Source: Haloterrigena sp. KLK7 (GTDB taxonomy: Archaea > Halobacteriota > Halobacteria > Halobacteriales > Natrialbaceae). From it: a DNA stretch of 64,000 bases. The notes beneath the pieces were generated by a model. That model did no database searches. It saw nothing but the letters and a program-made list of their open reading frames with translations, and was not told the origin of the DNA. The first letter of the stretch is position 1. The number at the start of each line of letters is the position of its first letter. Location of the stretch: contig NZ_CP149787.1 of assembly GCF_037914945.1 (NCBI RefSeq), positions 124,001 through 188,000 of the forward strand, read 5' to 3'. Of the stretch, positions 1 to 64,000 are shown piece by piece. Made by a program: the position numbers and the translations under genes.

Positions 1-100
1 AGTCTTTTTTGCCAATATTTCCGCATATGGCTCCTTACTAACGTCACGATAGCCGACGTACCGAGAGAATACGGAATCTCAGTTACTCCAGAGACGGAAC

Positions 101-132
101 GCTCTCCGTTCGACGACGGTCGAACGGAGAGC
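101..132. terminator. 13-bp perfect hairpin downstream of the DUF892 gene
   Basis: Bases 101-113 are the exact reverse complement of 120-132, with a 6-nt loop. It lies about 60 bp beyond the stop of the minus-strand DUF892 gene. No T-tract follows on the minus strand, so it may be a processing or stability hairpin instead of a classical terminator. Nothing else is recognisable in bases 1-189. Confidence 0.4.
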
Positions 133-189
133 GGCCGAAAAGTGAGGGGCCGTCGGCCGTCGACGCGCGGTCGTACCCGCGTAACCGCC

Positions 190-654
190 CTAGGCCGTCA
201 GTCCCTGGACGCGCTCGAGGCCGTTCTCCACCTCGGCTTTCGTCTGCTCGAGGGGATCGACGACCTCCTCCGGGAGGTCCATCCGATCGGCCAGCGTCAA
301 CAGCGTCTCGAGTTTCGTGAGTTCGAGGCGCTCGATCCCGCGTCCGAGCTCCGTCTCGACGAGGTCGCCGAGGTGGGGGTCCTCCACGTCCTGAACGAGT
401 TCCTCACGGTCCTCGCGCAGGCCCGCGAGCGTCTCGCTCTCGAGCGCGCCGGGTTCCTCCTGGACCGCCTCGAACAGCGGCTCGAGTCGCCCGATCTGCT
501 CGGACGTGGTCTCGCCGTGGGCCATGTAGTACTCCTCGAGTTCCTCGTCGGTCGCCGACTCGGCCAGTTCCGACTGGAGGTCCTCGAGTTCCCGCTCGAT
601 GTGGTACAGTTCGCGCAGTTCGCGGACGAACAGGTCGCGCTGGGATTCGATCAT
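190..654 (-). CDS. DUF892 (YciF-like, ferritin-like fold) family protein
   Basis: A small, all-helical, very acidic protein of 154 residues. Its N-terminus contains the family pattern ELRELYHIERELEDLQ, followed by a helix with MAHGETTSEQIGRLE, as in DUF892/YciF proteins that adopt a ferritin-like four-helix fold. I chose the ATG at 654 (MIESQRD) because family members begin just before this helix; a start at 684 would add ten residues without similarity. Family members are linked to stress responses, but the exact activity is not established. It is the last gene of a minus-strand run. Confidence 0.75.
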   Translation of the reverse strand: MIESQRDLFVRELRELYHIERELEDLQSELAESATDEELEEYYMAHGETTSEQIGRLEPLFEAVQEEPGALESETLAGLREDREELVQDVEDPHLGDLVETELGRGIERLELTKLETLLTLADRMDLPEEVVDPLEQTKAEVENGLERVQGLTA

Positions 655-718
655 GCCGTCAGCCACGTCACCGACGAGAAACAAAGCGGTTCGCCCGCCA
701 ACTGAAACCTACCCGACC

Positions 719-2248
719 TCACTCCGACTCCGACGTCGGCTCCGTCGCGGTCTCGCGGGCCCGGGACGCAGCCTGTGTGTCCCAGATAGATTCCATTTCC
801 CGCCGAACGGACACGTATCCGTCGTACAGTTCGTCGTACGTCGCCGCAGTCGACGGCGTCGGCTCGTACCGGGTTCGGTCGCCGACGAGCGTCTCGGTCG
901 CGGCCTCGAGCGTCGGGACGGCGTCGAGTCCGACCGCAGCGAGGGCCGCGGCCCCCGTCGCAGCGGGCTCGTCGGTGTCCGGGACGACGATTTCGGTCCC
1001 GACGCAGTCGGCGACGAGCGGGGGGAGCAACGACGAGCGAGCGCCGCCGCCGCTCAGGGCGATCCGATCGGGGTCGACGGGGAGGTGCTCGACGCAGTCC
1101 CGCAGGGCCAGCGCCAGTCCCTCGTAGGCGCTCCGGACGAGGTGGGCGGTCTCGTGGGTCGGCGAGAGACCGAGAAACCCCGCCCGAGCGTCGGGATCGG
1201 TAAACGGCCCGCGCTCGCCGGTCTCGCTGAGATAGGGGAGGTAGAGCACGCCCTCGCTGCCCGGCGGGACCGACCGGGCTCGCTCCTCGAGATCGTCGAA
1301 CGACGCGCCGTCGGCGGTCTCGGACTGCAGCCACTCGAGGGTCCGCGTCCCCGCGTTCGAGCCGATCGCGGTCGTCCAGCGGCCGTCGATTCCGAGCGCC
1401 ATCCCGATCGACGTCGGCTCGTCGCCGGGGCCGTCGCCGATGACCTGCGTGAACAGCGAGGTGCCGAGCGAGGCGGCCCCGTCGCCCGGCGCCACGGCGC
1501 CGCTCCCGATCGCCGACGCGGCGACGTCGATCGCACCGGCCACGACCGGCGTTCCGGCCGTCAAACCGGTTTCGTCGGCGGCCTCGGCGGTAACCGTCCC
1601 GGTGACGGCCGTCGGGTCCCGTATCTGTGGGATCAGCGACGACTGCTCCGGGAGGCCGACCGTCTCGAAGACGTCGGACTCGAACGCGGTCGTCTCCCGA
1701 TCGAGAAACGGCACCGTCGCCTCGGTGTAGTCCGTCCCGCGCTCGCCGGTTAGCGAATACGCGATCCAGTCCTTGCACGAAAACGCCGTCGCGGCCCGCT
1801 CGAGGCGCTCGGGTTCCTCGTCGGCCATCCACCGCAATAGCGGGAGGCACATCCCCGGATACGGCCGCGAGCCGCAGGTGTCGACCAGCGCCTCGAGCGT
1901 TCCGTCACGTTCCCACGCCTCGATGATCTCCGCTGCGCGGCTGTCCGACCAGAGGACGGCGTTCCGGACGGGGTCGCCGTCGTCGTCGAGCAGCCAGCAG
2001 CCGTCGCCCTGTCCCGTGAGCCCGACGGCCTCGATCGCGGTCCCGCGGGCCTCGAGATCGCCGACGACGGATCGGATCACCGCGGCCGTGGTCGACCAGA
2101 CCGCGTCCATGTCCTGTTCGGCCCAGCCCGGTTCCGGATTCCGTACCGGCTGTGATCTCGACGCTGCAGCGATCCGTCGACCGTTTCGATCGTAGGCGAC
2201 AGCTTTGACGTTGCGGGTTCCCGCGTCGATCCCGAGGAAGACGCTCAT
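719..2248 (-). CDS. FGGY-family carbohydrate kinase (xylulokinase/glycerol kinase type)
   Basis: A 509-residue two-domain sugar kinase that would transfer phosphate from ATP to a sugar or polyol. The N-terminal actin-like ATPase motif FLGIDAGTRNVKAVAYD is at residues 4-20. The C-terminal domain carries ALSGGGARSS near residue 393, followed by the DEPAATGAAALA segment typical of FGGY_C. Length matches the family (about 490-520). The substrate cannot be decided from sequence; xylulose or a related pentulose is plausible. The acidic tail TATEPTSESE is a haloarchaeal feature. The start ATG at 2248 gives the expected MSVFLGIDAG terminus. Confidence 0.85.
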   Translation of the reverse strand: MSVFLGIDAGTRNVKAVAYDRNGRRIAAASRSQPVRNPEPGWAEQDMDAVWSTTAAVIRSVVGDLEARGTAIEAVGLTGQGDGCWLLDDDGDPVRNAVLWSDSRAAEIIEAWERDGTLEALVDTCGSRPYPGMCLPLLRWMADEEPERLERAATAFSCKDWIAYSLTGERGTDYTEATVPFLDRETTAFESDVFETVGLPEQSSLIPQIRDPTAVTGTVTAEAADETGLTAGTPVVAGAIDVAASAIGSGAVAPGDGAASLGTSLFTQVIGDGPGDEPTSIGMALGIDGRWTTAIGSNAGTRTLEWLQSETADGASFDDLEERARSVPPGSEGVLYLPYLSETGERGPFTDPDARAGFLGLSPTHETAHLVRSAYEGLALALRDCVEHLPVDPDRIALSGGGARSSLLPPLVADCVGTEIVVPDTDEPAATGAAALAAVGLDAVPTLEAATETLVGDRTRYEPTPSTAATYDELYDGYVSVRREMESIWDTQAASRARETATEPTSESE

Positions 2249-2306
2249 CGATCGATACAGCGAATCGCGCGATATTGAATCCCAGTGTGAGCGGCCGCCG
2301 AATCGC

Positions 2307-2419
2307 TACTCGAGCCCCGCGTCCGTGATCCGCAACCGTCCGCGCGTTCCGTCCCACTCCCGCTCGTACTCGAGGTCGATCCGTCGATCCATGTGCGGCC
2401 CGTCGACCACCAGCGTCTC
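2307..2419 (-). repeat. Second copy of the 3' coding end of the Dph6-like gene
   Basis: These 113 bp repeat 2592-2704 with only four mismatches. Read on the minus strand they encode the same final residues (ETLVVDGPHMDRRIDL and onward), ending at an in-frame TAG where the intact gene ends in TAA. No start codon or promoter makes this a credible separate gene; it is a duplicated gene tail. Confidence 0.9.
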
Positions 2420-2591
2420 AGAACCACCTTTTTTCCTCTCGGGTCGGCCTTCGGCCGACCGCTCGAGCAAAAAATCTGGACCAAAAAAGGCCGCTCGCTC
2501 ACTTCGTTCGCTCACGGGCGCTACGCGCTCGTTCACGTTCTCGCGGTTCTCGGCCGTCGGCCTCCGAACCGCGCATCGCTCCCGGTACAGT
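2420..2591 (-). mobile_element. Putative 3'-end-associated cassette (example 1), non-coding
   Basis: This 172-bp spacer separates the intact 3' end of the Dph6-like gene from its duplicate. In gene orientation it holds a GC-rich quasi-palindrome, a T-tract with GGTC (2488-2478), CAGA plus a second T-tract (2478-2469), a hairpin (2442-2449 paired with 2453-2460) and an A-tract followed by GGTGG (2434-2424). The same order of elements occurs after gatB at 49227-49382. It encodes no protein. Calling it mobile is inference from its recurrence and from the flanking duplication. Confidence 0.5.
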
Positions 2592-3316
2592 TACTCGAGT
2601 CGCGCGTCCGTGATCCGCAATCGCCCGCGCGTTCCGTCCCACTCCCGCTCGTACTCGAGGTCGATCCGTCGATCCATGTGCGGCCCGTCGACCACCAGCG
2701 TCTCGAACTCGCCGCCCTCGCCCAGAATGTGGACGCCGTACTCCTCGTTGAGTTCCTCGAGTTCTTCGATCGCCTCCCGATCCAGCGTCCGACCGAGCCA
2801 CGACTCGTCCAGTCCGTGCGCGGCGACCTGGATGATCGCGATCTCGAACCCGGCCTCGAGCATCGCGTCGGCCAGTTCCCGTGGGTCTTCCTGCCAGAGC
2901 GGAGCGAACAGCTCACACTCCAGTCGGTCGCACATCCCCTGAATGCGGCTCGTCTGGTACTCGCTCTCGACGGCGCCCGCGGTGACGCCGGCGAGTCCGC
3001 CCTCGAGGTCCGCGTCGAGATCGGTCAGGGCGGCCTCGAGCGGTTCGAGTTCGTCGTCGCCCTGTGCGCCGGAGTCGGCGGCGCTGGCGGCCTCGAAGTC
3101 GTCGGGCTCGACGTCGATCAGCGGGATCCCGATGCTCTCGGCCGCCAGCGCCGCCAGCTCCGTCGCGGGCACGTGGTACATGTACGAGTCGCCCGTCGGG
3201 TGAACCGTCACGAGGTGGGAGACGTCGTGTCCCGCCACGAGGGCCCGGTACAGCGCCCACGAGGAGTCCTTGCCGCCCGAGAAGAGGCTCGCCCACGTCC
3301 CGTCTGCGTCGCTCAT
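2591..3316 (-). CDS. Dph6/DUF71-type ATP pyrophosphatase (diphthine-ammonia ligase family)
   Basis: 241 residues of the adenine-nucleotide alpha-hydrolase (PP-loop) superfamily. The PP-loop SLFSGGKDSSWALYRAL is at residues 10-26. In eukaryotes the family member Dph6 carries out the last amidation of diphthamide on elongation factor 2; an equivalent role on archaeal EF-2 is plausible. The distal region has the family sequence HGLDESWLGRTLD followed by ETLVVDGPHMDRRI near the C-terminus. The last 37 codons are duplicated downstream (2307-2419), but this upstream copy keeps a complete reading frame with its own TAA. Confidence 0.82.
   Translation of the reverse strand: MSDADGTWASLFSGGKDSSWALYRALVAGHDVSHLVTVHPTGDSYMYHVPATELAALAAESIGIPLIDVEPDDFEAASAADSGAQGDDELEPLEAALTDLDADLEGGLAGVTAGAVESEYQTSRIQGMCDRLECELFAPLWQEDPRELADAMLEAGFEIAIIQVAAHGLDESWLGRTLDREAIEELEELNEEYGVHILGEGGEFETLVVDGPHMDRRIDLEYEREWDGTRGRLRITDARLE
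2592..2704 (-). repeat. 3' coding end of the Dph6-like gene, parental copy of the 113-bp duplication
   Basis: This is the in-gene copy of the direct repeat whose partner is 2307-2419. The two copies start 285 bp apart. Mismatches are clustered in the last 30 bp of the coding sequence. Confidence 0.9.
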
Positions 3317-3370
3317 GGATGGACGTTGCGCCAGAGGAGTATATGGATGACGAGTCCGCTCGCCGACGGG

Positions 3371-4693
3371 TCACTCGCTTGAATCGGGGTCAGCGCTCGA
3401 GTTCGAGTCGACGTCGGCGCTCGAGGTCGAATCGGGGTCGTCAGTCGCGTCCGTTCGGGACGTCGGCGGCCCGCCGTCGGTGCGCTCGGACATCGATTCC
3501 GGGCCCGACGGCGTCTCAGGCGCCGTCCCGGCCGCCGGCAAGTCGTCGGAGCCGCCGTCGGCGAGTTCCGCCTCGTCCGGACTGGTGCTGAAGTACGACG
3601 CGACGTGCGCGCCGACCAGACTGACCACGATCCCGGTCACGACGAACAGCGCCAGCCGTTCGCCGGCCGCCACCACGAACTGCTCGTTCGAGATGACGCC
3701 GAACTCGTAGGCCGGCACCACGAACGGCTCGATCACGTGCTGTTGCTCGAGGAAGTACGCCGAGAACCCTCGGACGACCAGTCCGACGGCGACGACGATG
3801 AAGGGCAGGTTGAGGTAGGAGCTGCGGATCGGGTCGTCGCCGATGGCCTCGTCGAGCAGTCGGCCGGCGCTGGCCGTCAGCCCGGCCATCGCGAGCCAGG
3901 GGACGCTGTCGAAGGCGAACTGCATCGTCGGGACCACGACACCGGGCGCGTCCTCGATCGTCGAGACGCCCAGCGCGCCGGCGAAGAGGCCCACGAGGGT
4001 CAGCCCCGCGGCGACGACGTAGGTGACGACCGAGACCTGCCCGGAGTACAGCGATTCGCGAACTTGGTGGGCGAGTCTCGTCACCAGTTCGTCGATGTTG
4101 AACCCCTTGTAGAGCAGGAAGACGCCGATGACGGTCGTGATCGCGGCGGCGCCCTCCGCGGGACCGACGAAGCTCGCGAGCATCGGGAAGACCAGCAGCG
4201 TCAGCCCGATCGGCACGAGGACGGTCTGGCGCAGTTCCTCGTCGGCGAGGAACTGTTTGAGCAGGTAGTAGGTCGACTCGATGTCCCGGGCCTGTCGCAC
4301 GACGACGCGGTCGACCGAGTCGACCCGGACGCGGCTCTCGACGATCGGCACCAGTCGCTCGTCCTCCGCGCTGTCGATGACGACGACCGCGGAGTCTGGA
4401 TCGTACTCGGCGACGAGTTCGTCCAGTTGCGTCGCGACGGCGCGGTCCGCCGACACCATCGACTCCCGGTCGCCCGAGACGACCGCGACGACGACCTCCT
4501 CGTTCTCGTCGCGGAGGTTCTGGGCGACGCGTAACGTCTCGAGCAGGGAGTTGACCCCCGAATCCTCCGGATCCGCCAGCCCGACGTCGGTCACGAGCGC
4601 GCGGACCGCCTCCCAGCCGACGACTGGAGAGCGCAGTCCGGTCTTGCGACCGACGTCGTCGGTCCGGTCGAGACAGACGACCAGCGTTGTCAC
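3371..4693 (-). CDS. DUF373 family membrane protein
   Basis: An archaeal protein with an N-terminal soluble DUF373 domain (TTLVVCLDRTDDVGRKTGL at the start, then VRALVTDVGLADPEDS), followed by several hydrophobic helices from about residue 150 to 380 and a low-complexity acidic tail rich in Ser and Asp. I prefer the GTG at 4693 because family members begin with M-T-T-L-V-V-C-L-D; an ATG at 4732 in the same frame would add 13 residues. The function of DUF373 is unknown. It lies 97 bp downstream of the SppA-type protease gene on the same strand and may share its transcript. Confidence 0.8.
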   Translation of the reverse strand: MTTLVVCLDRTDDVGRKTGLRSPVVGWEAVRALVTDVGLADPEDSGVNSLLETLRVAQNLRDENEEVVVAVVSGDRESMVSADRAVATQLDELVAEYDPDSAVVVIDSAEDERLVPIVESRVRVDSVDRVVVRQARDIESTYYLLKQFLADEELRQTVLVPIGLTLLVFPMLASFVGPAEGAAAITTVIGVFLLYKGFNIDELVTRLAHQVRESLYSGQVSVVTYVVAAGLTLVGLFAGALGVSTIEDAPGVVVPTMQFAFDSVPWLAMAGLTASAGRLLDEAIGDDPIRSSYLNLPFIVVAVGLVVRGFSAYFLEQQHVIEPFVVPAYEFGVISNEQFVVAAGERLALFVVTGIVVSLVGAHVASYFSTSPDEAELADGGSDDLPAAGTAPETPSGPESMSERTDGGPPTSRTDATDDPDSTSSADVDSNSSADPDSSE

Positions 4694-4789
4694 GGTAGGC
4701 GATGCATTCCGTGTGACGATAAAACCACTCACTCGTTCGACGCGTCGGGGGCGCCGAGCGATCGGCGAGAGCGGCCCGCGAGCGTTCGA

Positions 4790-5794
4790 TCAGGTCCGCA
4801 GGCGGAACTCCCGGTCCTCGGCGAGACTCGAGACACCGGCCCCGAAGGCGTAGGCGACTCGCTGCGCACCCGCGCCGATGCGGGCCATCAGCGGTCGCTC
4901 GGGCTCGAACTCCTCGACGCTGATCTCGTCGCGCTCGAGGCGGTCGGCCAGTTCGGCCTCGATCTCCCGGCGGGTGCCGAGCCGATCGACGAGATCCAGT
5001 TCGTGGGCCTGCTCGCCGAGGTAGATCCGCGCCTCGGTGTCGCGGACGAACTCCGCGTCCAGGTCGCGGCCGTCGCTGACCCGCTCGACGAAGGTATCGT
5101 AGTAGTCGTCGATCAGCCCCTGCAGGTACGCCCGCTCGTCCTCGTCCATCTCCTTCAGCGGGGAACCGGCGTCCTTGTAGTCGCCGGCGGCGAACCGCTC
5201 GTAGGAGAGGCCGACCTTCTCGGCGAGGTCGCTCGCGTTGACCCGGGAGCCGATGACGCCGATCGAGCCGACGATCGAGCCCTCGCGGGCCCAGAGTTCG
5301 TCGCAGCCGCTGGCGATCCAGTAGCCGCCGCTGGCACAGACGTCGGTCGCGTAGGCGATCGTCGGCCCGTCGAACCGTTCGGCCGCCAGCCGGATGTCGT
5401 CGCTGGGGACGACCTCGCCGCCGGGCGTGTTCAGCTTGAGCAGGAGGGCGTCGACGCCGTCGTCCTCGTCGGCCCGGTCGATCTGGTCGACGATGTCGTC
5501 GGCCGGCGTCCCCCGCGGACTCGAGGGTAGCGACCCCCCGCCGCCGTCGCGCGTGATCGGCCCCTCGACGGCGACCTCGGCGACGTCGTAGCCGGGGTAC
5601 AGCGACGCGGCGATGTTACTCGAGAAGCGAACGCCGAGTCCCACCGCTGCCAGCGTGACGAGCACGCCGAGCAGTTCCGCCAGCGAGTCCGGATAGACGA
5701 CGAACAGCGCGAACCCGGCCGCGGCAGAGGCGACGACGCCGCCGACGACGATCAGCAGTCGATCGATCCGTTCGCTACCGACCACAGCGGACAC
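4790..5794 (-). CDS. sppA: Signal peptide peptidase SppA-type membrane serine protease (S49)
   Basis: 334 residues. Two membrane segments lie at about 12-33 and 38-54; an S49/ClpP-fold protease domain follows. The serine nucleophile sits in CASGGYWIASG (Ser155) and the catalytic lysine in GDYKDAGSP (Lys207), the Ser-Lys dyad expected for SppA. The family degrades signal-peptide remnants and other membrane peptides. Length fits the short archaeal/Bacillus-type SppA, which acts as an oligomer. The catalytic domain should face outward if the N-terminal hairpin crosses twice from outside; topology is inferred. Confidence 0.9.
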   Translation of the reverse strand: MSAVVGSERIDRLLIVVGGVVASAAAGFALFVVYPDSLAELLGVLVTLAAVGLGVRFSSNIAASLYPGYDVAEVAVEGPITRDGGGGSLPSSPRGTPADDIVDQIDRADEDDGVDALLLKLNTPGGEVVPSDDIRLAAERFDGPTIAYATDVCASGGYWIASGCDELWAREGSIVGSIGVIGSRVNASDLAEKVGLSYERFAAGDYKDAGSPLKEMDEDERAYLQGLIDDYYDTFVERVSDGRDLDAEFVRDTEARIYLGEQAHELDLVDRLGTRREIEAELADRLERDEISVEEFEPERPLMARIGAGAQRVAYAFGAGVSSLAEDREFRLRT

Positions 5795-5912
5795 CTCGGT
5801 TCATACGACTCTCTCCGTTCGGTACCCGGTAAGCGTTGGTGGTTCCGGCGATCCGTCGCCTCGCGGTCTCGTTGGGCCGCTCGAGACGGCCCTCGACGCG
5901 TTCGACGCGTCA

Positions 5913-7280
5913 TCAGTCGTCGAATCCCTGCGACGTCTGCGACGGCGACGTCCCGCGTGAACGCGCCGATTGTGGCGATGATCCCGTCGGCTCTCGGTCG
6001 TCGTCGCCGCTCGAGCCGTCGGTTCCGCTCGAGCCGTCGGCCGAACCCGACGTCGATCGGCTCTCGCGGTACGCTTCGATCAGATTGATGCCGTCCCGGA
6101 CGAACGGCATCGGATCGTCGGCCACCGCGTAGTCGAACCGCGGCTGACTGACGAGCGACGTCGCGACGTCGCGCACCGCGCCCGCGAGCGACGGCCGTTC
6201 GACCATCGGATACTCCTTGGTCGCCACGCTGTGGAGGTAGCTGAGCTCCCCCCGGAGCAGGTGGCCGCCGATCCCGACTTCGTAGGTGTCCCCCGGCTCG
6301 ATCGGCCGGCCGATGGCCTGCCGCCAGTAGTAGTACGGAAAATCCGCGCCCGCGCGGACGGAGAACGGCAGCGACGACCAGAAGCGGGGGTTGATCTCCA
6401 TGAGCTTGTACTCCCCGTCGTCGGGGTCGCGGAGGAACTCGACCATCGCGAGGCCGTGCCACTCGAGTTCGTCCAGCAGGTCCCGACCGGCCGACTCGAG
6501 GGCCGGATCGTACACCGACTCGCGGTAGGCGCTGGGCCCGCCGCAGTACTCCCAGCCGCGGTGCTGGCAGTGCTGGAAGGTCGCCACCGGATCGCCGCGA
6601 TCGTAGAGGGCGAAGAAGCCGAACTCGCGGGAGTCGGGGATCCGTTCCTGGACCAGCGGGACGTGACCGTGCCGATCGACCATGGACTGGAGGTCCGGCG
6701 GCGTCCCGGGTTGCTGGTACTCCGTCGAGCCGATCTCGATATCGTCGGCGTCGGGATCGAGATACGCGGACGAAGCGACCGTGTACCGCGGCTTCACGAT
6801 CGTCTCCTGGTCCCAGTCGGTCCACTGGTCGAGCAGCGCGGTCTCCGGGACCGCGACGCCGGCCGCGTCGGCGGCGGCGAAGAGTTCGACGCGGTCCTGA
6901 ACCCGCCGGAGGGTTTCGAAATCGGGCCAGTTCGTCTCGACCGCCGCGGCGAACGCCGCCTTGCGATCGGCGAGGACGTAGACGTCCTCCTCGCGGACCG
7001 GGACGATCGTTCGGACGTCCGACCGCTCGGCGACCTCGAGCAACGCGTCACCGTACGCGGACAGATCCTCGGACGGATCCGGCAGCTCGACGAACTCGTC
7101 GCAGTACGTCGAGCGGGACGCCGGCGTCGTCGACGACTCGGACCCGACGATGGTACGGATACCCCGCGGTCGCAGCGAACGGAGGCAGGCGACGGTACTC
7201 GGCGCCTCGATGCCGGGTATCAGGACGCCCGCGTCGTCGTCGTGTCGGTGCATGGTCGAAGAATCGTGATCAGCTGTCAT
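5913..7280 (-). CDS. ATP-grasp family carboxylate-amine ligase-like protein
   Basis: 455 residues. An N-terminal pre-ATP-grasp Rossmann region (GVLIPGIEAPSTVACLRSL) precedes an ATP-grasp domain with the lysine-containing strand ETIVKPRYTV near residue 138 and the metal-binding EINPRFWSSLP near 290. Such enzymes activate a carboxylate with ATP and join it to an amine or thiol. The central part resembles carbamoyl-phosphate-synthase-like haloarchaeal ATP-grasp proteins often found near surface polysaccharide genes; no glycosyltransferase lies here, so the substrate is unknown. The C-terminal 60 residues are Ser/Gly/Asp low complexity, probably disordered. An alternative start lies about ten codons in (MHRHDDD). 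Confidence 0.78.
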   Translation of the reverse strand: MTADHDSSTMHRHDDDAGVLIPGIEAPSTVACLRSLRPRGIRTIVGSESSTTPASRSTYCDEFVELPDPSEDLSAYGDALLEVAERSDVRTIVPVREEDVYVLADRKAAFAAAVETNWPDFETLRRVQDRVELFAAADAAGVAVPETALLDQWTDWDQETIVKPRYTVASSAYLDPDADDIEIGSTEYQQPGTPPDLQSMVDRHGHVPLVQERIPDSREFGFFALYDRGDPVATFQHCQHRGWEYCGGPSAYRESVYDPALESAGRDLLDELEWHGLAMVEFLRDPDDGEYKLMEINPRFWSSLPFSVRAGADFPYYYWRQAIGRPIEPGDTYEVGIGGHLLRGELSYLHSVATKEYPMVERPSLAGAVRDVATSLVSQPRFDYAVADDPMPFVRDGINLIEAYRESRSTSGSADGSSGTDGSSGDDDREPTGSSPQSARSRGTSPSQTSQGFDD

Positions 7281-7340
7281 CGGTATAGGCTCACTAACTC
7301 GATCGGTGTCCGCTATCGGTCGGTCGGTTCCACAGGCATA

Positions 7341-7646
7341 CTAGTCGGGTCCGAACACCTGCCGTCCGCGGTCGGTTTCGACGAATCGCTCCGGTGACTG
7401 CAGGGGCGTCGCCAGTTCGCGAGCGGACGCGGCGACGATTTCGGCGACGGCGTCGAGACCCCTATCGCTTCGCTCGGAACGATCACCGTCCGCGGCGACC
7501 GCCCACCGGACGCCGTCGACAGGCGCCGCTTCCGGTGCGTCTCGCTCCCCGCGATCCGTTGCGAGGCGATCGAATCCGGGATCGTATTCGGCGAGGCTGC
7601 CGCGGCCGGTCGGTCGCCCGGCTATTCGATTCGATTCCGTATCCAT
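7341..7646 (-). CDS. Small uncharacterised protein, possibly HalOD1-like at its C-terminus
   Basis: 101 residues, acidic, no membrane segment. The C-terminal stretch GLDAVAEIVAASARELATPL loosely resembles the start of the haloarchaeal output domain (compare AVIEAVASASEADPTSLPPL in the gene at 25062), but the YDxIDPDAL part is not clear, so this is only a hint. A TATA-like CTATTTTA on the minus strand at 7683-7690 lies about 40 bp upstream. It precedes the ATP-grasp gene by 60 bp on the same strand and could be co-transcribed with it. Confidence 0.45.
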   Translation of the reverse strand: MDTESNRIAGRPTGRGSLAEYDPGFDRLATDRGERDAPEAAPVDGVRWAVAADGDRSERSDRGLDAVAEIVAASARELATPLQSPERFVETDRGRQVFGPD

Positions 7647-7868
7647 TACGCGCTCGTCTACACTCCACCGCGGCAGGGACTAAAATAGCTCACCCTGCTT
7701 CCACGCGATGAGAAGGTCCCGCCGCTCGAGCGGACCGGGACGTTCGGCCGATCGGAGACGCGCGGTGTCGATCTCGAGAGCGTAACGGCTGGTCCACCGG
7801 CTCAGGAACCGTCGACGCCGAAATCGCCGCAAAGAGAGAAAACCGAACCGCCGGTAGACGAGAACGAC

Positions 7869-8750
7869 CTAGAGCAGGCCGGTCTTCTGGAGCTTCATCA
7901 GGTCCTCGGTGTCGAGGGTCTCGCCCTCCTTGAACTTCTGATAGATCTCCTCGGCCTCTTCCTTGGCCTCCTCTTTCTTCTTGTCGCGCTCGGACTTGCG
8001 CTCCTCCTCTTCTTTCTTGTCCAGTTCGCGCAGGCGCTTCTGGACGCGGACGAAGTCCTCGTGGTGCTGGTCGGCGGCCTCTTGGGCCTCGACGAACTTC
8101 TCGTGCATCTCGTCGGCCTCGTCGCGGATGTCGTCGGCCTCCCGATAGGCCTCGATCATCTGGTTGTGGTGTTCCTGGGCCTTGTCCGCGAGCTCAGTCA
8201 CCTTCTGGTGGTGCTGGGAGGCTTCCGATCGCACTTCCTCGGCTTCCTCGACGAGGTCCTCTAAGTCCTCGTTCTGCTCGAGCTTTTCCTTGCGCGACTC
8301 GTACTCCTCGCGCTTGGACTCGATCTTCTCGATGAGTTCCTTCTCCTCTTCGCTCGAGAGGACCTCGGTCTGCTGTTTGAACTCGAGTTCCTCGATCTCC
8401 TCCTCGAGGTCCTCTAAGTCCTTGCCCTCGTCGAGCTCCATGTCCGACTTGAGCTTCTCGACCTTGTCGAACAGCTCGTTGGCCTCGGCGTTGAGCTCGT
8501 TGCGGCTCTCCTTGTGCTCCTGAACCTTCTCGTTGAGCTCGTCGCGCTTCTCGCGGTGTTCCTGGGCCTCGTCGACCTTCTCGCGTGTCTTCGCGTTGAG
8601 GTCGTCGCGCTTGGACGCCCGCTCGGACGCCATCTGGTTCAGCTCGTTTCGCCGGTCCCGCAGTTGACCGGCCATCTTGATAAGCTGTCCTTTCGATTTG
8701 TTTTCGAGGTCGTCCTCCGTCAGTTCGATGTTCTTTGATTCGTCTACCAT
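7869..8750 (-). CDS. Conserved haloarchaeal coiled-coil protein (COG1340/DUF7121-like)
   Basis: 293 residues, almost entirely Glu/Lys/Arg/Asp-rich heptads (for example DKAQEHHNQMIEAYREADD) from residue 10 to 265, so a long alpha-helical coiled coil, with a short C-terminal cap ending LDTEDLMKLQKTGLL. Its lysine content is high for a haloarchaeon. Related proteins have been annotated as phosphoserine-phosphatase-like without catalytic residues; I see no enzymatic motif. The ATG at 8750 is preceded by an AT-rich TTGAATAATAC. Function is not known. Confidence 0.8.
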   Translation of the reverse strand: MVDESKNIELTEDDLENKSKGQLIKMAGQLRDRRNELNQMASERASKRDDLNAKTREKVDEAQEHREKRDELNEKVQEHKESRNELNAEANELFDKVEKLKSDMELDEGKDLEDLEEEIEELEFKQQTEVLSSEEEKELIEKIESKREEYESRKEKLEQNEDLEDLVEEAEEVRSEASQHHQKVTELADKAQEHHNQMIEAYREADDIRDEADEMHEKFVEAQEAADQHHEDFVRVQKRLRELDKKEEEERKSERDKKKEEAKEEAEEIYQKFKEGETLDTEDLMKLQKTGLL

Positions 8751-9235
8751 GTATTATTCAAACCTCTGTGCCATACCCGCACCGGGGACGTTCGCCCGTT
8801 TCACGGACGGTTACAGCCGTCGGTCGGACGGATACCGTCGAACGGAAACGAGCGGCCGTACACAGCATCTGCTCACGATCTGCGAAACCTCGGTGAATAA
8901 GATTTCCTGTCATCGATCGTCGAGCGATACGCGCCCCGGTGGCGTTCTGGTAGCCGTACCTATTGGCGCCTTCAATTTAAACCTACCGGTCCACTACCCC
9001 CTGAAAACCGTTCGCAGGGGCGCCCTCCTACTGTGATGGACTGTGTCATGGGTCCCGAGAGTACTTATAAATGATACCGGTCGCCGACCGGTCCGCCGAC
9101 CGCGATACCCGTCGGCCGGACACCGTTCACGTCCGGCGGAATCTCGGCTCGGCCGGTGGCCGTCGTCGGCCGTCGGTGGACCGCCGTCTCGTCGGTCGGC
9201 GGCGAACCCGGATCAGTTGACACCGCTGGGTACAG
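8751..9235. other. Long intergenic region with promoter-like boxes
   Basis: No credible gene is visible between the start of the coiled-coil gene and the 3' end of cetZ. The region contains two AT-rich boxes, TTTAAATT on the minus strand near 8974-8981 and TTTATAAG near 9064-9071. Either could drive the coiled-coil gene with a leader of roughly 200-290 nt, or an unrecognised small RNA. A 25-codon minus-strand frame at 8972-9049 is too short to claim. Confidence 0.4.
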
Positions 9236-10375
9236 TCACCGAACCCGACCGAAAACGTCCATCCGAGCGGGTTCCGGGATCGGGGCGTTAGAAGAGGTTC
9301 TCGAGGCGATCGTCGGCGAACTGCTCGGCCGGATCGGTCTGCTCCTCCTCGCGTTCCTGGGCCTTTTTCGCCTCGCGCGCGCGTTCCATGACTCGTCGAT
9401 GCGGTCGGAGCGTTCCGCCCCGCCCAAGAGGACCAGCGCACCGAGCCGGTCGCTGTCCAGCGGGAAGTCCCCGCCCCGAACCTGCATGCTGCCGGTCTCG
9501 TCCTCGAGCCAGTGGCGGGCGCGTTCGACGCCCTTGCGCGGGATCCGGTCGGGTTCGCCGGCGATGACCAGCAGGGCCGAGTCGGCCGTCGTCGCGTCGG
9601 GGAGACTGGTGCCCGTCAGCAGGGCCTGTCGAGAGACGCTCATGGCGGTGTTGACGTTCTCGGCGCTGTCCTCGCTGGCGATCTCGGTCGCGTACCCCAG
9701 CGCGGCGATGCCGCCCGCCCGGAGGGTGTTGATGACCTCGCTCGAGTCGACCACACTTTCGCCGACGCCCTCGACGGCCTCGCCGGAGGCGAACAGGAGG
9801 CCGACGCGCTTGGCGACCCGCTCGTTGATCGTCTCGAAGGCGCCCTCGACGCTCTCGCCCTGTTCGTGCCAGGCGTCGTTGTCGACCAGCAGCGTCGAGT
9901 CGGCCTCGCGGACGATGGTCTTCAGCGACCGGCCCGCGTTGGCCTGGTAGAGCGCGCCCTCGTTTCGCCCCGGGAGGACCCCGAGCGCGTAGACGGGAAC
10001 GTCGTAGATCTGCTGGAGGTGGTGGACGACGACCGGCGCGCCGCCGCTGCCGGTGCCGCCGCCGAGGCCGGCGACGACGAAGATCGCCTCCGCTTTGGAG
10101 GTGACGCGGCCGTCGATCGAGTCCAGCACCTGCTGGATGTCCGCCTGCATGATCTCGGTCCCGAGTTCGTTATCGCCGCCGACGCCGTGGCCGTTGACGC
10201 GGTCGGCGCCGACCAACTGCGTGTCGACGTACTCGAGCGACTGGAGGTCCGGTTCAGCGGAGTTGACGGCCAGCGCGCCCTGGACGGCTCCGAACCCCAT
10301 CTCCGCGTCGAAGCGGGCGAGCCGTTCAGTGACCTTGCCACCGGCCTGACCGACACCGATCAGGGCAACTTTCAT
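9236..10375 (-). CDS. cetZ: CetZ-family tubulin-like GTPase, frameshifted near its 3' end
   Basis: A cytoskeletal GTPase of the tubulin/FtsZ superfamily; CetZ proteins control cell shape and motility in haloarchaea. The nucleotide-binding MKVALIGVGQAGGKV opens the protein and the tubulin signature GLGGGTGSGG is at residues 103-112. The frame is normal to about residue 328 (GGAERSDRIDE), then becomes Arg-rich nonsense. One base missing near 9390-9391 (GAGTCATGG where GAGTTCATGG is expected) explains this: the next frame reads MERAREAKKAQEREEEQ and ends DDRLENLF with a stop at 9288-9290, the usual CetZ tail. The GTPase core is intact, so either the mutation is real and the tail is scrambled, or it is a sequencing error. 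A divergent promoter region separates it from the DUF5791 gene. Confidence 0.88.
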   Translation of the reverse strand: MKVALIGVGQAGGKVTERLARFDAEMGFGAVQGALAVNSAEPDLQSLEYVDTQLVGADRVNGHGVGGDNELGTEIMQADIQQVLDSIDGRVTSKAEAIFVVAGLGGGTGSGGAPVVVHHLQQIYDVPVYALGVLPGRNEGALYQANAGRSLKTIVREADSTLLVDNDAWHEQGESVEGAFETINERVAKRVGLLFASGEAVEGVGESVVDSSEVINTLRAGGIAALGYATEIASEDSAENVNTAMSVSRQALLTGTSLPDATTADSALLVIAGEPDRIPRKGVERARHWLEDETGSMQVRGGDFPLDSDRLGALVLLGGAERSDRIDESWNARARRKRPRNARRSRPIRPSSSPTIASRTSSNAPIPEPARMDVFGRVR

Positions 10376-10528
10376 AGTATCTCATGTAAGTATGCCCAAT
10401 TGAACGTTTCGGCGGACAATTGCAGCGAACGCGATGACTCGAGTCGGCCGCCGACGTGGCGTCGATACCCCGTCACCGAGCCGACAGGGATAATAATACC
10501 TTTCAACGCGATGCCCGTTCTTCCGGGC

Positions 10529-10954
10529 ATGTTCTACGAACAACGGATGACCGTCCCGGACTCGCCCGCCGACCTCCGCGCCGAGTACGAGGACGACCTC
10601 CGGGCGGTCGTCAACCAGCACGGCGTCGACGCCGTCGCCGACGAGACCGACGTCGACCGCGAGAGCGCCGAGGCCTTGCTCGAGGGCGACTCGCCCGCCC
10701 TTACGCTTCCCGAAGCGGCCCAGATACAGGCGCTCGAGGACGGCGAACCCGAGCCCGACGAGATGGTCGAAATCGCCTGTGAGCACCTCCTGCTCGGAAT
10801 GACCACCGCCGTTCTCGACGTCGACGCCGTCGAGAGCGAGCTCGGAATCGATATGGACGCAAAGGAGATCCAGCAGAAGATCGAACGCCGCGCGCCGATG
10901 TCACTCGAGGAGTTCGTCCACATCCAGTACGTGATCGCCGACGGCGCGCCCTGA
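10529..10954 (+). CDS. DUF5791 family haloarchaeal protein
   Basis: 141 residues, acidic, soluble. It begins MFYEQRMTVPDSPADLRAEY and ends VHIQYVIADGAP. A helical middle (DRESAEALLEGDSPALTLPEAAQIQAL) looks like a small helix-turn-helix-type fold that treats a residue run as a yes/no lookup, but no DNA-binding claim can be made. I chose the ATG at 10529, which gives the usual family terminus; an in-frame ATG at 10511 would add six residues. Function unknown. It is divergent from cetZ. Confidence 0.7.
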   Translation: MFYEQRMTVPDSPADLRAEYEDDLRAVVNQHGVDAVADETDVDRESAEALLEGDSPALTLPEAAQIQALEDGEPEPDEMVEIACEHLLLGMTTAVLDVDAVESELGIDMDAKEIQQKIERRAPMSLEEFVHIQYVIADGAP

Positions 10955-11030
10955 CGGCGTCGTCAGTACTCCCGCCAGTCGACGACGTCGAATCGGGCGA
11001 GGGGACTCGAAGCGTCTCCTCGAGCAGTGA

Positions 11031-11038
11031 TACTATAG
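11031..11038 (+). promoter_or_regulatory. TATA box of the epimerase gene
   Basis: TACTATAG is centred about 26 nt before the ATG at 11061, which fits a leaderless or nearly leaderless transcript and supports that start. Confidence 0.5.
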
Positions 11039-11060
11039 TCGTTCGTCCACGAGTCGAGGT

Positions 11061-11963
11061 ATGAACGTCGCAATTCTGGGCTGTGGCCACGTCGGCCTCG
11101 AGTTGGGCCGTCAACTGACCGATCGCGGCCACGAGGCCATCGGGGTACGCCGATCGGACGAGGGCATCGCGGCGATCGAAGACGCCGGCTTCGCGGCCGT
11201 GCAGGCGGACGTCACCGACGACGCGGACCTCGAGGCCGTCCCGGACGTCGACGCCGTCGTCTTCGCGGCCAGCAGCGGCGGGCGCGGGGCCGAGGCCGCA
11301 CGCGAGGTCTACGTCGAGGGGCTCCGGACGGCCGTCGAGCACTTCGACGAGCGCGAGGCCTCGCCGGAGCGACTGGTCTACACCTCCTCGACGGGCGTCC
11401 ACGGCGACCACGACGGCGACTGGGTCGACGAGGAGACGCCGATCGAACCCACCACCGAGAAGACCGAGGTGCTGGCCGAGGCCGAACGGATCGCTCGCGA
11501 GTTACCCCCCGAGCACGGCTTCGAGGGCACCGTCGCGCGCTACGCCGGTCTCTACGGCCCCGGCCGCTACCGCCTCGAGCGCTACCTCGAGGGGCCCGTC
11601 ACGGAGGGCTACCTGAACATGGTTCACCGCGACGACGCCGCGGGGGCCGTCCGCTACCTGCTCGCGGAGGACCTCGCGCGCGGCGAGGTCGTCCAGGTGG
11701 TCGACGACGAACCGGCCCACAAGTGGGAGTTCGCGGACTGGCTGGCGGAGCGATGCGGCGTCGAGGAGCCACCGAAGCAGACGAAAGCCGACCGACTGGC
11801 GGACGACGACATCTCCGAGGCCGGCAAGCGGCGCATCCTGACGAGCAAGCGCTGTGCCAACGAGAAACTGCGCGAACTCGGCTACGAGTTCGCGTATCCG
11901 ACCTACCGCGAGGGGTATCGGGACGCCATCGAAGCCTACCGAAACGGCGAGACCGGAATCTGA
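11061..11963 (+). CDS. NAD(P)-dependent epimerase/dehydratase-like SDR protein
   Basis: 300 residues of the extended/atypical SDR group. The Rossmann motif MNVAILGCGHVGLELGRQL is at the N-terminus; the variant GCGHVG lacks the classical TGxxGxxG, as in YeeZ-like proteins. YTSSTGVHGDHDGDWVDE (about 109-126) resembles the SDR active-site region, but the Tyr-x3-Lys pair is not obvious. The C-terminal part (LTSKRCANEKLRELGYEFAYP) matches epimerase family tails. The substrate is unknown. It stands alone, 180 bp ahead of the DHH gene. Confidence 0.8.
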   Translation: MNVAILGCGHVGLELGRQLTDRGHEAIGVRRSDEGIAAIEDAGFAAVQADVTDDADLEAVPDVDAVVFAASSGGRGAEAAREVYVEGLRTAVEHFDEREASPERLVYTSSTGVHGDHDGDWVDEETPIEPTTEKTEVLAEAERIARELPPEHGFEGTVARYAGLYGPGRYRLERYLEGPVTEGYLNMVHRDDAAGAVRYLLAEDLARGEVVQVVDDEPAHKWEFADWLAERCGVEEPPKQTKADRLADDDISEAGKRRILTSKRCANEKLRELGYEFAYPTYREGYRDAIEAYRNGETGI

Positions 11964-12145
11964 GCGGTCCGAGGGCGGTCGGACTGCCGCTTGCGAGACG
12001 CGAAGAGCGCTGCGCGAGTGCCCCCGATCGAGGGCGGTCCGACCGGGAACCGGACGGCAGGGACCGACCGAGAACTTGCGTCGAGACCGACCGATTCGGT
12101 CACTCGAGGGGGAAATTTCTTGTCGATTCGATTTAATGGTGACGT

Positions 12146-13330
12146 ATGATCGTTCGGAACGGCTCGACCAGCGGCGCGTTCCGCCAGTCGGGCGCGGCGC
12201 TGGTCGGGCCGGTCCGCGAGTTCCTCGAGTCCCTCGAGCCGTTGATGCTCTCCCTGTTCGTGGTGGCGACCGTCGCGGTCGTCGTCGGCGGCTGGTGGGT
12301 CGTCCGCTGGTTCCGGCGGCCGCCGGGCGTTCGCTTCCAGCGCCTGCTGGAGGAGTACGACCACGTCGCGGTGGTGATGCACCCGAACCCGGACCCCGAC
12401 GCCATGTCCTGTGCGATGGGGGTCGCCCGGATCGCCGAGAGCGTCGGTACCGAGGCGACGCTGCAGTACGCCGGCGAGATTCGCCACCAGGAGAACCGCG
12501 CGTTCCGGACCGTCCTCGATCTGGACCTCGAGGCCATCGAGTCGAGTTCGCAACTGGCCGCCGACGCGGTGGTCCTCGTCGACCACAACACGCCCCGCGG
12601 GTTCGCGGGCTCTCAGACCGTCGAACCGATCGCGGTCATCGACCACCATCCCGGCAACGGCGCGGGAACGGAGTTCACCGACGTCCGGACGGAGTACGGC
12701 GCCGCCTCGACTATCCTCGTGGAGTATCTGGACGAACTCGGCGCGTCGATGACCGGCGACGGGGACGGCCTCGCGGTCTCGGCGGAACTGGCGACCGGAC
12801 TGCTCTACGGGATCCAGTCGGACACGAAGCACCTGACCAACGGCTGTTCGCGGGCGGAGTTCGACGCCTGCGCCGCGCTGTTCGACGCGGTCGACGAGGA
12901 CCTGCTCGATCGGGTCGCCAACCCGCAGGTCAGCGACGACGTCCTACAGGTCAAGGCGACGGCGATCACCGAGAAACGCGTCGAGGGCCCCTTCGCCGTC
13001 TGTGACGTCGGCGAGATCTCGAACGTCGACGCGATCCCGCAGGCCGCGGACGAACTGATGCACCTCGAGGGGGTGACGGCCGTCGTCGTCTACGGCGAGT
13101 ACGACGGGACGATCCACCTCTCGGGGCGCTCCCGGGACGACCGGGTCCACATGGGCGAGACGCTCCGCCACGCCATCAGCGACATTCCGATGGCGAACGC
13201 GGGCGGCCACGCCCGGATGGGCGGCGGGCAGGTCTCGGTCGACCACATGAACGGGATCGGGCCCTCCGACGGCATCTCGAGGGACGAGTTCGAGAATCGG
13301 CTCTTCGCGGCGATGTCCGGTGAACGGTAA
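12146..13330 (+). CDS. Membrane-anchored DHH/DHHA1 family phosphoesterase (NrnA-like)
   Basis: 394 residues. One membrane helix at about 34-54 anchors a cytoplasmic DHH domain with HPNPDPDA (79-86), VDHN (145-148) and the eponymous IDHHPG (165-170), residues that bind two manganese ions. The C-terminal DHHA1 domain carries GGHARMGGGQVS near residue 358. Relatives hydrolyse short oligoribonucleotides (nanoRNA), pAp or cyclic dinucleotides; the membrane anchor is reminiscent of GdpP but there is no PAS or GGDEF domain. An AT-rich AAATTTCTTG about 30 nt upstream of the ATG fits leaderless transcription. Confidence 0.85.
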   Translation: MIVRNGSTSGAFRQSGAALVGPVREFLESLEPLMLSLFVVATVAVVVGGWWVVRWFRRPPGVRFQRLLEEYDHVAVVMHPNPDPDAMSCAMGVARIAESVGTEATLQYAGEIRHQENRAFRTVLDLDLEAIESSSQLAADAVVLVDHNTPRGFAGSQTVEPIAVIDHHPGNGAGTEFTDVRTEYGAASTILVEYLDELGASMTGDGDGLAVSAELATGLLYGIQSDTKHLTNGCSRAEFDACAALFDAVDEDLLDRVANPQVSDDVLQVKATAITEKRVEGPFAVCDVGEISNVDAIPQAADELMHLEGVTAVVVYGEYDGTIHLSGRSRDDRVHMGETLRHAISDIPMANAGGHARMGGGQVSVDHMNGIGPSDGISRDEFENRLFAAMSGER

Positions 13331-13580
13331 CGAGCGACCGATATCGTGTTCGCTGCCACTCGAGTTACTGCCCGCTCGAAGAAACGGGCTGAGAACGCTG
13401 CTAACACCGGCAACAGGGATCGCCACACCCACCCCAGCCGATTCGTTCGCTACGCTCACGAAGACCTCGCGCAATGTCGTCGATCGATCCTCACTGGCGT
13501 TCGGGTACGATCGACGGCGCACGCCACAGCGAGGCGAGATCCTCAGCCGGAGCGACGACGCGTACGCCGCTCGAGTCGTC

Positions 13581-14921
13581 TCACTCGGCGGCGGTTACGT
13601 CGGTCCCCTCGCTCGCCTCGAGGACGATTTCGCGAGCGTCCTCGAACAGCTCGTCGGCGCGGTCGTCGTCGCGGGCTTCGGCGGTGATGCGGACGACGGG
13701 TTCGGTGCCGCTGGGGCGGACGAGCGTCCAGCCGTCGCCGTGGTCGATGCGGACGCCGTCCAAGGCGTCAATTTCGTCGTAGCGCTCGCGGACCGTCGCC
13801 TCGACGGTCTCCATCACCCGTTCCTTGTCGTCGACCTCGATCGACGTCCGGCGGATCGGATACGTCTCGAGATCGTCGACCAGACCGGCGAGCGAGCCGT
13901 CCGCGGCGGCCATCGCCGCGAGTTTGGCGGCCGCCAGCGGGCCGTCGGGACAGAGCGTCTCGTCGGGCCAGATCCACGCGCCACTGGGTTCGCCGCCGAA
14001 GACGACGTCGGGCTCGGTCGCCCGCTCGGCGACGTAGACGTCCCCGACGGCGGTTCGAGTCACCGAGGCGCCGGCGTCCGCGAGCGCATCGTCGACGGCG
14101 AGGCTCGTGTCCACCGGCGCGGCGACCCGGTCGCCGCTGCCGACCGCCTCGCGGGCGAACAGCGCGAGCAGGAGGTCCTTCGGGACGAACCGGCCCCGCT
14201 CGTCGACGGCCACCATCCGATCGCCGTCGCCGTCGTGGGCGATCCCCAGATCCGCGTCGGTCGCGCCGACGAGTTCCTGGAGGTCCCCGAGGGTCTCCTC
14301 GTTGGGCTCGCTGGGCCGACCCGGGAAGCGACCGTCCTGCTGGGCGTTGAGGGTGCGGACCGACGCGCCTAACTCGAGGAGGGCGTCCGCGGTCACGCTC
14401 CCGGCGCCGTTGCCGACGTCGACGACGACGTCCAAGCCGTCGAGGTCGTCGACGCGGTCCGCGATCGCCTCGACGTGGCGCTCGAGCAGTCCCGTGTGCT
14501 GCGCGCGCGTCCCGAGCCCGTCCCAGGCCGCGAGGTCGTACCGGTCGGTCTCGACGCGGCTCGCGATGGTCTCACGGCGCTCGGCGTCGAACGCCTGGCC
14601 GGAGGGCGACCAGAGTTTGATCCCGTTGTCCGTGGCCGGATTGTGCGAGGCCGTGATCACGACGCCCGCGTCGGCCTCGAGCCAGTCGACGCCGCGGGCG
14701 ACCGTCGGCGTCGGCGCGACGCCCACCTCGATGACGTCGCCGCCGCACTCGCGAATGCCGGCGGTCAGCGCGTCGACCAGAACCGCCCCGCTCTCGCGGA
14801 CGTCGCGGCCGACGACGACGCGTTCGTACCCCTCGGTGGCGAGCGCACGGCCGACGGACAGCGCCAGATCGGCCGTCACCTCGTCGCCCACCGCGCCCCT
14901 GATACCGCTCGTTCCGAACAT
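13581..14921 (-). CDS. glmM: Phosphoglucosamine mutase/phosphomannomutase (alpha-D-phosphohexomutase)
   Basis: 446 residues. It interconverts hexose-6-phosphate and hexose-1-phosphate, most likely glucosamine phosphates for cell-surface sugar nucleotide synthesis. MFGTSGIRGAVGDEV opens the protein, the phosphoserine loop is ITASHNPATDNG (Ser92), the magnesium loop is DGDGDR (230-235), the sugar-specificity loop is GGEPSGAW, and the phosphate-binding RPSGTEPVVRI lies near the C-terminus. The ATG at 14921 is preferred over 14936 because MFGTSG is the family terminus and a TATA box lies 26 nt upstream of it. Whether Man or GlcN is the substrate is not decided by sequence. Confidence 0.9.
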   Translation of the reverse strand: MFGTSGIRGAVGDEVTADLALSVGRALATEGYERVVVGRDVRESGAVLVDALTAGIRECGGDVIEVGVAPTPTVARGVDWLEADAGVVITASHNPATDNGIKLWSPSGQAFDAERRETIASRVETDRYDLAAWDGLGTRAQHTGLLERHVEAIADRVDDLDGLDVVVDVGNGAGSVTADALLELGASVRTLNAQQDGRFPGRPSEPNEETLGDLQELVGATDADLGIAHDGDGDRMVAVDERGRFVPKDLLLALFAREAVGSGDRVAAPVDTSLAVDDALADAGASVTRTAVGDVYVAERATEPDVVFGGEPSGAWIWPDETLCPDGPLAAAKLAAMAAADGSLAGLVDDLETYPIRRTSIEVDDKERVMETVEATVRERYDEIDALDGVRIDHGDGWTLVRPSGTEPVVRITAEARDDDRADELFEDAREIVLEASEGTDVTAAE

Positions 14922-14943
14922 GCTCGAGGGTAGCACAACCGAC

Positions 14944-14951
14944 TATATAAA
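14944..14951 (-). promoter_or_regulatory. TATA box of the glmM-type gene
   Basis: The minus strand reads TTTATATA, centred about 26 nt upstream of the ATG at 14921. This supports a leaderless transcript starting at MFGTSG. Confidence 0.6.
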
Positions 14952-15095
14952 GCCCGGAATCCCGTCCGCCCGTGTGAGAGAAGGTGTATCGAGATCCCGC
15001 GAGTCGCGGAAAACCGCCGGCCGTGACGCCGCCTGCGACGGCCGGGGAACGGAACGGGTGGCTTAAGTCGCTCGGCCGACGTATCCCGGACAACG

Positions 15096-15404
15096 ATGGA
15101 ATTTTGTGACGAATGCGGTTCGATGATGAAGGCCGACGACGGTCTCTGGAAGTGCGGGAGCTGTGGCTACACGGAGCCGAAAGGCGACGCCGACCAGTAC
15201 GTCGTGACCGACAGCCAGGAGGCCAGCGAGATCATCGAGTCCTCCGGCGAGACCTCGCTGCCCGAGACCGACGCCCACTGTCCCGAGTGCGGCAACGACC
15301 GCGCTCACTGGTACATGCAACAGATCCGCTCGGCCGACGAGTCCGAGACGCGCTTCTTCATCTGTACCGAGTGCGAGCACAAGTGGCGAGAAGACGATAA
15401 CTGA
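15096..15404 (+). CDS. tfs: Transcription factor S (TFS), transcript-cleavage factor
   Basis: 102 residues, the archaeal counterpart of TFIIS and Rpb9/RpoM. An N-terminal zinc ribbon (CDECGSMMKADDGLWKCGSC) is followed by a linker and a C-terminal zinc ribbon, CPECGNDRAHW to ICTECEHKW. The acidic tip residues Asp-Glu in RSADESETRFF reach the RNA polymerase active site and stimulate cleavage of backtracked RNA. All eight zinc-ligand cysteines are present. It sits between glmM (divergent) and the smc cluster (downstream, same strand). Confidence 0.95.
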   Translation: MEFCDECGSMMKADDGLWKCGSCGYTEPKGDADQYVVTDSQEASEIIESSGETSLPETDAHCPECGNDRAHWYMQQIRSADESETRFFICTECEHKWREDDN

Positions 15405-15509
15405 GCGTCGCTGAGCGCCGCCGCCCGTCCCGGCGTCGCCCCTCGTTTCGCGGCCCGACGTTCGCGAGCGACCGAAAGTTGCCAGAAGAGTTAGTATTGT
15501 CTGACGTAC

Positions 15510-15516
15510 GTTTATG
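15510..15516 (+). promoter_or_regulatory. TATA-like box ahead of the coiled-coil/smc/scpA operon
   Basis: GTTTATG is centred about 28 nt before the ATG at 15541, consistent with a leaderless transcript and with choosing that start over 15514. Confidence 0.45.
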
Positions 15517-15540
15517 TGGCCAGACAGACCGCTAGAGGGT

Positions 15541-15867
15541 ATGCCGAATAACCGCGTCGAAGAGCTCGAATCGACGGTTGCGGAACTCGAGTCGACGGTA
15601 GAGGGGCTGACGGATGAACTCATCGAGGCCAAGGAGCGCATTCGCGTTCTCGAGGCCGAACTCGACGCGGAGACGCCGACTCGCGTTCCCGATCGGCGCG
15701 TCTCCGAGGCCGAGGGCGAAGCGGACGTCGACGTGACCGCGGAGGCCGAACCGGACGAGGTCGCCGAGGCCGCGGCCGACGCCGACGCTGACGCCGACGC
15801 GGACGAGGAGACGTCGACGACCGACGAAGCGGAAGACTCAGGTAGCGACGATATTATTGTCGCATAA
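15541..15867 (+). CDS. Short coiled-coil protein (DUF7518-like) upstream of smc
   Basis: 108 residues. Two tandem heptad-like repeats (VEELESTVAELESTVEGL) form a coiled coil over residues 4-45, followed by a disordered acidic tail with an Ala-Asp run (ADADADADADEE). It ends 83 bp before smc on the same strand, so co-expression with SMC-ScpA is likely, but a role in chromosome organisation is only inferred from position. Confidence 0.7.
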   Translation: MPNNRVEELESTVAELESTVEGLTDELIEAKERIRVLEAELDAETPTRVPDRRVSEAEGEADVDVTAEAEPDEVAEAAADADADADADEETSTTDEAEDSGSDDIIVA

Positions 15868-15950
15868 CCGCGTGGTACCGGTTCGGTCGCGGCGATATCG
15901 CGATCACATCGGCCACGATTCCCCGCACGGATGGAGGGCGCGCTAAGAGA

Positions 15951-18900
15951 ATGTATATCAAGGCACTCGTTCTGGACAATTTCAAGAGCTTCGGCCGCAA
16001 GACGAAAATTCCGTTCTACGAGGACTTCACGGTTATCACGGGCCCGAACGGCTCGGGCAAGTCGAACATCATCGACGCCGTCCTCTTCGCGCTCGGACTG
16101 GCCCGCACCCGCGGGATCCGCGCCGAGAAGCTGACCGATCTCATCTACAACCCCGGTCACGAGGACGGCGACGCGTCGGGCGGCCCCCGCGAGGCGACCG
16201 TCGAGGTCATACTGGACAACGCCGACGAGACGCTGACCCGGTCGCAGGTCGTCAACGCCGCCGGCAGCGAGGACGTCGGCGACGTCGACGAGATCCGCAT
16301 CCGCCGGCGCGTCAAGGAGACCGAGGACAACTACTACTCCTACTACTACCTGAACGATCGCTCGGTCAACCTCTCGGACATTCAGGACCTCCTCGCGCAG
16401 GCGGGCGTCACGCCGGAGGGGTACAACGTCGTCATGCAGGGCGACGTCACCGAGATCATCAACATGACGCCCCACGCCCGCCGGGAGATCATCGACGAGA
16501 TCGCCGGCGTCGCCGAGTTCGACGCGAAGAAGGAGGACGCCTTCGAGGAACTCGAGGTCGTCGAGGAACGCATCGACGAGGCCAAGTTGCGGATCGAGGA
16601 GAAGCGCGACCGGCTCGACCAGCTCGCCGACGAGCGTCGGCAGGCCATGCGCTACCGCCGCCTGCGCCGCGAGAAGGAGGAGTACGAGGGCTACAAGAAG
16701 GCCAGCGAACTCGAGGAGAAACGCGACGAGCTCGCCGACGCCGAGGCGACGGCCGACGAGTTGGCGGACGAACTCGAGGAACTCCAGCGCGAACTCGACG
16801 AGCGACAGGGGACGGTCGTCCGCCTCCAGGAGGACCTGGAGGACCTGAACGCCGAAATCGAGCGCAAGGGCGAGGACGAACAGCTCCGAATCAAGAGCGA
16901 GATCGAGGAGATCAAGGGCGAGATCTCCCGCTTCGAGGACAAGATCGAGGCCAGCGAGGCCGCCATCGAGGAGGCCGAGTCGAACCGCCGCGAGGCGTTC
17001 GTCGAGATCGACCGCAAGCAAGAGCAGATCGACGACCTCGAGGACGAGATGCGCGAGCACAAACTCGAGAAGGCCTCCCTCAAGAGCGAAATCCAGGAAC
17101 GAGAGGCCGAGCGCGACGAACTCGAGGCCGAGATCGAGGCCGTCGACACCGAGTTCGACGAGCTGAAAGCCGAACTCGCCGAGCGCAAGGCGGACCTCGA
17201 GGAGGCGAAAACCGAGAAGAACGACCTCCAGCGCGAGCAGGACCGCCTGTTAGACGAGGCCCGACGGCGCTCCAACGAGATCGACGAGAAGGAGGCCGCC
17301 ATCGAGGACAAGCGCGAGGAGATTCCCGAGATCGAGAGCCAGCGAAGCGACCTCGAGCGGGAACTCGAGAAGGCGGAGAAGAACCGCGAGAACATCGCGG
17401 GCGTCGTCGACGACCTCAAAAGCGAGAAGCGCCGCATCCAGTCCGACATCGACGAACTGGACGACGAGATTCAGGCCAAACAACAGGAGTACGCCGAACT
17501 CGAGGCCAACGCGGGCGAGAGCGGCGACACCTCCTTCGGCCGCGCGGTGACGACGATCCTCAACGCGGGGATCAACGGCGTCCACGGGGCCGTCGCCCAG
17601 CTGGGATCAGTGCCGGGCGAGTACGCCGTCGCCTGCGAGACGGCGGCGGGCGGTCGGCTCGCGAACGTGGTCGTCGACGACGACGTCGTCGGCCAGCAGT
17701 GTATCGACCACCTCAAATCTCGGAACGCGGGCCGGGCGACGTTCCTCCCGCTGACGGACATGAGCCAACGTCGACTGCCGTCGGCCCCGAGCGATCCGGG
17801 CGTCGTCGACTTCGCGTACAACCTCGTCGACTTCGACGACCAGTTCGCCGGCGTCTTCTCGTACGTGCTCGGTGACACGCTCGTCGTCGAGGACCTGGAG
17901 ACCGCCCGCTCGTACATGGGCGACTACCGGATGGTCACCCTCGACGGCGACCTGGTCGAGAAGAGCGGCGCGATGACCGGCGGTTCCGGCAGCGGCTCCC
18001 GGTATTCCTTTACCGGCGGCGGCGAGGGCCAACTCGAGCGCGTCGCCAAGCAGATCACCGAACTTCAGGAGGAACGCGAGTCCCTGCGCGAGGACCTGCG
18101 CGGCGTCGAGGAGCGGCTGGACGACGCCCGCGACCGCAAGACCGACGCGACCGACGAGGTGCGGTCGATCGAGAACCGACGCGAGAACCTCGAGGAGCGA
18201 CGCGAGTCCATCGAGGCCGAGATCGAGGCCCTCGAGGACGACCTCGACGAACTCGAGGACGAACGCGAGTCCGTCGACGAGCGGATGACCGAGATCTCCG
18301 GAGAAATCGAGGCGAAGACCGCCGCCGTCGAGGAGATCGAGACCGACATCGAGGAACTCGAGACGGAACTCGAGGACTCGAAGATTCCCGAACTCACCGC
18401 CCAGATCGAGGAACTCGAGGCCGAGATCGACGACCGCGAGGACCAGATCGCCGAGCTCGACAACACGCTCAACGAGCTGAGCTTAGAGAAGGAGTACGCC
18501 GAGGACGCCATCGAGGACCGTCACGACGAGATCGAGGCGGCCCAGAACCGGAAAGCCGAACACGAGGAGCAGATCGAGGAGTTCGAGGCGGAAATCGAGG
18601 CCAAGGAGGCGAAACTCGAGGAGAAACGCGAGGCCGTCGCGGAGTTAGAGGAAGAGCTCACCGAACTGAAGGAAGACCGCAGCGAGCTCAAGGACGAACT
18701 CAGCGACGCGCGGGCGGAACGCGACCAGCAACAGGATCGGGTCAACGCCGTCGAGAGCAAACTCGAGGACACCCGCAGCACGGTCAGCGACCTCGAGTGG
18801 GAGATCGAGAGCCTCGAGTCGGAGGTCGGCGACTACGACCCCGAGGACGTCCCCGACCACGACACCGTCCTCGAGATGATCGACCTCCTGCAGGCGGACA

Positions 18901-19541
18901 TGGAGGCGATGGAGCCGGTCAACATGCTCGCGATCGACGAGTACGACGAGGTCCGGAGCGACCTCGAGGAACTCGAGGACGCGAAGGCGACGCTGGTCGA
19001 GGAAGCGGAGGGGATCCGCGACCGTATCGAGCAGTACGAGACCCAGAAGAAGGCGACGTTCATGGACGCCTACGACGAGATCGCCGCGCAGTTCACGGAG
19101 ATCTTCGAGAAGCTCTCGGAGGGGACCGGTACGTTGCACTTAGAGAACGAGGAGGACCCCTTCGACGGCGGGCTGACGATGAAGGCCCAGCCGGGCGACA
19201 AGCCCATCCAGCGCCTGGACGCGATGTCCGGCGGCGAGAAGTCGCTGACGGCGCTGGCCTTCATCTTCGCGATCCAGCGGCACAACCCGGCGCCGTTCTA
19301 CGCGTTAGACGAGGTCGACGCCTTCCTCGACGCGGTCAACGCCGATCGCATCGGCGAGATGGTCGACGAACTCGCCGACGAGGCCCAGTTCGTCGTCGTC
19401 TCCCACCGCTCGGCGATGCTCGACCGCTCCGAGCGCGCCATCGGCGTCACGATGCAACAGGATAACGTCAGCGCCGTCACCGGGATCGATCTGAGCGACG
19501 GCGCCGACGCGAGCGGTGAGGAGGTGCCCGTGAGTGACTAG
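15951..19541 (+). CDS. smc: Chromosome segregation/condensation ATPase SMC
   Basis: 1196 residues, full length. Walker A GPNGSGKSN is at residues 31-39 in the N-terminal head. Two very long coiled coils (about 170-500 and 690-1010) flank a hinge near 510-670 (INGVHGAVAQLGSVPGEYA to VDLEKSGAMTGG-type region). The C-terminal head carries the ABC signature MSGGEKSLTALAF and Walker B FYALDEVDAFLD. It forms a dimer that extrudes and organises DNA loops together with ScpA. The stop overlaps the start of scpA by 8 nt, indicating translational coupling. Confidence 0.97.
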   Translation: MYIKALVLDNFKSFGRKTKIPFYEDFTVITGPNGSGKSNIIDAVLFALGLARTRGIRAEKLTDLIYNPGHEDGDASGGPREATVEVILDNADETLTRSQVVNAAGSEDVGDVDEIRIRRRVKETEDNYYSYYYLNDRSVNLSDIQDLLAQAGVTPEGYNVVMQGDVTEIINMTPHARREIIDEIAGVAEFDAKKEDAFEELEVVEERIDEAKLRIEEKRDRLDQLADERRQAMRYRRLRREKEEYEGYKKASELEEKRDELADAEATADELADELEELQRELDERQGTVVRLQEDLEDLNAEIERKGEDEQLRIKSEIEEIKGEISRFEDKIEASEAAIEEAESNRREAFVEIDRKQEQIDDLEDEMREHKLEKASLKSEIQEREAERDELEAEIEAVDTEFDELKAELAERKADLEEAKTEKNDLQREQDRLLDEARRRSNEIDEKEAAIEDKREEIPEIESQRSDLERELEKAEKNRENIAGVVDDLKSEKRRIQSDIDELDDEIQAKQQEYAELEANAGESGDTSFGRAVTTILNAGINGVHGAVAQLGSVPGEYAVACETAAGGRLANVVVDDDVVGQQCIDHLKSRNAGRATFLPLTDMSQRRLPSAPSDPGVVDFAYNLVDFDDQFAGVFSYVLGDTLVVEDLETARSYMGDYRMVTLDGDLVEKSGAMTGGSGSGSRYSFTGGGEGQLERVAKQITELQEERESLREDLRGVEERLDDARDRKTDATDEVRSIENRRENLEERRESIEAEIEALEDDLDELEDERESVDERMTEISGEIEAKTAAVEEIETDIEELETELEDSKIPELTAQIEELEAEIDDREDQIAELDNTLNELSLEKEYAEDAIEDRHDEIEAAQNRKAEHEEQIEEFEAEIEAKEAKLEEKREAVAELEEELTELKEDRSELKDELSDARAERDQQQDRVNAVESKLEDTRSTVSDLEWEIESLESEVGDYDPEDVPDHDTVLEMIDLLQADMEAMEPVNMLAIDEYDEVRSDLEELEDAKATLVEEAEGIRDRIEQYETQKKATFMDAYDEIAAQFTEIFEKLSEGTGTLHLENEEDPFDGGLTMKAQPGDKPIQRLDAMSGGEKSLTALAFIFAIQRHNPAPFYALDEVDAFLDAVNADRIGEMVDELADEAQFVVVSHRSAMLDRSERAIGVTMQQDNVSAVTGIDLSDGADASGEEVPVSD
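19520..19525 (+). promoter_or_regulatory. Shine-Dalgarno for scpA inside the smc 3' end
   Basis: GGAGGT lies 8 nt before the GTG at 19534. It supports internal re-initiation on the smc transcript and the choice of that GTG start. Confidence 0.5.
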
Positions 19542-20616
19542 GGAGCCGCCACGCGGCTCGGACGACTCGCGAGACGTCGATCCGGACGAGTTTTACACGG
19601 ACGGCGGGCAGGACGACATCCCCCTGAACATCGCCGGTCACGAGGAGAGAGAGCCGCCGGGGGAATCGGGTTCGGAGACGGACTCGAGTAGCGACGGCGG
19701 CCCTCGAGACGCCGATCCCGAGGCCGAGGAATCGGTCCTCGAGTTCTCGGAGGACGAGACGGCCGGCGACGACACCGACGCAGACGGGGACGGCGACGAG
19801 GATGACGAAGTCGAGCCCGTCGAGTTACTGGTGCAACTCGCCGAGGACGGCGAGATCGACCCGTGGGACATCGACGTCGTGCGGGTGACCGACAAGTTCC
19901 TCGCGGCGATCGAGGACGTCGACCTGCGGACGTCGGGGCGGGCGCTGTTCTACGCGAGCGTCCTCCTGCGGATGAAAAGCGACGAACTGTTCACCGCCGA
20001 CGAGCCCGACGAGGAGGAACTCCCGCCGTGGGAGGCCCCCTTCGCCGACGAGGGGCCGGGGCCGATGGACGGCGGCGACGGGGACGGACCGGCGCCCGGG
20101 TTCGACCCCGTCGAGAGCCTCGAGGCGGAGATGGAGCGGCGCCTCGAGCGCAAGCAGGCCCGCGGGAAGCCGGAGACGCTGGACGAACTCGTGCGGGAAC
20201 TGCGGTCGGCCGAACGCGGCTCTCGGTGGAAGGAATCGCGCAGTTACGACACGAGCGAGTCGCCCCAGGGGTACGATCGGGGCGTCCAAGAGCTCGACTA
20301 CCACGCCGACGACGACTTCCGGGTCGACGACGAGCCGACCAGCGACGACGTCACTCACACGACCCACGAGGAGGACATCGAGGCGGTCATCGACGACGTC
20401 GAGACCGAACTCGAGACCCAGTACGACGGGGGCCGCGAGGAGGTGCTGTACGCCGAGATCGAGGGCGTCGGCGGCTCGCGCGTCATGACCTACCTGGCGC
20501 TGCTCTTTCTCGCTCACCGCGGTCGGATCCGCCTCGAGCAGGACGAACTGTTCGGCGACCTCTGGATCCAGAACGCCGCGGCGGAGACGGACGCGAGCGA
20601 AGCGATCGCCGATTGA
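19534..20616 (+). CDS. scpA: Segregation and condensation protein ScpA
   Basis: 360 residues. A disordered acidic N-terminus (about 1-85) precedes the kleisin domain starting VEPVELLVQLAEDGEIDPWDIDVVRVTDKFL, the SMC-neck-binding part of ScpA. The middle has SGRALFYASVLLRMKSDELF, and the C-terminal winged helix (EGVGGSRVMTYLALLFLAHRG) would bind the SMC cap. It bridges the SMC heads. The GTG start overlaps the smc stop. No scpB is visible nearby. Confidence 0.93.
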   Translation: MTREPPRGSDDSRDVDPDEFYTDGGQDDIPLNIAGHEEREPPGESGSETDSSSDGGPRDADPEAEESVLEFSEDETAGDDTDADGDGDEDDEVEPVELLVQLAEDGEIDPWDIDVVRVTDKFLAAIEDVDLRTSGRALFYASVLLRMKSDELFTADEPDEEELPPWEAPFADEGPGPMDGGDGDGPAPGFDPVESLEAEMERRLERKQARGKPETLDELVRELRSAERGSRWKESRSYDTSESPQGYDRGVQELDYHADDDFRVDDEPTSDDVTHTTHEEDIEAVIDDVETELETQYDGGREEVLYAEIEGVGGSRVMTYLALLFLAHRGRIRLEQDELFGDLWIQNAAAETDASEAIAD

Positions 20617-20688
20617 TCGCGGGATCGTGATGGTCGACTGAGGGTTCTGCCACAAACGTTTACCAGTCGCTATCCCAACGTCGGAGCG

Positions 20689-21399
20689 ATGGAACGGCCC
20701 GACGACGCAGTGATCCGCATCCACGTCGAACTGTTCGCGCTGATCCGGCGGCTCCTCCCCGTCGCGATCCTCGTCGGGTCGTTCGCCGGTCCGATGTCCG
20801 TCGCCGAACCGCGCATCGCGATGTGGTACTCGGCGGTCCTGTTCTGCGTGAGCCTGTTCGTCCTCTGGACGCTCGAGGGCCTCCCGCTGTATCCGGCCCA
20901 CACGTTCGGGCTCGAGTACCGCTTCGAGGACCGTCCGCTCGAGTCCGGGACGCGACGCTGCGTCCACTGCGAGCGCGTCATCGACGACGGCGTGCATCGC
21001 CGCTACGCCCGTCAGGTCGTCGCGCTGGGCGTTCCGATCTACACGATCGCGTGGGGCAGCAACGACGTCTGCCGGGACTGTCTCGGAATCGGGGCGGGCG
21101 CGGGACGCGCGCCCGGGTGGACGCGGCGAGGGGACGTCGGCCGCGTCCACCGCGGGGCCCCGGTCGACGAGCGCGGACGCGGCGTCGGTCCGGCATCGGC
21201 CGCGTCGGCGGCCGCCGACGCCGCGTCCCGATCGGAATCGGCACCGGCCGACGGTGCCGCAGCGTCCGACGGGGCTGCCCCGAACGACTGGCGTCGCGAC
21301 GACACCGGCCCCGGAACCGAGATCGTCCGACGCGTCGATCTGAGCGACGAAACGGCGGCGCTCGAGGTCGAGCGGGCCTTCGAGGACGGGACGCGGTAG
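20689..21399 (+). CDS. Membrane protein with two CxxC knuckles, function unknown
   Basis: 236 residues. Two hydrophobic helices (about 17-38 and 46-66) are followed by a soluble region with CVHCERVIDDG near 101 and VCRDCLG near 136, a probable zinc-binding pair, and an Ala/Asp-rich disordered linker. I do not recognise the family. It follows scpA by 72 bp on the same strand, so it may sit in the same transcript. Confidence 0.7.
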   Translation: MERPDDAVIRIHVELFALIRRLLPVAILVGSFAGPMSVAEPRIAMWYSAVLFCVSLFVLWTLEGLPLYPAHTFGLEYRFEDRPLESGTRRCVHCERVIDDGVHRRYARQVVALGVPIYTIAWGSNDVCRDCLGIGAGAGRAPGWTRRGDVGRVHRGAPVDERGRGVGPASAASAAADAASRSESAPADGAAASDGAAPNDWRRDDTGPGTEIVRRVDLSDETAALEVERAFEDGTR

Positions 21400-21501
21400 T
21401 CGGGATCCGGCGCGACGTCGCGGAACGGATCCGCCGTCGATCGTGATCGAAGATATCATACCTCGCGAATGGTCAAGTGACTCGAGAGACAGTGCTCTAA
21501 C

Positions 21502-22962
21502 ATGTCCTCCGGCCCGGCGCCGGACGCGAGCACCCTCACCGAGGGATCGCTCGTCCGGCCGATGTTCGAACTGGCGTGGCCGCTCGTGGTCATTCAGCTG
21601 TTGCAGGTGACCTACAACGTCGGCGACACCTTCTGGCTCGGGGCGCTCTCGCCCGACGCCGTCGGCGCGGTGAGCCTCGCCTTTCCGCTCCTCTTTCTGG
21701 TGATCTCCGTCGGCGGCGGCTTCACGACCGCGGGCTCGATCCTGCTCGCCCAGCACACCGGCGCCGAGAGCGGCGAGGGCGGTCTGATCGCCGGCCAGAC
21801 GATCTCGTTTATCTCGATCGTCGCGGTCGCGCTCGGCATCGTCGGCTTCCTCGCGACGGACTCGATGCTCGCCGCCCTCCCCGCCGACGCGGAGACGCAG
21901 GCCGCGATCATCCCGCTCGCTGGCGACTACCTGCGGGTCTTCTTCCTCGGGATTCCCTTCGTGTTCGGCTTCTTCGTCTTCGCCGCGCTCATGCGGGGGT
22001 ACGGCAACACCCGCGCGCCGATGCGGGTGATGGTCGGCAGCGTCCTGCTCAACCTCGTCATCGATCCGCTGTTGATCTTCGGCGTCGGGCCGCTGCCCGA
22101 CCTCGGGGTCGCCGGCGCGGCCGTCGCGACCGTTATCTCGCGCGGACTGGCGACGCTCGTCGGCTTCTACCTGCTGTACTACGGCGGCGTCGGGCCGGAC
22201 ATCCGACCGGAACACCTCCGGCCCCGTCTCGAGTACGTCGCCGAGATCGTCCGCCTGGGCGTTCCGACGGCCCTCGAGCAGTCGATGACGGCGCTGGCGC
22301 TGGTCGGGATGACGGCGATGGTCGTCACCTTCCAACCGGCGGTCGTCGCGGCCTACGGGCTGGGCAACCGACTCATCTCGCTGGCCTTCCTGCCGGCGAT
22401 GGGGATGGGACAGGCGACGGACTCGATCGTCGGCCAGAACCTGGGCGCGGGGAAGGGCGACCGCGCCGAGCGAGCGACGTGGATCGCCGCTGGCACCATC
22501 GCGGGGATCATGGCCGTCGCGGCGCTGCTGGCCGCGCTCTTCCCGGAGCCGTTCGTCTCGGTGTTCGTGACGGCCGAGGAGGCGGGTCGCGCTGAGACGA
22601 TCGCCTACGGCTCCACCTACCTCCGGTTCGCCGCGGTCGGCTTCGTCTTCATGGGCGCCATGCAGGTCGTACTCGGCGCCTTCCGCGGCGCCGGCAACAC
22701 GAAGACGGCGCTGGCCTTCTCCGTACTGGGCCTGTGGCTCGTCCGCGTGCCCGTGACCTACGCCCTGCTGTTCGTCGCCGAGTGGGGGCCGCGGGGGATC
22801 TGGACCGGCGTCGTCGCCGGCGACGTCGTCGGCGCCGTCGCCGCCGTCGCGTGGTTCACTCGCGGCACGTGGAAGGGAGCGCTGGTCGACGAGGACGAGC
22901 GAACGGACGACTCGCCGGACGGTGCGGCGGAATCCGTCGACGCCGAGTCGACCGCCGAGTGA
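21502..22962 (+). CDS. MATE family multidrug/cation efflux transporter
   Basis: 486 residues with about 12 membrane helices. The N-terminal SLVRPMFELAWPLVVIQLLQ and YNVGDTFWLG match MATE transmembrane helices 1-2, and the repeat half begins VPTALEQSMTALALVGM near residue 255. These transporters exchange Na+ or H+ for organic cations or metabolites. The C-terminus is a short acidic cytoplasmic tail. The substrate cannot be predicted. Confidence 0.9.
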   Translation: MSSGPAPDASTLTEGSLVRPMFELAWPLVVIQLLQVTYNVGDTFWLGALSPDAVGAVSLAFPLLFLVISVGGGFTTAGSILLAQHTGAESGEGGLIAGQTISFISIVAVALGIVGFLATDSMLAALPADAETQAAIIPLAGDYLRVFFLGIPFVFGFFVFAALMRGYGNTRAPMRVMVGSVLLNLVIDPLLIFGVGPLPDLGVAGAAVATVISRGLATLVGFYLLYYGGVGPDIRPEHLRPRLEYVAEIVRLGVPTALEQSMTALALVGMTAMVVTFQPAVVAAYGLGNRLISLAFLPAMGMGQATDSIVGQNLGAGKGDRAERATWIAAGTIAGIMAVAALLAALFPEPFVSVFVTAEEAGRAETIAYGSTYLRFAAVGFVFMGAMQVVLGAFRGAGNTKTALAFSVLGLWLVRVPVTYALLFVAEWGPRGIWTGVVAGDVVGAVAAVAWFTRGTWKGALVDEDERTDDSPDGAAESVDAESTAE

Positions 22963-22971
22963 GCGGGCGTC

Positions 22972-23697
22972 TCAGAGAGTCCGTTCGATCGCCGCTCGCA
23001 GGCGCCGTTCGAAATCGTCGCTCGTCGACTCGAGCGACAGGCGTTCGTGGCTCTCGTCGGCGTCGAAGTGTTCGGTCAGCAGACCGCCGCGGCGGTCGAC
23101 CTCGACCAGCAGGTCGAAGCCGTCGCCCTCGGGGAGCGGAACGATCTCCAGTTCGTCCAGTTCGCCCGCGAAGGGGCCCGAGCGAGGGACGAACTCGAAC
23201 TCCTGGACGAACCGGTGGCTCGAGAACAGCGACTCGCTGGCCTCGCAGTTCGCAGTCCGGAGCGTGAACCCGAGCGATTCGACGGCGTCGAGCATCGTCC
23301 GCCGGAGCGGATCCGGTCGGATCTCGACGGGGTCGGTGTCGTCCGGATCGACCGCCCAGTCGATGTCGAGGCCCGTATCGAGCCAGACGTCCGTTTTCCC
23401 CATCGTCACGGGCGTGTGATACGGCACATCGATCGAGACGGAGAACGATCTGTCCTCGTCGGGGTCGATCGTGAACGAGTCCGCGATGCGGTGCGAATCG
23501 ATCGTTCCCGTGCGGGTGCTCTCGTCGGTCTCGTAGCGCGTCTCGAGCGCGAAGTAGATGCCGTCGACCGCCTGGGTATCGTTCCCGCCGGTGACGTCGA
23601 CGCGCGCGTCGACGGTGTCGCCCGCCGTGAGCGTCGTCGGGAGGACCGTATCGACCGTTGCGGCCCCGATACCGAGGCTCGATAGGATACGTTTCAT
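22972..23697 (-). CDS. spo0M: Spo0M/SpoOM-type arrestin-fold protein
   Basis: 241 residues matching the sporulation-control protein Spo0M family: N-terminal MKRILSSLGIGAATVDTVLP, then GDTVDARVDVTGGNDTQAVDGIYFAL, and VDVPYHTPVTMGK-type strand motifs. The fold is arrestin-like. Haloarchaea do not sporulate, so its job here is unknown; in Bacillus it is thought to act in signalling at the cell surface. It converges with the MATE gene (9-bp gap). Confidence 0.9.
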   Translation of the reverse strand: MKRILSSLGIGAATVDTVLPTTLTAGDTVDARVDVTGGNDTQAVDGIYFALETRYETDESTRTGTIDSHRIADSFTIDPDEDRSFSVSIDVPYHTPVTMGKTDVWLDTGLDIDWAVDPDDTDPVEIRPDPLRRTMLDAVESLGFTLRTANCEASESLFSSHRFVQEFEFVPRSGPFAGELDELEIVPLPEGDGFDLLVEVDRRGGLLTEHFDADESHERLSLESTSDDFERRLRAAIERTL

Positions 23698-23720
23698 ACG
23701 ACAGAGTTGTCACAGCCATC

Positions 23721-23729
23721 AAATAAATC
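23721..23729 (-). promoter_or_regulatory. TATA box of the spo0M gene
   Basis: The minus strand reads GATTTATTT, centred about 28 nt upstream of the ATG at 23697. This supports a leaderless transcript. Confidence 0.55.
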
Positions 23730-23965
23730 CCTTACTGTACTGACGTGTATCGCAGGAGCGGCCGCGTCCCAGTTCAGCGGCGCTACACCGGCCGCGGCGG
23801 AGCGACCGTCTTCCGTCGCGACCTGTCTCAAATCGTTCACTGACTGACCGGGCGCAGGCGTGCTGATAGCAGTCGAACGACTCACTTCCGGCGACAGACC
23901 AGTGGTACGGCATGCCAAACCCTTTTGGAAAACGGCTCAAGCGAACACGCGGTGAACGAGCAGGT

Positions 23966-24157
23966 ATGCTCACGAACAGGGAGTCGACCGAGACCGACGG
24001 CGGCGTGAAACAGTACCTGGTCCAGTGCGAGGGATGTTCGTTCGAACACGCGGCCACCGACCGCGACGAGGCGATGGCTATCGGTTCCGATCACCAGCGG
24101 GAGACGCGACACGAGGTCGTCGCCCTTGAGGTTCCCCCGTCGCTCCGTCCGGCGTAG
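23966..24157 (+). CDS. Small haloarchaeal protein with a Cys-x2-Cys motif
   Basis: 63 residues from the ATG at 23966: MLTNRESTETDGG, then VKQYLVQCEGCSFEHAATDRD and a His-containing DHQRETRHEV. The Cys-x2-Cys plus later histidines could form a half zinc finger. An upstream in-frame ATG at 23912 would add 18 basic residues (PFGKRLKRTRGERAG) that look less protein-like. Function unknown. Confidence 0.55.
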   Translation: MLTNRESTETDGGVKQYLVQCEGCSFEHAATDRDEAMAIGSDHQRETRHEVVALEVPPSLRPA

Positions 24158-24254
24158 GGGCTCGCGGTGGCGTCCGCGAGCAGCGCGGAGCCGACGCGAC
24201 GACGGAGGAATCCGACGCGGCGAGCCGCCCGTATGCAGTCAGTCGCCGGTCGAT

Positions 24255-24953
24255 TCAGTCGTCGCTCAGCGTCCACTCGCCCGGGCCGGCCGACTCGAGG
24301 ACGTCGCGTCGCTCCATCTCGGTCAGTACTTCCGGCACGCGGTCGGGCTGAGCGATCTCCATCTCGATGCGGTCGATCCCGTGGAACTCGGCGAGGTAGT
24401 GACGGATCTCTTCCTGCGTGAACGACTCCTGGTCGGCCTGCTCCATGACGCTGGAGACGAGATCGACCATGTCCTCGATGAAGTTCCAGGGGTAGACGAT
24501 CCAGGTCCACTCCTCTAGGTGTTCGCCGACGTAGTCGGGCTGGTACTCGCTGGTCCCGAGCAGTTGCAGCGTCGCCGTGCGGACCTCGCCGGCGTCGCGG
24601 TCGGTGACGTACTCGTGGGCGCGCTCGATGGAGCCGCCGGTGTCGGCGATGTCGTCGATGATCAACACGTCCTTCCCCTCGACGCTGCCCTCGGGCATCG
24701 GGTAGCGGACGGAGGGCTCGCCGCTCTTCTCGGCGGTCCCGACGTAGTGTTCCATCTTCAGGCTCGTCAGGTCGTCCAGTCCGAGGAAATCGCAGAGACA
24801 CCGCCCCGCGAACCAGCCGCCGCGGGCCAGCGCGACGACGACCTCGGGATCGAACTCGTCGTCGCGAACGTCGTCGCTGACGTCGCGACACAGGCCGTAG
24901 ATGTACTCCCAGGTAGTGATCGTACAGTCGAAGTCGTCCGGTAGGTCGGACAT
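24255..24953 (-). CDS. Phosphoribosyltransferase family protein (HGPRTase-like)
   Basis: 232 residues. The PRPP-binding motif DVLIIDDIADTGGS is at residues 95-108, preceded by the PRTase strand VVVALARGGWFAGR (38-51). A C-terminal extension with a helical, winged-helix-like segment (EIRHYLAEFHGIDRIEMEI to LTEMERRDVLES) is common in archaeal members and may be regulatory. It would join a purine base or similar to PRPP; xanthine or guanine salvage is plausible, not proven. Confidence 0.85.
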   Translation of the reverse strand: MSDLPDDFDCTITTWEYIYGLCRDVSDDVRDDEFDPEVVVALARGGWFAGRCLCDFLGLDDLTSLKMEHYVGTAEKSGEPSVRYPMPEGSVEGKDVLIIDDIADTGGSIERAHEYVTDRDAGEVRTATLQLLGTSEYQPDYVGEHLEEWTWIVYPWNFIEDMVDLVSSVMEQADQESFTQEEIRHYLAEFHGIDRIEMEIAQPDRVPEVLTEMERRDVLESAGPGEWTLSDD

Positions 24954-25061
24954 CGTGTTTCGGGACGTACCACGAATCAGCGGCGCTTAAACGATGGGTA
25001 TTCGGACGATTCGCGCCAGTCGATAGCACGCCTCGCAACGACTTCCCCCCCTGAGGTCCCG

Positions 25062-25373
25062 TTAGTCGGTCGTTTCCTCGAGCGTCACCGTGACGCCCGG
25101 TCCGTCGCCGACGGCGACGTCGAACCCGCCGTAGGAAAACGAAACGCGTCGCGTCTCTCCCGGCTGCGACGCCGTCGACTCGAACGTCGCGTCGAGTGCG
25201 TCGGGATCGATCGCGTCGTACAGCGGTGGGAGCGACGTGGGATCGGCCTCCGACGCGGACGCGACGGCCTCGATGACGGCCAGCGTCGGCGCCTTCTCGG
25301 ACGAGAAGACGTACGTCTGTTCGTCCGTCGAGCTACTCCCCCTGTCAGCGTTGCGATGATGTTCCGTCGCCAT
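25062..25373 (-). CDS. HalOD1 (halobacterial output domain 1) protein
   Basis: 103 residues from the ATG at 25373 (MATEHH). The HalOD1 signature is visible: AVIEAVASASEADPTSLPPLYDAIDPDALDATF, then a beta-rich end VSFSYGGFDVAVGDGPGVTVT. Such domains occur alone or behind signalling domains in haloarchaea; their mechanism is unknown. An in-frame ATG at 25415 would place the start upstream of the predicted transcription start, so it is rejected; AGGAG lies just before 25373. Confidence 0.8.
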   Translation of the reverse strand: MATEHHRNADRGSSSTDEQTYVFSSEKAPTLAVIEAVASASEADPTSLPPLYDAIDPDALDATFESTASQPGETRRVSFSYGGFDVAVGDGPGVTVTLEETTD

Positions 25374-25401
25374 AACTCCTTGCGAAGTGGGCAACATCGT
25401 A

Positions 25402-25409
25402 CTATAAAA
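25402..25409 (-). promoter_or_regulatory. TATA box of the HalOD1 gene
   Basis: The minus strand reads TTTTATAG about 32 nt upstream of the ATG at 25373, leaving room for a leader of about 6 nt. Confidence 0.55.
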
Positions 25410-25606
25410 ATCCACCTGTGTTGGACTGGATTGTAACTATCGTTCACCGGGATCTCAGCGTCGCTATCTGACGGATTTGCATCCGAACTTCTGAGAGCGG
25501 TACTGGGAAGCGACGACGGAGACGCCCTGCGTTAGAACACCGTCCCGGCGGATCGATTCCACCGTCTCGCGGCTCCGTTCGAGCGAGGAGTCCCCAGCGT
25601 AAGCGC

Positions 25607-25614
25607 TATATAAC
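25607..25614 (+). promoter_or_regulatory. TATA box of thiC
   Basis: TATATAAC is centred 28 nt upstream of the thiC ATG. The start is therefore leaderless, and no thiamine riboswitch can sit in the transcript. Confidence 0.55.
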
Positions 25615-25637
25615 TCGATGATACAACCTAGTTATCG

Positions 25638-27086
25638 ATGGCGCGAACCCAGATCGAAGCCGCCCGCGAGGGGACGGTCACCGACGCGATGGAGCGAGTC
25701 GCCGAGCGCGAGAACCGCGACCCCGAGTTCGTTCGGAAGCAGGTCGCCGAGGGACAGGCCGTGATCCCGGCGAACGCGAATCACGACGCGCTCGATCCGA
25801 TGATCATCGGCCGCGAGTTCGCGACGAAGGTCAACGCGAACATCGGCAACAGCGAGGAGACCAGCGACCTCGAGACGGAACTCGAGAAACTCCACACCGC
25901 GGTCCACTACGGCGCGGACACGGTGATGGATCTCGGCACCGGTAGCGACTTAGACGAGATCCGCGAGACCCACGTCGAGCACTCGCCGGTGCCGATCGGG
26001 ACGGTGCCGCTGTACGAGGCGGTCAAGCGGGCCGGCGGTCCCGAGGAACTCACGAAGGAGCTGTTGCTCGAGGTCATCGAGAAGCAGGCGGAGCAGGGGG
26101 TCGACTACATGACGATCCACGCCGGGATTCTGGCGGAGCACCTGCCGCTGACCGACGGCCGCAAGACGGGGATCGTCTCGCGGGGCGGCTCGATCATGGC
26201 CTCGTGGATGGAAGCACACGGCGAGCAGAACCCGCTCTTTCAGGTGTACGACGAGATCTGCGAGATCTTCGCCGAGCACGACGTCACCTTCAGCCTCGGC
26301 GACAGCCTGCGGCCCGGCTGTCTGGCCGACGCCTGCGACGAGGCCCAGTACGCGGAACTCGACACGCTCGGTGAGTTGACGCGCCGCGCGTGGGAGTACG
26401 ACGTGCAGGTGATGGTCGAGGGCCCGGGCCACGTTCCGATGCACAAGGTGGCGGAGAACGTCGAGCGCCAGCAGGAGGTCTGCGACGGCGCCCCCTTCTA
26501 CGTCCTCGGGCCGCTGGTGACCGACGTCGCGCCGGGCTACGACCACATCACGAGCGCCATCGGCGCCGCGATGGCGGCCCAGGCCGGGGCCGCGATGCTC
26601 TGCTACGTCACCCCGAAAGAACACCTCGGCCTCCCGGACGAAGAAGACGTCCGCGACGGCCTCGCGGCCTACCGGATCGCCGCCCACGCCGGCGACGTGG
26701 GGAACGAACGCCCCGGCGCCCGCGACTGGGACGACGCCCTCTCCGAAGCGCGCTACGAGTTCGACTGGCGCGAGCAATTCGCCCTCGCGCTCGACCCCGA
26801 CCGCGCTCGCGACTATCACGACCAGACCCTCCCCGGAGACAACTACAAGGAGGCCCGCTTCTGCTCGATGTGCGGCGTCGAGTTCTGCTCGATGCGGATC
26901 GATCAGGACGCTCGCGAGGACGGCGAGATGGAGTCGCTGACGACCGACGAGGACGGCGGGACCGACCTCGAGTCCTCGCCGGCCGCCGAGGTCAACCGGC
27001 CGCCGGTGGGGATCCACGAGTCGGGCGAGTTGCCGCCGCTCGAGGACCGTTCGGAGTATCCGGCGGAGACGCCGAGCGACGACTGA
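25638..27086 (+). CDS. thiC: Phosphomethylpyrimidine synthase ThiC
   Basis: 482 residues. It converts aminoimidazole ribotide to HMP phosphate for thiamine synthesis using S-adenosylmethionine and a [4Fe-4S] cluster. Typical stretches include [45 protein letters not shown] and [10 protein letters not shown]; the cluster ligands are in the C-terminal [12 protein letters not shown] (Cys-x2-Cys-x4-Cys, near residue 414). The last 50 residues are acidic and Pro-rich. It is a stand-alone gene with its own TATA box. Confidence 0.95.
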
Positions 27087-27138
27087 CGGTGTCGAGCGGT
27101 CACTCAGTTCTTTGGGGCCACGGTGCGATAGTGAGACC

Positions 27139-27411
27139 ATGACCACGGGACTCCGCTCGACCCCGACGCTGACCTGTTCGGAGTGCAGCGAGCCGATCGC
27201 GGACGCGGGATACCTCCCGGCCGTCGAACGCGACGACGGGTACGAACCGCTGGCCGACGCGGCGGTCTGCGACGCCTGCGGGTTCAACGAGATCGGCATG
27301 ATGGGCTGTGCGCCCGAACTCGACGACGTGATCGATCCCGAACCGGATCGCGCGCTGCTGTACGTGACGGTCACGGACGACGGCGTCGACGTCGTAAGCG
27401 CGAAGGGCTGA
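27139..27411 (+). CDS. Small protein with two Cys-x2-Cys pairs (zinc-ribbon-like)
   Basis: 90 residues. CSECSEPIADAG (near 13) and VCDACGFNEIG (near 45) form two knuckles, suggesting a small zinc ribbon; a C-terminal beta strand LLYVTVTDDGVDVV follows. The ATG at 27139 was chosen; an in-frame start at 27112 lies close to the thiC stop without a matching sequence. Function unknown. Confidence 0.6.
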   Translation: MTTGLRSTPTLTCSECSEPIADAGYLPAVERDDGYEPLADAAVCDACGFNEIGMMGCAPELDDVIDPEPDRALLYVTVTDDGVDVVSAKG

Positions 27412-27469
27412 CGGGTTCGGGACGACCGAGGCCCGGGGATTGATACGCCCGTCGGCCCACCACCGTCGT

Positions 27470-28369
27470 ATGAACACGATTCGAATCCTACAGGTCGACG
27501 CCTTCACGGACGAGCCGCTGACCGGGAACCCGGCCGGCGTCGTCCCCGACGCGGACGGGCTCTCGGACGGGCAGATGCAGTCGATCGCCGCCGAGCTGGC
27601 GGTCAGCGAGACGGCGTTTCTCGGCCCCAGCGAGACGGCCGACTATCGCGTCCGCTACTTCACGCCGACCCAGGAGGTCGACCTCTGCGGGCACGCGACC
27701 ATCGGCTCGTTCGCCCACCTCCGCGACGAGGGCCTCGAGGCGGGGACCTACGCGCTCGAGACGAACGTCGGGGAACTCGAGATCGAGATCGATCCGGACG
27801 GCACGGTCTGGATGACCCAGGACGAACCGCAGATCCGCGAGGTCGACGTCGGCTACGACCGAGTCGCCGACGCGCTGGGCGTCGACGCGGCCGCCCTCGA
27901 GGGGGCCAGCGACGACATCCCGCTGGCGGTGTCCTCGACCGGGCTCCCCTTCCTGATCGCGCCGATCACGTACCTCTCGGATCTCGGGAGCGCCGAGCCC
28001 GATATGCGGGCGATCGAGGAGCTCACCGACGAGGTCGACGCGACCGGCGTCTACTGCTTCACGTTCGACGCGCTCGGCCGGGAGTCGACCCTGCACGGCC
28101 GGATGTTCGCGCCGGGAGCCGGCGTGCCGGAGGATCCCGTCACCGGTACCGCCAGCGGCGCCGTCGGCGCGTACCTCGACCGCTTCGGCGCGTTCGACGA
28201 CGATTTCCCCGAGGAACTGCGCCTCGAGCAGGGCCACTACGTCGATCGACCGGGGCTGGTCCGCGTTCGGATCGGCGAGGACGTCCGCGTCGGCGGTCGC
28301 GGCGTGACGGTTCTCGACGGCTCGCTGGCCGTCCCCGAGGCGGAGGACGACGACATCCTCGAGGCCTGA
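27470..28369 (+). CDS. PhzF family isomerase/epimerase-like protein
   Basis: 299 residues of the PhzF/DAP-epimerase fold. ILQVDAFTDEPLTGNPAGVV opens the protein, the general acid glutamate lies in AVSETAFLGPSE (near 44), CGHATIGSFAHL follows, and the distal signature is GVPEDPVTGTASGAVGAYL. The reaction is unknown for most members. The ATG at 27470 (MNTIRILQVDAF) is the family start. Confidence 0.9.
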   Translation: MNTIRILQVDAFTDEPLTGNPAGVVPDADGLSDGQMQSIAAELAVSETAFLGPSETADYRVRYFTPTQEVDLCGHATIGSFAHLRDEGLEAGTYALETNVGELEIEIDPDGTVWMTQDEPQIREVDVGYDRVADALGVDAAALEGASDDIPLAVSSTGLPFLIAPITYLSDLGSAEPDMRAIEELTDEVDATGVYCFTFDALGRESTLHGRMFAPGAGVPEDPVTGTASGAVGAYLDRFGAFDDDFPEELRLEQGHYVDRPGLVRVRIGEDVRVGGRGVTVLDGSLAVPEAEDDDILEA

Positions 28370-28400
28370 GCGGAGCCGGGAGGGCGACTTTCCGAACCGC

Positions 28401-28555
28401 TCAGTCGCGGTCGAACGCGTCGACGCTCGCGTCGTCGGCCAGCGGATCGCTGCCCCGAGAAGGCCCGCGGCGACGAGCGCCGCGCCGAGCAGCACCGAGA
28501 GGACCGCCACTAACCGATAGCCGAGCGCCCACCTGAGCGAGTGGCTGCTGTCCAC
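28401..28555 (-). pseudogene. Small membrane protein gene, apparently frameshifted
   Basis: From a GTG at 28555 the minus strand reads MDSSHSLRWALGYRLV and then a strongly hydrophobic helix (VLLGAALVAAGLLGAA). The frame then runs on as Arg-rich nonsense. In another frame the same DNA continues as DPLADDASVDAFDRD with a stop at 28401-28403, a typical acidic haloarchaeal tail. The span is 155 nt, one short of a whole number of codons. I read this as a broken gene of about 51 codons; the family is not recognised. The remainder of 28370-28690 shows nothing else. Confidence 0.35.
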
Positions 28556-28690
28556 AGTCGGCTCAGTCGCGCGAACAGAATACCGTCTGGAGACGAACGA
28601 GTCGCGTTTTCGGGCGAAACGAACGGGTACAGGGCGATTGCGGCCATCCCGCCAGTACGGCAGTGACCGTCCGCTCAGTGCAGCCGACGG

Positions 28691-29413
28691 TCAGCGCGTT
28701 TGCGTCACCGTCTCGTCCATGTTCTCGAGGGCCGACAGCGCCGCCTGCAGGACCTTGCGTTCGCTTCGGCGGAGGTTCATCGACACGGCCGTCTTCGAGA
28801 CGTCGAAGTGGTTCGAGAGGTCCTCGAGGGTCGTCGCTCGGGGCGTCTCGTAGTAGCCCTCCCGGGCGGCCGTCTCGAAGGTCTCGCGTTCGGTCTCGGT
28901 CAGCGACCGACAGCCCTCGAGCAGGCGGAGCGCGCTGTCGGAGTTTTCCAGCAGATCGAACAGTTCCGTCGGCCCGAACTGGTCGCGGTCCGCGACGGTG
29001 TAGTCGTTGTGTCGCTCGAGTTCGGCTAACGCGTGATCCTCGTCGGCGTCGTCGTCGAAGCCGACGTGCCACTGTTCGTGCCCGTCCTCGATGTGGAAGG
29101 GGCCGGTGATGTAGCCGCCGTTTCGCTGGATCGTCCGCATCGCGTTGGTCTCCTCGATGGTCGTCCCGATCTCGGCGACGTTCTCCCGCTTCGAGAGGAT
29201 GTAACACTCGCGCATGTTCGGGTGGTCCCGAAGCGCGTGGAGCCCGTCCTCGAGGGCGCCCGTCGACTCTCCCCGCGCGATGAGCCGGGTCTCGAGTTGC
29301 TCGTCGTCGGTATCGAGTTGCCATTGGACGGCCGAGAAGGCGATCTCGACATCGTCGGTCGTGTCGATGAACGGACAGTCGTACTGGCGCATATCGATAT
29401 CGAGATCGATCAT
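28691..29413 (-). CDS. Bacterio-opsin-activator-type HTH transcription regulator
   Basis: 240 residues from the ATG at 29413 (MIDLDIDMRQYDCPF). An N-terminal alpha/beta sensor-like region is followed by the HTH_10 domain: LTETERETFETAAREGYYETPRA, then LSNHFDVSKTAVSMNLRRSERK near the C-terminus. The latter is the recognition helix pattern of the Bat family. A TATA-like CTTAATAC at 29439-29446 on the minus strand supports this start; an ORF start at 29455 is upstream of it. The regulated genes are unknown; the divergent SDR/ligase operon is a candidate by position. Confidence 0.85.
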   Translation of the reverse strand: MIDLDIDMRQYDCPFIDTTDDVEIAFSAVQWQLDTDDEQLETRLIARGESTGALEDGLHALRDHPNMRECYILSKRENVAEIGTTIEETNAMRTIQRNGGYITGPFHIEDGHEQWHVGFDDDADEDHALAELERHNDYTVADRDQFGPTELFDLLENSDSALRLLEGCRSLTETERETFETAAREGYYETPRATTLEDLSNHFDVSKTAVSMNLRRSERKVLQAALSALENMDETVTQTR

Positions 29414-29574
29414 TGATAGCGAGTGAACCACACACAGGGTATTAAGATCTATCACTCGTTCGCGAGCACGCCCCTCTCGAAATCGGAGATTACCGATCGA
29501 AATCGGCCGGCACTGATCGGCACTGCGACGATCGAGGCGCCTCCTCGAGCGCTCGTTGATATGTTAACGCGCGT

Positions 29575-29581
29575 CTTTTAG
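29575..29581 (+). promoter_or_regulatory. TATA-like box of the SDR/acyl-CoA ligase operon
   Basis: CTTTTAG lies about 29 nt before the ATG at 29607, inside a short GCGC-flanked palindrome. It suggests a leaderless operon transcript. Confidence 0.45.
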
Positions 29582-29606
29582 CGCGTTCCGAGGGTAGCTA
29601 AACGAA

Positions 29607-30464
29607 ATGTCACAGGACCAGGTGACGCCACCGACCGTGACCGCCGAGGATATTCACCGGATCGACGACGACGCCTTTACCGATCGCAACGTCTGTCTCG
29701 TGACCGGAGCCGGGTCGGGAATCGGCCGCGCGACCGCGCTCGCCGCCGCCGGGAACGGCCTCACCGTCGCCGCGACGGACATCGACGAGGACGGCCTCGC
29801 CGGGACCGTCGACCGGGGAGCGGAACTCGGTCTCGAGGGCGAGATCGAGTCGGTCGTCGGCGATCTGACCGAGGACGACGACATAGAACGGATCGTCGAG
29901 GAGGCCGCCGAACTGGGCGATATCAAGTACCTCGCGAACGTCGCCGGGATGCAACACATCGACTCGATCGAGGACTTCCCGATGGAGACCTACGACGTGA
30001 TGCATCGAATCATGCTTCGTGCCCCGCTGTACCTCTCGAAGCTCTGCATTCCGCACTTCCGAGAGACCGAGGACGGGCGGGGCTGCGTCGGGAACATGGG
30101 CTCGGTCCACGGCCACTACGTCACCAGCGACAAGGTCGGTTACAACGTCTCGAAGTTCGGCCTGCGCGGGCTCACGCAGTCGATCGCCGCCGAGGGCGAG
30201 GGGGAGATCCGCGCCTACTCGATCAGCACGGGCTACGTGAAGACGCCGCTGGTGACCGACCAGCTCGAGGACACCGCCGAGCAGCGCGGCATCTCGGTCG
30301 ACGAGGTGATCGAGGACGTCATGCTCGGCCAGTCCCGCGTCAAGGAGATGATGGAACCGGTCGACGTCGCCAACCTCTTCCTGCTGGGCTTCTCGGACCT
30401 CGGCCGACACTTAGACGGCGGCGACCTGTTGTTTGATGGTGGCATGACCCTTACCTACGAGTAA
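29607..30464 (+). CDS. Short-chain dehydrogenase/reductase (3-hydroxybutyrate dehydrogenase-like)
   Basis: 285 residues. The cofactor motif TGAGSGIG is at 33-40, Ser166 lies in NMGSVHGHY, and the catalytic Tyr179/Lys183 are in YNVSK, so a complete classical SDR triad. The SxGYVKTPLV strand after the active site and the overall length fit 3-hydroxybutyrate dehydrogenases, but other hydroxyacyl substrates are possible. Its stop is only 2 nt before the ATG of the next gene, an acyl-CoA synthetase, which supports a role in short-chain acid metabolism. Confidence 0.85.
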   Translation: MSQDQVTPPTVTAEDIHRIDDDAFTDRNVCLVTGAGSGIGRATALAAAGNGLTVAATDIDEDGLAGTVDRGAELGLEGEIESVVGDLTEDDDIERIVEEAAELGDIKYLANVAGMQHIDSIEDFPMETYDVMHRIMLRAPLYLSKLCIPHFRETEDGRGCVGNMGSVHGHYVTSDKVGYNVSKFGLRGLTQSIAAEGEGEIRAYSISTGYVKTPLVTDQLEDTAEQRGISVDEVIEDVMLGQSRVKEMMEPVDVANLFLLGFSDLGRHLDGGDLLFDGGMTLTYE

Positions 30465-30466
30465 CG

Positions 30467-32497
30467 ATGTCCGACGCAACAGACCCGGCGCTCGCGGACG
30501 TCGACGAGATCGTCCACGAGCCCAGCGAGGAGTTCGTCGAATCGACGAACGTCTACGACTTCATGGAGACGTACGGGATCGACGACTACGACGAACTCAT
30601 CGAGCGGACGACGAGCGAGGTGGACGGGGAGCCCGAGAGCGGAGTCGACTGGTTCTGGGACGAGCTCGTCGACTACCTCGACATCGAGTTTTACGAGGAG
30701 TACGACGAGGTTCGCGATGACAGCGACGGACCGCAGTTCACCGACTGGTACCCCGGGGGCGAGATCAATATCGCCCACAACGTCCTCGACCGACACGCCG
30801 CCGTCGACGAGGAGCGGCGCAACACGGTCGCGACCATCTGGGAGGGCGAGGACGGCGAGATCCGGGAAGTCACCTACCACGAGCTACACCGGCAGTCGAA
30901 CATGGTCGCCAACGCCCTCGAGGAGCGAGGCATCGAGACCGGCGACACGGTCGGCCTCTACATGCCGATGGTCCCCGAGGTCGTCTCGATCCTCTACGGC
31001 TGCTTCAAGGTGGGCGCGATCGCGGTCCCCATCTTCTCGGGCTTCGGCGTCGACGCGGCGGCGACCCGGATCGCGGACTCGGAGTGTTCGGTGCTCTTTA
31101 CGGGCGACGGCTTCTACCGCCGCGGCGACCCCGTCTTCCTGAAGTCGGCTGCCGACGAGGCCATCGAGGAGGCCGGCCACGTCGAGCACACGATCGTCTT
31201 CGACCGACTCGGCTCGAGCGATCCCCGGAACGAACACGAGATCCCGTGGACCGACGACCGCGACGAGTGGTGGGCCGACGCCGTCGAGACCGCGGACGAC
31301 GAGTACGAGACGAAATCGCTGGATTCGAGCCAGGAGTCGATGCTCCTCTACTCGTCGGGGACGACGGGCAAGCCGAAGGGAATCGTCCACACCCACGCGG
31401 GCGTGCAGATCCAGTGCGCCAAGGAGGTCTACTTCGGGATGGACCTGAAGCCCGCCGACCGCTTATTTTGGGTCTCGGACATCGGCTGGATGATGGGGCC
31501 GTGGACGCTCATCGGCACCCACACCTTCGGCGGCACCGTCTTCATGTACGAGGGCGCGCCCGACCACCCCGAACCGGACCGCTTCTGGGAGATGATCGAT
31601 CGGCACGAGCTGACGCAGTTCGGCATCTCGCCGACGGCGATCCGGGCGCTGCGCAAGCACGGGGACGACTGGCTCGAGGGCCACGACCTCTCCTCGCTCA
31701 GAGTGCTCGGCTCGACGGGCGAGCCCTGGGACCCCGAATCCTGGCGCTGGTTCTACGAGCACGTCGGCGGCGGCGAGGCGCCGATCATCAACATCTCCGG
31801 CGGCACCGAAATCTGCGGCTGCTTCCTGATGCCGATGCCGACCCAGCCGCTGAAACCCTGTACGCTGGGCGGGCCCGGACTGGGTATGGACATCGACATC
31901 GTCGATCGCGACGGGAACTCCGTCAGGGAGGACAACCAGCGGGGCTTCCTCGTCGCGAAGGACTCCTGTCCCTCGATGACGAAGTCGCTGTGGTCGGGCG
32001 ACGAGCGGTACCTGAACGAGTACTGGTCGACGTTCGAGGACCCGCCGATGTGGGACCACGGCGACTGGGCCCAGAAGGACGCGGACGGCTTCTGGTTCCT
32101 CCACGGCCGGGCCGACGACGCGCTGAACGTGGCGGGTCGCAAAGTGGGACCGGCGGAGGTCGAGGGGGCACTCATCGACCACGAGGCCGTCAACCAGGCC
32201 GCCGCAATCGGCGCCCCCGACGAGACGACCGGAACGGCGGTCGTCACCTACGTCATCCTCGATGACGGCCACGAGGAATCGGACGACCTCAAGGAGGAAC
32301 TGCGGGCCCAGGTCGGCGAAGAGTTAGGAAAACCGTTCCGCCCGCGCGAGATCCTGTTCGTCGACGACCTCCCGAAGACCCAGTCGGGCAAGATCATCCG
32401 CCGGGCCATCGAGGCCACCTACACAGGCGAGGACTTGGGCGACATGAGCAGCATCGAGAACCCCGAGGCGCTCGAGGAACTCGAGGCGGCCAGATAG
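30467..32497 (+). CDS. AMP-forming acyl-CoA synthetase (acetyl/acetoacetyl-CoA synthetase type)
   Basis: 676 residues of the ANL superfamily. The phosphate-binding loop is YSSGTTGKPKG (295-305), the adenine pocket includes NISGGTEICG, the hinge is GRADDALNVAGRKVGPAEVEG, and the catalytic lysine is in KTQSGKIIRR near the end. Length and the WYPGGEINIAHNVLDRH segment match acetyl-, propionyl- or acetoacetyl-CoA synthetases rather than long-chain enzymes. It is coupled to the SDR gene, which suggests hydroxybutyrate/acetoacetate activation. Confidence 0.9.
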   Translation: MSDATDPALADVDEIVHEPSEEFVESTNVYDFMETYGIDDYDELIERTTSEVDGEPESGVDWFWDELVDYLDIEFYEEYDEVRDDSDGPQFTDWYPGGEINIAHNVLDRHAAVDEERRNTVATIWEGEDGEIREVTYHELHRQSNMVANALEERGIETGDTVGLYMPMVPEVVSILYGCFKVGAIAVPIFSGFGVDAAATRIADSECSVLFTGDGFYRRGDPVFLKSAADEAIEEAGHVEHTIVFDRLGSSDPRNEHEIPWTDDRDEWWADAVETADDEYETKSLDSSQESMLLYSSGTTGKPKGIVHTHAGVQIQCAKEVYFGMDLKPADRLFWVSDIGWMMGPWTLIGTHTFGGTVFMYEGAPDHPEPDRFWEMIDRHELTQFGISPTAIRALRKHGDDWLEGHDLSSLRVLGSTGEPWDPESWRWFYEHVGGGEAPIINISGGTEICGCFLMPMPTQPLKPCTLGGPGLGMDIDIVDRDGNSVREDNQRGFLVAKDSCPSMTKSLWSGDERYLNEYWSTFEDPPMWDHGDWAQKDADGFWFLHGRADDALNVAGRKVGPAEVEGALIDHEAVNQAAAIGAPDETTGTAVVTYVILDDGHEESDDLKEELRAQVGEELGKPFRPREILFVDDLPKTQSGKIIRRAIEATYTGEDLGDMSSIENPEALEELEAAR

Positions 32498-32579
32498 CGC
32501 CGGGTCGCGCGGCTCCCGACGAGGTTCGATACCGCGATCCGAACGATCGCTACGGCTATCGAAGCCCGAACGAAGCGGT

Positions 32580-33392
32580 TCAGACCGCCGGGACACCGAA
32601 CAGGAGCGTGAACGCGGCGGCGCCGAGCAACACGACGCCGAGGGCGCGGGCGACGGCGTCCCCGTCGGCCGCGAGCCGCTCGAGTGACACGACGAGCGTC
32701 AGGCCGACCATGACGAGGAGGTTCATCGACCCGAGCGCGACCATCAGCGCGAACAGCGGCCACGTGCAGCCGATGCAGTTCGCGGCGTACTCGAGACCCT
32801 CGCGAGCCATTCGAGCGACGGACGGCCGATGGTGGACCGACCGGCAACACCCGCATCGCGCGAGCAGGTCGCGTTTCAGCGACGTGAACTGGTAGCCGCC
32901 CGCGAACGCGAGCAGGCCGCCGACCGCGACCGCACCGACGCTCACGCCGATTACGGTCCCGGTCAGCAGGTCGCGAATCGAAACCAGAGCGGCGACCGCC
33001 AGCGGAACGGCCCCGACGAGCGTCCACGCGAGCCCGTAGCCGCCGAGGAAGGCGGTGATCGACGGGACGAAAACGGAGTCACAGAGGTCCGATCGATACC
33101 GCCGAACGACGGGCAGCAGCGACGGGAGCATCATCGCCAGCATCATCGCGCCCCACGTGAGCAGGTACGCCGCGACGCCGCCGAGCCCGTTCGCCATCGC
33201 CGCCGTCTCGGGGACGCCGGGCGCGTCCATCGGCGCCTCGAGGCCGGCCGGTACGGGGCCCGGCCCGGGGAGCCACCCCTGAACGAGGACTAACCACAGC
33301 AGCGCCGACAGCGAGAGGACGAGGACCTCGGGGACCGGAAGCGCGTCGGGATCGATGCGATCAGTGAACGGGAGTGACGTGTCGGGAATCAT
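32580..33392 (-). CDS. DUF2182 predicted metal-binding integral membrane protein
   Basis: 270 residues with about six membrane helices. The family signature is present: TWGAMMLAMMLPSLLPVVR in the early part and, toward the end, CGCCRSVHH followed by ANCIGCTWPLFALM. The clustered cysteines, histidines and methionines suggest binding of a soft metal such as copper; no transported ion is established for the family. It closes the minus-strand group that starts with the permease at 41.7 kb. Confidence 0.85.
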   Translation of the reverse strand: MIPDTSLPFTDRIDPDALPVPEVLVLSLSALLWLVLVQGWLPGPGPVPAGLEAPMDAPGVPETAAMANGLGGVAAYLLTWGAMMLAMMLPSLLPVVRRYRSDLCDSVFVPSITAFLGGYGLAWTLVGAVPLAVAALVSIRDLLTGTVIGVSVGAVAVGGLLAFAGGYQFTSLKRDLLARCGCCRSVHHRPSVARMAREGLEYAANCIGCTWPLFALMVALGSMNLLVMVGLTLVVSLERLAADGDAVARALGVVLLGAAAFTLLFGVPAV

Positions 33393-33486
33393 CGGTTACG
33401 CGGGGGACGAGAGGTCGGAACGCGATCCGGATCGGGCACGGTGACGGCGGCCGACGAGGGCGATCCGGCCGCTGGACGGCCGTCGC

Positions 33487-34767
33487 TCACTCACGGCGGT
33501 CACCGCCGTTCGGTCGCTCGCGGCGGTCGCGCTCGAGGACGACGCCACCGGCGCCGACGGCGACGTCGACGGGGACGGTCGCCAGCCCGTCGGTATCGGC
33601 GCTCGAGCGGGCGAGGGCGAGGCCCAGCAGCGACTGTTCGGTCGGGGCGTCGAGTGCGGTCCAGCGGATGCTGGCGTCGCGTTCGTAGATCCTACCGCCG
33701 GTCGCGACCGCCACCGCGTCGGTGCCGAGCGAGCGGATCGCCTGCAGCGCGCCCTGTCCGACGTGCAGCGGCGTCCAGTTCTCACAGTGGGGATCGTATC
33801 GGTACGCGATGCCGTCGGCGCCGGCGATGAACACCGACTCGTCGCCGGCCCAGACGTCCTGGAAGTCGACCTGCGCGTTTCTGACGCCGATCCGTTCCCA
33901 CTCGTCGGGCTCGGTGTCGGTGGGTTCGGTATCGGCCGGCTCGCCGTCTCTGGGATCGCGCTCCGCCGAATCGTCGGTCGCGGCGGCGCCGTCGGCCGGG
34001 TCGGCGGGTTCCCGGTAAGCGCCGCCGCTGGTGTCGACGGCGTAGAACCCGTCCGGGCCTGCCGTCAGGCCGGGGATCGTCGACCCGCCGCCGGGTTCGA
34101 CGACCTCGCCCCAGACCGGACAGCCGTCCTCGACGACGCAGTCGAGGACTTCGCCGGAGCCGTTGGCGATCCGCACGCGTTCGGACCCCGTCTGACCGGA
34201 GACGGCGATCGCCTCCCACGTGCTGGTCTTCTCCATCGGCGCCGAGTAGTCGCTCAAGTAGCCGTCGGCCACGTCGTAGAACCCGAGCGCGCCGCTGTCG
34301 CCGGCGAACCAGAGCCGACAGCCGTCGTCGGTCGCGGCGATCGACCGGAGGGTGTTCTCCGAGACGCCGGGACCGCGCTCGAGGACGACCCGCCAGTCGT
34401 CGTCGGCCCGGTGGAGCAGGAGGCCCCCTTCGCCGCAGGCGTAGGGGCCGTTCTGCCCGTGGACGACCCCGTGGAGGGTCCGCGACGTCGGCGACTCGAC
34501 GGCGTTCCAACCGCCGCGGTCGTCGGTCGCGATGCCGTCACCGCCGGACCCGTTCGGCCGTCCGCCGGCGTCAGCGTCGGCGTCGGCATCGGTCGCCCGA
34601 TCGGCGTCTTCGGCGTCTTCGTCGTCACCGTCGGTTCGGCCGTCGCCGCCGATCAGGTCCCGGCCGCTCTCCCCGTCGCTCGCGTCGCGATCGTCGGATT
34701 CGGCCGACCCGACCCGCTGGAGCCACTCGAGCGCGTCCGAGAGCGACTCGTCGACGCGATCGATCAC
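33487..34767 (-). CDS. Beta-propeller (YCF48-like) protein, cytoplasmic paralogue
   Basis: 426 residues from a GTG at 34767 whose GTGA overlaps the stop of the preceding gene by 4 nt. The N-terminal 90 residues are acidic low complexity (ATDADADADAGG). The rest is built of repeated blades, for example YACGEGGLLLHR, WFAGDSGALGFYDV and VFIAGADGIAYRYD, as in photosystem-assembly YCF48-like propellers. It has no signal peptide, whereas its paralogue at 45761 is a Tat lipoprotein; shared stretches include AGDSGALG and the SAPxEKT/W pattern. Translational coupling suggests it partners the inactive dehydrogenase homologue. Function unknown. Confidence 0.75.
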   Translation of the reverse strand: MIDRVDESLSDALEWLQRVGSAESDDRDASDGESGRDLIGGDGRTDGDDEDAEDADRATDADADADAGGRPNGSGGDGIATDDRGGWNAVESPTSRTLHGVVHGQNGPYACGEGGLLLHRADDDWRVVLERGPGVSENTLRSIAATDDGCRLWFAGDSGALGFYDVADGYLSDYSAPMEKTSTWEAIAVSGQTGSERVRIANGSGEVLDCVVEDGCPVWGEVVEPGGGSTIPGLTAGPDGFYAVDTSGGAYREPADPADGAAATDDSAERDPRDGEPADTEPTDTEPDEWERIGVRNAQVDFQDVWAGDESVFIAGADGIAYRYDPHCENWTPLHVGQGALQAIRSLGTDAVAVATGGRIYERDASIRWTALDAPTEQSLLGLALARSSADTDGLATVPVDVAVGAGGVVLERDRRERPNGGDRRE

Positions 34768-36038
34768 CGAATCACCTCGTGGGCGCCGGCGACCCGGGAG
34801 AGCCCGACGCTGTAGGCCGCGTCCCGCCAGCTCAGGTCGCACCGTTCGCGGCGGTCGCGCACGTCGTCGACCGCGTCGGTGAGCGCGTAGGCGAACTCGT
34901 TTGACACCCGCGCGTCGCTCATCCGATCGCGACCGACGTTGTGGACCCACTCGAGGTGGGCCGCCACCGCCCGCCCGGCGGACGCCAGTACGGCCGGAAC
35001 GACGGTGATACCGCGCTCCTCGAGGGCGCGCTGGCCGTCCGGCGTCACGGCGCCGACGGTCCCTTCGACGACGAGGTCGGCCCGTATCCCGTCCGCGTCC
35101 TCGGCGGTGATCGCCGTCTCGGGCGCTCCGAGGAGCAACGCGTCGGCGTCCCGCTCGAGGACGTTTTCGGTGCCGGTCACCGTGCCGTCCTCGTACTCGG
35201 CGATCGCTCCCGGTCGGTCGAGGTAGCTGGGGACGAGATTCGTATCGAGTCCGGACCCGTCGTCCGGAGCGACGAGCCCGGCCCGGTCGCTACACATCGC
35301 GACGACGGTACCGCCCCGGAACTCGAGCAGGCGAGCGGCCCTGGCGCCGGGGACGCCGACGCCGTAGACGGCGATCGTCGCGTCGGACAGCGGCCGCTCG
35401 CAGTCGGTCTCGAGGATCTCCTGGGTCACGTGGGCGACGCTGTGGCCCTCCGCTCTGTCGATCTCCCGGAGACCGCCGATGGCCGGCGGTTTGCCGGCGA
35501 CCGTCGCGGTCCGGGGGGCGTCGACGCGATCGGTGGCGGCGTCGGCGAACCGCGCCATCGTTCGCTGATTCGTGCCGACGCCCGGCACGAGGACGTCGCC
35601 GCGTTCGCCGTCGGAGAGGCGCCTCGCGTAGGACCGGGTGAGCCGAACCCGCTCGTCCCGGGAGAGCGCCGTCGGATCGACCGCGATCCCGCCGGCGGCG
35701 CCGCCGAACGGGAGGTCAGCGATCGCGGCGCTGACGGTCGCCGCGGCCGCGAGTCCGGCGCAGTCGTCGCCGGTCAGGGCCGGGTAGTAGCGGTGCGGGC
35801 CGAGGTAGGGGCCGCGGACGCCGTCGTGGCGGACGCGATAGCCCTCGCAGACGTCGAGCGTCCCGTCGTCGCGTTCGAACGGAACCGAAATCCGCTGGCG
35901 CTGGCGGGGATGCAGGAGCCGTTGCTCGATCTCGTCGGGCACGCCGAGTCGCCGCGTCGCGGTCGTCGCGTACGTCCACGGCGCAGCGAGATCGGGGGCT
36001 GTTCGATCGGCGTCGGAAGTGTCGTGAAACGGGATCAT
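34764..36038 (-). CDS. Glutamate/leucine dehydrogenase homologue lacking the catalytic residues
   Basis: 424 residues with the Glu/Leu/Phe/Val dehydrogenase fold, beginning MIPFHDTSD at 36038. Key positions are altered: the GPYKGGxR motif is GPYLGPHRYYP (Lys to Leu79), the TWK lysine is Ser103, the active-site motif GGAKGG is GGAAGG (Lys to Ala115), and the catalytic Asp of PAPDMGT is Gly153 in VLVPGVGT. The second Rossmann domain (VYGVGVPGARAARLLEF) is retained with GxGxxG-like spacing. It is probably not an active dehydrogenase; a sensing or scaffolding role is inference. Its stop overlaps the GTG of the propeller gene by 4 nt. Confidence 0.82.
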   Translation of the reverse strand: MIPFHDTSDADRTAPDLAAPWTYATTATRRLGVPDEIEQRLLHPRQRQRISVPFERDDGTLDVCEGYRVRHDGVRGPYLGPHRYYPALTGDDCAGLAAAATVSAAIADLPFGGAAGGIAVDPTALSRDERVRLTRSYARRLSDGERGDVLVPGVGTNQRTMARFADAATDRVDAPRTATVAGKPPAIGGLREIDRAEGHSVAHVTQEILETDCERPLSDATIAVYGVGVPGARAARLLEFRGGTVVAMCSDRAGLVAPDDGSGLDTNLVPSYLDRPGAIAEYEDGTVTGTENVLERDADALLLGAPETAITAEDADGIRADLVVEGTVGAVTPDGQRALEERGITVVPAVLASAGRAVAAHLEWVHNVGRDRMSDARVSNEFAYALTDAVDDVRDRRERCDLSWRDAAYSVGLSRVAGAHEVIR

Positions 36039-36228
36039 GGTGTCTCGATGGATGCGTCGCCGCTCGGACGGCTGACTGGTCGGTCGGCGAGTCGGTTCTC
36101 CGTTCGATGGCGTCGGCCGGTCGAACTGCCGGAGACCGGTGACGCCGCCGATACGGGTGGAGTCGAGACGAGCGTCGCTGGGACCGCCGGCGATCGCCGC
36201 CGTCGGGACCGCAGCGCGGGAGCACCGG

Positions 36229-36594
36229 TCATGGCGACTCACAGACCAGACAGCGCCGTTCCCACTCGTGGTGCTCCTCGAGGCGTCGGTTGGCGCGTGT
36301 GCTCGGACGATAGGCGTTCGTTCGTCCGTCGAGGGGGTGTTTCTCGACGTATCCCTCTTCGACGAGTTCGGCCAGGTTCTGGTAGAGCCGCCCCTGGTTG
36401 ATCTCCTCGTCGTAGTAGCAGTCGAGTTTGTCCTTGATGACGAGCCCGTGTGGATTGCGCTCCGCGAGCATCCGGATGACGAACAGCTGATCGCGTTTGA
36501 ATCCGGTCAGGTTCACCAGCGGACGCGGCTCCGTGTTCTCGTCGGAAGTCGGTTCGTCACTGTCGTCGGTGTCAGTCGAAGCGTGATTGGACAT
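36229..36594 (-). CDS. PadR-like winged-helix transcription regulator
   Basis: 121 residues. After an acidic leader, FKRDQLFVIRMLAERNPHGLVIKDKL and INQGRLYQNLAELVEEGYVEKH form a PadR-type winged helix; the C-terminal RCLVCE holds a Cys-x2-Cys. PadR proteins usually repress neighbouring genes in response to small molecules. It sits between the oxidase gene group upstream and the inactive dehydrogenase downstream on the same strand, and probably controls one of them. Its 5' region carries an unusual tRNA-like structure. Confidence 0.85.
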   Translation of the reverse strand: MSNHASTDTDDSDEPTSDENTEPRPLVNLTGFKRDQLFVIRMLAERNPHGLVIKDKLDCYYDEEINQGRLYQNLAELVEEGYVEKHPLDGRTNAYRPSTRANRRLEEHHEWERRCLVCESP

Positions 36595-36604
36595 CGGTGC
36601 GTCA

Positions 36605-36619
36605 TCGGCGGCGAAGCCG
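36605..36619 (-). promoter_or_regulatory. Stable hairpin just upstream of the padR-like start codon
   Basis: On the minus strand GGCGGCTTCGCCGCC folds into a 6-bp GC stem with a TTC loop, 10 nt ahead of the ATG at 36594. It may limit ribosome access or end the upstream transcript. Confidence 0.4.
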
Positions 36620-36624
36620 CCGAA

Positions 36625-36671
36625 GCTACGCGCGGGAGTCGAACCCGCACCCGGCCGGGTCCGGACGTAGC
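36625..36671 (-). other. tRNA-like minihelix (acceptor stem plus T-arm)
   Basis: On the minus strand 36671-36665 (GCTACGT) can pair with 36631-36625 (GCGTAGC) to form a 7-bp acceptor-like stem. Directly before the 3' strand lies a perfect T-arm: 5-bp stem GCGGG/CCCGC around the 7-nt loop TTCGACT (36648-36632). The D and anticodon arms are replaced by 16 nt holding the palindrome ACCCGGCCGGGT. It lies in the 85-bp gap between the 3-TM protein gene and the padR-like gene. It may be a tRNA relic, a processing signal or a coincidence. Confidence 0.4.
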
Positions 36672-36679
36672 GAGGGTCC

Positions 36680-37006
36680 TCAGGGACCGAACTCCATCCG
36701 GTGTTCGCGGTAGAGAACCCCGACGAACGCTCCGAGGGGCGGGAGGCCGAGGATCACGAGAATCAGCCCGGCGTAGACGGCGGCCGACAACTGGAGGCTC
36801 GCGACGAAGTAGGCCATCACGGCGGTCGCGGCCGCGAGCAGCAGCGCGATACTCGAGAGCACGAGCCCGAAGCTCAGCTTCCGGAACTGCCACTCGAGGT
36901 TCCCCGACCGACGTAACTGTTCGATCAGGACGACGGTCGCGGGGATCGTCACCGCGATCAGTTGCAGGAGCATCAGTGCGACGTCGGTGCTTGCGGTAGT
37001 GGACAT
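36680..37006 (-). CDS. Small membrane protein with three predicted helices
   Basis: 108 residues from the ATG at 37006 (MSTTASTDVALMLLQL). Hydrophobic helices lie at about 8-28, 44-66 and 72-96. The longer frame to 37132 adds Arg-rich sequence with no protein character and is rejected. It follows the oxidase subunit I gene by 156 bp on the same strand, so a small accessory subunit is conceivable, but no family is recognised. Confidence 0.6.
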   Translation of the reverse strand: MSTTASTDVALMLLQLIAVTIPATVVLIEQLRRSGNLEWQFRKLSFGLVLSSIALLLAAATAVMAYFVASLQLSAAVYAGLILVILGLPPLGAFVGVLYREHRMEFGP

Positions 37007-37162
37007 GGGTGTAGTGTGGATCGCCGCGGAAGTGGGCTGACCGCGCGCATCTGCGGTCGTTCGCGTCGATGCGACGAGCCGCCGCGACTGCCGAGCCGGC
37101 GGCTCGCGGAGCGGAACGGTTCGGACGGCCACGGGGGAGCGAGAGTGGGCCGAGAGACGGGA

Positions 37163-38704
37163 TCACCGCCACTCGCGGGCGTGCGAGGGCCCCTCCTCGA
37201 GGGCCCACGGATCGTCGGGGGCCGGCTCGCCGACCCGCAGCGATCGGCCGAGGTTCCAGAGGAAGACCAGTTGGGCGGCGGCGATGACGTAGGCGCCGAC
37301 CGTCGCCAGCTGATGCAGCGGCGCGTAGGCCGCCGGATACGTCGCGACGCGGCGGGGGAGCTGTCCGAGACCGACCAGCAGGAGCGCGCCGAAGGTGACG
37401 GCGACGCCGCCGATCGTCAGCCGGACGTGCAGGCGAGCGAGTCGCGGCTCGAGCCGCCGCCCGGTCAGGAGCGGATACCAGTAGTAGACCCCGGCGACGA
37501 GCGCCAGCCCGACGAAGCCGGCCAGCAGCAGATGGAAGTGGGCGACGACGTAGTAGGTCCCGGTGTACTTGACGTTGATCGGCACGACGGCGAGGAAGAC
37601 GCCGGTGACGCCGCCGACGACGAAGAAGCCGACGGCGGCGAGGGACGCGACCATCGGGGCGGTGTACCGGATCGAGCCGCCCCACAGCGTCACGAGCCAC
37701 GTACAGAGCTTCGCCGAACTCGGCAGCGCCACCGCCAGCGTGGTGACCATGAAGACCGTCCGGACCGAGAGGCCCGCGCCGGTCACGAACATGTGGTGGG
37801 CCCAGACGGTGAACGAGACGACGCCGACGGCGAGCGTCGAGTAGACCGACGACCGGCGGCCGAACAGCCGCCGCCCGGCGAACCGCGGCACCGCGTGGCT
37901 GACGATCCCCATCGGCGGTAACACCACGACGTACACGAGCGGATGGGCGAAGAACCAGAACAGGTGTTGCCAGACCAGCGGGCCGCCGCCGCCGACGAGG
38001 AACGCGGTGCCGAGCGTCCGGTCGGCGAGGACGAGCGCGACCGTCGCGGCCAGCACGGGGAAGGCGACCAGCGACATCGCCGCGGCCGTCAGCACCGTCC
38101 ACGTGAACGTGTCGACGTCGAGCCACCGGATCTCGCGACCGCGCCGAATCGTCCGGAGGAGCGTCCACGCCGTCAGCGTCGTCCCGACGGCGACCAGCGC
38201 GAGTCCGACGAGGAGCGCGTCGACGGCCGGATTCGACGACAGGACGCTCAGCGGCGGATACAGCGTCCAGCCGCTCGCGACCGGCTCGAGGCCCGCGAGG
38301 CCGAGGATTCCGCCGATCGTGCCCGCTCTGATCGACAGCGCCGCGGGGACCTGCAGCCAGAACGCGACCGCGCCGAGGGTCGGCGTGGCGACGGTCTCGG
38401 CCTCGATCAGCGGGGGGACGGCGGCGTAGGCGACTCCCCAGATCGCCGGCAGCGCGAACAGGAACAGCATCGTCAGCCCGTGGGTCGTGAAGAAGGCGTT
38501 GTAGGTCTCGGCCGTCCACCGATCGAGGGACGGCGTGACCAGCGCCGTTCGCAGGAACAGCGCGTCGAGCCCGCCCCACAGTCCCATCACCAGCGCCAGC
38601 GCGAGGTGCCAGCGACCGAGTCGTCGGTGAGCGACGCTCGAGCGGCCGGCCGACCACCGGTCGACCGCCTCGAGCGCCCGTCGCGGTGCGGTCGATCGGG
38701 TCAT
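37163..38704 (-). CDS. Heme-copper oxidase subunit I (A-type-like), lacking D-channel residues
   Basis: 513 residues with about 12 membrane helices. Metal ligands are complete: His75 (low-spin heme), His254 and cross-link Tyr258 in HPLVY, His303/304 (CuB) and His389/391 in HFH. The K-channel lysine is present (Lys332 in SSAKLCTW). The glutamate of HPEVY is Leu256, and the helix-II AFPRMN motif with its aspartate is missing, so proton uptake through a D-channel is unlikely. No CuA subunit II or subunit III lies nearby; the electron donor is unknown. Its ATG overlaps the stop of the MFS-type gene by 4 nt. Confidence 0.85.
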   Translation of the reverse strand: MTRSTAPRRALEAVDRWSAGRSSVAHRRLGRWHLALALVMGLWGGLDALFLRTALVTPSLDRWTAETYNAFFTTHGLTMLFLFALPAIWGVAYAAVPPLIEAETVATPTLGAVAFWLQVPAALSIRAGTIGGILGLAGLEPVASGWTLYPPLSVLSSNPAVDALLVGLALVAVGTTLTAWTLLRTIRRGREIRWLDVDTFTWTVLTAAAMSLVAFPVLAATVALVLADRTLGTAFLVGGGGPLVWQHLFWFFAHPLVYVVVLPPMGIVSHAVPRFAGRRLFGRRSSVYSTLAVGVVSFTVWAHHMFVTGAGLSVRTVFMVTTLAVALPSSAKLCTWLVTLWGGSIRYTAPMVASLAAVGFFVVGGVTGVFLAVVPINVKYTGTYYVVAHFHLLLAGFVGLALVAGVYYWYPLLTGRRLEPRLARLHVRLTIGGVAVTFGALLLVGLGQLPRRVATYPAAYAPLHQLATVGAYVIAAAQLVFLWNLGRSLRVGEPAPDDPWALEEGPSHAREWR

Positions 38705-40071
38705 CGTCGGTCGAACTGAAACGCCCGACCCAGTTCGCGAACGCCGAGCAGGCCGACCGTCGTCGCGACGGTGAACGCGAAGATCGGATCGGCCGCGTAC
38801 AGGAGCCCGCCGATCAACGGCGCGGGGACGACGGCGAACCGCACCGCCGTCCTGACCGCGTCGGGGAGCCGCGGGCCGGGAACCGGGGCGGGTCGAGCGC
38901 TCGCCCCGACGGTCGGCCGGAGCGGTTCGATCGCGGTCCGGCAGCCGAGCAGACCGAACAGGACGGCGACGATACCGGCACTGGGCGGGGCCGCCACGAG
39001 TACCATCGGGAGCAGCGAGACGACCGCGAGACCGACGGCCAGCAGCGCCCGGCGATCGAGCCGCGAGGCGAGCGCGGGAGCGGCGACCGCACCGACGATC
39101 GCGCCCGCGGCCTCCGCGAGGACGAACAGGCCGAAGACGGCGGCCGGAGCCAGCGAGAGGCCGCCGATCGAGAGCCCGATCGACCGATACTCGACGACCA
39201 GCAGGATCAGAAACGGCCAGCTACCGGCGAGCGCGACCCTGACGAGGGCGTCGCCGATGACCGCCCAGCGGCGGCGGTCGGGGAGCCTCGAGGCGGCGCT
39301 GCTGACGGCGCCGAGCGCCGAGTCGGCGTCGGTCGCGACGTCGGTGTCGCGCTCGACTCCCTCGCGACGGGAACGGTCGCCGAGCAGCGGCGATCGCTCC
39401 CCGACCGAACCGAGCGCGACCGCGCCGACGAGGCCGACCGCAGCGGCGGCCGCGGCGACGAGCGCGAATCCCGCGGAGACCCTATCGGCGCTCGCGACGG
39501 CGGCCGCCGCGAACACCGCCGCGGCGGCGACGCCGATGGCACCGACGACGATCCGCGTCGGCCGAGCGTCGACGGCTCCACGCCGGCTCGACGGGTCGTC
39601 AGGGACCGCAGTCGCGCTCGAGGGCGGCGACGCGACGCGGGTATCGGTCGGCCACAGGCCCTTCGCGGGGCCGCGAACGTGCCACGCCTGGAGGAGGACG
39701 ATCCCGACCGCGAGCCATCCCAGTGACGACAGCGGCGTCCCCAGCAGGATATCGAGCGTCGGCGCGCCCGCCCACGCGAGGAGGCCGACCGCGGCGATCA
39801 GCGCGGACGCCACCGCGGCCGCGGTCGGCGCGATCGCCCTCGTCTCGGCGGCGGTGGGATCGCTCGAGCGCTCTGCCGCCGCGGCGGCGACGCCCAGACC
39901 GAGCGTCACCAGCGCACCGGCGACGATCGGCCCGCGGCCGATCGCGACGACGAACTCGGGGAGGTAGCGTTCGGCGAGGCGAATCAGTCCGTGGCTCGCC
40001 ACGAGCGTGACGAGACAGACGATCCGGACGGGATCGGTTCGGTCGGACGTGGCTGTCGGTTGTGGGGTCAT
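38701..40071 (-). CDS. MFS-type transporter-like membrane protein
   Basis: 456 residues from the ATG at 40071 with 12 or so hydrophobic helices (for example VVAIGRGPIVAGALVTLGLG) and an acidic central loop, the layout of major facilitator superfamily proteins; the LDRRALLAVGLAVVSLLPM segment resembles the MFS loop after a helix. Sequence motifs are weak. The longer frame to 40212 adds a non-protein-like leader. It is translationally coupled to the oxidase gene, so it may import copper or heme or serve assembly; this is inference. Confidence 0.65.
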   Translation of the reverse strand: MTPQPTATSDRTDPVRIVCLVTLVASHGLIRLAERYLPEFVVAIGRGPIVAGALVTLGLGVAAAAAERSSDPTAAETRAIAPTAAAVASALIAAVGLLAWAGAPTLDILLGTPLSSLGWLAVGIVLLQAWHVRGPAKGLWPTDTRVASPPSSATAVPDDPSSRRGAVDARPTRIVVGAIGVAAAAVFAAAAVASADRVSAGFALVAAAAAAVGLVGAVALGSVGERSPLLGDRSRREGVERDTDVATDADSALGAVSSAASRLPDRRRWAVIGDALVRVALAGSWPFLILLVVEYRSIGLSIGGLSLAPAAVFGLFVLAEAAGAIVGAVAAPALASRLDRRALLAVGLAVVSLLPMVLVAAPPSAGIVAVLFGLLGCRTAIEPLRPTVGASARPAPVPGPRLPDAVRTAVRFAVVPAPLIGGLLYAADPIFAFTVATTVGLLGVRELGRAFQFDRR

Positions 40072-40208
40072 GGGTGGTGAGACGATGACTGTAACGGGTC
40101 GGCGATGGAGCGGCGGTCGGGCGCTCGACCGGCTCGAGACGCCGGACGGGACGACGGGGAAGCGGTTCGGAGGGCCGACGGGGACTGCGATCGGTGCCGA
40201 CCGAGAAC

Positions 40209-41723
40209 TCACTCCAGCCCGCGGTCCTCGAGCGCGTAGGCGATCCGCTCGAGGAGCTGGTGGGTGCGGATGACGAGCCCGGCGACGTGGGGCGCGAGCC
40301 GGTCGCCGATGCGGGCGCGCTGTTCCGGCTCGAGGACGACGTAGACCTGCACCGCGAGGATCGGGATGGCGACGGCGTTGAGGAGGGCCGTGTACGTCCC
40401 GGGGACGGTGCCGCCGGCTGCGCTCACGGGCGGGACGAGCCCGAGCCCGCCGAACAACAGTTGGACGGCGAGACCGGCGGTCACTGCTGCGAGGAAGAAC
40501 GCGACGAAGATCACGGCAGCCATCCGGATCCCGTAGTAGCGGCGATAGGCCTGAACCAGCGGGAGGATCAGCAGGTCCGCGAAGATGAACGCGAGGACGC
40601 CGCCGAAGGAGACGCCGTTCTGCCAGAGGACGACCCCGAAGGGGACGTTCCCGACCGAACAGAGGAAGGTAACGACGCCGACGACGGCACCCAGGATGAC
40701 GTTCGAGACGAGCCGAACGACGCTACCCTCGGCACCGACGCCGAAGACGGCTGTCCACCACGCGTTCGGCACGAACGCGGCCAGCAGGCCGGCGATGAGA
40801 AAGCCCAGCAGGATGTCCCGCCAGAGCATGTCCCACTCGCGGATCGCGTTCGCGGTCGCCGACTTCCAGCGGTCGCCGGACAGCAGTTCGGGACCGGCGG
40901 TGACCGGCTCCCGGTCGGCCGAGGGATCGTACGCGTTGCGACAGCCGCCACAGCAGAAGTATCGCCGCTGGCCGTCGACCGTCGCTTCGATCGTCTCCTC
41001 GTCGGCCGGATCCGCACGCATGCCACAGGTGGCACACTCGGTCTCCTCGAGCGCTCGGGCGTGCTCTCGTGCGCGTTCGATCCACGCCTCGGGAACGAAC
41101 CGACGGTAGACGATCGCGAGGACGACGATCGCCACGAGGCCGCCGACGACCTCGGCGAGGGCGAACTGCCAGCCCAGCAGGAGCAGAACGATCAAGGCGA
41201 GTTCCAGCACGAGATCCGTACTCGCGAACTGGAACGCGCCCAGACTGGCCGCGGCCGACGCGCCCTTCGTGAACAGCGACCGGGTCATCGAGACCGCCGA
41301 GAACGAGCAGCTCGAGGACGACGCGCCGAAGAACGAGCCGTAAGCGACGGCTCGCCAGCTGTCGTCGCCGAGGTAGCCCGTGATCTGGTCCTCGGAGAGG
41401 AACTCTTGGATCGCGCCGGAGAGCGTGAAGCCGAGCACGAGCGCCCACCACGTCTCCCAGGCCATCTTGAACGCGATGCCCACGCCCTCGACGAGCCGTA
41501 ACAGGACGACGCCGAGCAGGCCGACGAGGCGGGCCGCCAACTCGAGGCTCCCGTCGTTCGCGTTCGGGGAGACGAACCCCGCGCCGGTCGGCCAGCCGTG
41601 AGCGAGCGCTCTCGGACGGAGCAGTCCGTGTTCGACCGCCGCCACTGCGAGCGAGACGAACGGCCGCGTCTCCGCGGGGACGAGGGTGGCGGCGTCGGTG
41701 ATCGATTGCGTGACTACGTACAT
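40209..41723 (-). CDS. UPF0718/ArsP-type permease with an embedded YHS-like cysteine motif
   Basis: 504 residues. Two homologous membrane halves carry the permease hallmarks GSFFGASSSSCSFSAVSM (129-146) and FLCSVGNVPFGVVLWQNG. Between them is a soluble loop with CATCGMRADP (Cys230, Cys233) and YFCCGGCRNAYDP (Cys257, Cys258, Cys261), resembling YHS/TRASH metal-binding knuckles. ArsP relatives export organoarsenicals; other members have unknown substrates, and the knuckle points to a metal. It is the first gene of the minus-strand group leading into the oxidase. Confidence 0.82.
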   Translation of the reverse strand: MYVVTQSITDAATLVPAETRPFVSLAVAAVEHGLLRPRALAHGWPTGAGFVSPNANDGSLELAARLVGLLGVVLLRLVEGVGIAFKMAWETWWALVLGFTLSGAIQEFLSEDQITGYLGDDSWRAVAYGSFFGASSSSCSFSAVSMTRSLFTKGASAAASLGAFQFASTDLVLELALIVLLLLGWQFALAEVVGGLVAIVVLAIVYRRFVPEAWIERAREHARALEETECATCGMRADPADEETIEATVDGQRRYFCCGGCRNAYDPSADREPVTAGPELLSGDRWKSATANAIREWDMLWRDILLGFLIAGLLAAFVPNAWWTAVFGVGAEGSVVRLVSNVILGAVVGVVTFLCSVGNVPFGVVLWQNGVSFGGVLAFIFADLLILPLVQAYRRYYGIRMAAVIFVAFFLAAVTAGLAVQLLFGGLGLVPPVSAAGGTVPGTYTALLNAVAIPILAVQVYVVLEPEQRARIGDRLAPHVAGLVIRTHQLLERIAYALEDRGLE

Positions 41724-42003
41724 GGTGGATGAACGAGGACGAGGATGAGGACGAGTCGGGCGATCGACACGCCCGAGAGGTCGGGGTCGAGCGCCAGTGG
41801 ATAGTGGCGACTGTGCTGTCAGGCCGGGAGGTCATCCGCGCCGATGGCGCGTCGTCCGGGCCTTCCGACACCGGTGCCTAATAGATTATGGCGTAAAAAT
41901 ATGGACGAAACCTAGAGGATGTGGACCGACGAACCGACGCGTCGCGCTCGCGGCGACGATCGACACGTCGAGCGTCGTCTCGCCGGTTCGGTCGCAGTGG
42001 GGT

Positions 42004-42447
42004 TCAGCGAGCCATCAGGCCGACCGTTCGGTACCGGTTGTAGAGGTACGCGACGCAGACGGACACCGTCGAGAGCAGAAACGCGACGAGGGCGATCGCG
42101 ATCGCGACGCCGAACCCGGCCGCCAGTCCGGACAGCAGGCCCAGAACCAGCGGTGCCGCGACCGCAGCGCCGACGTAGATCTGTCGATCGGGCGTCCACG
42201 CGTCGGTCTCGGCCTCGACGAATTCGACGTCTCGCCAGATCGCGGGGAGCGTGACGGCGCCGGCGGCGGCGATGACGATCAGCAGCGCGACGCTGCCGAG
42301 ACTCGAGGCCAGAACCGAGCCGCCGCCCGTGAGCCGGGCGAGCGAGACGATCCCGAGCAGACTCAACGCGGGATACCCGATCAGGACGTACCAGTACCAC
42401 GGCGCGCGGTCGGTCGAATCGACGGAGATGAGATCACCACGTGACAT
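42004..42447 (-). CDS. Membrane protein of unknown function
   Basis: 147 residues from the ATG at 42447 (MSRGDLISVDSTDRAPWYWY). Four hydrophobic helices are visible, starting YVLIGYPALSLLGIVSLA, with an acidic loop in the middle (FVEAETDAWTPDRQIYV). An AT-rich ACTTATT about 30 nt upstream on the minus strand fits a leaderless start. I do not recognise the family. Confidence 0.65.
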   Translation of the reverse strand: MSRGDLISVDSTDRAPWYWYVLIGYPALSLLGIVSLARLTGGGSVLASSLGSVALLIVIAAAGAVTLPAIWRDVEFVEAETDAWTPDRQIYVGAAVAAPLVLGLLSGLAAGFGVAIAIALVAFLLSTVSVCVAYLYNRYRTVGLMAR

Positions 42448-42657
42448 GGTGCAGCCGCGATACGAACCGACCACCAATAAGTTGTATAATTACCTAATAT
42501 TTCCGTACAAAAGACGAAGTATCGTCGTTTAAGAAAACAGATGAGTACATAAATTTATTCTAGAGGCTTCCAGTATCGTGTCACCTTATGTCACTGGCAC
42601 CGTTAGGCTCGTCTCCCGGTCGAACCCGACTGGAGGTTCGATCGATTCCCCCCAACG

Positions 42658-43224
42658 ATGATCGGAGAACACGCATTCTGTCCGACCAGCGGTGCATCTC
42701 TCTCGCGAGAGGTCCACTACGACGAACGCGGCCGCCCCGAACGCGTTCCACTGTCAGACGATCTCTCGCCGAACGCGGCCCTCGAGGCCCCGCTCACCAC
42801 GGGGAAACGCCGTTCCTCGAGACGCGCACTCCTGACGTACTTCCGGCGGTGTCACCGTCGCCACGCGGAAGCGGACGACGACCTGTACCGTCGCGCCGCA
42901 CTGGCGCTCGGTCGACTCAAGCGGACCGCGACGGGCCGACAGGAACGCGACGTCATCGTCTGGTTAGCGCTCGGGGATCGGCTCGCTCGAGACGGCTTCG
43001 ACGTCGACTGGATGGGCGCTCACGTCGAACCCCGGTGTCCCGAGTGCAGCGGGCGGTTGACGTACGCCGAGGGGGCCGACGGGCCGGTCGCCCGGTGTGG
43101 CGGATCGTGCTGTGAGAGTCGCATCGATCGATTGGCGACGATCCGGGAAACCGTTCGATCGCTGCTCGCGAAAACCTACCCCGAGGACTCGACTCCCGAT
43201 CCCGATGCACTCGCCGTACTGTGA
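42658..43224 (+). CDS. Uncharacterised protein with a C-terminal zinc-ribbon
   Basis: 188 residues. The N-terminus has CPTSGASLSRE, the middle is basic and helical (RRALLTYFRRCHRRHAEAD), and a zinc-ribbon-like CPECSGRLTYAEGADG to CGGSCCESR lies at about 128-155. A TATA-like ATAAATTTA near 42550 would give a leader of about 80 nt. Function unknown. Its TGA overlaps a GTG that could start the next gene. Confidence 0.6.
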   Translation: MIGEHAFCPTSGASLSREVHYDERGRPERVPLSDDLSPNAALEAPLTTGKRRSSRRALLTYFRRCHRRHAEADDDLYRRAALALGRLKRTATGRQERDVIVWLALGDRLARDGFDVDWMGAHVEPRCPECSGRLTYAEGADGPVARCGGSCCESRIDRLATIRETVRSLLAKTYPEDSTPDPDALAVL

Positions 43225-43274
43225 TCGACCGCGACGGATCTCGTCGGCCCGCCCCCGGAACGAGAACGTCGAAT

Positions 43275-44285
43275 ATGCGACTCCTGACGGTGCTCACCGG
43301 CTCGCAGTCGACGACCGACGAGGTCAGGGCCGTCATCGATCGCCACGACCTCGAGTACAGCCTCGCCGACCACGGCGACGGCGAGGATCGAACGATCACC
43401 GTCCCGGCGCCCGCGAACGCGGTCGAACCGCTGGAAGACGACCTGCGGTCGGTCGCCGGCGAGGTCACCATCGTCGTCGAGGAACCGATGGCGATCGTCG
43501 GCAGCGGCTGGGACGGGACGCCCGAACGGCGCGGCGAGTGGCTCTCGTTCGAGCGCATCTCGCGGAGCGAACTGCGCTCGAAGGCCCGGTCGCAGTTGCC
43601 CTCGCCGGTCATCTTCGCCGCGATGACCGCGATCAGCGGAATCGTCGCCACGACGGGAGTCCTGCTGAACTCGCTGGCGGTCCTCGTGGGCGCGATGGTG
43701 ATCGCGCCGCTGCTCGGGCCCGCGATGGCCTCGAGCGTCGCGACTGTGCTCGACGACCGCCGTCTGTTCGTCCGCGGAATCGAGCTCCAGCTCGCCGGGA
43801 TCGGCGTCGCGATGGCGAGCGCGCTCGCGTTCGCGGTGTTCGCCCGGACGTCGTCGGTCGTCGCGGCCGTCGTCGACCTCGAGGCGAGCCTCGGGCTGGG
43901 CAGCCACGGCCTGCCGCCGTCGCTGCTGGTGACCGTCGCGGTCTGTTCGGGCATCGCCGGCGGACTCGGGATGGCGACGACCGGGATTACGGATCTCATC
44001 GGCGTGATGATCGCGGCCGCGATCATGCCGCCGATCGGCGTCGTCGGCGTCGGCGTCGCGTGGGGCGAGCCCGCGGCCGTGCTGGGGTCGCTCGTCGTCG
44101 TCGCCGTCAACCTCATCGCGATCAACGTCGGCGCGATCGCCACCCTGTGGACCGTCGGCTTCCATCCCTCGGACCGCTCCCGGATCCGGACCACGAGAGG
44201 GGCCATCATCCGACGGGTCGTCCTGCTGACCGTGCTGTTGCTGGTCGCGCTCCGACTGCTCGAGGTCGTCTCCGGCGGCCTCTGA
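43275..44285 (+). CDS. DUF389/TIGR00341 family membrane protein
   Basis: 336 residues from the ATG at 43275 (MRLLTVLTG). An N-terminal soluble ferredoxin-like region is followed by about six membrane helices with the DUF389 hallmarks SGIVATTGVLLNSLAVLVGAM, IAPLLGPAMA and AAAIMPPIGVVGVG. Function of the family is unknown; a hydrophobic channel-like role is suspected. An alternative GTG at 43221 overlaps the previous stop. It precedes the membrane/propeller operon by 27 bp. Confidence 0.85.
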   Translation: MRLLTVLTGSQSTTDEVRAVIDRHDLEYSLADHGDGEDRTITVPAPANAVEPLEDDLRSVAGEVTIVVEEPMAIVGSGWDGTPERRGEWLSFERISRSELRSKARSQLPSPVIFAAMTAISGIVATTGVLLNSLAVLVGAMVIAPLLGPAMASSVATVLDDRRLFVRGIELQLAGIGVAMASALAFAVFARTSSVVAAVVDLEASLGLGSHGLPPSLLVTVAVCSGIAGGLGMATTGITDLIGVMIAAAIMPPIGVVGVGVAWGEPAAVLGSLVVVAVNLIAINVGAIATLWTVGFHPSDRSRIRTTRGAIIRRVVLLTVLLLVALRLLEVVSGGL

Positions 44286-44312
44286 ACCGACCCGCGATCG
44301 ATCTACCATTCA

Positions 44313-45764
44313 ATGACTGACGATTCCACGCGCGACGATTCCGACCGATCCCCGACCGCGACGCGGCCGGACGCGGCCACTGATTCCGATCGCTCGAGCG
44401 TCGCCACCGACGATCGAACCGACCGCGAGGAACGCGAGTCCGACGACCTCGACGGTCAGGCGGACGTCGAACGCGGAGCCACCGAACGAGAGCCGGACGA
44501 CGAGCCGTCGCTCGGGCTCTCCCTCGTCGGCTACGTCCTCCGACTGACGGTCGCCGCGCTGGCGGTCGGCGCGCGACTGGTCTGGACCGGCGTTCGGATC
44601 GGTGCCCGCTTCCTCACGGACACGGCGTCGCGCCGCGAGTGGCGCCGCTGGCTCCTCCTCGAGGGCGACCGGCGCGTGATCGTCGGCGGCTTCGTCGTCG
44701 GCGCCTTCGCCGTCGCGCTCCTCCTCGGGGTGAGCGACGTCATCGGCGTCCGGGAGAGCCGGTTCGTCACGACGATGTTCAGCACGATGATCGCGGGGCT
44801 GTTCTCGTTCATTCCGATCGTCGTCGCGGTCAACCAGTTGATCATCTCGCGGCTGTTCGGCACGCCCGATCGGCTCACCGATCGCATCGACGGCGTCCAG
44901 GAGTTCCGCAGCCGCGTCGAGAGCCAGACGGAGGGCGACGGCGTCAGCCCGACCGATCCCGCCCCGTTTCTCGCCCGACTGGCCGGCACGCTCGGCAGCC
45001 GCGCCGACGAACTCGCGAGCCGATGTAGCGGCGTTCGGTCGCACGCGGCCGACGGCGAGCGCGACCGCGACGAGGACGCCGTCGGCGATCGTGACGCCGC
45101 GAGTCCGACCACCGCCCTCGAGTCGATCTGCCGATTCGCGACGCGGAGCCGCGATCACACCCGCGACCTCTCCGCCGAACTCACCGGCGAGACGGAGTCG
45201 GTGTTCGCCGTCGTGTTGCCGACGATCGACCACGACTACGCCGGCGCCGCCAACGAGGCCCGACGGCTCGGCCGTCGGTTCGACGCGGAGCTGTCGGACC
45301 GAGCGCGGACGCTCCTCGAGGAACTCCGCGAACTGTTCGTCACCGCGGACGCGACGCGTCAGTACTTCACGACGATCTACCTCCAGCGCGAGCTCGCGCG
45401 GCTGTCGCGGCTGATCACCTACAGCGGCACCGCCGCGATCCTGCTCTCGTCGCTGGTGATCATGATCTACGCGAGCGGCTACCCGCCGGTCGCCTTCGAG
45501 GGGTGGTTGCTCGTGCTCGTGAGCCTCGCGCTCGCGGTCGCGTTCAGCCCCCTCGCGGTGCTGTTCGCGTACGTCGTCCGCATCTCAGCGATCCTCAGGC
45601 GGACCTCCGCGCCGGGGCCGTTCACGCCGCCGGGCGAGTTCCACCGGACGAACGACGCGCGCGGAGCGACCGATCCGATCGACGCGGATCCGTCGATCCG
45701 ACTCGAGGAGAGCGACCGATCGCCGCTCTCCGACGATTCCCCCTCGAGCGGGGACGATCGATGA
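44313..45764 (+). CDS. Membrane protein co-transcribed with the lipoprotein beta-propeller
   Basis: 483 residues. A disordered acidic N-terminus (1-65) is followed by membrane helices near 68-90, 112-135 and 145-170, a large soluble helical domain (about 180-345), and two more helices near 365-415. The TGA overlaps the ATG of the propeller gene (ATGA), so the products are probably made together. I do not recognise the family. Confidence 0.65.
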   Translation: MTDDSTRDDSDRSPTATRPDAATDSDRSSVATDDRTDREERESDDLDGQADVERGATEREPDDEPSLGLSLVGYVLRLTVAALAVGARLVWTGVRIGARFLTDTASRREWRRWLLLEGDRRVIVGGFVVGAFAVALLLGVSDVIGVRESRFVTTMFSTMIAGLFSFIPIVVAVNQLIISRLFGTPDRLTDRIDGVQEFRSRVESQTEGDGVSPTDPAPFLARLAGTLGSRADELASRCSGVRSHAADGERDRDEDAVGDRDAASPTTALESICRFATRSRDHTRDLSAELTGETESVFAVVLPTIDHDYAGAANEARRLGRRFDAELSDRARTLLEELRELFVTADATRQYFTTIYLQRELARLSRLITYSGTAAILLSSLVIMIYASGYPPVAFEGWLLVLVSLALAVAFSPLAVLFAYVVRISAILRRTSAPGPFTPPGEFHRTNDARGATDPIDADPSIRLEESDRSPLSDDSPSSGDDR

Positions 45765-46735
45765 GCGAGTACCGTCGTCGATCGCGGCGCGCCGTTCTCG
45801 CGGCCGTCGGCGCCGCGGCCGGATCGCTGTCGCTGAGCGGCTGCGTCGACCCCGACAGCGAGTGGGTCGCCGCCGACGTCCCCACCGACGCGACGCTGCA
45901 CGACGTCGCGGCGACGGCCGACGGCGCCTACGCGATCGGGGAAGACGGAATCGTCCTCGCCCGCGACGACGGCGAGTGGACCGTCCGCCTCGAGAACGGG
46001 ATCGGTAGCGCCGGCGACGGGCTTCGAAGCGCGGCGGTCACGAGCAACGGGCGGGCGATGTGGGTCGCCGGCGACAGCGGGGCGCTCGGACTGTACGACG
46101 TCGTCGCCGACCGCGTCGCCGACTTCTCGGCGCCGAGGGAGAAGACGACCTCGTGGACGGCGATCGCGGCGGCCGGACTCGCCGGCGACGAGCGACTCAC
46201 GGTGATCAACAGCTCCGGCGAACTCCTTCGGGGTCGGCGCGACGGTGCCGACGTCGCGTGGGGCGACGTGACCAAGCCCGGCAGCGGCTCGAGCGTCGCC
46301 GACATCGATCTGACGCCGCTGGCGTACGGCTACGTCGTCGACACCGACGGCGGCGTCTTCGAGTCCCGCGACGGCGGCGTCTCGTGGTCCCGAATCGGTA
46401 TCGAGAACGCGGCCGTCGACTTCGGCGCGGTCGCGGCGACCGACTCCGGCCACGTCACGGTCGCGGGCGGCAACGGCGTCCTCTATCGCTACAACGGCGT
46501 CGGCTGGTCGCGGACGACGCTCGGGGAGCAGCCGATCGCGGCGCTCGCGCGGGACCGCGACGACGCGCTGGCCGTCTCGTCGTCGGGAACGATCTACGAG
46601 CGCGGGTTCGACGGCTGGTCCCGACTCACGCGACTCGAGGCGGGCAACGAACTGCTCTCGGTCGCGCTCGGAACGGCTCGGACGCCGCAACTCGTGGTCG
46701 GCGAGTCGGGAACGGTGTTCGAACGGCGGTACTGA
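45761..46735 (+). CDS. Tat-exported lipoprotein beta-propeller (YCF48-like), paralogue of the 33.5-kb gene
   Basis: 324 residues. RRSRRAVLAAVGAAAG followed by LSLSGC is a twin-arginine signal with a lipobox cysteine, so the protein is exported folded and lipid-anchored. Propeller blades repeat (YAIGEDGIVLAR, WVAGDSGALGLYDV, VTVAGGNGVLYRYN). It shares specific stretches with the cytoplasmic paralogue at 33487-34767. The last 25 codons recur as a diverged relic at 47297-47371. It is coupled by a 4-nt overlap to the membrane protein upstream. Confidence 0.78.
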   Translation: MSEYRRRSRRAVLAAVGAAAGSLSLSGCVDPDSEWVAADVPTDATLHDVAATADGAYAIGEDGIVLARDDGEWTVRLENGIGSAGDGLRSAAVTSNGRAMWVAGDSGALGLYDVVADRVADFSAPREKTTSWTAIAAAGLAGDERLTVINSSGELLRGRRDGADVAWGDVTKPGSGSSVADIDLTPLAYGYVVDTDGGVFESRDGGVSWSRIGIENAAVDFGAVAATDSGHVTVAGGNGVLYRYNGVGWSRTTLGEQPIAALARDRDDALAVSSSGTIYERGFDGWSRLTRLEAGNELLSVALGTARTPQLVVGESGTVFERRY

Positions 46736-46736
46736 C
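46662..46736 (+). repeat. 3' end of the lipoprotein propeller gene (parental copy of a diverged repeat)
   Basis: These 75 bp match 47297-47371 at 61 of 75 positions, and both encode VALGTARTPxLVV-type sequence ending RRY and a stop. Confidence 0.75.
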
Positions 46737-46822
46737 CGGCTTCGGGTTCGAGCCCCGTCGTCGACTCGTACTTCCGTCGGACAGTCGACAGGTACTTGTG
46801 ATTCGTCCGTCAGGTTAGAACG

Positions 46823-47296
46823 ATGATCTCACGGAGGGAAGCGCTCGCGCTCGGTGGCTGCGTAAGTGCGGGGGCGCTCGCGGGATGTGCCGGATTCGGA
46901 TCTGACACCGAATACCTCACGCTCGAGTTGCTCAACTTCGATTCGGAGCCACACGAGGTAGCCGTCGAAGCGCTTCGGGCCGACGCCGACGAGCACAGCG
47001 AGGCGGCCGTGCTCCGAGAACGGTACGACCTCGAGACGCCGCCCGAGGCCGAGGACCGCGTCGCGTCTCAGCAGTTGGAGGAAAATGTCCTCGAGAGCGA
47101 CCGATATCTCGTCCGCGTGCATCTCGAAGACGCTCCCGCGACGAGGGAGAGCTATCAGTACTATCCCGACTGCTCGAGCGCTGACGACACGTCGGATCGA
47201 CTGTTCATCGAGGTTCGCACCGAGCGCGAGAGCGAGGAGCTATACATCGAGTTCAAGCAGAACAGGTGTAGTGGCAGCGGTTCGGGATGGGTTTGA
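46823..47296 (+). CDS. Tat lipoprotein of unknown function
   Basis: 157 residues. SRREALALGGCVSAGALAGC has a twin arginine and a lipobox (LAGC), so it should be exported and anchored outside. The mature part has LTLELLNFDSEPHEVAVEAL, a beta-strand pattern common in haloarchaeal immunoglobulin-like lipoproteins. Its TGA immediately abuts the relic of the propeller gene's 3' end, meaning it lies exactly between the propeller gene and its duplicated tail. Confidence 0.7.
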   Translation: MISRREALALGGCVSAGALAGCAGFGSDTEYLTLELLNFDSEPHEVAVEALRADADEHSEAAVLRERYDLETPPEAEDRVASQQLEENVLESDRYLVRVHLEDAPATRESYQYYPDCSSADDTSDRLFIEVRTERESEELYIEFKQNRCSGSGSGWV

Positions 47297-47371
47297 TCGC
47301 GCTCGGCACCGCGCGGACGCCGAAACTGGTCGTCAGCGAATCGGGTACCGTCTCCAAACGACGGTACTGAC
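47297..47371 (+). pseudogene. Relic of a propeller gene 3' end
   Basis: The frame reads IALGTARTPKLVVSESGTV and ends KRRY-stop, about 81 percent identical in DNA to the end of the propeller gene at 46735. No start or upstream blades remain. It is probably what is left of a third tandem propeller paralogue. Confidence 0.7.
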
Positions 47372-47481
47372 GTTCGGCGACAGTCCCCTCTGAAATCGGT
47401 CCGATCATCCATGCGCTGCGACCCGCAGTGCAACCGAGACGTTCGCGTACACTTTTGTCGATGGATCCACATGTTTCGAGT

Positions 47482-47667
47482 ATGATCCGTCGTCTGGTCG
47501 CTCGCCTCCGCGAGCGAATCGCCGTCGAGGATCCAGAGGACCGAATCGAGGGCTCCGGCGAGCCGATCACGTCGCCGCAACACCGCCGGGCCGCCGACGC
47601 CGAACGGATGCTTCGGGAGGGCGCCGACTCCGTCGACGACCACCCGGAACCCGATCCCGACCGGTAG
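47482..47667 (+). CDS. Small basic-acidic protein upstream of gatB
   Basis: 61 residues: MIRRLVARLRERIAVEDPEDRIEGSG, then SPQHRRAADAERMLREGADSV and an acidic Pro-rich end. It is an amphipathic helix without membrane segment. Starts at 47461 (MDPHVSS) or 47482 are possible. It precedes gatB by 62 bp on the same strand. Function unknown. Confidence 0.5.
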   Translation: MIRRLVARLRERIAVEDPEDRIEGSGEPITSPQHRRAADAERMLREGADSVDDHPEPDPDR

Positions 47668-47729
47668 CGCCCGCGGAACCGCGACCCATCCCGTTACGTT
47701 TTACCGCACCCGGCCCGAATCGAGGCCCA

Positions 47730-49226
47730 ATGACTGCCCAGACCGTCCAGCAGGGCGACCTCGTGACCGTCATCGGCCTCGAGGTCCACGTCCAGCTGGA
47801 GACCGACACGAAGATCTTCTGTAGTTGCTCGACCGAACAGACCGACGAGCCCAACGAGAACGTCTGCCCGGTCTGTCTCGGCCTCCCCGGCGCATTGCCC
47901 GTTCTCAACGAGGCCGCCGTCGAGGCCGCCGTCAAGATCGGGAAGGCGATCGACGCCGACATCCCCGAGGAGACCCGGTTCCACCGGAAGAACTACTACT
48001 ACCCCGACCTGCCCAAGAACTTCCAGATCACCCAGTACGACGAGCCGATCTGCGCCGACGGCGAACTCGAGGTCGCCGTCGAGGGCGAGCGCCGGACGGT
48101 GGCGATCGAACGCGCCCACCTGGAGGAGGACCCGGGCAGTCTCCAGCACGTCGGCGGCGGTGGCGGCATCGACTCCGCGGAGTACACCCTCGTCGACTAC
48201 AACCGCGCGGGGACGCCGCTGATGGAGATCGTCACCGCGCCGGACTTCCGGAGCCCCGCTGAGGTGCGGGCCTTCCTCGCCGAACTCGAGGAGGTCCTCG
48301 AGTATCTGGGCGTCTTCGACGCGGAGCGCGACGGCAGCCTGCGGATCGACGCCAACCTCTCGATCATCCCCGAGTCGGAGATCGACGGCGACGACTCCGA
48401 CGAGATCGGCGCCGACGCGCTCGCGGCCGCGAACCGGACCGAGGTCAAGAACATCTCGAGTCACAAGGGCGCGGAGAAGGCCCTGGCCTACGAGGAGACC
48501 CGCCAGAAGAACGCCATCCAGCGCGGTCGCGCGGTCGAGCAGGAGACACGCCACTGGGACGAGTCCCGCGGGATCACGGTCTCGATGCGCTCGAAGGAAG
48601 AGGAGAAGGACTACCGCTACTTCGAGGAGGCCGACCTGCCGCCGCTACGCGTCTCGGGCTGGAAGGACGAGATCTCGATTCCGGAACTCCCCTCGGCCCG
48701 CCGCGAGCGGTTCCAGGCGGAGTACGGCCTGAGCGAGGAGGCCGCCTCGAAGCTCACCTCGACGAAACAGGTCGCGGACTTCTACGAGGACGTCGCCGGC
48801 GAGTTCGACCCCGACCTCGCGGCGACGTGGGTCGCGGACAACCTGCTGGGCGAACTCAACTACCGCGACATGGAGATCACCGATATTGCGGGTCGCCTCG
48901 AGGAGGTCTCCCGGCTCGTCGAACTCGTGGCTGAAGACGAGATCACGGCGAAGAACGCCCGCGAGACGGTGCTGCGATCGATGCTCGACGACGGGAAGGA
49001 GCCCGACGAAATCGTCGAGGACGAGGGCCTGGGCAAGACCGGCGAGGACGAGGTCCAGCAGGCCGTCGTCGAGGCCATCGACGAGAACCCCGACGCCGTC
49101 GACGACTACGAGAGCGGCGACGACGGGGCGATCAACTTCCTGGTCGGGCAGGTCATGCAAAAGACCGGCGGCAGCGCGGATCCGGGCGACGTGAATCAGT
49201 TGCTGCGGGGAGAGTTGGAAGGATAA
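47730..49226 (+). CDS. gatB: Asp/Glu-tRNA(Asn/Gln) amidotransferase subunit B
   Basis: 498 residues. As part of GatCAB it amidates Asp-tRNA(Asn), and Glu-tRNA(Gln) in some systems, using ATP. IGLEVHVQLETDTKIFC, the zinc site CSC followed by CPVCLGLPGALP, and HRKNYYYPDLPKNFQI are family hallmarks; a helical YqeY tail domain follows (about 340-490). The C-terminus reads DPGDVNQLLRGELEG. The last 20 codons are duplicated downstream (49383-49429), but this copy is complete. No gatA or gatC is in the window. Confidence 0.96.
   Translation: MTAQTVQQGDLVTVIGLEVHVQLETDTKIFCSCSTEQTDEPNENVCPVCLGLPGALPVLNEAAVEAAVKIGKAIDADIPEETRFHRKNYYYPDLPKNFQITQYDEPICADGELEVAVEGERRTVAIERAHLEEDPGSLQHVGGGGGIDSAEYTLVDYNRAGTPLMEIVTAPDFRSPAEVRAFLAELEEVLEYLGVFDAERDGSLRIDANLSIIPESEIDGDDSDEIGADALAAANRTEVKNISSHKGAEKALAYEETRQKNAIQRGRAVEQETRHWDESRGITVSMRSKEEEKDYRYFEEADLPPLRVSGWKDEISIPELPSARRERFQAEYGLSEEAASKLTSTKQVADFYEDVAGEFDPDLAATWVADNLLGELNYRDMEITDIAGRLEEVSRLVELVAEDEITAKNARETVLRSMLDDGKEPDEIVEDEGLGKTGEDEVQQAVVEAIDENPDAVDDYESGDDGAINFLVGQVMQKTGGSADPGDVNQLLRGELEG
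49163..49209 (+). repeat. 3' coding segment of gatB, parental copy of a 47-bp duplication
   Basis: Repeated at 49383-49429 with one mismatch. The repeat starts are 220 bp apart. The following six codons of gatB encode nearly the same residues as the downstream copy but with different codons. Confidence 0.9.
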
Positions 49227-49382
49227 CCACCGAACGCGAGCAAAGCGAGCGTTCGGCTTTTTGGTCTCTCACCGAACGGAGTGAGGTGATGGTCAGCGAG
49301 AGCGACGCTCTCGCCGGACAGATTTTTCTCGGAGCGGTTGCGAGCGGAGCGAGCAACCCGACGAGAAAAAGGTGGGAGAATT
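49227..49382 (+). mobile_element. Putative 3'-end-associated cassette (example 2), non-coding
   Basis: 156 bp between gatB and its duplicated tail. It holds hairpin A (49230-49237 with 49249-49256) plus a T-tract and GGTC, hairpin B (49296-49303 with 49307-49314), CAGA plus T-tract, a long palindrome TTTTTCTCG (49323-49331) / CGAGAAAAA (49362-49370) enclosing GGTTGC/GCAACC, then GGTGG. The order matches the cassette at 2420-2591. Mobility is inferred. Confidence 0.5.
49230..49262 (+). terminator. Hairpin plus T-tract after gatB
   Basis: An 8-bp stem (CCGAACGC/GCGTTCGG) is followed by five T residues at 49258-49262, 4 nt after the gatB stop. It would act as an intrinsic-type terminator and is part of the cassette. 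Confidence 0.6.
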
Positions 49383-49429
49383 GACCGGCGGCAGCGCGGA
49401 TTCGGGCGACGTGAATCAGTTGCTGCGGG
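49383..49429 (+). repeat. Duplicated 3' segment of gatB
   Basis: A copy of 49163-49209 with one mismatch. Reading on in the gatB frame gives AELEGE and then no stop for a long way, so the original gene end has decayed here. Confidence 0.9.
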
Positions 49430-49535
49430 CCGAACTCGAGGGCGAACTGCGTTCGCGCCGGCCGGAACCGCCGGCTTCCGACGCTCGTCTTCCGCTTTCC
49501 ATTGAATTAAGAGCGGCGGCGCGTGCAGTGGTGGC

Positions 49536-50543
49536 ATGGATCGAATACGGCTGGGTAACGAGGAGTTCGAGGGCCGAAACAACGCCTACGTTCTCGCCGC
49601 CGGCGAGACGCCGGGAGCGTCTCGTGGAGGCGGCGAAACCGCCGACAGCGACGACCTCGCGCTCGTCGATACCGGGATCGCGACGCCGGGCGTTCGCGAG
49701 GACTTGCGGGACGGACTGGCCGATCGCGGCCACGCGTTCGCGGATATCGACGACATCGTCCTGACGCACTTCCACGTCGATCACGCGGGACTGGCCGGCG
49801 AGATTCAGGCCGAGAGCGACGCCACGGTCTACGTCCACGAGGCCGACGCGCCGCTGGTCGACGGCGACGCCGACGCGGTGGCCGCCGTCGAGGACCGGCG
49901 CCGGGAACTGCTCGAGGAGTGGGGCCTCCCCGCGGACGCGCGGACCGAGTTACTGGAGTTCCTCGAGGCGGCGTCGACCATCGAGGGCGAGCCCGCCGAC
50001 GTCACGCCGATCGAGGACGGCGACGTGCTCGAGGTCGGGGGGTACCGCCTCGAGGCGGTCCACGCGCCGGGACACGCGGCGGGGCTCTGCTGTTTCGAAC
50101 TGGACGGCGGTCGGGAGGCCTTCGTCGGCGACGCCCTCCTGCCAGTGTACACGCCCAACGTCGGGGGCGCCGACGTCCGGGTCGACCGTCCGCTGAAGCG
50201 GTACCTGCACACCCTCGAGGACCTCGCCGACCGCGACTACGACCGCGTCTGGCCCGGTCACCGGGACCCGATCGAGGACCCGACCGCTCGCGCCCGCGAG
50301 ATCATCGATCACCACCGCGATCGAGCCGAGAACGTCGTCGCCGTGCTGGACGAATACGGCCCGGCCGACGCCTGGACGGTGAGCGAACACCTGTTCGGCG
50401 ACCTCGAGGGGATCCACATCCTCCACGGACCCGGCGAGGCCTTCGCCCACCTCGATCATCTCCGTCACGAAGGAGCGGTTACCGTCGAAGACGGAACGTA
50501 TCGATTGGTTACCGAGAGCGTGTCTCCGGAAGAGATCGTCTGA
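49536..50543 (+). CDS. Metallo-beta-lactamase fold hydrolase
   Basis: 335 residues. The metal motif THFHVDHAG supplies His78, His80, Asp82 and His83; APGHAAG and VGDALLP supply further ligands. A C-terminal helical domain (IIDHHRDRAENVVAVL followed by a winged-helix-like SEHLFGDLEG) is typical of the glyoxalase II/LACTB2-like group. Substrates of such enzymes include thioesters, lactones and nucleic acids. It converges with the lactonase-like gene. Confidence 0.87.
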   Translation: MDRIRLGNEEFEGRNNAYVLAAGETPGASRGGGETADSDDLALVDTGIATPGVREDLRDGLADRGHAFADIDDIVLTHFHVDHAGLAGEIQAESDATVYVHEADAPLVDGDADAVAAVEDRRRELLEEWGLPADARTELLEFLEAASTIEGEPADVTPIEDGDVLEVGGYRLEAVHAPGHAAGLCCFELDGGREAFVGDALLPVYTPNVGGADVRVDRPLKRYLHTLEDLADRDYDRVWPGHRDPIEDPTARAREIIDHHRDRAENVVAVLDEYGPADAWTVSEHLFGDLEGIHILHGPGEAFAHLDHLRHEGAVTVEDGTYRLVTESVSPEEIV

Positions 50544-50605
50544 AGCGCTGGTTTTCGCCCGGATCGATAGATATCCGCTCCCGTTAGTATCTACGAGTAC
50601 GTCCG

Positions 50606-50636
50606 CGAGGCGCACGTCGGCGTGCACTGAGCCTCG
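50606..50636. terminator. Bulged hairpin between two convergent hydrolase genes
   Basis: CGAGGC (50606-50611) pairs with GCCTCG (50631-50636) and GCACG (50612-50616) with CGTGC (50621-50625), leaving a TCGG loop and a 5-nt bulge. Its position, 4 nt from one stop and about 60 nt from the other, fits a bidirectional terminator. Confidence 0.4.
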
Positions 50637-50639
50637 TTC

Positions 50640-51431
50640 TCACAATCCGCGAAGCGTCTCGAGGTCGTCGCCGTCGTGGCCGCAGATCACGGTCGCGTCG
50701 CGGCGACGTTCGATCTCCCGGACGGTTCGGAGGCTCTCGAGCCAGTGGCGCTTGCTCCAGAGCAGTTGGCCGCCCATCGGCCGCTCGTCGTGATAGTTCA
50801 CGCGCGTGTAGGCCTGATCGCCCGCGAGGACGACGGTCCCGGCGTCCTCGAGTTCGAGGACGAGGCCGAGCAGCCCCGGCGTGTGACCGGGGAGACGGAC
50901 GAACTCGAGGTCCGCGAAGTGGCGTTCGCGGTCGCCGTGGACGATCTCCCAGTTCAGGTCGCGGTCGAAGTCGCCGGCGATATAGGCCTCGTCGCCCGCG
51001 TCGGTCTTGGCGCTGTAGTAGGCGTACTTCAGTTCGCGCTCGTGGACGTAGATCGGCACGTCGGTCCCCTCGAAGGCGTAGAGGCCGCCGGCGTGATCGA
51101 GGTGAAGGTGGGTCTGGACCACCGCGTCGATGTCGTCGACCGCGTAGCCCGCGTCGGCGAGGTCGTCCTCGAGGGGTCGCAGCCCGGTGTGTTCGAAGGC
51201 GGCGTAGAGCTCCTCGGGCCAGTGGCCGTCGGCGGCGTCGGGGTGGGAGCCGGTGTCCCAGAGGATCGTCGCCTCGGGGTGGTCGATGACGACGTTGTAG
51301 ACGGGGCCGTCGGCCATCACCGTCTCGGGGTTCGGATCGGCGGCCGAACCCAGGGCGAAGCCCTCGATGATGTTGTTGGCGTCGGCGGTGATCGTTCCCC
51401 GATCGATCGGCGTGACGGATGCGTCGACCAT
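50640..51431 (-). CDS. N-acyl-homoserine-lactonase-family metallo-beta-lactamase hydrolase
   Basis: 263 residues with THLHLDHAGG (His108, His110, Asp112, His113), LPGHTPG and LAGDQAY as metal ligands, and a C-terminal GHD. Overall it matches the AttM/AhlD-type lactonase group. Quorum-signal hydrolysis is not established for haloarchaea, so a general lactonase is the safest call. The ATG at 51431 begins MVDASVTPID. Confidence 0.87.
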   Translation of the reverse strand: MVDASVTPIDRGTITADANNIIEGFALGSAADPNPETVMADGPVYNVVIDHPEATILWDTGSHPDAADGHWPEELYAAFEHTGLRPLEDDLADAGYAVDDIDAVVQTHLHLDHAGGLYAFEGTDVPIYVHERELKYAYYSAKTDAGDEAYIAGDFDRDLNWEIVHGDRERHFADLEFVRLPGHTPGLLGLVLELEDAGTVVLAGDQAYTRVNYHDERPMGGQLLWSKRHWLESLRTVREIERRRDATVICGHDGDDLETLRGL

Positions 51432-51563
51432 ACGCCGCCTACGAGCCGCGATGTGTTATGCGTGGGTGCTCGCTGCCGGTCGGTTCCGAGACGGTCGCGG
51501 CGCTTTTAATGGCGCTGGGGATGCCGGCCGTACCGATACCTGTCGCCGCACGGACCCTTTCGC

Positions 51564-51698
51564 ATGGTCAAACTATCGACGGGCGTCATCCTCCTCGGGG
51601 TCGTACTGCTGCTGATCCCCATTCCGCCGATCGCGACGATTTCCGGGATCATCGTGATCCTCATCGGCCTCGCGATGCGGTTCCTCTTCGACGTCTGA
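51564..51698 (+). CDS. 44-residue double-helix membrane microprotein
   Basis: MVKLSTGVILLGVVLLLIP opens the protein, followed by PPIATISGIIVILIGLAM and the end RFLFDV. Two hydrophobic segments separated by a Pro-rich turn indicate a helical hairpin in the membrane. Similar short proteins are widespread in haloarchaea and sometimes labelled transporter; function unknown. Confidence 0.65.
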   Translation: MVKLSTGVILLGVVLLLIPIPPIATISGIIVILIGLAMRFLFDV

Positions 51699-51799
51699 CG
51701 CCGAGTCGCGGTCGCGAGTCCGCGAGTCGGAACGGCGGAGAGCCAGCGCGTCGAGACGGAGATAGCCGCGACTCGAGCCGGCCACGGGCGATCGCGACG

Positions 51800-51805
51800 A
51801 AAAAA
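51800..51805 (-). terminator. T-tract after the GMC oxidoreductase operon
   Basis: Six consecutive T on the minus strand lie 27 nt beyond the stop of the GMC gene, as expected for archaeal termination at U-rich sequence. Confidence 0.4.
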
Positions 51806-51831
51806 TCGGAACCGACCGCTGTAGCGCCCGA

Positions 51832-53604
51832 CTACGATTCGGGTGCCGCCAGCTGCTCCGGTTCGTTCAGATACTGCTGGATCCCCTCCGCCGCGCGGAA
51901 CGCCAGCGCGCCGACGGTGCCGGTCGGGTTGTAGCCGCTGTTGTGCGCGAACGCCGACGCGCCGGGGATGAACAGGTTACTCGCGTCCCAGCACTGCAGA
52001 TAGTTGTTCACGACCGACTCCGCGGGATCGGACCCCATGATCGCGCCGCCCGTGTTGTGGGTCGACTGGTAGGGCGTGATGTCGAAGCTCCCCTCGAGCG
52101 TCGTCGTCGCGTCGATCTGGTCGGCGCCCATCTCCTCCATGAGCGCCTCGAGTTGCGGCCCGATGTGTTCGACGAGGTTCCGGTCCTGCTCGCGCCAGTC
52201 GAAGGTCATCCGCAGCAGCGGCTGGCCGTACTGGTCGGTGTAGTTGGGGTCGAGGTCGAGATAGTTCTCTCGGAAGGGCAACACCGCGCCCTGCGCGGCG
52301 ACCGAGATCGAACTGTGGTAGTTCTCGATGCTCTGTTGCTTGAACTCCGAGCCCCACGACGGCGTCTCCGGGGGAACCGGGTTGTTGGCGATCGGTCGGT
52401 CCCCGGTCTGATTGAGCGCGACGTTGCCGCCGTGGAGGAAGTCCAGGTCGGAGTGGTCGAAGTTGTCGCCGTTTAAGTCGTCGAACGACGCGCCGAGCGC
52501 GCCGGCGCCCATGTAGAGGTTCCACTCCTCGTCGTCGAAGAAGCCCCGCGCGCTGGCGCCGAAGTTCTGGTAGCAGTAGTTCTTCCCGACGGTACCCTCG
52601 CCGGTCTCGGGGTCGTACGGTTCGCCGATCCCCGACAGCAGGAGGAGGCGGACGTTGTTCAGCACGTAGGCGGTCAGCGCGACGACGTCGGCCGGTTGTT
52701 CGTACACCTGGTCGGTCTTTCGATCGACGTAGCGAACGCCCTCGACCTGCTGGGCCTCCTCGTTATAGAGGAGTTCGACCACGTCGGAGTGGGTCCGCAG
52801 CGTGAAGTTCCCCGTCTCCTGAGCGGCCGGGAGCACGGTCGTGATCGGCGAGGCCTTCGCCCCCCATTCGCAGCCAAAGCGCTCGCAGTAGCCGCAGTAC
52901 TGACACTGACCCTGCTGGACGCCGTCCGGGTTCGTGTACTGCTCGGTGAGGTTGGCCGACGGCGCCTGAAACGGCTCGTATCCCATCTCGGCGGCCGTCT
53001 CCTTGAACCGCTCGAGGACCGGGGTCTCCATCATCGGCGGGAGCGGGTACTCCCGCGAGCGCGGCCCCTCGTAGGGGTTGCCCAACTCCTGGATTTCGCC
53101 CTCGATGTTCCCCGCCTGGCCCGCGATGCCGGCGGTGTACTCGAACGCGTCGTAGTAGGGCTCGAGTTCCTCGTAACTGATCCCCCAGTCCTGGAGCTGC
53201 ATGTTCTCGGGGATCTTCTCCTCGCCGTACTCGCCGATCGTCCGCGACTCGATCTCGAAGTCGTAGGGGAGGAAGCGCCAGGTCTGGCCGTTCCAGTGGA
53301 CGCCCGCGCCGCCCTCGCCCGAGCCGGGGAGGAACGCGCCGTACCGGCGCATCGGCAGGGCGGGCTCGTCGACCGAGTTCCTGAAGGTGATCGTCTCCTT
53401 CGAGAGGTCCTGCATCAGCTTGTACCGGAGCGCGTACCCCAGCTCGTCGTGAACCGTGAAGAAGTTCTCCGTCTCGCGCTCGCCGCCGCGCTCCAAGCTG
53501 ACCACCTGATAGTCCTCCTGCGCGAGTTGCTTGGCGACGATGCCGCCGGTCCAGCCCGCGCCGATGGTCACGACGTCGACGGGCTCGAGTTCTTGCACCA
53601 TCAC
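51832..53604 (-). CDS. GMC-family oxidoreductase (gluconate 2-dehydrogenase flavoprotein type)
   Basis: 590 residues. The FAD motif VVTIGAGWTGGIVAKQL is at residues 11-27, GSGEGGAGVHWNG is the GMC family motif, and the active-site region ends THNTGGAIMGSDP and YNPTGTVGALAFRAAEG. A cysteine cluster CQYCGYCERFGCEW near 236 may bind an iron-sulfur cluster or zinc. It would oxidise a sugar or sugar acid. It has no signal peptide and is coupled by a 4-nt overlap to a Tat-exported partner, so the two are probably exported together. No cytochrome c subunit is nearby. Confidence 0.87.
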   Translation of the reverse strand: MMVQELEPVDVVTIGAGWTGGIVAKQLAQEDYQVVSLERGGERETENFFTVHDELGYALRYKLMQDLSKETITFRNSVDEPALPMRRYGAFLPGSGEGGAGVHWNGQTWRFLPYDFEIESRTIGEYGEEKIPENMQLQDWGISYEELEPYYDAFEYTAGIAGQAGNIEGEIQELGNPYEGPRSREYPLPPMMETPVLERFKETAAEMGYEPFQAPSANLTEQYTNPDGVQQGQCQYCGYCERFGCEWGAKASPITTVLPAAQETGNFTLRTHSDVVELLYNEEAQQVEGVRYVDRKTDQVYEQPADVVALTAYVLNNVRLLLLSGIGEPYDPETGEGTVGKNYCYQNFGASARGFFDDEEWNLYMGAGALGASFDDLNGDNFDHSDLDFLHGGNVALNQTGDRPIANNPVPPETPSWGSEFKQQSIENYHSSISVAAQGAVLPFRENYLDLDPNYTDQYGQPLLRMTFDWREQDRNLVEHIGPQLEALMEEMGADQIDATTTLEGSFDITPYQSTHNTGGAIMGSDPAESVVNNYLQCWDASNLFIPGASAFAHNSGYNPTGTVGALAFRAAEGIQQYLNEPEQLAAPES

Positions 53605-54695
53605 GGATCACCTCCGTCGTCGACGGCCTCGTCGTCGAGGCGCAGGCGTTCGGGCCCGTCGCCGTCGGCGTCGCCGCGGGCCGCCGCCTCGTCGACGACG
53701 TTCGGATAGTCCGCCTCGGCGGCGTCGTGGACGTGGGCGTGGCCCTCCTCGCTCTGGTCGTTCGCCGGTTCCTGGTTCTCGTCGCCGATCCCGAGCGACT
53801 CGACGTCGTCGGCCAGCTTCCGGAAGTCGTCCTCCCCGAGTTCGATGTACTCCCCCTCCTGCAGCAGGCCCCGATAGCTGCCGAGCGCACCGGGCGTCCC
53901 CGGGAACCCCTTCAGCCGCCAGCCGATCATCTCCCGATTGCCGCCGTACATCGGATCGCTGAACATCCCCTCGAGGGTGTTCTGGCGGACCAGCAGGAAG
54001 AAGCCGTCCGGGTCGATGTCCGTGTCGTCGAACGTCGCCACCTCGCCCGCCTCGAGCGCGGAGACCACCGCGTCCTGCTGGTCCTCGTCGAGTTCGGTAA
54101 ACGACTCTGCGTCGTCGGCTTCCGCCGCCACGTAGTCCTCGATGGCGGCGATGCCCTGGTCGTAGGCCTCGTTGGGCGTGAGCGCGTACTGCCAGCCCTG
54201 GGTCTCCGAGGGGTTCGTCTCCGCCCACGGGACCTCGACGTCGGCCTCGACGTCCTCCGGTCGTTGCGCGTCGTCCTGGAACGGTTGCGTCGGGTTCTTG
54301 CCGGCGAACGGCGCCTGCATGTACCACCGCTCTCCGCGGCCCCACGCCGAGTTCATCTGTCGATCGATGAAGTAGACGACGCCGGCCTCCGGCGCGCCCG
54401 GTCCGTTCTCGTCGGAGGGATAGATCCGCGCCGTCAGGTCGTGGACCACCCGCGCCTGCTGGATAGTGAAGTACTCGAGTCCCTGTTCCTCGACCTCGAC
54501 TTCCTGTACGCTCTCGAGGGGCGCCACGTCGAACTTCTCGGGATCGAACGCCTCCGCCGTCCCGGCCATGCCGAAGACCGCTAACCCGCCGATCTGCATC
54601 GCTCGCCGCCGCGACACGTCTCGGGTGAAGTCCAGTTTCGCCCGCGTCTGGGCGTCAGTCTCGCCCGTCGCCCGATGGTTGTCATTGTCTCCCAT
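53601..54695 (-). CDS. Gluconate 2-dehydrogenase subunit 3-family Tat protein
   Basis: 364 residues. SRRRAMQIGGLAVFGMAG is a twin-arginine signal, cleaved near AEA. The mature part has LTARIYPSDENGPGAPEAG and FIDRQMNSAWGRG, matching the small subunit 3 of membrane-bound sugar dehydrogenases. The C-terminal 60 residues are His/Asp-rich (GHAHVHDAAEAD), perhaps metal-binding. It likely chaperones or anchors the GMC flavoprotein outside the membrane. Confidence 0.85.
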   Translation of the reverse strand: MGDNDNHRATGETDAQTRAKLDFTRDVSRRRAMQIGGLAVFGMAGTAEAFDPEKFDVAPLESVQEVEVEEQGLEYFTIQQARVVHDLTARIYPSDENGPGAPEAGVVYFIDRQMNSAWGRGERWYMQAPFAGKNPTQPFQDDAQRPEDVEADVEVPWAETNPSETQGWQYALTPNEAYDQGIAAIEDYVAAEADDAESFTELDEDQQDAVVSALEAGEVATFDDTDIDPDGFFLLVRQNTLEGMFSDPMYGGNREMIGWRLKGFPGTPGALGSYRGLLQEGEYIELGEDDFRKLADDVESLGIGDENQEPANDQSEEGHAHVHDAAEADYPNVVDEAAARGDADGDGPERLRLDDEAVDDGGDP

Positions 54696-54864
54696 GCGAA
54701 GCCACGGACTCCGAAATGAACCTTAACGCGTATCCCTGCAGGTGATGGCCGCGGCGATCGGCGACGCCGCCGGAAATACCCGACCGGCGGGCGGATTCGG
54801 CGACGGCGGCCGATCGCCGTCGTTTGGCCGCACGACTTAGTGGCCGGTCGCCGAACGATCGGCC

Positions 54865-56229
54865 ATGACATCGACACCGCGGGTCCTCGTCGTCGGCGGG
54901 GGCCTCGCCGGCCTCGTCGCCGCCAGGCACCTCGCCGGCGGCGGCCTCGACGCGACGCTGCTCGAGCGCCGCGAGACGGTCGGCGGCCGCGTCCGGACGC
55001 TCGAGCGCGACGGCTACCGGTTCGATCGGGGCTTTCAGGTGCTGTTTCCGGCCTATCCCGCCGTCCAGCGGGAACTCGATCTCGAGGCGCTGGACCTGCG
55101 TCGGTTCACGTCGGGAGCGACCATCGCGGGGCCGGACGGCCGATCGGTCCTCGCGGACCCGCGCAGCGCACCCGGGACGCTCCCCGCGACGCTGCGCAAT
55201 CCCGAGATCACGCTGGGCGACCGCCTCCGCGTCGCTCGGCTCTGGTGGGAACTGCGTCGCACCGATCCAGACCGGCTCTTCGACGCCGATCGCGGCGAGG
55301 ATCAGTCGATCGAGCGCCATCTCCGCGACCGCGGCTTCTCGGACGGGTTCGTCGAGCGGTTCGTCGCGCCCTTCTACGGCGGGATCACCCTCGACCGATC
55401 GCTGTCGACCTCGCGTCGCGTCTTCGAGTACACCTTTCGGGCGCTGGCGGCCGGCGGCGCCGCGGTCCCCGCGTCGGGGATGGAAGCGATCCCGAGGCAA
55501 CTCGCCGATCATGTGCGCGAGGTCGGGGGGTCCGTCGAGACCAGTCGCGAGGTGGAATCGGTCTCGAGCGAGGGGGACTCCGCGACCGTCCAGTTGGCCG
55601 ACGGCATGAACGGCGAGGTCGACGCCGTCGTCGTCGCGACCGATCCGCCGACCGCGCGAGACCTGACCGGTCTCGAGTCGATCCCGACCGACGCGCGGGG
55701 CTGTGTCACCCAGTACTACGCGCTGCCGGAGGGAGCGGATCTCGAGACGGGGAAACGGCTCCTGCTCAACGCGGTCGACGGCGACGACGGGCCGAACCAC
55801 GTCGTCCCCCACAGCGCGGTCGCGCCGGCGTACGCGCCCGACGGGGAAGCGCTGATCAGTGCGACGTATCTCGAGGACGGGGATCTCGAGTTATCGGGAG
55901 ACGGCGGGAACCCCGGTGTCTCGAGCGGAAGCGGCGATAGCCGCAGCCCCGAGGAGAGCGACGAACCGCTGGCCGAGCGGACGCGGGACGCACTCGAGTC
56001 GTGGTATCCGGAGCAGTCGTTCGACGGCCTCGAGGCGCTGCACACCGAGCGAGTGCCGTTCGCACAGTTCGACCAGCCGCCGGGGGTCTACGACCGACTG
56101 CCCGAGACGCGAGATCCGCCGGGCTCGGTCTACCTGGCCGGCGATTACACCCGCTGGTCGTCGATCCAGGGCGCGATGCGAAGCGGTCGGGAGGCGGCGA
56201 AGGCGGTGCTCGAGGATCTCTCCGGATAG
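54865..56229 (+). CDS. FAD-dependent amine-oxidase/phytoene-desaturase-like oxidoreductase
   Basis: 454 residues. VLVVGGGLAGLVAARHLAGGG is the N-terminal FAD motif, GGRVRT the second GG motif, and YLAGDYTRWSSIQGAM the C-terminal FAD-binding end. An acidic Ser-rich insertion (DGGNPGVSSGSGD) sits near residue 350. The substrate is uncertain; carotenoid or polyprenoid desaturation and amine oxidation are both possible in the family. Confidence 0.83.
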   Translation: MTSTPRVLVVGGGLAGLVAARHLAGGGLDATLLERRETVGGRVRTLERDGYRFDRGFQVLFPAYPAVQRELDLEALDLRRFTSGATIAGPDGRSVLADPRSAPGTLPATLRNPEITLGDRLRVARLWWELRRTDPDRLFDADRGEDQSIERHLRDRGFSDGFVERFVAPFYGGITLDRSLSTSRRVFEYTFRALAAGGAAVPASGMEAIPRQLADHVREVGGSVETSREVESVSSEGDSATVQLADGMNGEVDAVVVATDPPTARDLTGLESIPTDARGCVTQYYALPEGADLETGKRLLLNAVDGDDGPNHVVPHSAVAPAYAPDGEALISATYLEDGDLELSGDGGNPGVSSGSGDSRSPEESDEPLAERTRDALESWYPEQSFDGLEALHTERVPFAQFDQPPGVYDRLPETRDPPGSVYLAGDYTRWSSIQGAMRSGREAAKAVLEDLSG

Positions 56230-56314
56230 CGGTCCGTTACTTCGATGAACATTTTATCGAGAATATAATTCCCGAGAACGGGACGCTTTTGTCGGTGAAG
56301 GCGCGCCTTGCCCT

Positions 56315-56728
56315 ATGACCAACGCAGCGATCGTTCTCGCACTCGGCGCGTTGCTTCTGTACGGCGGCTGGGCGGTATCGGCGGGCGTCGCGACCCGATC
56401 GCTCTCGCCCGTCAACGCGGTACTGCTGTCCTACGTGGCGAGTCTCACCGTCGTCGGCGGCTACGTCCTCGCGACCCGCCGTCCCGTCGTCGGGACGCGC
56501 ACGGACGTCGGGTTCGCGTTGCTGTCGGGCGTCCTGCTCGCCATTGCGACGATCAGCTTCTACGCCGCGCTCACCCACGGGAACATGGCGATCGTCTCGG
56601 CGATCTCCGCGCTCTACTTCGTCATTCCGGCGATCGTCGGCGTCCTCTACTTCGACGCCCAACTGGCAACGACGAACGTCGTCGGGCTGGGACTCGCGGT
56701 CGTCGCAGTCGTCCTCGTCGCGTCCTGA
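56315..56728 (+). CDS. EamA-family half-size membrane transporter
   Basis: 137 residues with four or five membrane helices, one EamA domain instead of the usual two (LSPVNAVLLSYVASLTVVGGY and ALTHGNMAIVSAISAL). Half-size EamA proteins work as dimers and export metabolites. A CTTTTG box about 25 nt upstream fits a leaderless transcript. Confidence 0.82.
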   Translation: MTNAAIVLALGALLLYGGWAVSAGVATRSLSPVNAVLLSYVASLTVVGGYVLATRRPVVGTRTDVGFALLSGVLLAIATISFYAALTHGNMAIVSAISALYFVIPAIVGVLYFDAQLATTNVVGLGLAVVAVVLVAS

Positions 56729-56765
56729 CGGCTGCCGCGGTCGCGCATAATCTTGTCCCCAGAAG

Positions 56766-57473
56766 CTACAGCAGCCGGCGACACTCACCCAGCGGCGGAA
56801 ACCACAGCACGTCCTCGCTCGAGTCGTCCCAGACGCCGGGATGAAATCGGTCGGCGTCGGCGACCAGCGGCGACTGGAAGTCGCGGCCGCGCATTCCGTT
56901 GACGGTCGCGCCCGCCGCCAGCGTCGTGAAGGCGGGACAGACGATGACGTCCGCGCCGTCGTAGACCGCGGGACCGTAGAGGAAACAGGGCATCTTGCGG
57001 CCCTCGACGGAGAGCGCGGGGTGGTCGTGGCCGACGACGTACCGCGAGGCCTCGGTTTCGGGACGTTCGTGGCCGTGACAGACGACCGTCTCGCCGTCCG
57101 CGAGTCGGTACTCGTCGGTCGTCTCGCCGTCGAAGGCCGACTCGAGCATCGCGTCGTGGTTGCCGGGCGTCACGATCAGATCGGCGCCGGCGTCGGCGAC
57201 GCAGTCCGCGAGGGCCGCGAGGTCGCGCTCGACGCCGCGGGGGAGCCGCCCGAAGGAGTGGAGCAGATCGCCGGCGACGACGACCGTCGCGGGGTCGGTG
57301 CGCTCGAGGAGGGACGCGAGACGGTCGCGAACGTCGCCGCCGTCGTCGATCGGTGCGTCGACGCTCGAGTCGGCGGCGCGTCCGAGGTGGACGTCGGCGA
57401 TCACGAGCGCGTCGGCCGCGGGTACGGAGAGCGCGCGTCGGATCGGTGACACGGGGAGGTCGACGTCGGGCAC
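56766..57473 (-). CDS. Metallophosphoesterase of the ICC/YfcE-like archaeal group
   Basis: 235 residues. Metal ligands are visible in ADVHLGR, VVAGDLLHSFGR, TPGNHDAM, CHGHE and GHDHP. This group is annotated as DNA-ligase-associated or ICC-like phosphoesterase. It is separated by 8 bp from the archaeosortase gene upstream and is likely co-transcribed. Confidence 0.85.
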   Translation of the reverse strand: MPDVDLPVSPIRRALSVPAADALVIADVHLGRAADSSVDAPIDDGGDVRDRLASLLERTDPATVVVAGDLLHSFGRLPRGVERDLAALADCVADAGADLIVTPGNHDAMLESAFDGETTDEYRLADGETVVCHGHERPETEASRYVVGHDHPALSVEGRKMPCFLYGPAVYDGADVIVCPAFTTLAAGATVNGMRGRDFQSPLVADADRFHPGVWDDSSEDVLWFPPLGECRRLL

Positions 57474-57481
57474 TGGGGACG

Positions 57482-58543
57482 TTATCGCTCCCGCTCGTGA
57501 TCAGTCTGTTCCCGCTCGGGACCGCCGTCGGCTCGGGCGGGGGCGTCCTCCGTCGCCAGCGCCTCGAAGAGATCGTACTCGGTGCCCGTGAGGACGAACA
57601 GGGCCTCCTCGAGGGGCGTGAGGATCTCGGGGAGGATCTTGACGACGAGGTAGGTGATCCCGACGAGGGCGACGATCGACAGCGACTGAGCGATGTAGTT
57701 GTGCGCGACGAGGAAGGAGACGCGGCTGGCCTCGGCGCCCATGTAGGTCGTCATGAACGAGACGAGCCAGTCCTGCTGGAACCAGCCCCACGGCGAGGCG
57801 AGGCCGATGAAGACGTTGCGCACGAGGTTGAGGAACCAGATCACGCCGACGGCCAGCGCGAAGGCGGTGGCCTTGCGCTTCAGCGGCGCTTTGACGGCGG
57901 CGATCAGCCCGCCGAAGATGGCCATGCTCCCGATCCCGGTACAGGCGAGGACGATGTAGGTCGTCCGGCCGGTCACCGTCTCGTCGGGGTCGAAGCCGAA
58001 CTTGCTCACGTAGCCGTTGCTGCCCTCGATCAGGCCGGGGCTGTAGCCGAGCAGTTCCATCCCGAAGTGGGTCTGGGCCGCGGTCGTCTCGATCAGCCAC
58101 GTCTTGACGAACGGGATCGTCTCGACCGGCAGGTAGATCAGCCCCATACAGGCGACGGCCTTCGTGAGGACCAGCAGCGAGTCCCGACCCGCCCAGAGGA
58201 GGTAGCCGGTGTAGAGACACAGCGGCAAGGCGAGCAGCCCCAGGATCGTCTTGAGCGGGCTCTGGGCCTCGCCGTAGTAGTAGGGCACCATCGTCAGCCA
58301 GAAGACGCCGAAGGCGATCCAGGCCCCCGCGCCGAGATAGCGCGCCGGCCCGCGGTAGCCTCGCGAGGAGAGGAGCAAGGCACCGAGGAACGCGCCGATC
58401 GCGACCCACGCCAGCAGGCCCGACGACGACGGAGCGGTTCCCTCGGCCGCGGCCAGTACGGGCGAGAGCGTCGCCGAACCGACGAGGTCGTAGCCGACGA
58501 CCGACGCTGCCCCGGTCGCGGCGGTTGCGAACGGCATAGTCAT
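57482..58543 (-). CDS. artA: Archaeosortase A
   Basis: 353 residues with about eight membrane helices. The exosortase/archaeosortase catalytic residues are Cys201 (VLACTGIGS), Arg242 (LVRNVFIG) and His281 (VAHNYIAQ). ArtA processes PGF-CTERM proteins such as the S-layer glycoprotein and links them to lipid. I chose the ATG at 58543 (MTMPFATAATG); longer frames are Arg-rich. No PGF-CTERM protein is visible in the window. Confidence 0.93.
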   Translation of the reverse strand: MTMPFATAATGAASVVGYDLVGSATLSPVLAAAEGTAPSSSGLLAWVAIGAFLGALLLSSRGYRGPARYLGAGAWIAFGVFWLTMVPYYYGEAQSPLKTILGLLALPLCLYTGYLLWAGRDSLLVLTKAVACMGLIYLPVETIPFVKTWLIETTAAQTHFGMELLGYSPGLIEGSNGYVSKFGFDPDETVTGRTTYIVLACTGIGSMAIFGGLIAAVKAPLKRKATAFALAVGVIWFLNLVRNVFIGLASPWGWFQQDWLVSFMTTYMGAEASRVSFLVAHNYIAQSLSIVALVGITYLVVKILPEILTPLEEALFVLTGTEYDLFEALATEDAPARADGGPEREQTDHERER

Positions 58544-58752
58544 GCCAGACTGAAGGACGCGCCTGCTATCAACTTGACGCCTCGACCGCTCGAGCGAACC
58601 GCCGGCCGTCGAGGGGGCCGTCGGCGGGGGTCGTCGGCTATCGCCGAGGGAGGTCGGCCGTCGTCGAGAGCCACTGGCTACCGTCTGGGACGTCCCGCGT
58701 GGCGCGTCGGCGACCGCGTACCTTTTTGCCACCCTCTCGAAAGTGAGGCTGT

Positions 58753-59532
58753 ATGGTCGACGTCCTCGATAACAAGCGGGCCGCGACGCGGTTTCGGATC
58801 CTCGTCCAGATCGCCGAGCGCCAGCCCGCGGTCAGCCAGGGTGAGATCGCCGAGGAAGTCGGCGTGACGAGTCAGGCCGTCAGTGAGTACATCCGCGAAC
58901 TCGTCGACGACGACCTCGTCGAGAAGGAAGGCCGGTCGCGCTATCGCGTCACGCCGGAAGGCGTCGACTGGCTGTTCCGGACCGCCGACGACATCCGTCG
59001 ATTCGCCGACCACGTGACCGGGGACGTCCTGGACGCGATGAGCGAGGCGGCCTACCTCGCGACCGACGACATCGCGGAGGGCGACACCGTCACGCTGTTC
59101 GTCGAGGACGGGCTGCTCCACGCGAAACCCGGCGACGAGGGGCCGGCGACCGGCGTCGCGACGACCGACGCCGAGGCGGGCACCGACGTCGGCGTCACGA
59201 GCTTCGAGGGCGTGATGGACCTAGAGCCGGGCTCGGTCACCGTCGTGCAGGTGCCCGCCGTCCGAAGCGGCGGGAGCCGGGCGGTCGACGGCGACCTCGT
59301 CGCCGAGCGCTGCGAGGCGGCCGAGCTGGTCGTGGCCGCCGGCGTCGAGGCCGTCGTCGCCTGCCGGCAGGCCGGCGCGGATCCCGCGGTGCCGTTCGCG
59401 GCCGGCGAGACCGCCGCCGAGGGGGCCGAACGGGGCCTCGAGGTGACCGCGATCGTCACGACCGACGAGGTCGGCCGGGTCACCGACACGCTCCGGGACG
59501 CCGACGTCAGCTACGAGGTACTCGAGGGCTGA
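58753..59532 (+). CDS. Winged-helix transcription regulator with C-terminal ligand-type domain (DUF7839-like)
   Basis: 259 residues. FRILVQIAERQPAVSQGEIAEEVGVTSQAVSEYIRELVDDDL is an N-terminal MarR/ArsR-type HTH; the remainder is a beta-rich domain (ITEGDTVTLFVEDG-like and PGSVTVVQVPAVR) ending TLRDADVSYEVLEG. The ligand is unknown. A tract of T (CCTTTTTG) about 30 nt upstream could serve as the promoter box. Confidence 0.8.
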   Translation: MVDVLDNKRAATRFRILVQIAERQPAVSQGEIAEEVGVTSQAVSEYIRELVDDDLVEKEGRSRYRVTPEGVDWLFRTADDIRRFADHVTGDVLDAMSEAAYLATDDIAEGDTVTLFVEDGLLHAKPGDEGPATGVATTDAEAGTDVGVTSFEGVMDLEPGSVTVVQVPAVRSGGSRAVDGDLVAERCEAAELVVAAGVEAVVACRQAGADPAVPFAAGETAAEGAERGLEVTAIVTTDEVGRVTDTLRDADVSYEVLEG

Positions 59533-59868
59533 GCCGGGCGGCGAGCGGCAGAGTAGACGACTACTGGCGATTCTCGAGAGCACCGTACCGTTAACAGTAG
59601 TTGGTAATACAGTTTCTTTATTCAGTGCTAGGGGTGAAAACCACGTTCAGTATAGAGAGAGTACTGACCGTTACAGCGGTAAGGGAAAACACGGGCCATC
59701 GAATCATGGTTGGGGAGTGATCTATGGTCCGCTTCTATAGTACAGGGCTCTACCCGGATAAGGGGAGTGCAGTGTCACTCAGGTAGTCACAACAGCTATA
59801 CCTCTGTGTGCCACATTCGCAATCCACTGAGGAACCCTACAGATTGACAGCAACAAACTGGTGATCGC
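59533..59868. other. AT-richer gene-free stretch opening the regulator island
   Basis: No gene, repeat or RNA was recognised. Base composition drops visibly compared with the flanking core genes (for example TAACAGTAGTTGGTAATAC), marking the left edge of an island that continues to about 63.4 kb. Confidence 0.4.
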
Positions 59869-60240
59869 TTATAGCTGAGCGAGGAATGGTTCCAGTCGGC
59901 TAAGTTTCTCAGTCGGTTCAACGAGATTCCGGTTCGAGTCATAGTTGATAACTCCTTCCTCGGCCAATTTTGGGATATGAACATGGTGCAATGAGATATG
60001 GACCTGCATTACCTGTTCGCTGGGAATTTCGGTTATTTCTGTGTCTTGCTCCCTTTCAACAATTTCATTACGGATATCAGTGGTAGTTAATAATTGGTCG
60101 TGAGTTAGAAGGAGATCAAGAACTGCACGACGACGTTGGTGAGAGAGCAATTCAAGGATTGCATCTACCGAAGTATCCTCTACTGGTATGGCTATTTCTT
60201 CTTTTGGAGTTTCTCCACTCCCTCTGGTTTCGTCACTCAT
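59869..60240 (-). CDS. DUF7344-type winged-helix protein
   Basis: 123 residues from the ATG at 60240. LELLSHQRRRAVLDLLLTHDQL is the DUF7344 opening, and VHISLHHVHIPKLAEEGVINYD is its second conserved part, so a small winged helix predicted to bind DNA. It uses AT-rich codons unlike the neighbouring core genes. A broken homologue lies at 61575-61932. Confidence 0.78.
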   Translation of the reverse strand: MSDETRGSGETPKEEIAIPVEDTSVDAILELLSHQRRRAVLDLLLTHDQLLTTTDIRNEIVEREQDTEITEIPSEQVMQVHISLHHVHIPKLAEEGVINYDSNRNLVEPTEKLSRLEPFLAQL

Positions 60241-60508
60241 TGTATCCCATAGACAAGACACAGCCCTCAGTGGGTATAAAGTTCTCTCCGATAAAATTTG
60301 AAAATATGTTTTGATTATGTGGGTGACCCCGCTGTTCGTTCAGTTCACAGACGTAGTTACCGCTCGCGGGGTGAAATTTGAATATCGCCATCCTACGACT
60401 CGAGGACGGCGGCGAGCGCGACGGAGGGCCGTGACGATGACTCGAACTCACAGACCGCTGTTCGGCGCGGTCGGGACGCTGACGAGCTCGAGGCTGCGGG
60501 CTGACTGG

Positions 60509-61327
60509 CTACCTCACCGGGTTCGCCATGGGGAGCAGACCCGAGGAGATTATCCGGCGAAGGAGGATGACGATACCGTTCTCCAGACCGTCGGCGAAGA
60601 CCGCCTGCTCGTGTGATTCGTCGGGGTCGGCGTCCGGGTAGAAGGAACTGACCAGCAACGTCGTACGGTCAACCAACAGTAGGCGGCTGATGGCAACCTC
60701 GTCGTCGCTTGCAGGCCCCAGAAGCCAGTCCAGTTCGGTTTCGAACACCTTCACGGATGGCATCTCGGAATCGAGCTTGGCGATGATCGCGTCCGTTTCG
60801 CCACCGATGATCACGTCGACGCCGCGGTCAACCGCGTCGTGGAGTCGCTCGTACAACGCCTCCGTCAGAAGTTCCTCCTCGACGACCAGCAGGACGATCT
60901 CCGATTCGGCGTCCGCCAGCAGATTGTGTGTCCGGGCCTCGATGCCATCGTGGCCGGATAGCGTCCATACCTCCTGCGTTCGGTCGCTGTCGTCGACCTC
61001 CGGTTGGAGATCGAGCGCTTCGAGGTGTGACTGAAGGGTGTCGATCCGCGCGTCGTACTGCTGACGCAAGATCGCGGTTGCCTCCTCGATGCTGACCGCG
61101 CGAAACCGCTGGGGGTTCGTGTGCTGTACTTCGACCAGCCCCTTTGACTCCAGCACTCGGACGGCGTCGTACACCCGGGTCCGAGGAACCTCCGAGATCT
61201 CGCTGACTTCCTTGGCGGTCCCCGTCGAGAGTTGGGTCAATGCCAGGAAACTCCGCGCCTCGTACTCCTTCAGCCCGAGGTCCTGCAACAGACTCACCGT
61301 CTCCGCTTTAAGTCCCTCAGCTGTCAT
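60509..61327 (-). CDS. TrmB-family transcription regulator
   Basis: 272 residues. LLQDLGLKEYEARSFLALTQL followed by SEVPRTRVYDAVRVLESKGLVEV is the TrmB HTH; the C-terminal part (SEIVLLVVEEELLTEALYERL and DVIIGGETDAI) is the phospholipase-D-like sensor half seen in the family. TrmB proteins often control sugar uptake or metabolism. No obvious target gene lies adjacent. Confidence 0.87.
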   Translation of the reverse strand: MTAEGLKAETVSLLQDLGLKEYEARSFLALTQLSTGTAKEVSEISEVPRTRVYDAVRVLESKGLVEVQHTNPQRFRAVSIEEATAILRQQYDARIDTLQSHLEALDLQPEVDDSDRTQEVWTLSGHDGIEARTHNLLADAESEIVLLVVEEELLTEALYERLHDAVDRGVDVIIGGETDAIIAKLDSEMPSVKVFETELDWLLGPASDDEVAISRLLLVDRTTLLVSSFYPDADPDESHEQAVFADGLENGIVILLRRIISSGLLPMANPVR

Positions 61328-61339
61328 TAGGTGGTCCTG

Positions 61340-61570
61340 TCATGTCCGACTGGTTGAGAGGGGTAATTCACGCTCGGTCGGGATTTGGGTGCCTGACACT
61401 CTACACTTCGAGCAGGCGTCCATCTCCTCGCTACTGTACGCTATCTCACAGGAAGAGCACGAATACAAGGTCGTGGTGGCTTCATTCTCGGCGTCGTGAC
61501 GAGAGGCCGATGGCTCGACCTGTGTGCGCCCACCGAGCCGGGAGAGCCACGTGCGGAGACGCTGGCTCAT
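61340..61570 (-). CDS. Small zinc-ribbon protein
   Basis: 76 residues. YSCSSCEIAYSSEEMDACSKC carries two Cys-x2-Cys knuckles, a small zinc ribbon. The N-terminus is basic (RLRTWLSRLGGRTQ). It lies 12 bp downstream... of nothing coding on its left on this strand except TrmB, whose start is at 61327, so the two may be co-transcribed with this gene first. Function unknown. Confidence 0.6.
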   Translation of the reverse strand: MSQRLRTWLSRLGGRTQVEPSASRHDAENEATTTLYSCSSCEIAYSSEEMDACSKCRVSGTQIPTERELPLSTSRT

Positions 61571-61574
61571 CGGG

Positions 61575-61932
61575 TTATGGCCACCCCGCGGGCAGTTCGT
61601 CTTCGTGGTCGGCCATCAACCGAAGTAACGGAACGATCTCGTCGAAGTTCGGCCCTCGCCGAATCGTATGGGTGTCCTTGTCCCACTCGGTATAGCCTGC
61701 CTCGGCAAGTTTGGGTAGGTGCAGATGATACAGGGCCGTGCGCATCTCGGAGAGGGTGGCGTCGTCGACGGCGTCCGGGTCGCTGTCGGTGTGCCAGACA
61801 GGCAACCCGAGTGGCGAGACGGTCGAAGGAGACTGGAGTTTCCTGCTCGTCGAGGTAGTGCAGGACGTACCGACGAACGGGATCTGCCAATGTACTGAAG
61901 GTATCGGTTACCGCCTCGGTTGATTTAGCCAT
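61575..61932 (-). pseudogene. DUF7344-type gene with a frameshift
   Basis: From the ATG at 61932 the frame reads MAKSTEAVTDTFSTLADPVR and VLHYLDEQETPVSFDRLATR, the DUF7344 first half, then becomes Arg-rich. In the next frame the rest follows: LPVWHTDSDPDAVDDATL, LYHLHLPKLAEAGYTEWDK and a stop at 61575-61577. Removing one G from the GGG run (CCC at 61806-61808 on the plus strand) would restore one protein of about 118 residues. It may be inactive or a sequencing error in a short homopolymer. Confidence 0.7.
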
Positions 61933-62095
61933 ACCGTGACAACAACTTCCTAAACGAATAAGCCCTTTCACCCAGATAATTGTTACACTTGGAAAATCCA
62001 ACCTAAAGCGGATATCTGTGGATATATTGAAACTGGGATGTGGACTGAGAGCCTATAGGCGCAGATAGATTTGAAATTTTCAAGCGATTCATCGG

Positions 62096-62617
62096 CTACC
62101 TTTGATCGGTGACCGACCCGTCGTCGGTGTCGTCGCCCTGATTCGCGTCGGGGCCCGTCCGTGGATAGAAGTGGTTCCACGACTGGACCTGCGTCTCGGA
62201 GATAATCTCGGAGCTGTTGATCGTCATGCCCAAGTCCGCCAGTTCGTTGCGGATCTCTTCGATCTCTCTGACTGAGCCGGCGACGATCTCGACGTGGATA
62301 TTCCGTTCGCCCCCAAGCAAATCGCGGGTGGTCACCACACCGCGAATGTCGAGGATCTGTTCGGCCAGCGATTTCAGGTCATTCGGATCGACCGTGCAGA
62401 CGAACATGACGTGGAGGGGGTAGCCTGCTTTCTCGTAGTCGATCTCGGGGTAATAGCCGCGGATCACGCCCTTATCTTCGAGTTTGTCGAGGCGATTCCG
62501 GACTGTCGTGGAGGTCACATCCACCTTCTCGGCGATCTCCGTATCTGTCTGGCGGGCGTCGAGCTGGAGTTGGTGCAAGATGCTCCGGTCCACGTCGTCG
62601 AGTGGGCTGTCGTCCAT
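62096..62617 (-). CDS. Lrp/AsnC-family transcription regulator
   Basis: 173 residues from the ATG at 62617 (MDDSPLDDVDRSIL). ILHQLQLDARQTDTEIAEKVDV and STTVRNRLDKLEDKGVIRGY form the HTH; the RAM/ASNC ligand domain follows (PLHVMFVCTVDP to IHVEIVAGSVREIEEI). A C-terminal extension ends GDDTDDGSVTDQR. Such regulators sense amino acids or related metabolites. A longer frame to 62707 adds 30 residues of doubtful value. Confidence 0.87.
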   Translation of the reverse strand: MDDSPLDDVDRSILHQLQLDARQTDTEIAEKVDVTSTTVRNRLDKLEDKGVIRGYYPEIDYEKAGYPLHVMFVCTVDPNDLKSLAEQILDIRGVVTTRDLLGGERNIHVEIVAGSVREIEEIRNELADLGMTINSSEIISETQVQSWNHFYPRTGPDANQGDDTDDGSVTDQR

Positions 62618-62767
62618 ACGGTGTCCTTGGACGAGACGACTGAAAAGTCCGCATGGGCCCTTGACTAGCAGAGATTGAAGCAGTCCGTCCGATAACTCCG
62701 CATGCATAGTTACCGCTCAGTACAGGCCAACTACTCAACACAGATCTGACATCCGCAAAAGGTGAAA

Positions 62768-63226
62768 TTATGGCGGAATCGGTGGGAGCCGTGCTTGCTC
62801 AACCCAGAACTCCCCAAAAACATCTACAAGAGAGATGAACTCGGCAGGATCTGTTGGTTTTGTCAGATAAGCGTTAGCACGGGCATCATAGCACCGCACA
62901 ATATCCTCCTCAGCCTCTGAACTCGTGAGCATAAGCACAGGTAGCGGTTTGAGCCGGGGATCATCCCGTATCACTTCGAGGACCTCGCACCCATCTCGAC
63001 CGGGCAGGTTCAAATCCAGCAGGATGAGATCGGGAAGCTCGTTATCCGAGAGCTCTCGTAATAACTCCACAGCGTCGTCACCGTTAGTGACTGACTGTAG
63101 TGCTATCTCTTGTTCGGCCGACCTGAAGGCTTCTTGAGTGAGCCGAATATCACCAGGGTTATCTTCGACAAGCAAAATGTCGATCTCATCGTCGGTAGAG
63201 GACTGGTGGGCCGGGGTATTGTGCAT
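62768..63226 (-). CDS. Stand-alone response-regulator receiver domain
   Basis: 152 residues, CheY-like. The acidic pocket is Glu21/Asp22 (LLVEDNPGD), the phosphoacceptor is Asp71 (LLDLNLPGRDG), with Thr101 and Lys123 (YLTKPTDP) completing the switch. There is no output domain, so it acts by protein contact. No histidine kinase is adjacent. The sequence resembles Rcp1-type regulators. Confidence 0.9.
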   Translation of the reverse strand: MHNTPAHQSSTDDEIDILLVEDNPGDIRLTQEAFRSAEQEIALQSVTNGDDAVELLRELSDNELPDLILLDLNLPGRDGCEVLEVIRDDPRLKPLPVLMLTSSEAEEDIVRCYDARANAYLTKPTDPAEFISLVDVFGEFWVEQARLPPIPP

Positions 63227-63513
63227 GGTAGATGGTCGAGAGTGAATTCGTGATACGCCCGTGACCGTTACACGACCCTTCTGCCGACGGACCCCCCTCT
63301 TCGGAGGGCGACGCGTAGTGCAAATCTCTCGTTATCAACAGAAGGGGTTGGAGACGTATATAGGCTGTTACTCATATTATCAAAACAAGCGAACGCCGAT
63401 CAGTTCGCACATGCAGTTACCGCGACCCTCGTGTCCGAGAAATCGAGTAGAGTTGGACGGACGATCTCGAGTCAGCGGTAAGTACAGGCGGAGCAGTGTG
63501 CACTCACCGCGAG
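63227..63513. other. Gene-free region upstream of the receiver-domain gene
   Basis: No gene is recognised. AT-rich segments near 63340-63390 (ATATAGGCTGTTACTCATAT) could be promoter material for the minus-strand receiver gene, with a long leader, or for an unknown RNA. Confidence 0.35.
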
Positions 63514-63680
63514 CGAACGGATGCGCGGCGCTTCGCGCCGCGGAAAGACGAGCGGCGCAAGCCGCGAGTCAGTGAGCGAGCGGGCCGACGACCGACCCGT
63601 CGGGGTGGGAGGAGTGCTTTTAATCAACATTTTGCCGAGCGACCGAGCGCTAGCGAGGGAGCACAGAGCAAAACGTTGGC
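63514..63680 (+). mobile_element. Degenerate 3'-end-associated cassette (example 3)
   Basis: A GC-rich palindromic block is followed by GCTTTTAATC (63616-63625), ACATTTTGCCGAGCG, a palindromic core around GAGCGCTAGCGAG, and GAGCAAAACGTTGG (63666-63679). CAACATTTTGC at 63625-63635 pairs with GCAAAACGTTG at 63668-63678 at 10 of 11 positions. The order matches the two cassettes downstream of the Dph6-like gene and gatB, with weaker tracts. Confidence 0.4.
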
Positions 63681-63753
63681 AGACGTAGTTGCCGAATCAC
63701 CCGATTCAGTCTCAGGGATAGTCCTGAATAGCGAAATCGTGCTCTACTGTTAA
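63681..63753 (+). pseudogene. Possible orphan 3' coding tail behind the third cassette
   Basis: The frame reads ADVVAESPDSVSGIVLN and ends VLYC with a TAA at 63751-63753, directly after the cassette, as the tails do at the other two sites. No parental copy was found in this window, so the parent gene may have been lost; it could also be chance. Confidence 0.25.
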
Positions 63754-63778
63754 GGACGTGGTACTGGACACTACAACT

Positions 63779-64000
63779 ATGGAATCCGTCGGCAGCGGAC
63801 TCGCGGCCATCGACTGGAACGGCACTCGAGCGGACGTCTATCTCTCCCGGCCGGACAAGCGCAACGCGATGACCGTCCCGCTGATGCGTGACCTGATCGA
63901 GGCCTTCGAGCGGGTCGACGACGCCGACGAGGTTCGGGCGGCGACGCTGCTCGGCGAGGGCCCCGTCTTCTGTGCCGGGATGGACCTCGAGATGATGCGC
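63779..64000 (+). CDS. Enoyl-CoA hydratase/isomerase family protein (partial, runs off the window)
   Basis: The first 74 codons: MESVGSGLAAIDWNG, then ADVYLSRPDKRNAMTVPLM and GEGPVFCAGMDLEMM. RPDKRNAM and FCAGMDL are the crotonase-fold CoA-binding and oxyanion-hole motifs. The family hydrates or isomerises enoyl-CoA thioesters, usually in fatty acid oxidation. The gene continues beyond base 64000. Confidence 0.85.
   Translation, partial: MESVGSGLAAIDWNGTRADVYLSRPDKRNAMTVPLMRDLIEAFERVDDADEVRAATLLGEGPVFCAGMDLEMMR

Follow-up and report, generated by a model that had tools for sequence, protein, structure and literature searches.

The question raised by the window, a 64-kb stretch of a haloarchaeal genome of 4.64 Mb, is whether the spacers behind two of its genes, gatB (locus A) and dph6 (locus B), belong to one family of elements, and how the tail of each gene came to be repeated beyond its spacer. 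The original prediction assigned the same ordered skeleton to both spacers, and by direct reading all of the claimed motifs are present, in the claimed order, at each locus. Those of locus A, on the plus strand, are TTTTTGGTC (49258-49266), CAGATTTTT (49319-49327), CTCGGAGCGGT, GGTTGC/GCAACC, ACCCGA, AAAAA (49366-49370), and GGTGG (49371-49375). Those of locus B, on the minus strand, are TTTTTTGGTCCAGATTTTTT (2469-2488), CTCGAGCGGT, GGTCGGCC/GGCCGACC, ACCCGAGAGG, and AAAAAAGGTGG, which ends at 2424. A gapped version of the skeleton matched exactly these two loci in the window and nothing in 100 dinucleotide shuffles, and the GGTC-CAGA-T5 block is rare and specific within the genus. The spacers were said to differ only in their hairpin cores. 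The cores do differ, but locus A also contains a two-hairpin insert of ~50 bp between GGTC and CAGA, and similar inserts occupy this interval in the relatives L013, L077, and L251. The claim that GGTGG immediately precedes the tail copy stands if the recurrent joint described below is recognized; a naive alignment starts the copy 4-7 nt later. The coordinates of all features are provided in Table 1. The two gatB tail copies are identical at 46 of 47 positions (49163-49209 versus 49383-49429) and those of dph6 at 109 of 113 (2592-2704 versus 2307-2419). Note that the gatB T2, without its stop codon, leaves an open frame (49372-49764) that extends into the next gene.

Table 1 Features of loci A and B in the window.
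Feature	Locus	Position	Strand	Basis or remark
Host gene, gatB	A	47730..49226	+	NCBIfam NF004012, 634.7 bits, above cut-off
T1, functional tail of gatB (47 nt, best-preserved part of the duplication)	A	49163..49209	+	direct repeat D5
W hairpin, CCGAACGCGAGCAAAGCGAGCGTTCGG, immediately 3' of the stop codon	A	49227..49257	+	sequence
First T-tract and GGTC, TTTTTGGTC	A	49258..49266	+	direct reading
Extra two-hairpin insert, GGTC to CAGA (locus A variant)	A	49267..49318	+	missing from locus B
E, CAGATTTTT - CTCGGAGC - GGTTGC hairpin - CCCGACGAG - AAAAAGGTGG	A	49319..49375	+	
E/T2 joint, gagaatt	A	49376..49382	+	joint table
T2, second gatB tail copy, stop codon lost	A	49383..49447	+	
Host gene, dph6 (diphthine--ammonia ligase)	B	2591..3316	-	NCBIfam TIGR03679, 270.5 bits, above cut-off
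T1, functional dph6 tail, start 114 nt before stop-codon end	B	2592..2704	-	
W, 3' UTR hairpins, stop codon to T-tract	B	2489..2590	-	
TTTTTTGGT, directly before E	B	2480..2488	-	
E, CCAGATTTTTT - GCTCGAGC - GGTCGGCC hairpin - CCGAGAGG - AAAAAAGGTGG	B	2424..2479	-	
E/T2 joint, TTC plus extra T	B	2420..2423	-	common to other genera
T2, second dph6 tail copy, runs on into native downstream DNA	B	2307..2419	-	

The layout in the tail-duplication class is X-T1-W-E-T2-Y, in which T1 keeps the 3' end of the gene complete and T2, behind E, runs into native downstream DNA. E extends from CCAGATTTTT to AAAAAGGTGG, with copies of 45-88 bp that are devoid of coding capacity. It is a near-palindromic hairpin whose ends are strictly kept, and its folding yields a mean z of -4.8 relative to shuffled cores. 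The proposal that the T-tract and A-tract ends could form a stem is borne out by the predicted folds, in which T5 pairs with A5 in 150 of 150 folded cores; in the examples inspected, CCA and TGG form the outermost pairing and enclose a GA/GG mismatch. The cores, as anticipated, appear to be compensatory. Indeed, 163 distinct sequences occur among 168 copies, and pairing is maintained upon folding. In the L177 variant, both sides of the perfect stem CCCACGGTTTT...AAAACCGTGGG have changed together. The second component, W, is a hairpin of the type CCGCGA...GAGCGG ending in TTTTTGGT. It precedes E at 36% of the tail-copy loci and at 42% of the others, as compared to 2% of random stretches, and follows T2 at 2.6%, which is background. 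Thus W-E is a module that the DNA behind T2 lacks: a small two-hairpin non-coding element of about 60-160 bp positioned directly behind stop codons of Halobacteria. Homologous W regions lie behind gatB in genome G005 and behind dph6 in G002, and in other genera (L014, L019) gatB is followed by the same type of E as in locus A. The 3' UTR hairpins of L008, L009, window positions 49227-49320, and most W regions have the form stem-GA-NN-GGA/GAA/AAA-NN-GA-stem. Such tandem G.A pairs with a triloop are like those of very stable DNA mini-hairpins and possibly represent a general haloarchaeal theme.

The distribution of the family was examined with a strict skeleton pattern composed of GGTCCAGATTTTT, a hairpin, and AAAAGGTGG, with the reversed pattern serving as the control. 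The strict pattern is present in 54 of the 145 genomes of an even sample of Halobacteria, representing 31 of 59 genera; the reversed control had no match in this sample, and the strict pattern had none in 164 genomes from other classes of the same phylum. Within the GTDB family, 13 of the 125 genomes together contain 15 matches to AGATTTTT...CTCG...AAAAGGTGG, as opposed to zero for its reversed form, and 14 of these matches are directly followed by a copy of the upstream gene's tail. Six congeneric genomes contain 16 occurrences of TTTTTGGTC-CAGATTTTT. Fifteen of them, distributed over nine different genes, are followed by a AAAAAGGTGG-type end with a tail copy. At least 120 matching stretches were found in a species-level genome collection; among the 80 matches listed, all belong to Halobacteria or relatives, bar one record labeled 'Euryarchaeota archaeon'. 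All of these counts are lower bounds because the patterns are exact. A genome scan had been named as the test that could refute the original prediction, and in it the skeleton is neither limited to two instances nor unrelated to gene ends and tail duplications. The suggested family of small protein-less elements accordingly takes shape, with well over 100 places, all confined to Halobacteria. Copies are few per genome, G061 having eight. Viral contigs contained no match to E, and phage records showed no similarity to locus B. Among plasmids, E-like sequence was observed in two haloarchaeal megaplasmids only (NZ_CP084091.1 and NZ_CP084883.1; L255, L256), where an intergenic sequence is similar to the element of locus A. 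An Rfam cmscan of eight loci gave sub-threshold chance matches and no family over its gathering score. No description of the element turned up in searches of open-access literature, one of them with the exact string GGTCCAGATTTTT. E may be a previously undescribed non-coding element of Halobacteria.

Of the 150 E copies with enough flanking sequence to be testable, 78 have a 30-160 bp copy of the upstream gene's tail that begins no more than 16 nt from the final GGTGG, as against 43 of 3360 control positions (1.3%). For another 28 copies, a convergent gene has its stop codon 0-11 nt from the end of E (113 of 3360 controls have a stop within 12 nt), and the remaining 44 include antisense tRNA neighbors and divergent arrays. 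The expectation of gene 3' ends with duplicated tails is therefore realized with respect to gene ends and, for about half of the copies and about 30 genes, with respect to the duplicates; many copies have none. The T-tracts TTTTTGGT and CAGATTTTT are found downstream of stop codons, and in the 28 convergent cases the opposite-strand T-tract lies 0-11 nt from the convergent stop. The frequent abutment of E without a tail copy on such a stop codon suggests a bidirectional terminator. Judged from sequence and position, E most likely functions as a bidirectional transcription terminator that was adopted or inserted at gene ends. It might be argued that the copies are nothing other than ordinary conserved terminators and the tail copies coincidental neighbors, given that E between convergent genes or beside antisense tRNA genes resembles a bidirectional terminator. 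The abundance of tail copies relative to the controls, a uniform joint, and a T start that is fixed for each gene make this extremely improbable, and for the tail-copy class it is refuted by the tail-copy excess and the joint. A third element of the window's own genome (L008; G000:C1:1322478-1322522) is a T6-hairpin-A6 located between convergent genes, with neither GGTCCAG, GGTGG, nor a tail copy.

The tail-copy class comprises about 30 different genes, mostly housekeeping. NCBIfam supports dph6, gatB, sufS, hisH, hisF, purH, elp3, argF, and dapD as hosts, together with pheT, polC (the large subunit of DNA polymerase II), and the genes for HMG-CoA synthase and ornithine cyclodeaminase; some of these score below the cut-off because partial proteins were scanned. 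An MBL-fold enzyme, etfA, ileS, and the part of malic enzyme that corresponds to phosphotransacetylase gave weaker matches. The tail copies are 20-160 bp long, and T2 repeats the final 20-114 nt of the open reading frame. The right joint has the form GGTGG + NNN + Y + tail in about 30 unrelated genes, where NNN in most genes equals the three gene bases preceding the tail start and Y stands for an additional base or two, predominantly C or T. The first bases of the tail are usually purines, frequently GAGAC or GAGAT, and its start is fixed per gene across genera (dph6 -114, hisF -40, the MBL-fold gene -54, ileS -45). The uniform joint and the recurrence of the same start point to one or few origins per gene and to one recurrent molecular event across genes. 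This uniformity is also the strongest hint of a specific enzyme. The possibility that GGTGG serves as a ribosome-binding site for T2 was rejected, as no consistent start codon follows and the joint shifts the frame of T2. When NNN and the E core were compared by eye for guide-like complementarity, nothing consistent emerged. At L044, L103, and L017/L181, N gaps or nested duplications lie exactly within the tail copies, which suggests misassembly; that several loci carry N gaps precisely at the repeats warns that assemblers can break there.

The purine-rich T starts in the ~30 genes are similar to the AGATC motif of Haloferax volcanii, which is reported to lie downstream of coding-region RNA 3' ends (PMC7237163). 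This resemblance, a seamless left side, and the one or two extra pyrimidines at the right joint would fit an RNA-mediated insertion, whereby E RNA and the host mRNA end are reverse-transcribed after priming at a break inside the gene. RVT_1 reverse transcriptases, however, were found in just 4 of the 145 Halobacteria genomes and not in that of the window, and E is carried by 54. An RVT_1 enzyme is thus an unlikely agent of reverse transcription, E was rejected as an RVT_1-driven retroelement, and RNA-mediated insertion as a whole is given very little credence.

Differences between T1 and T2 are distributed over codon positions 1, 2, and 3 as 47:19:158. When polarized with a relative, the T2-derived changes are 20:8:69, or 71% at third positions, and the T1-derived changes 18:7:51. 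Identity between T1 and T2 drops at the stop codon from 0.77 to 0.50. Both tail copies evolved under coding constraint. Neutral decay of T2 is ruled out by the codon positions, given that a neutral copy would show about equal thirds. Within one genome the T1-T2 distance is 5.9%, and that from T1 to its nearest relative is 13.1%; the divergence of T1, examined for signs of its import from diverged strains, shows no clear excess over that of empty genes. The closeness of T1 and T2, together with the third-position bias, suggests that T2 has repeatedly been exchanged with functional tails, either through gene conversion in these polyploid cells or through recombination involving other strains.

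These data also bear on a classical transposition of E, in which an unusually long target-site duplication is followed by neutral decay of T2. The T-E-T layout, the boundary of E exactly at the hairpin base CCA/TGG, and a patchy occupancy are all as would be expected. The usual target duplications of prokaryotic transposons are far shorter than 20-160 bp, and the observed T lengths lie beyond them. Moreover, the T2-derived changes are not neutral, the T homology stops at the stop codon rather than randomly, and the same T start recurs across genera for a given gene. Such a transposition is improbable, and with neutral T2 decay it is largely refuted.

Occupied and empty loci were compared with one genome per species. 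Across the family, 8 of the 30 genomes sampled have a dph6 tail copy that passes the threshold; several more have only E or half-E remnants, and the rest are empty. At the same threshold in the same sample, the window genome is the only one with a gatB tail copy. The gene behind dph6 (window ORF 719-2248) lies in the same place in four of six congeners (G000, G002, G003, and G004). E follows dph6 in G000, G001, G002, G004, and G005, and in G003 a T2 stub remains without E. In G005 (L159), E is followed by unrelated coding-like sequence instead of T2, consistent with a deletion that joined E to the end of another gene. There are also T-E-T-E-T arrays with nearly identical units, and the arrays examined end in T rather than E.

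The main rival to an insertion of W-E, and one that we consider unlikely, is a local tandem duplication: E already served as a terminator, T-W-E was duplicated through slippage at the palindrome or through circle formation and reintegration, and the distal W-E decayed to leave T2. Arrays of near-identical T-E units (L064, L077, L109, L110, G230) speak for such a duplication, as do E copies that lack tail copies. In L013, L066, and L104, W or half an E follows T2, which counts against the insertion reading in that it also fits tandem duplication with subsequent decay. On the other side, the arrays finish in a bare T, and W behind T2 does not rise above background. Even copies that are identical at 54/54 and 56/56 positions stop 2-9 nt past the stop codon with no distal E.

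We assign about an even chance to the reading that W-E is a small 3'-end element, non-autonomous, whose insertion behind stop codons duplicates the tail of the gene. According to this proposal, W-E would enter the 3' end of a gene by a tail-duplicating process, and the host gene would never be broken because its tail is duplicated on insertion. The E/T2 joint would be made once or a few times per gene and then inherited, with existing joints spreading via homologous recombination. The copies would be kept alike, and units amplified or removed, as T1 and T2 recombine with each other or with other alleles, which would give rise to the arrays and remnants. As for a mover, IS200/IS605 (Y1) transposases show no association with E (37 of 54 E-positive genomes versus 100 of 145 overall), and G061, with its eight copies, has none. 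RVT_1 and Y1 enzymes were rejected in this role since their presence does not track E. Tentatively, and with the balance tilted against it, a dedicated, undescribed recombination system could join the foot of the terminator hairpin to a chosen site of the same gene (NNN^GAGAY, with one or two pyrimidines added), thereby making self-restoring gene-end cassettes that spread by homologous recombination at conserved housekeeping genes. If so, E would be a mobile element reduced to a minimum, with the tail of its host gene as the homology arm.

If the insertion reading is true, Halobacteria possess, across the class, a non-coding element by which the ends of essential genes are duplicated harmlessly. 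The ends of gatB, dph6, sufS, hisF, hisH, purH, ileS, pheT, polC, and elp3 would offer a genetic system in which to study how archaea terminate transcription, how insertions arise at gene ends, and how gene conversion operates in polyploid archaea.

Among known systems, the intrinsic terminators of Haloferax volcanii have a T-tract and sometimes an upstream hairpin (PMC7237163). E shares with archaeal intrinsic terminators the T-tract behind a stop codon, the hairpin, the gene-end position, and the TC after the T-tract. What sets it apart is a single long palindrome bracketed by T-tracts on both strands, flanks that are strictly conserved (GGTCCAGA, GGTGG), a low copy number per genome, and the tail copies. 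Like E, MITEs and the Haloquadratum SMRs and PATEs are short, non-coding, inverted-repeat or palindromic, and presumed to be mobilized in trans (PMC3119063). Their target duplications are absent or short, in contrast to the host-gene tail copies and diverse cores of E, and the SMRs and PATEs were described without such tail duplications (PMC3119063). E was rejected as a DNA-transposon MITE in view of its long flanking copies at fixed gene positions and its core diversity. REP/RAYT sequences and the subterminal hairpins of IS200/IS605 are likewise intergenic imperfect palindromes with conserved hairpin feet. They lack a tail duplication, however, and on this ground, along with the untracked Y1 transposase, a REP or IS200/IS605 derivative was rejected. 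Tyrosine-integrase elements at gene 3' ends (att sites) also leave the host 3' end intact with a second tail downstream. E, by contrast, is part of a module of about 60-160 bp without an integrase, with ~30 unrelated target genes and one shared hairpin; an integrative element of that kind was rejected, as the copies of E are short and contain no integrase gene. The attC arrays of integrons resemble E in their structured hairpin, variable core, and kept ends, and tandem T-E units are reminiscent of cassettes. E has no RYYYAAC/GTTRRRY boxes, and its units carry gene tails only; an integron cassette was rejected because the conserved ends are CCAGATTTTT and AAAAAGGTGG rather than attC boxes. In outline E resembles a MITE or an attC-type hairpin, and it fails the tested defining features of those families.
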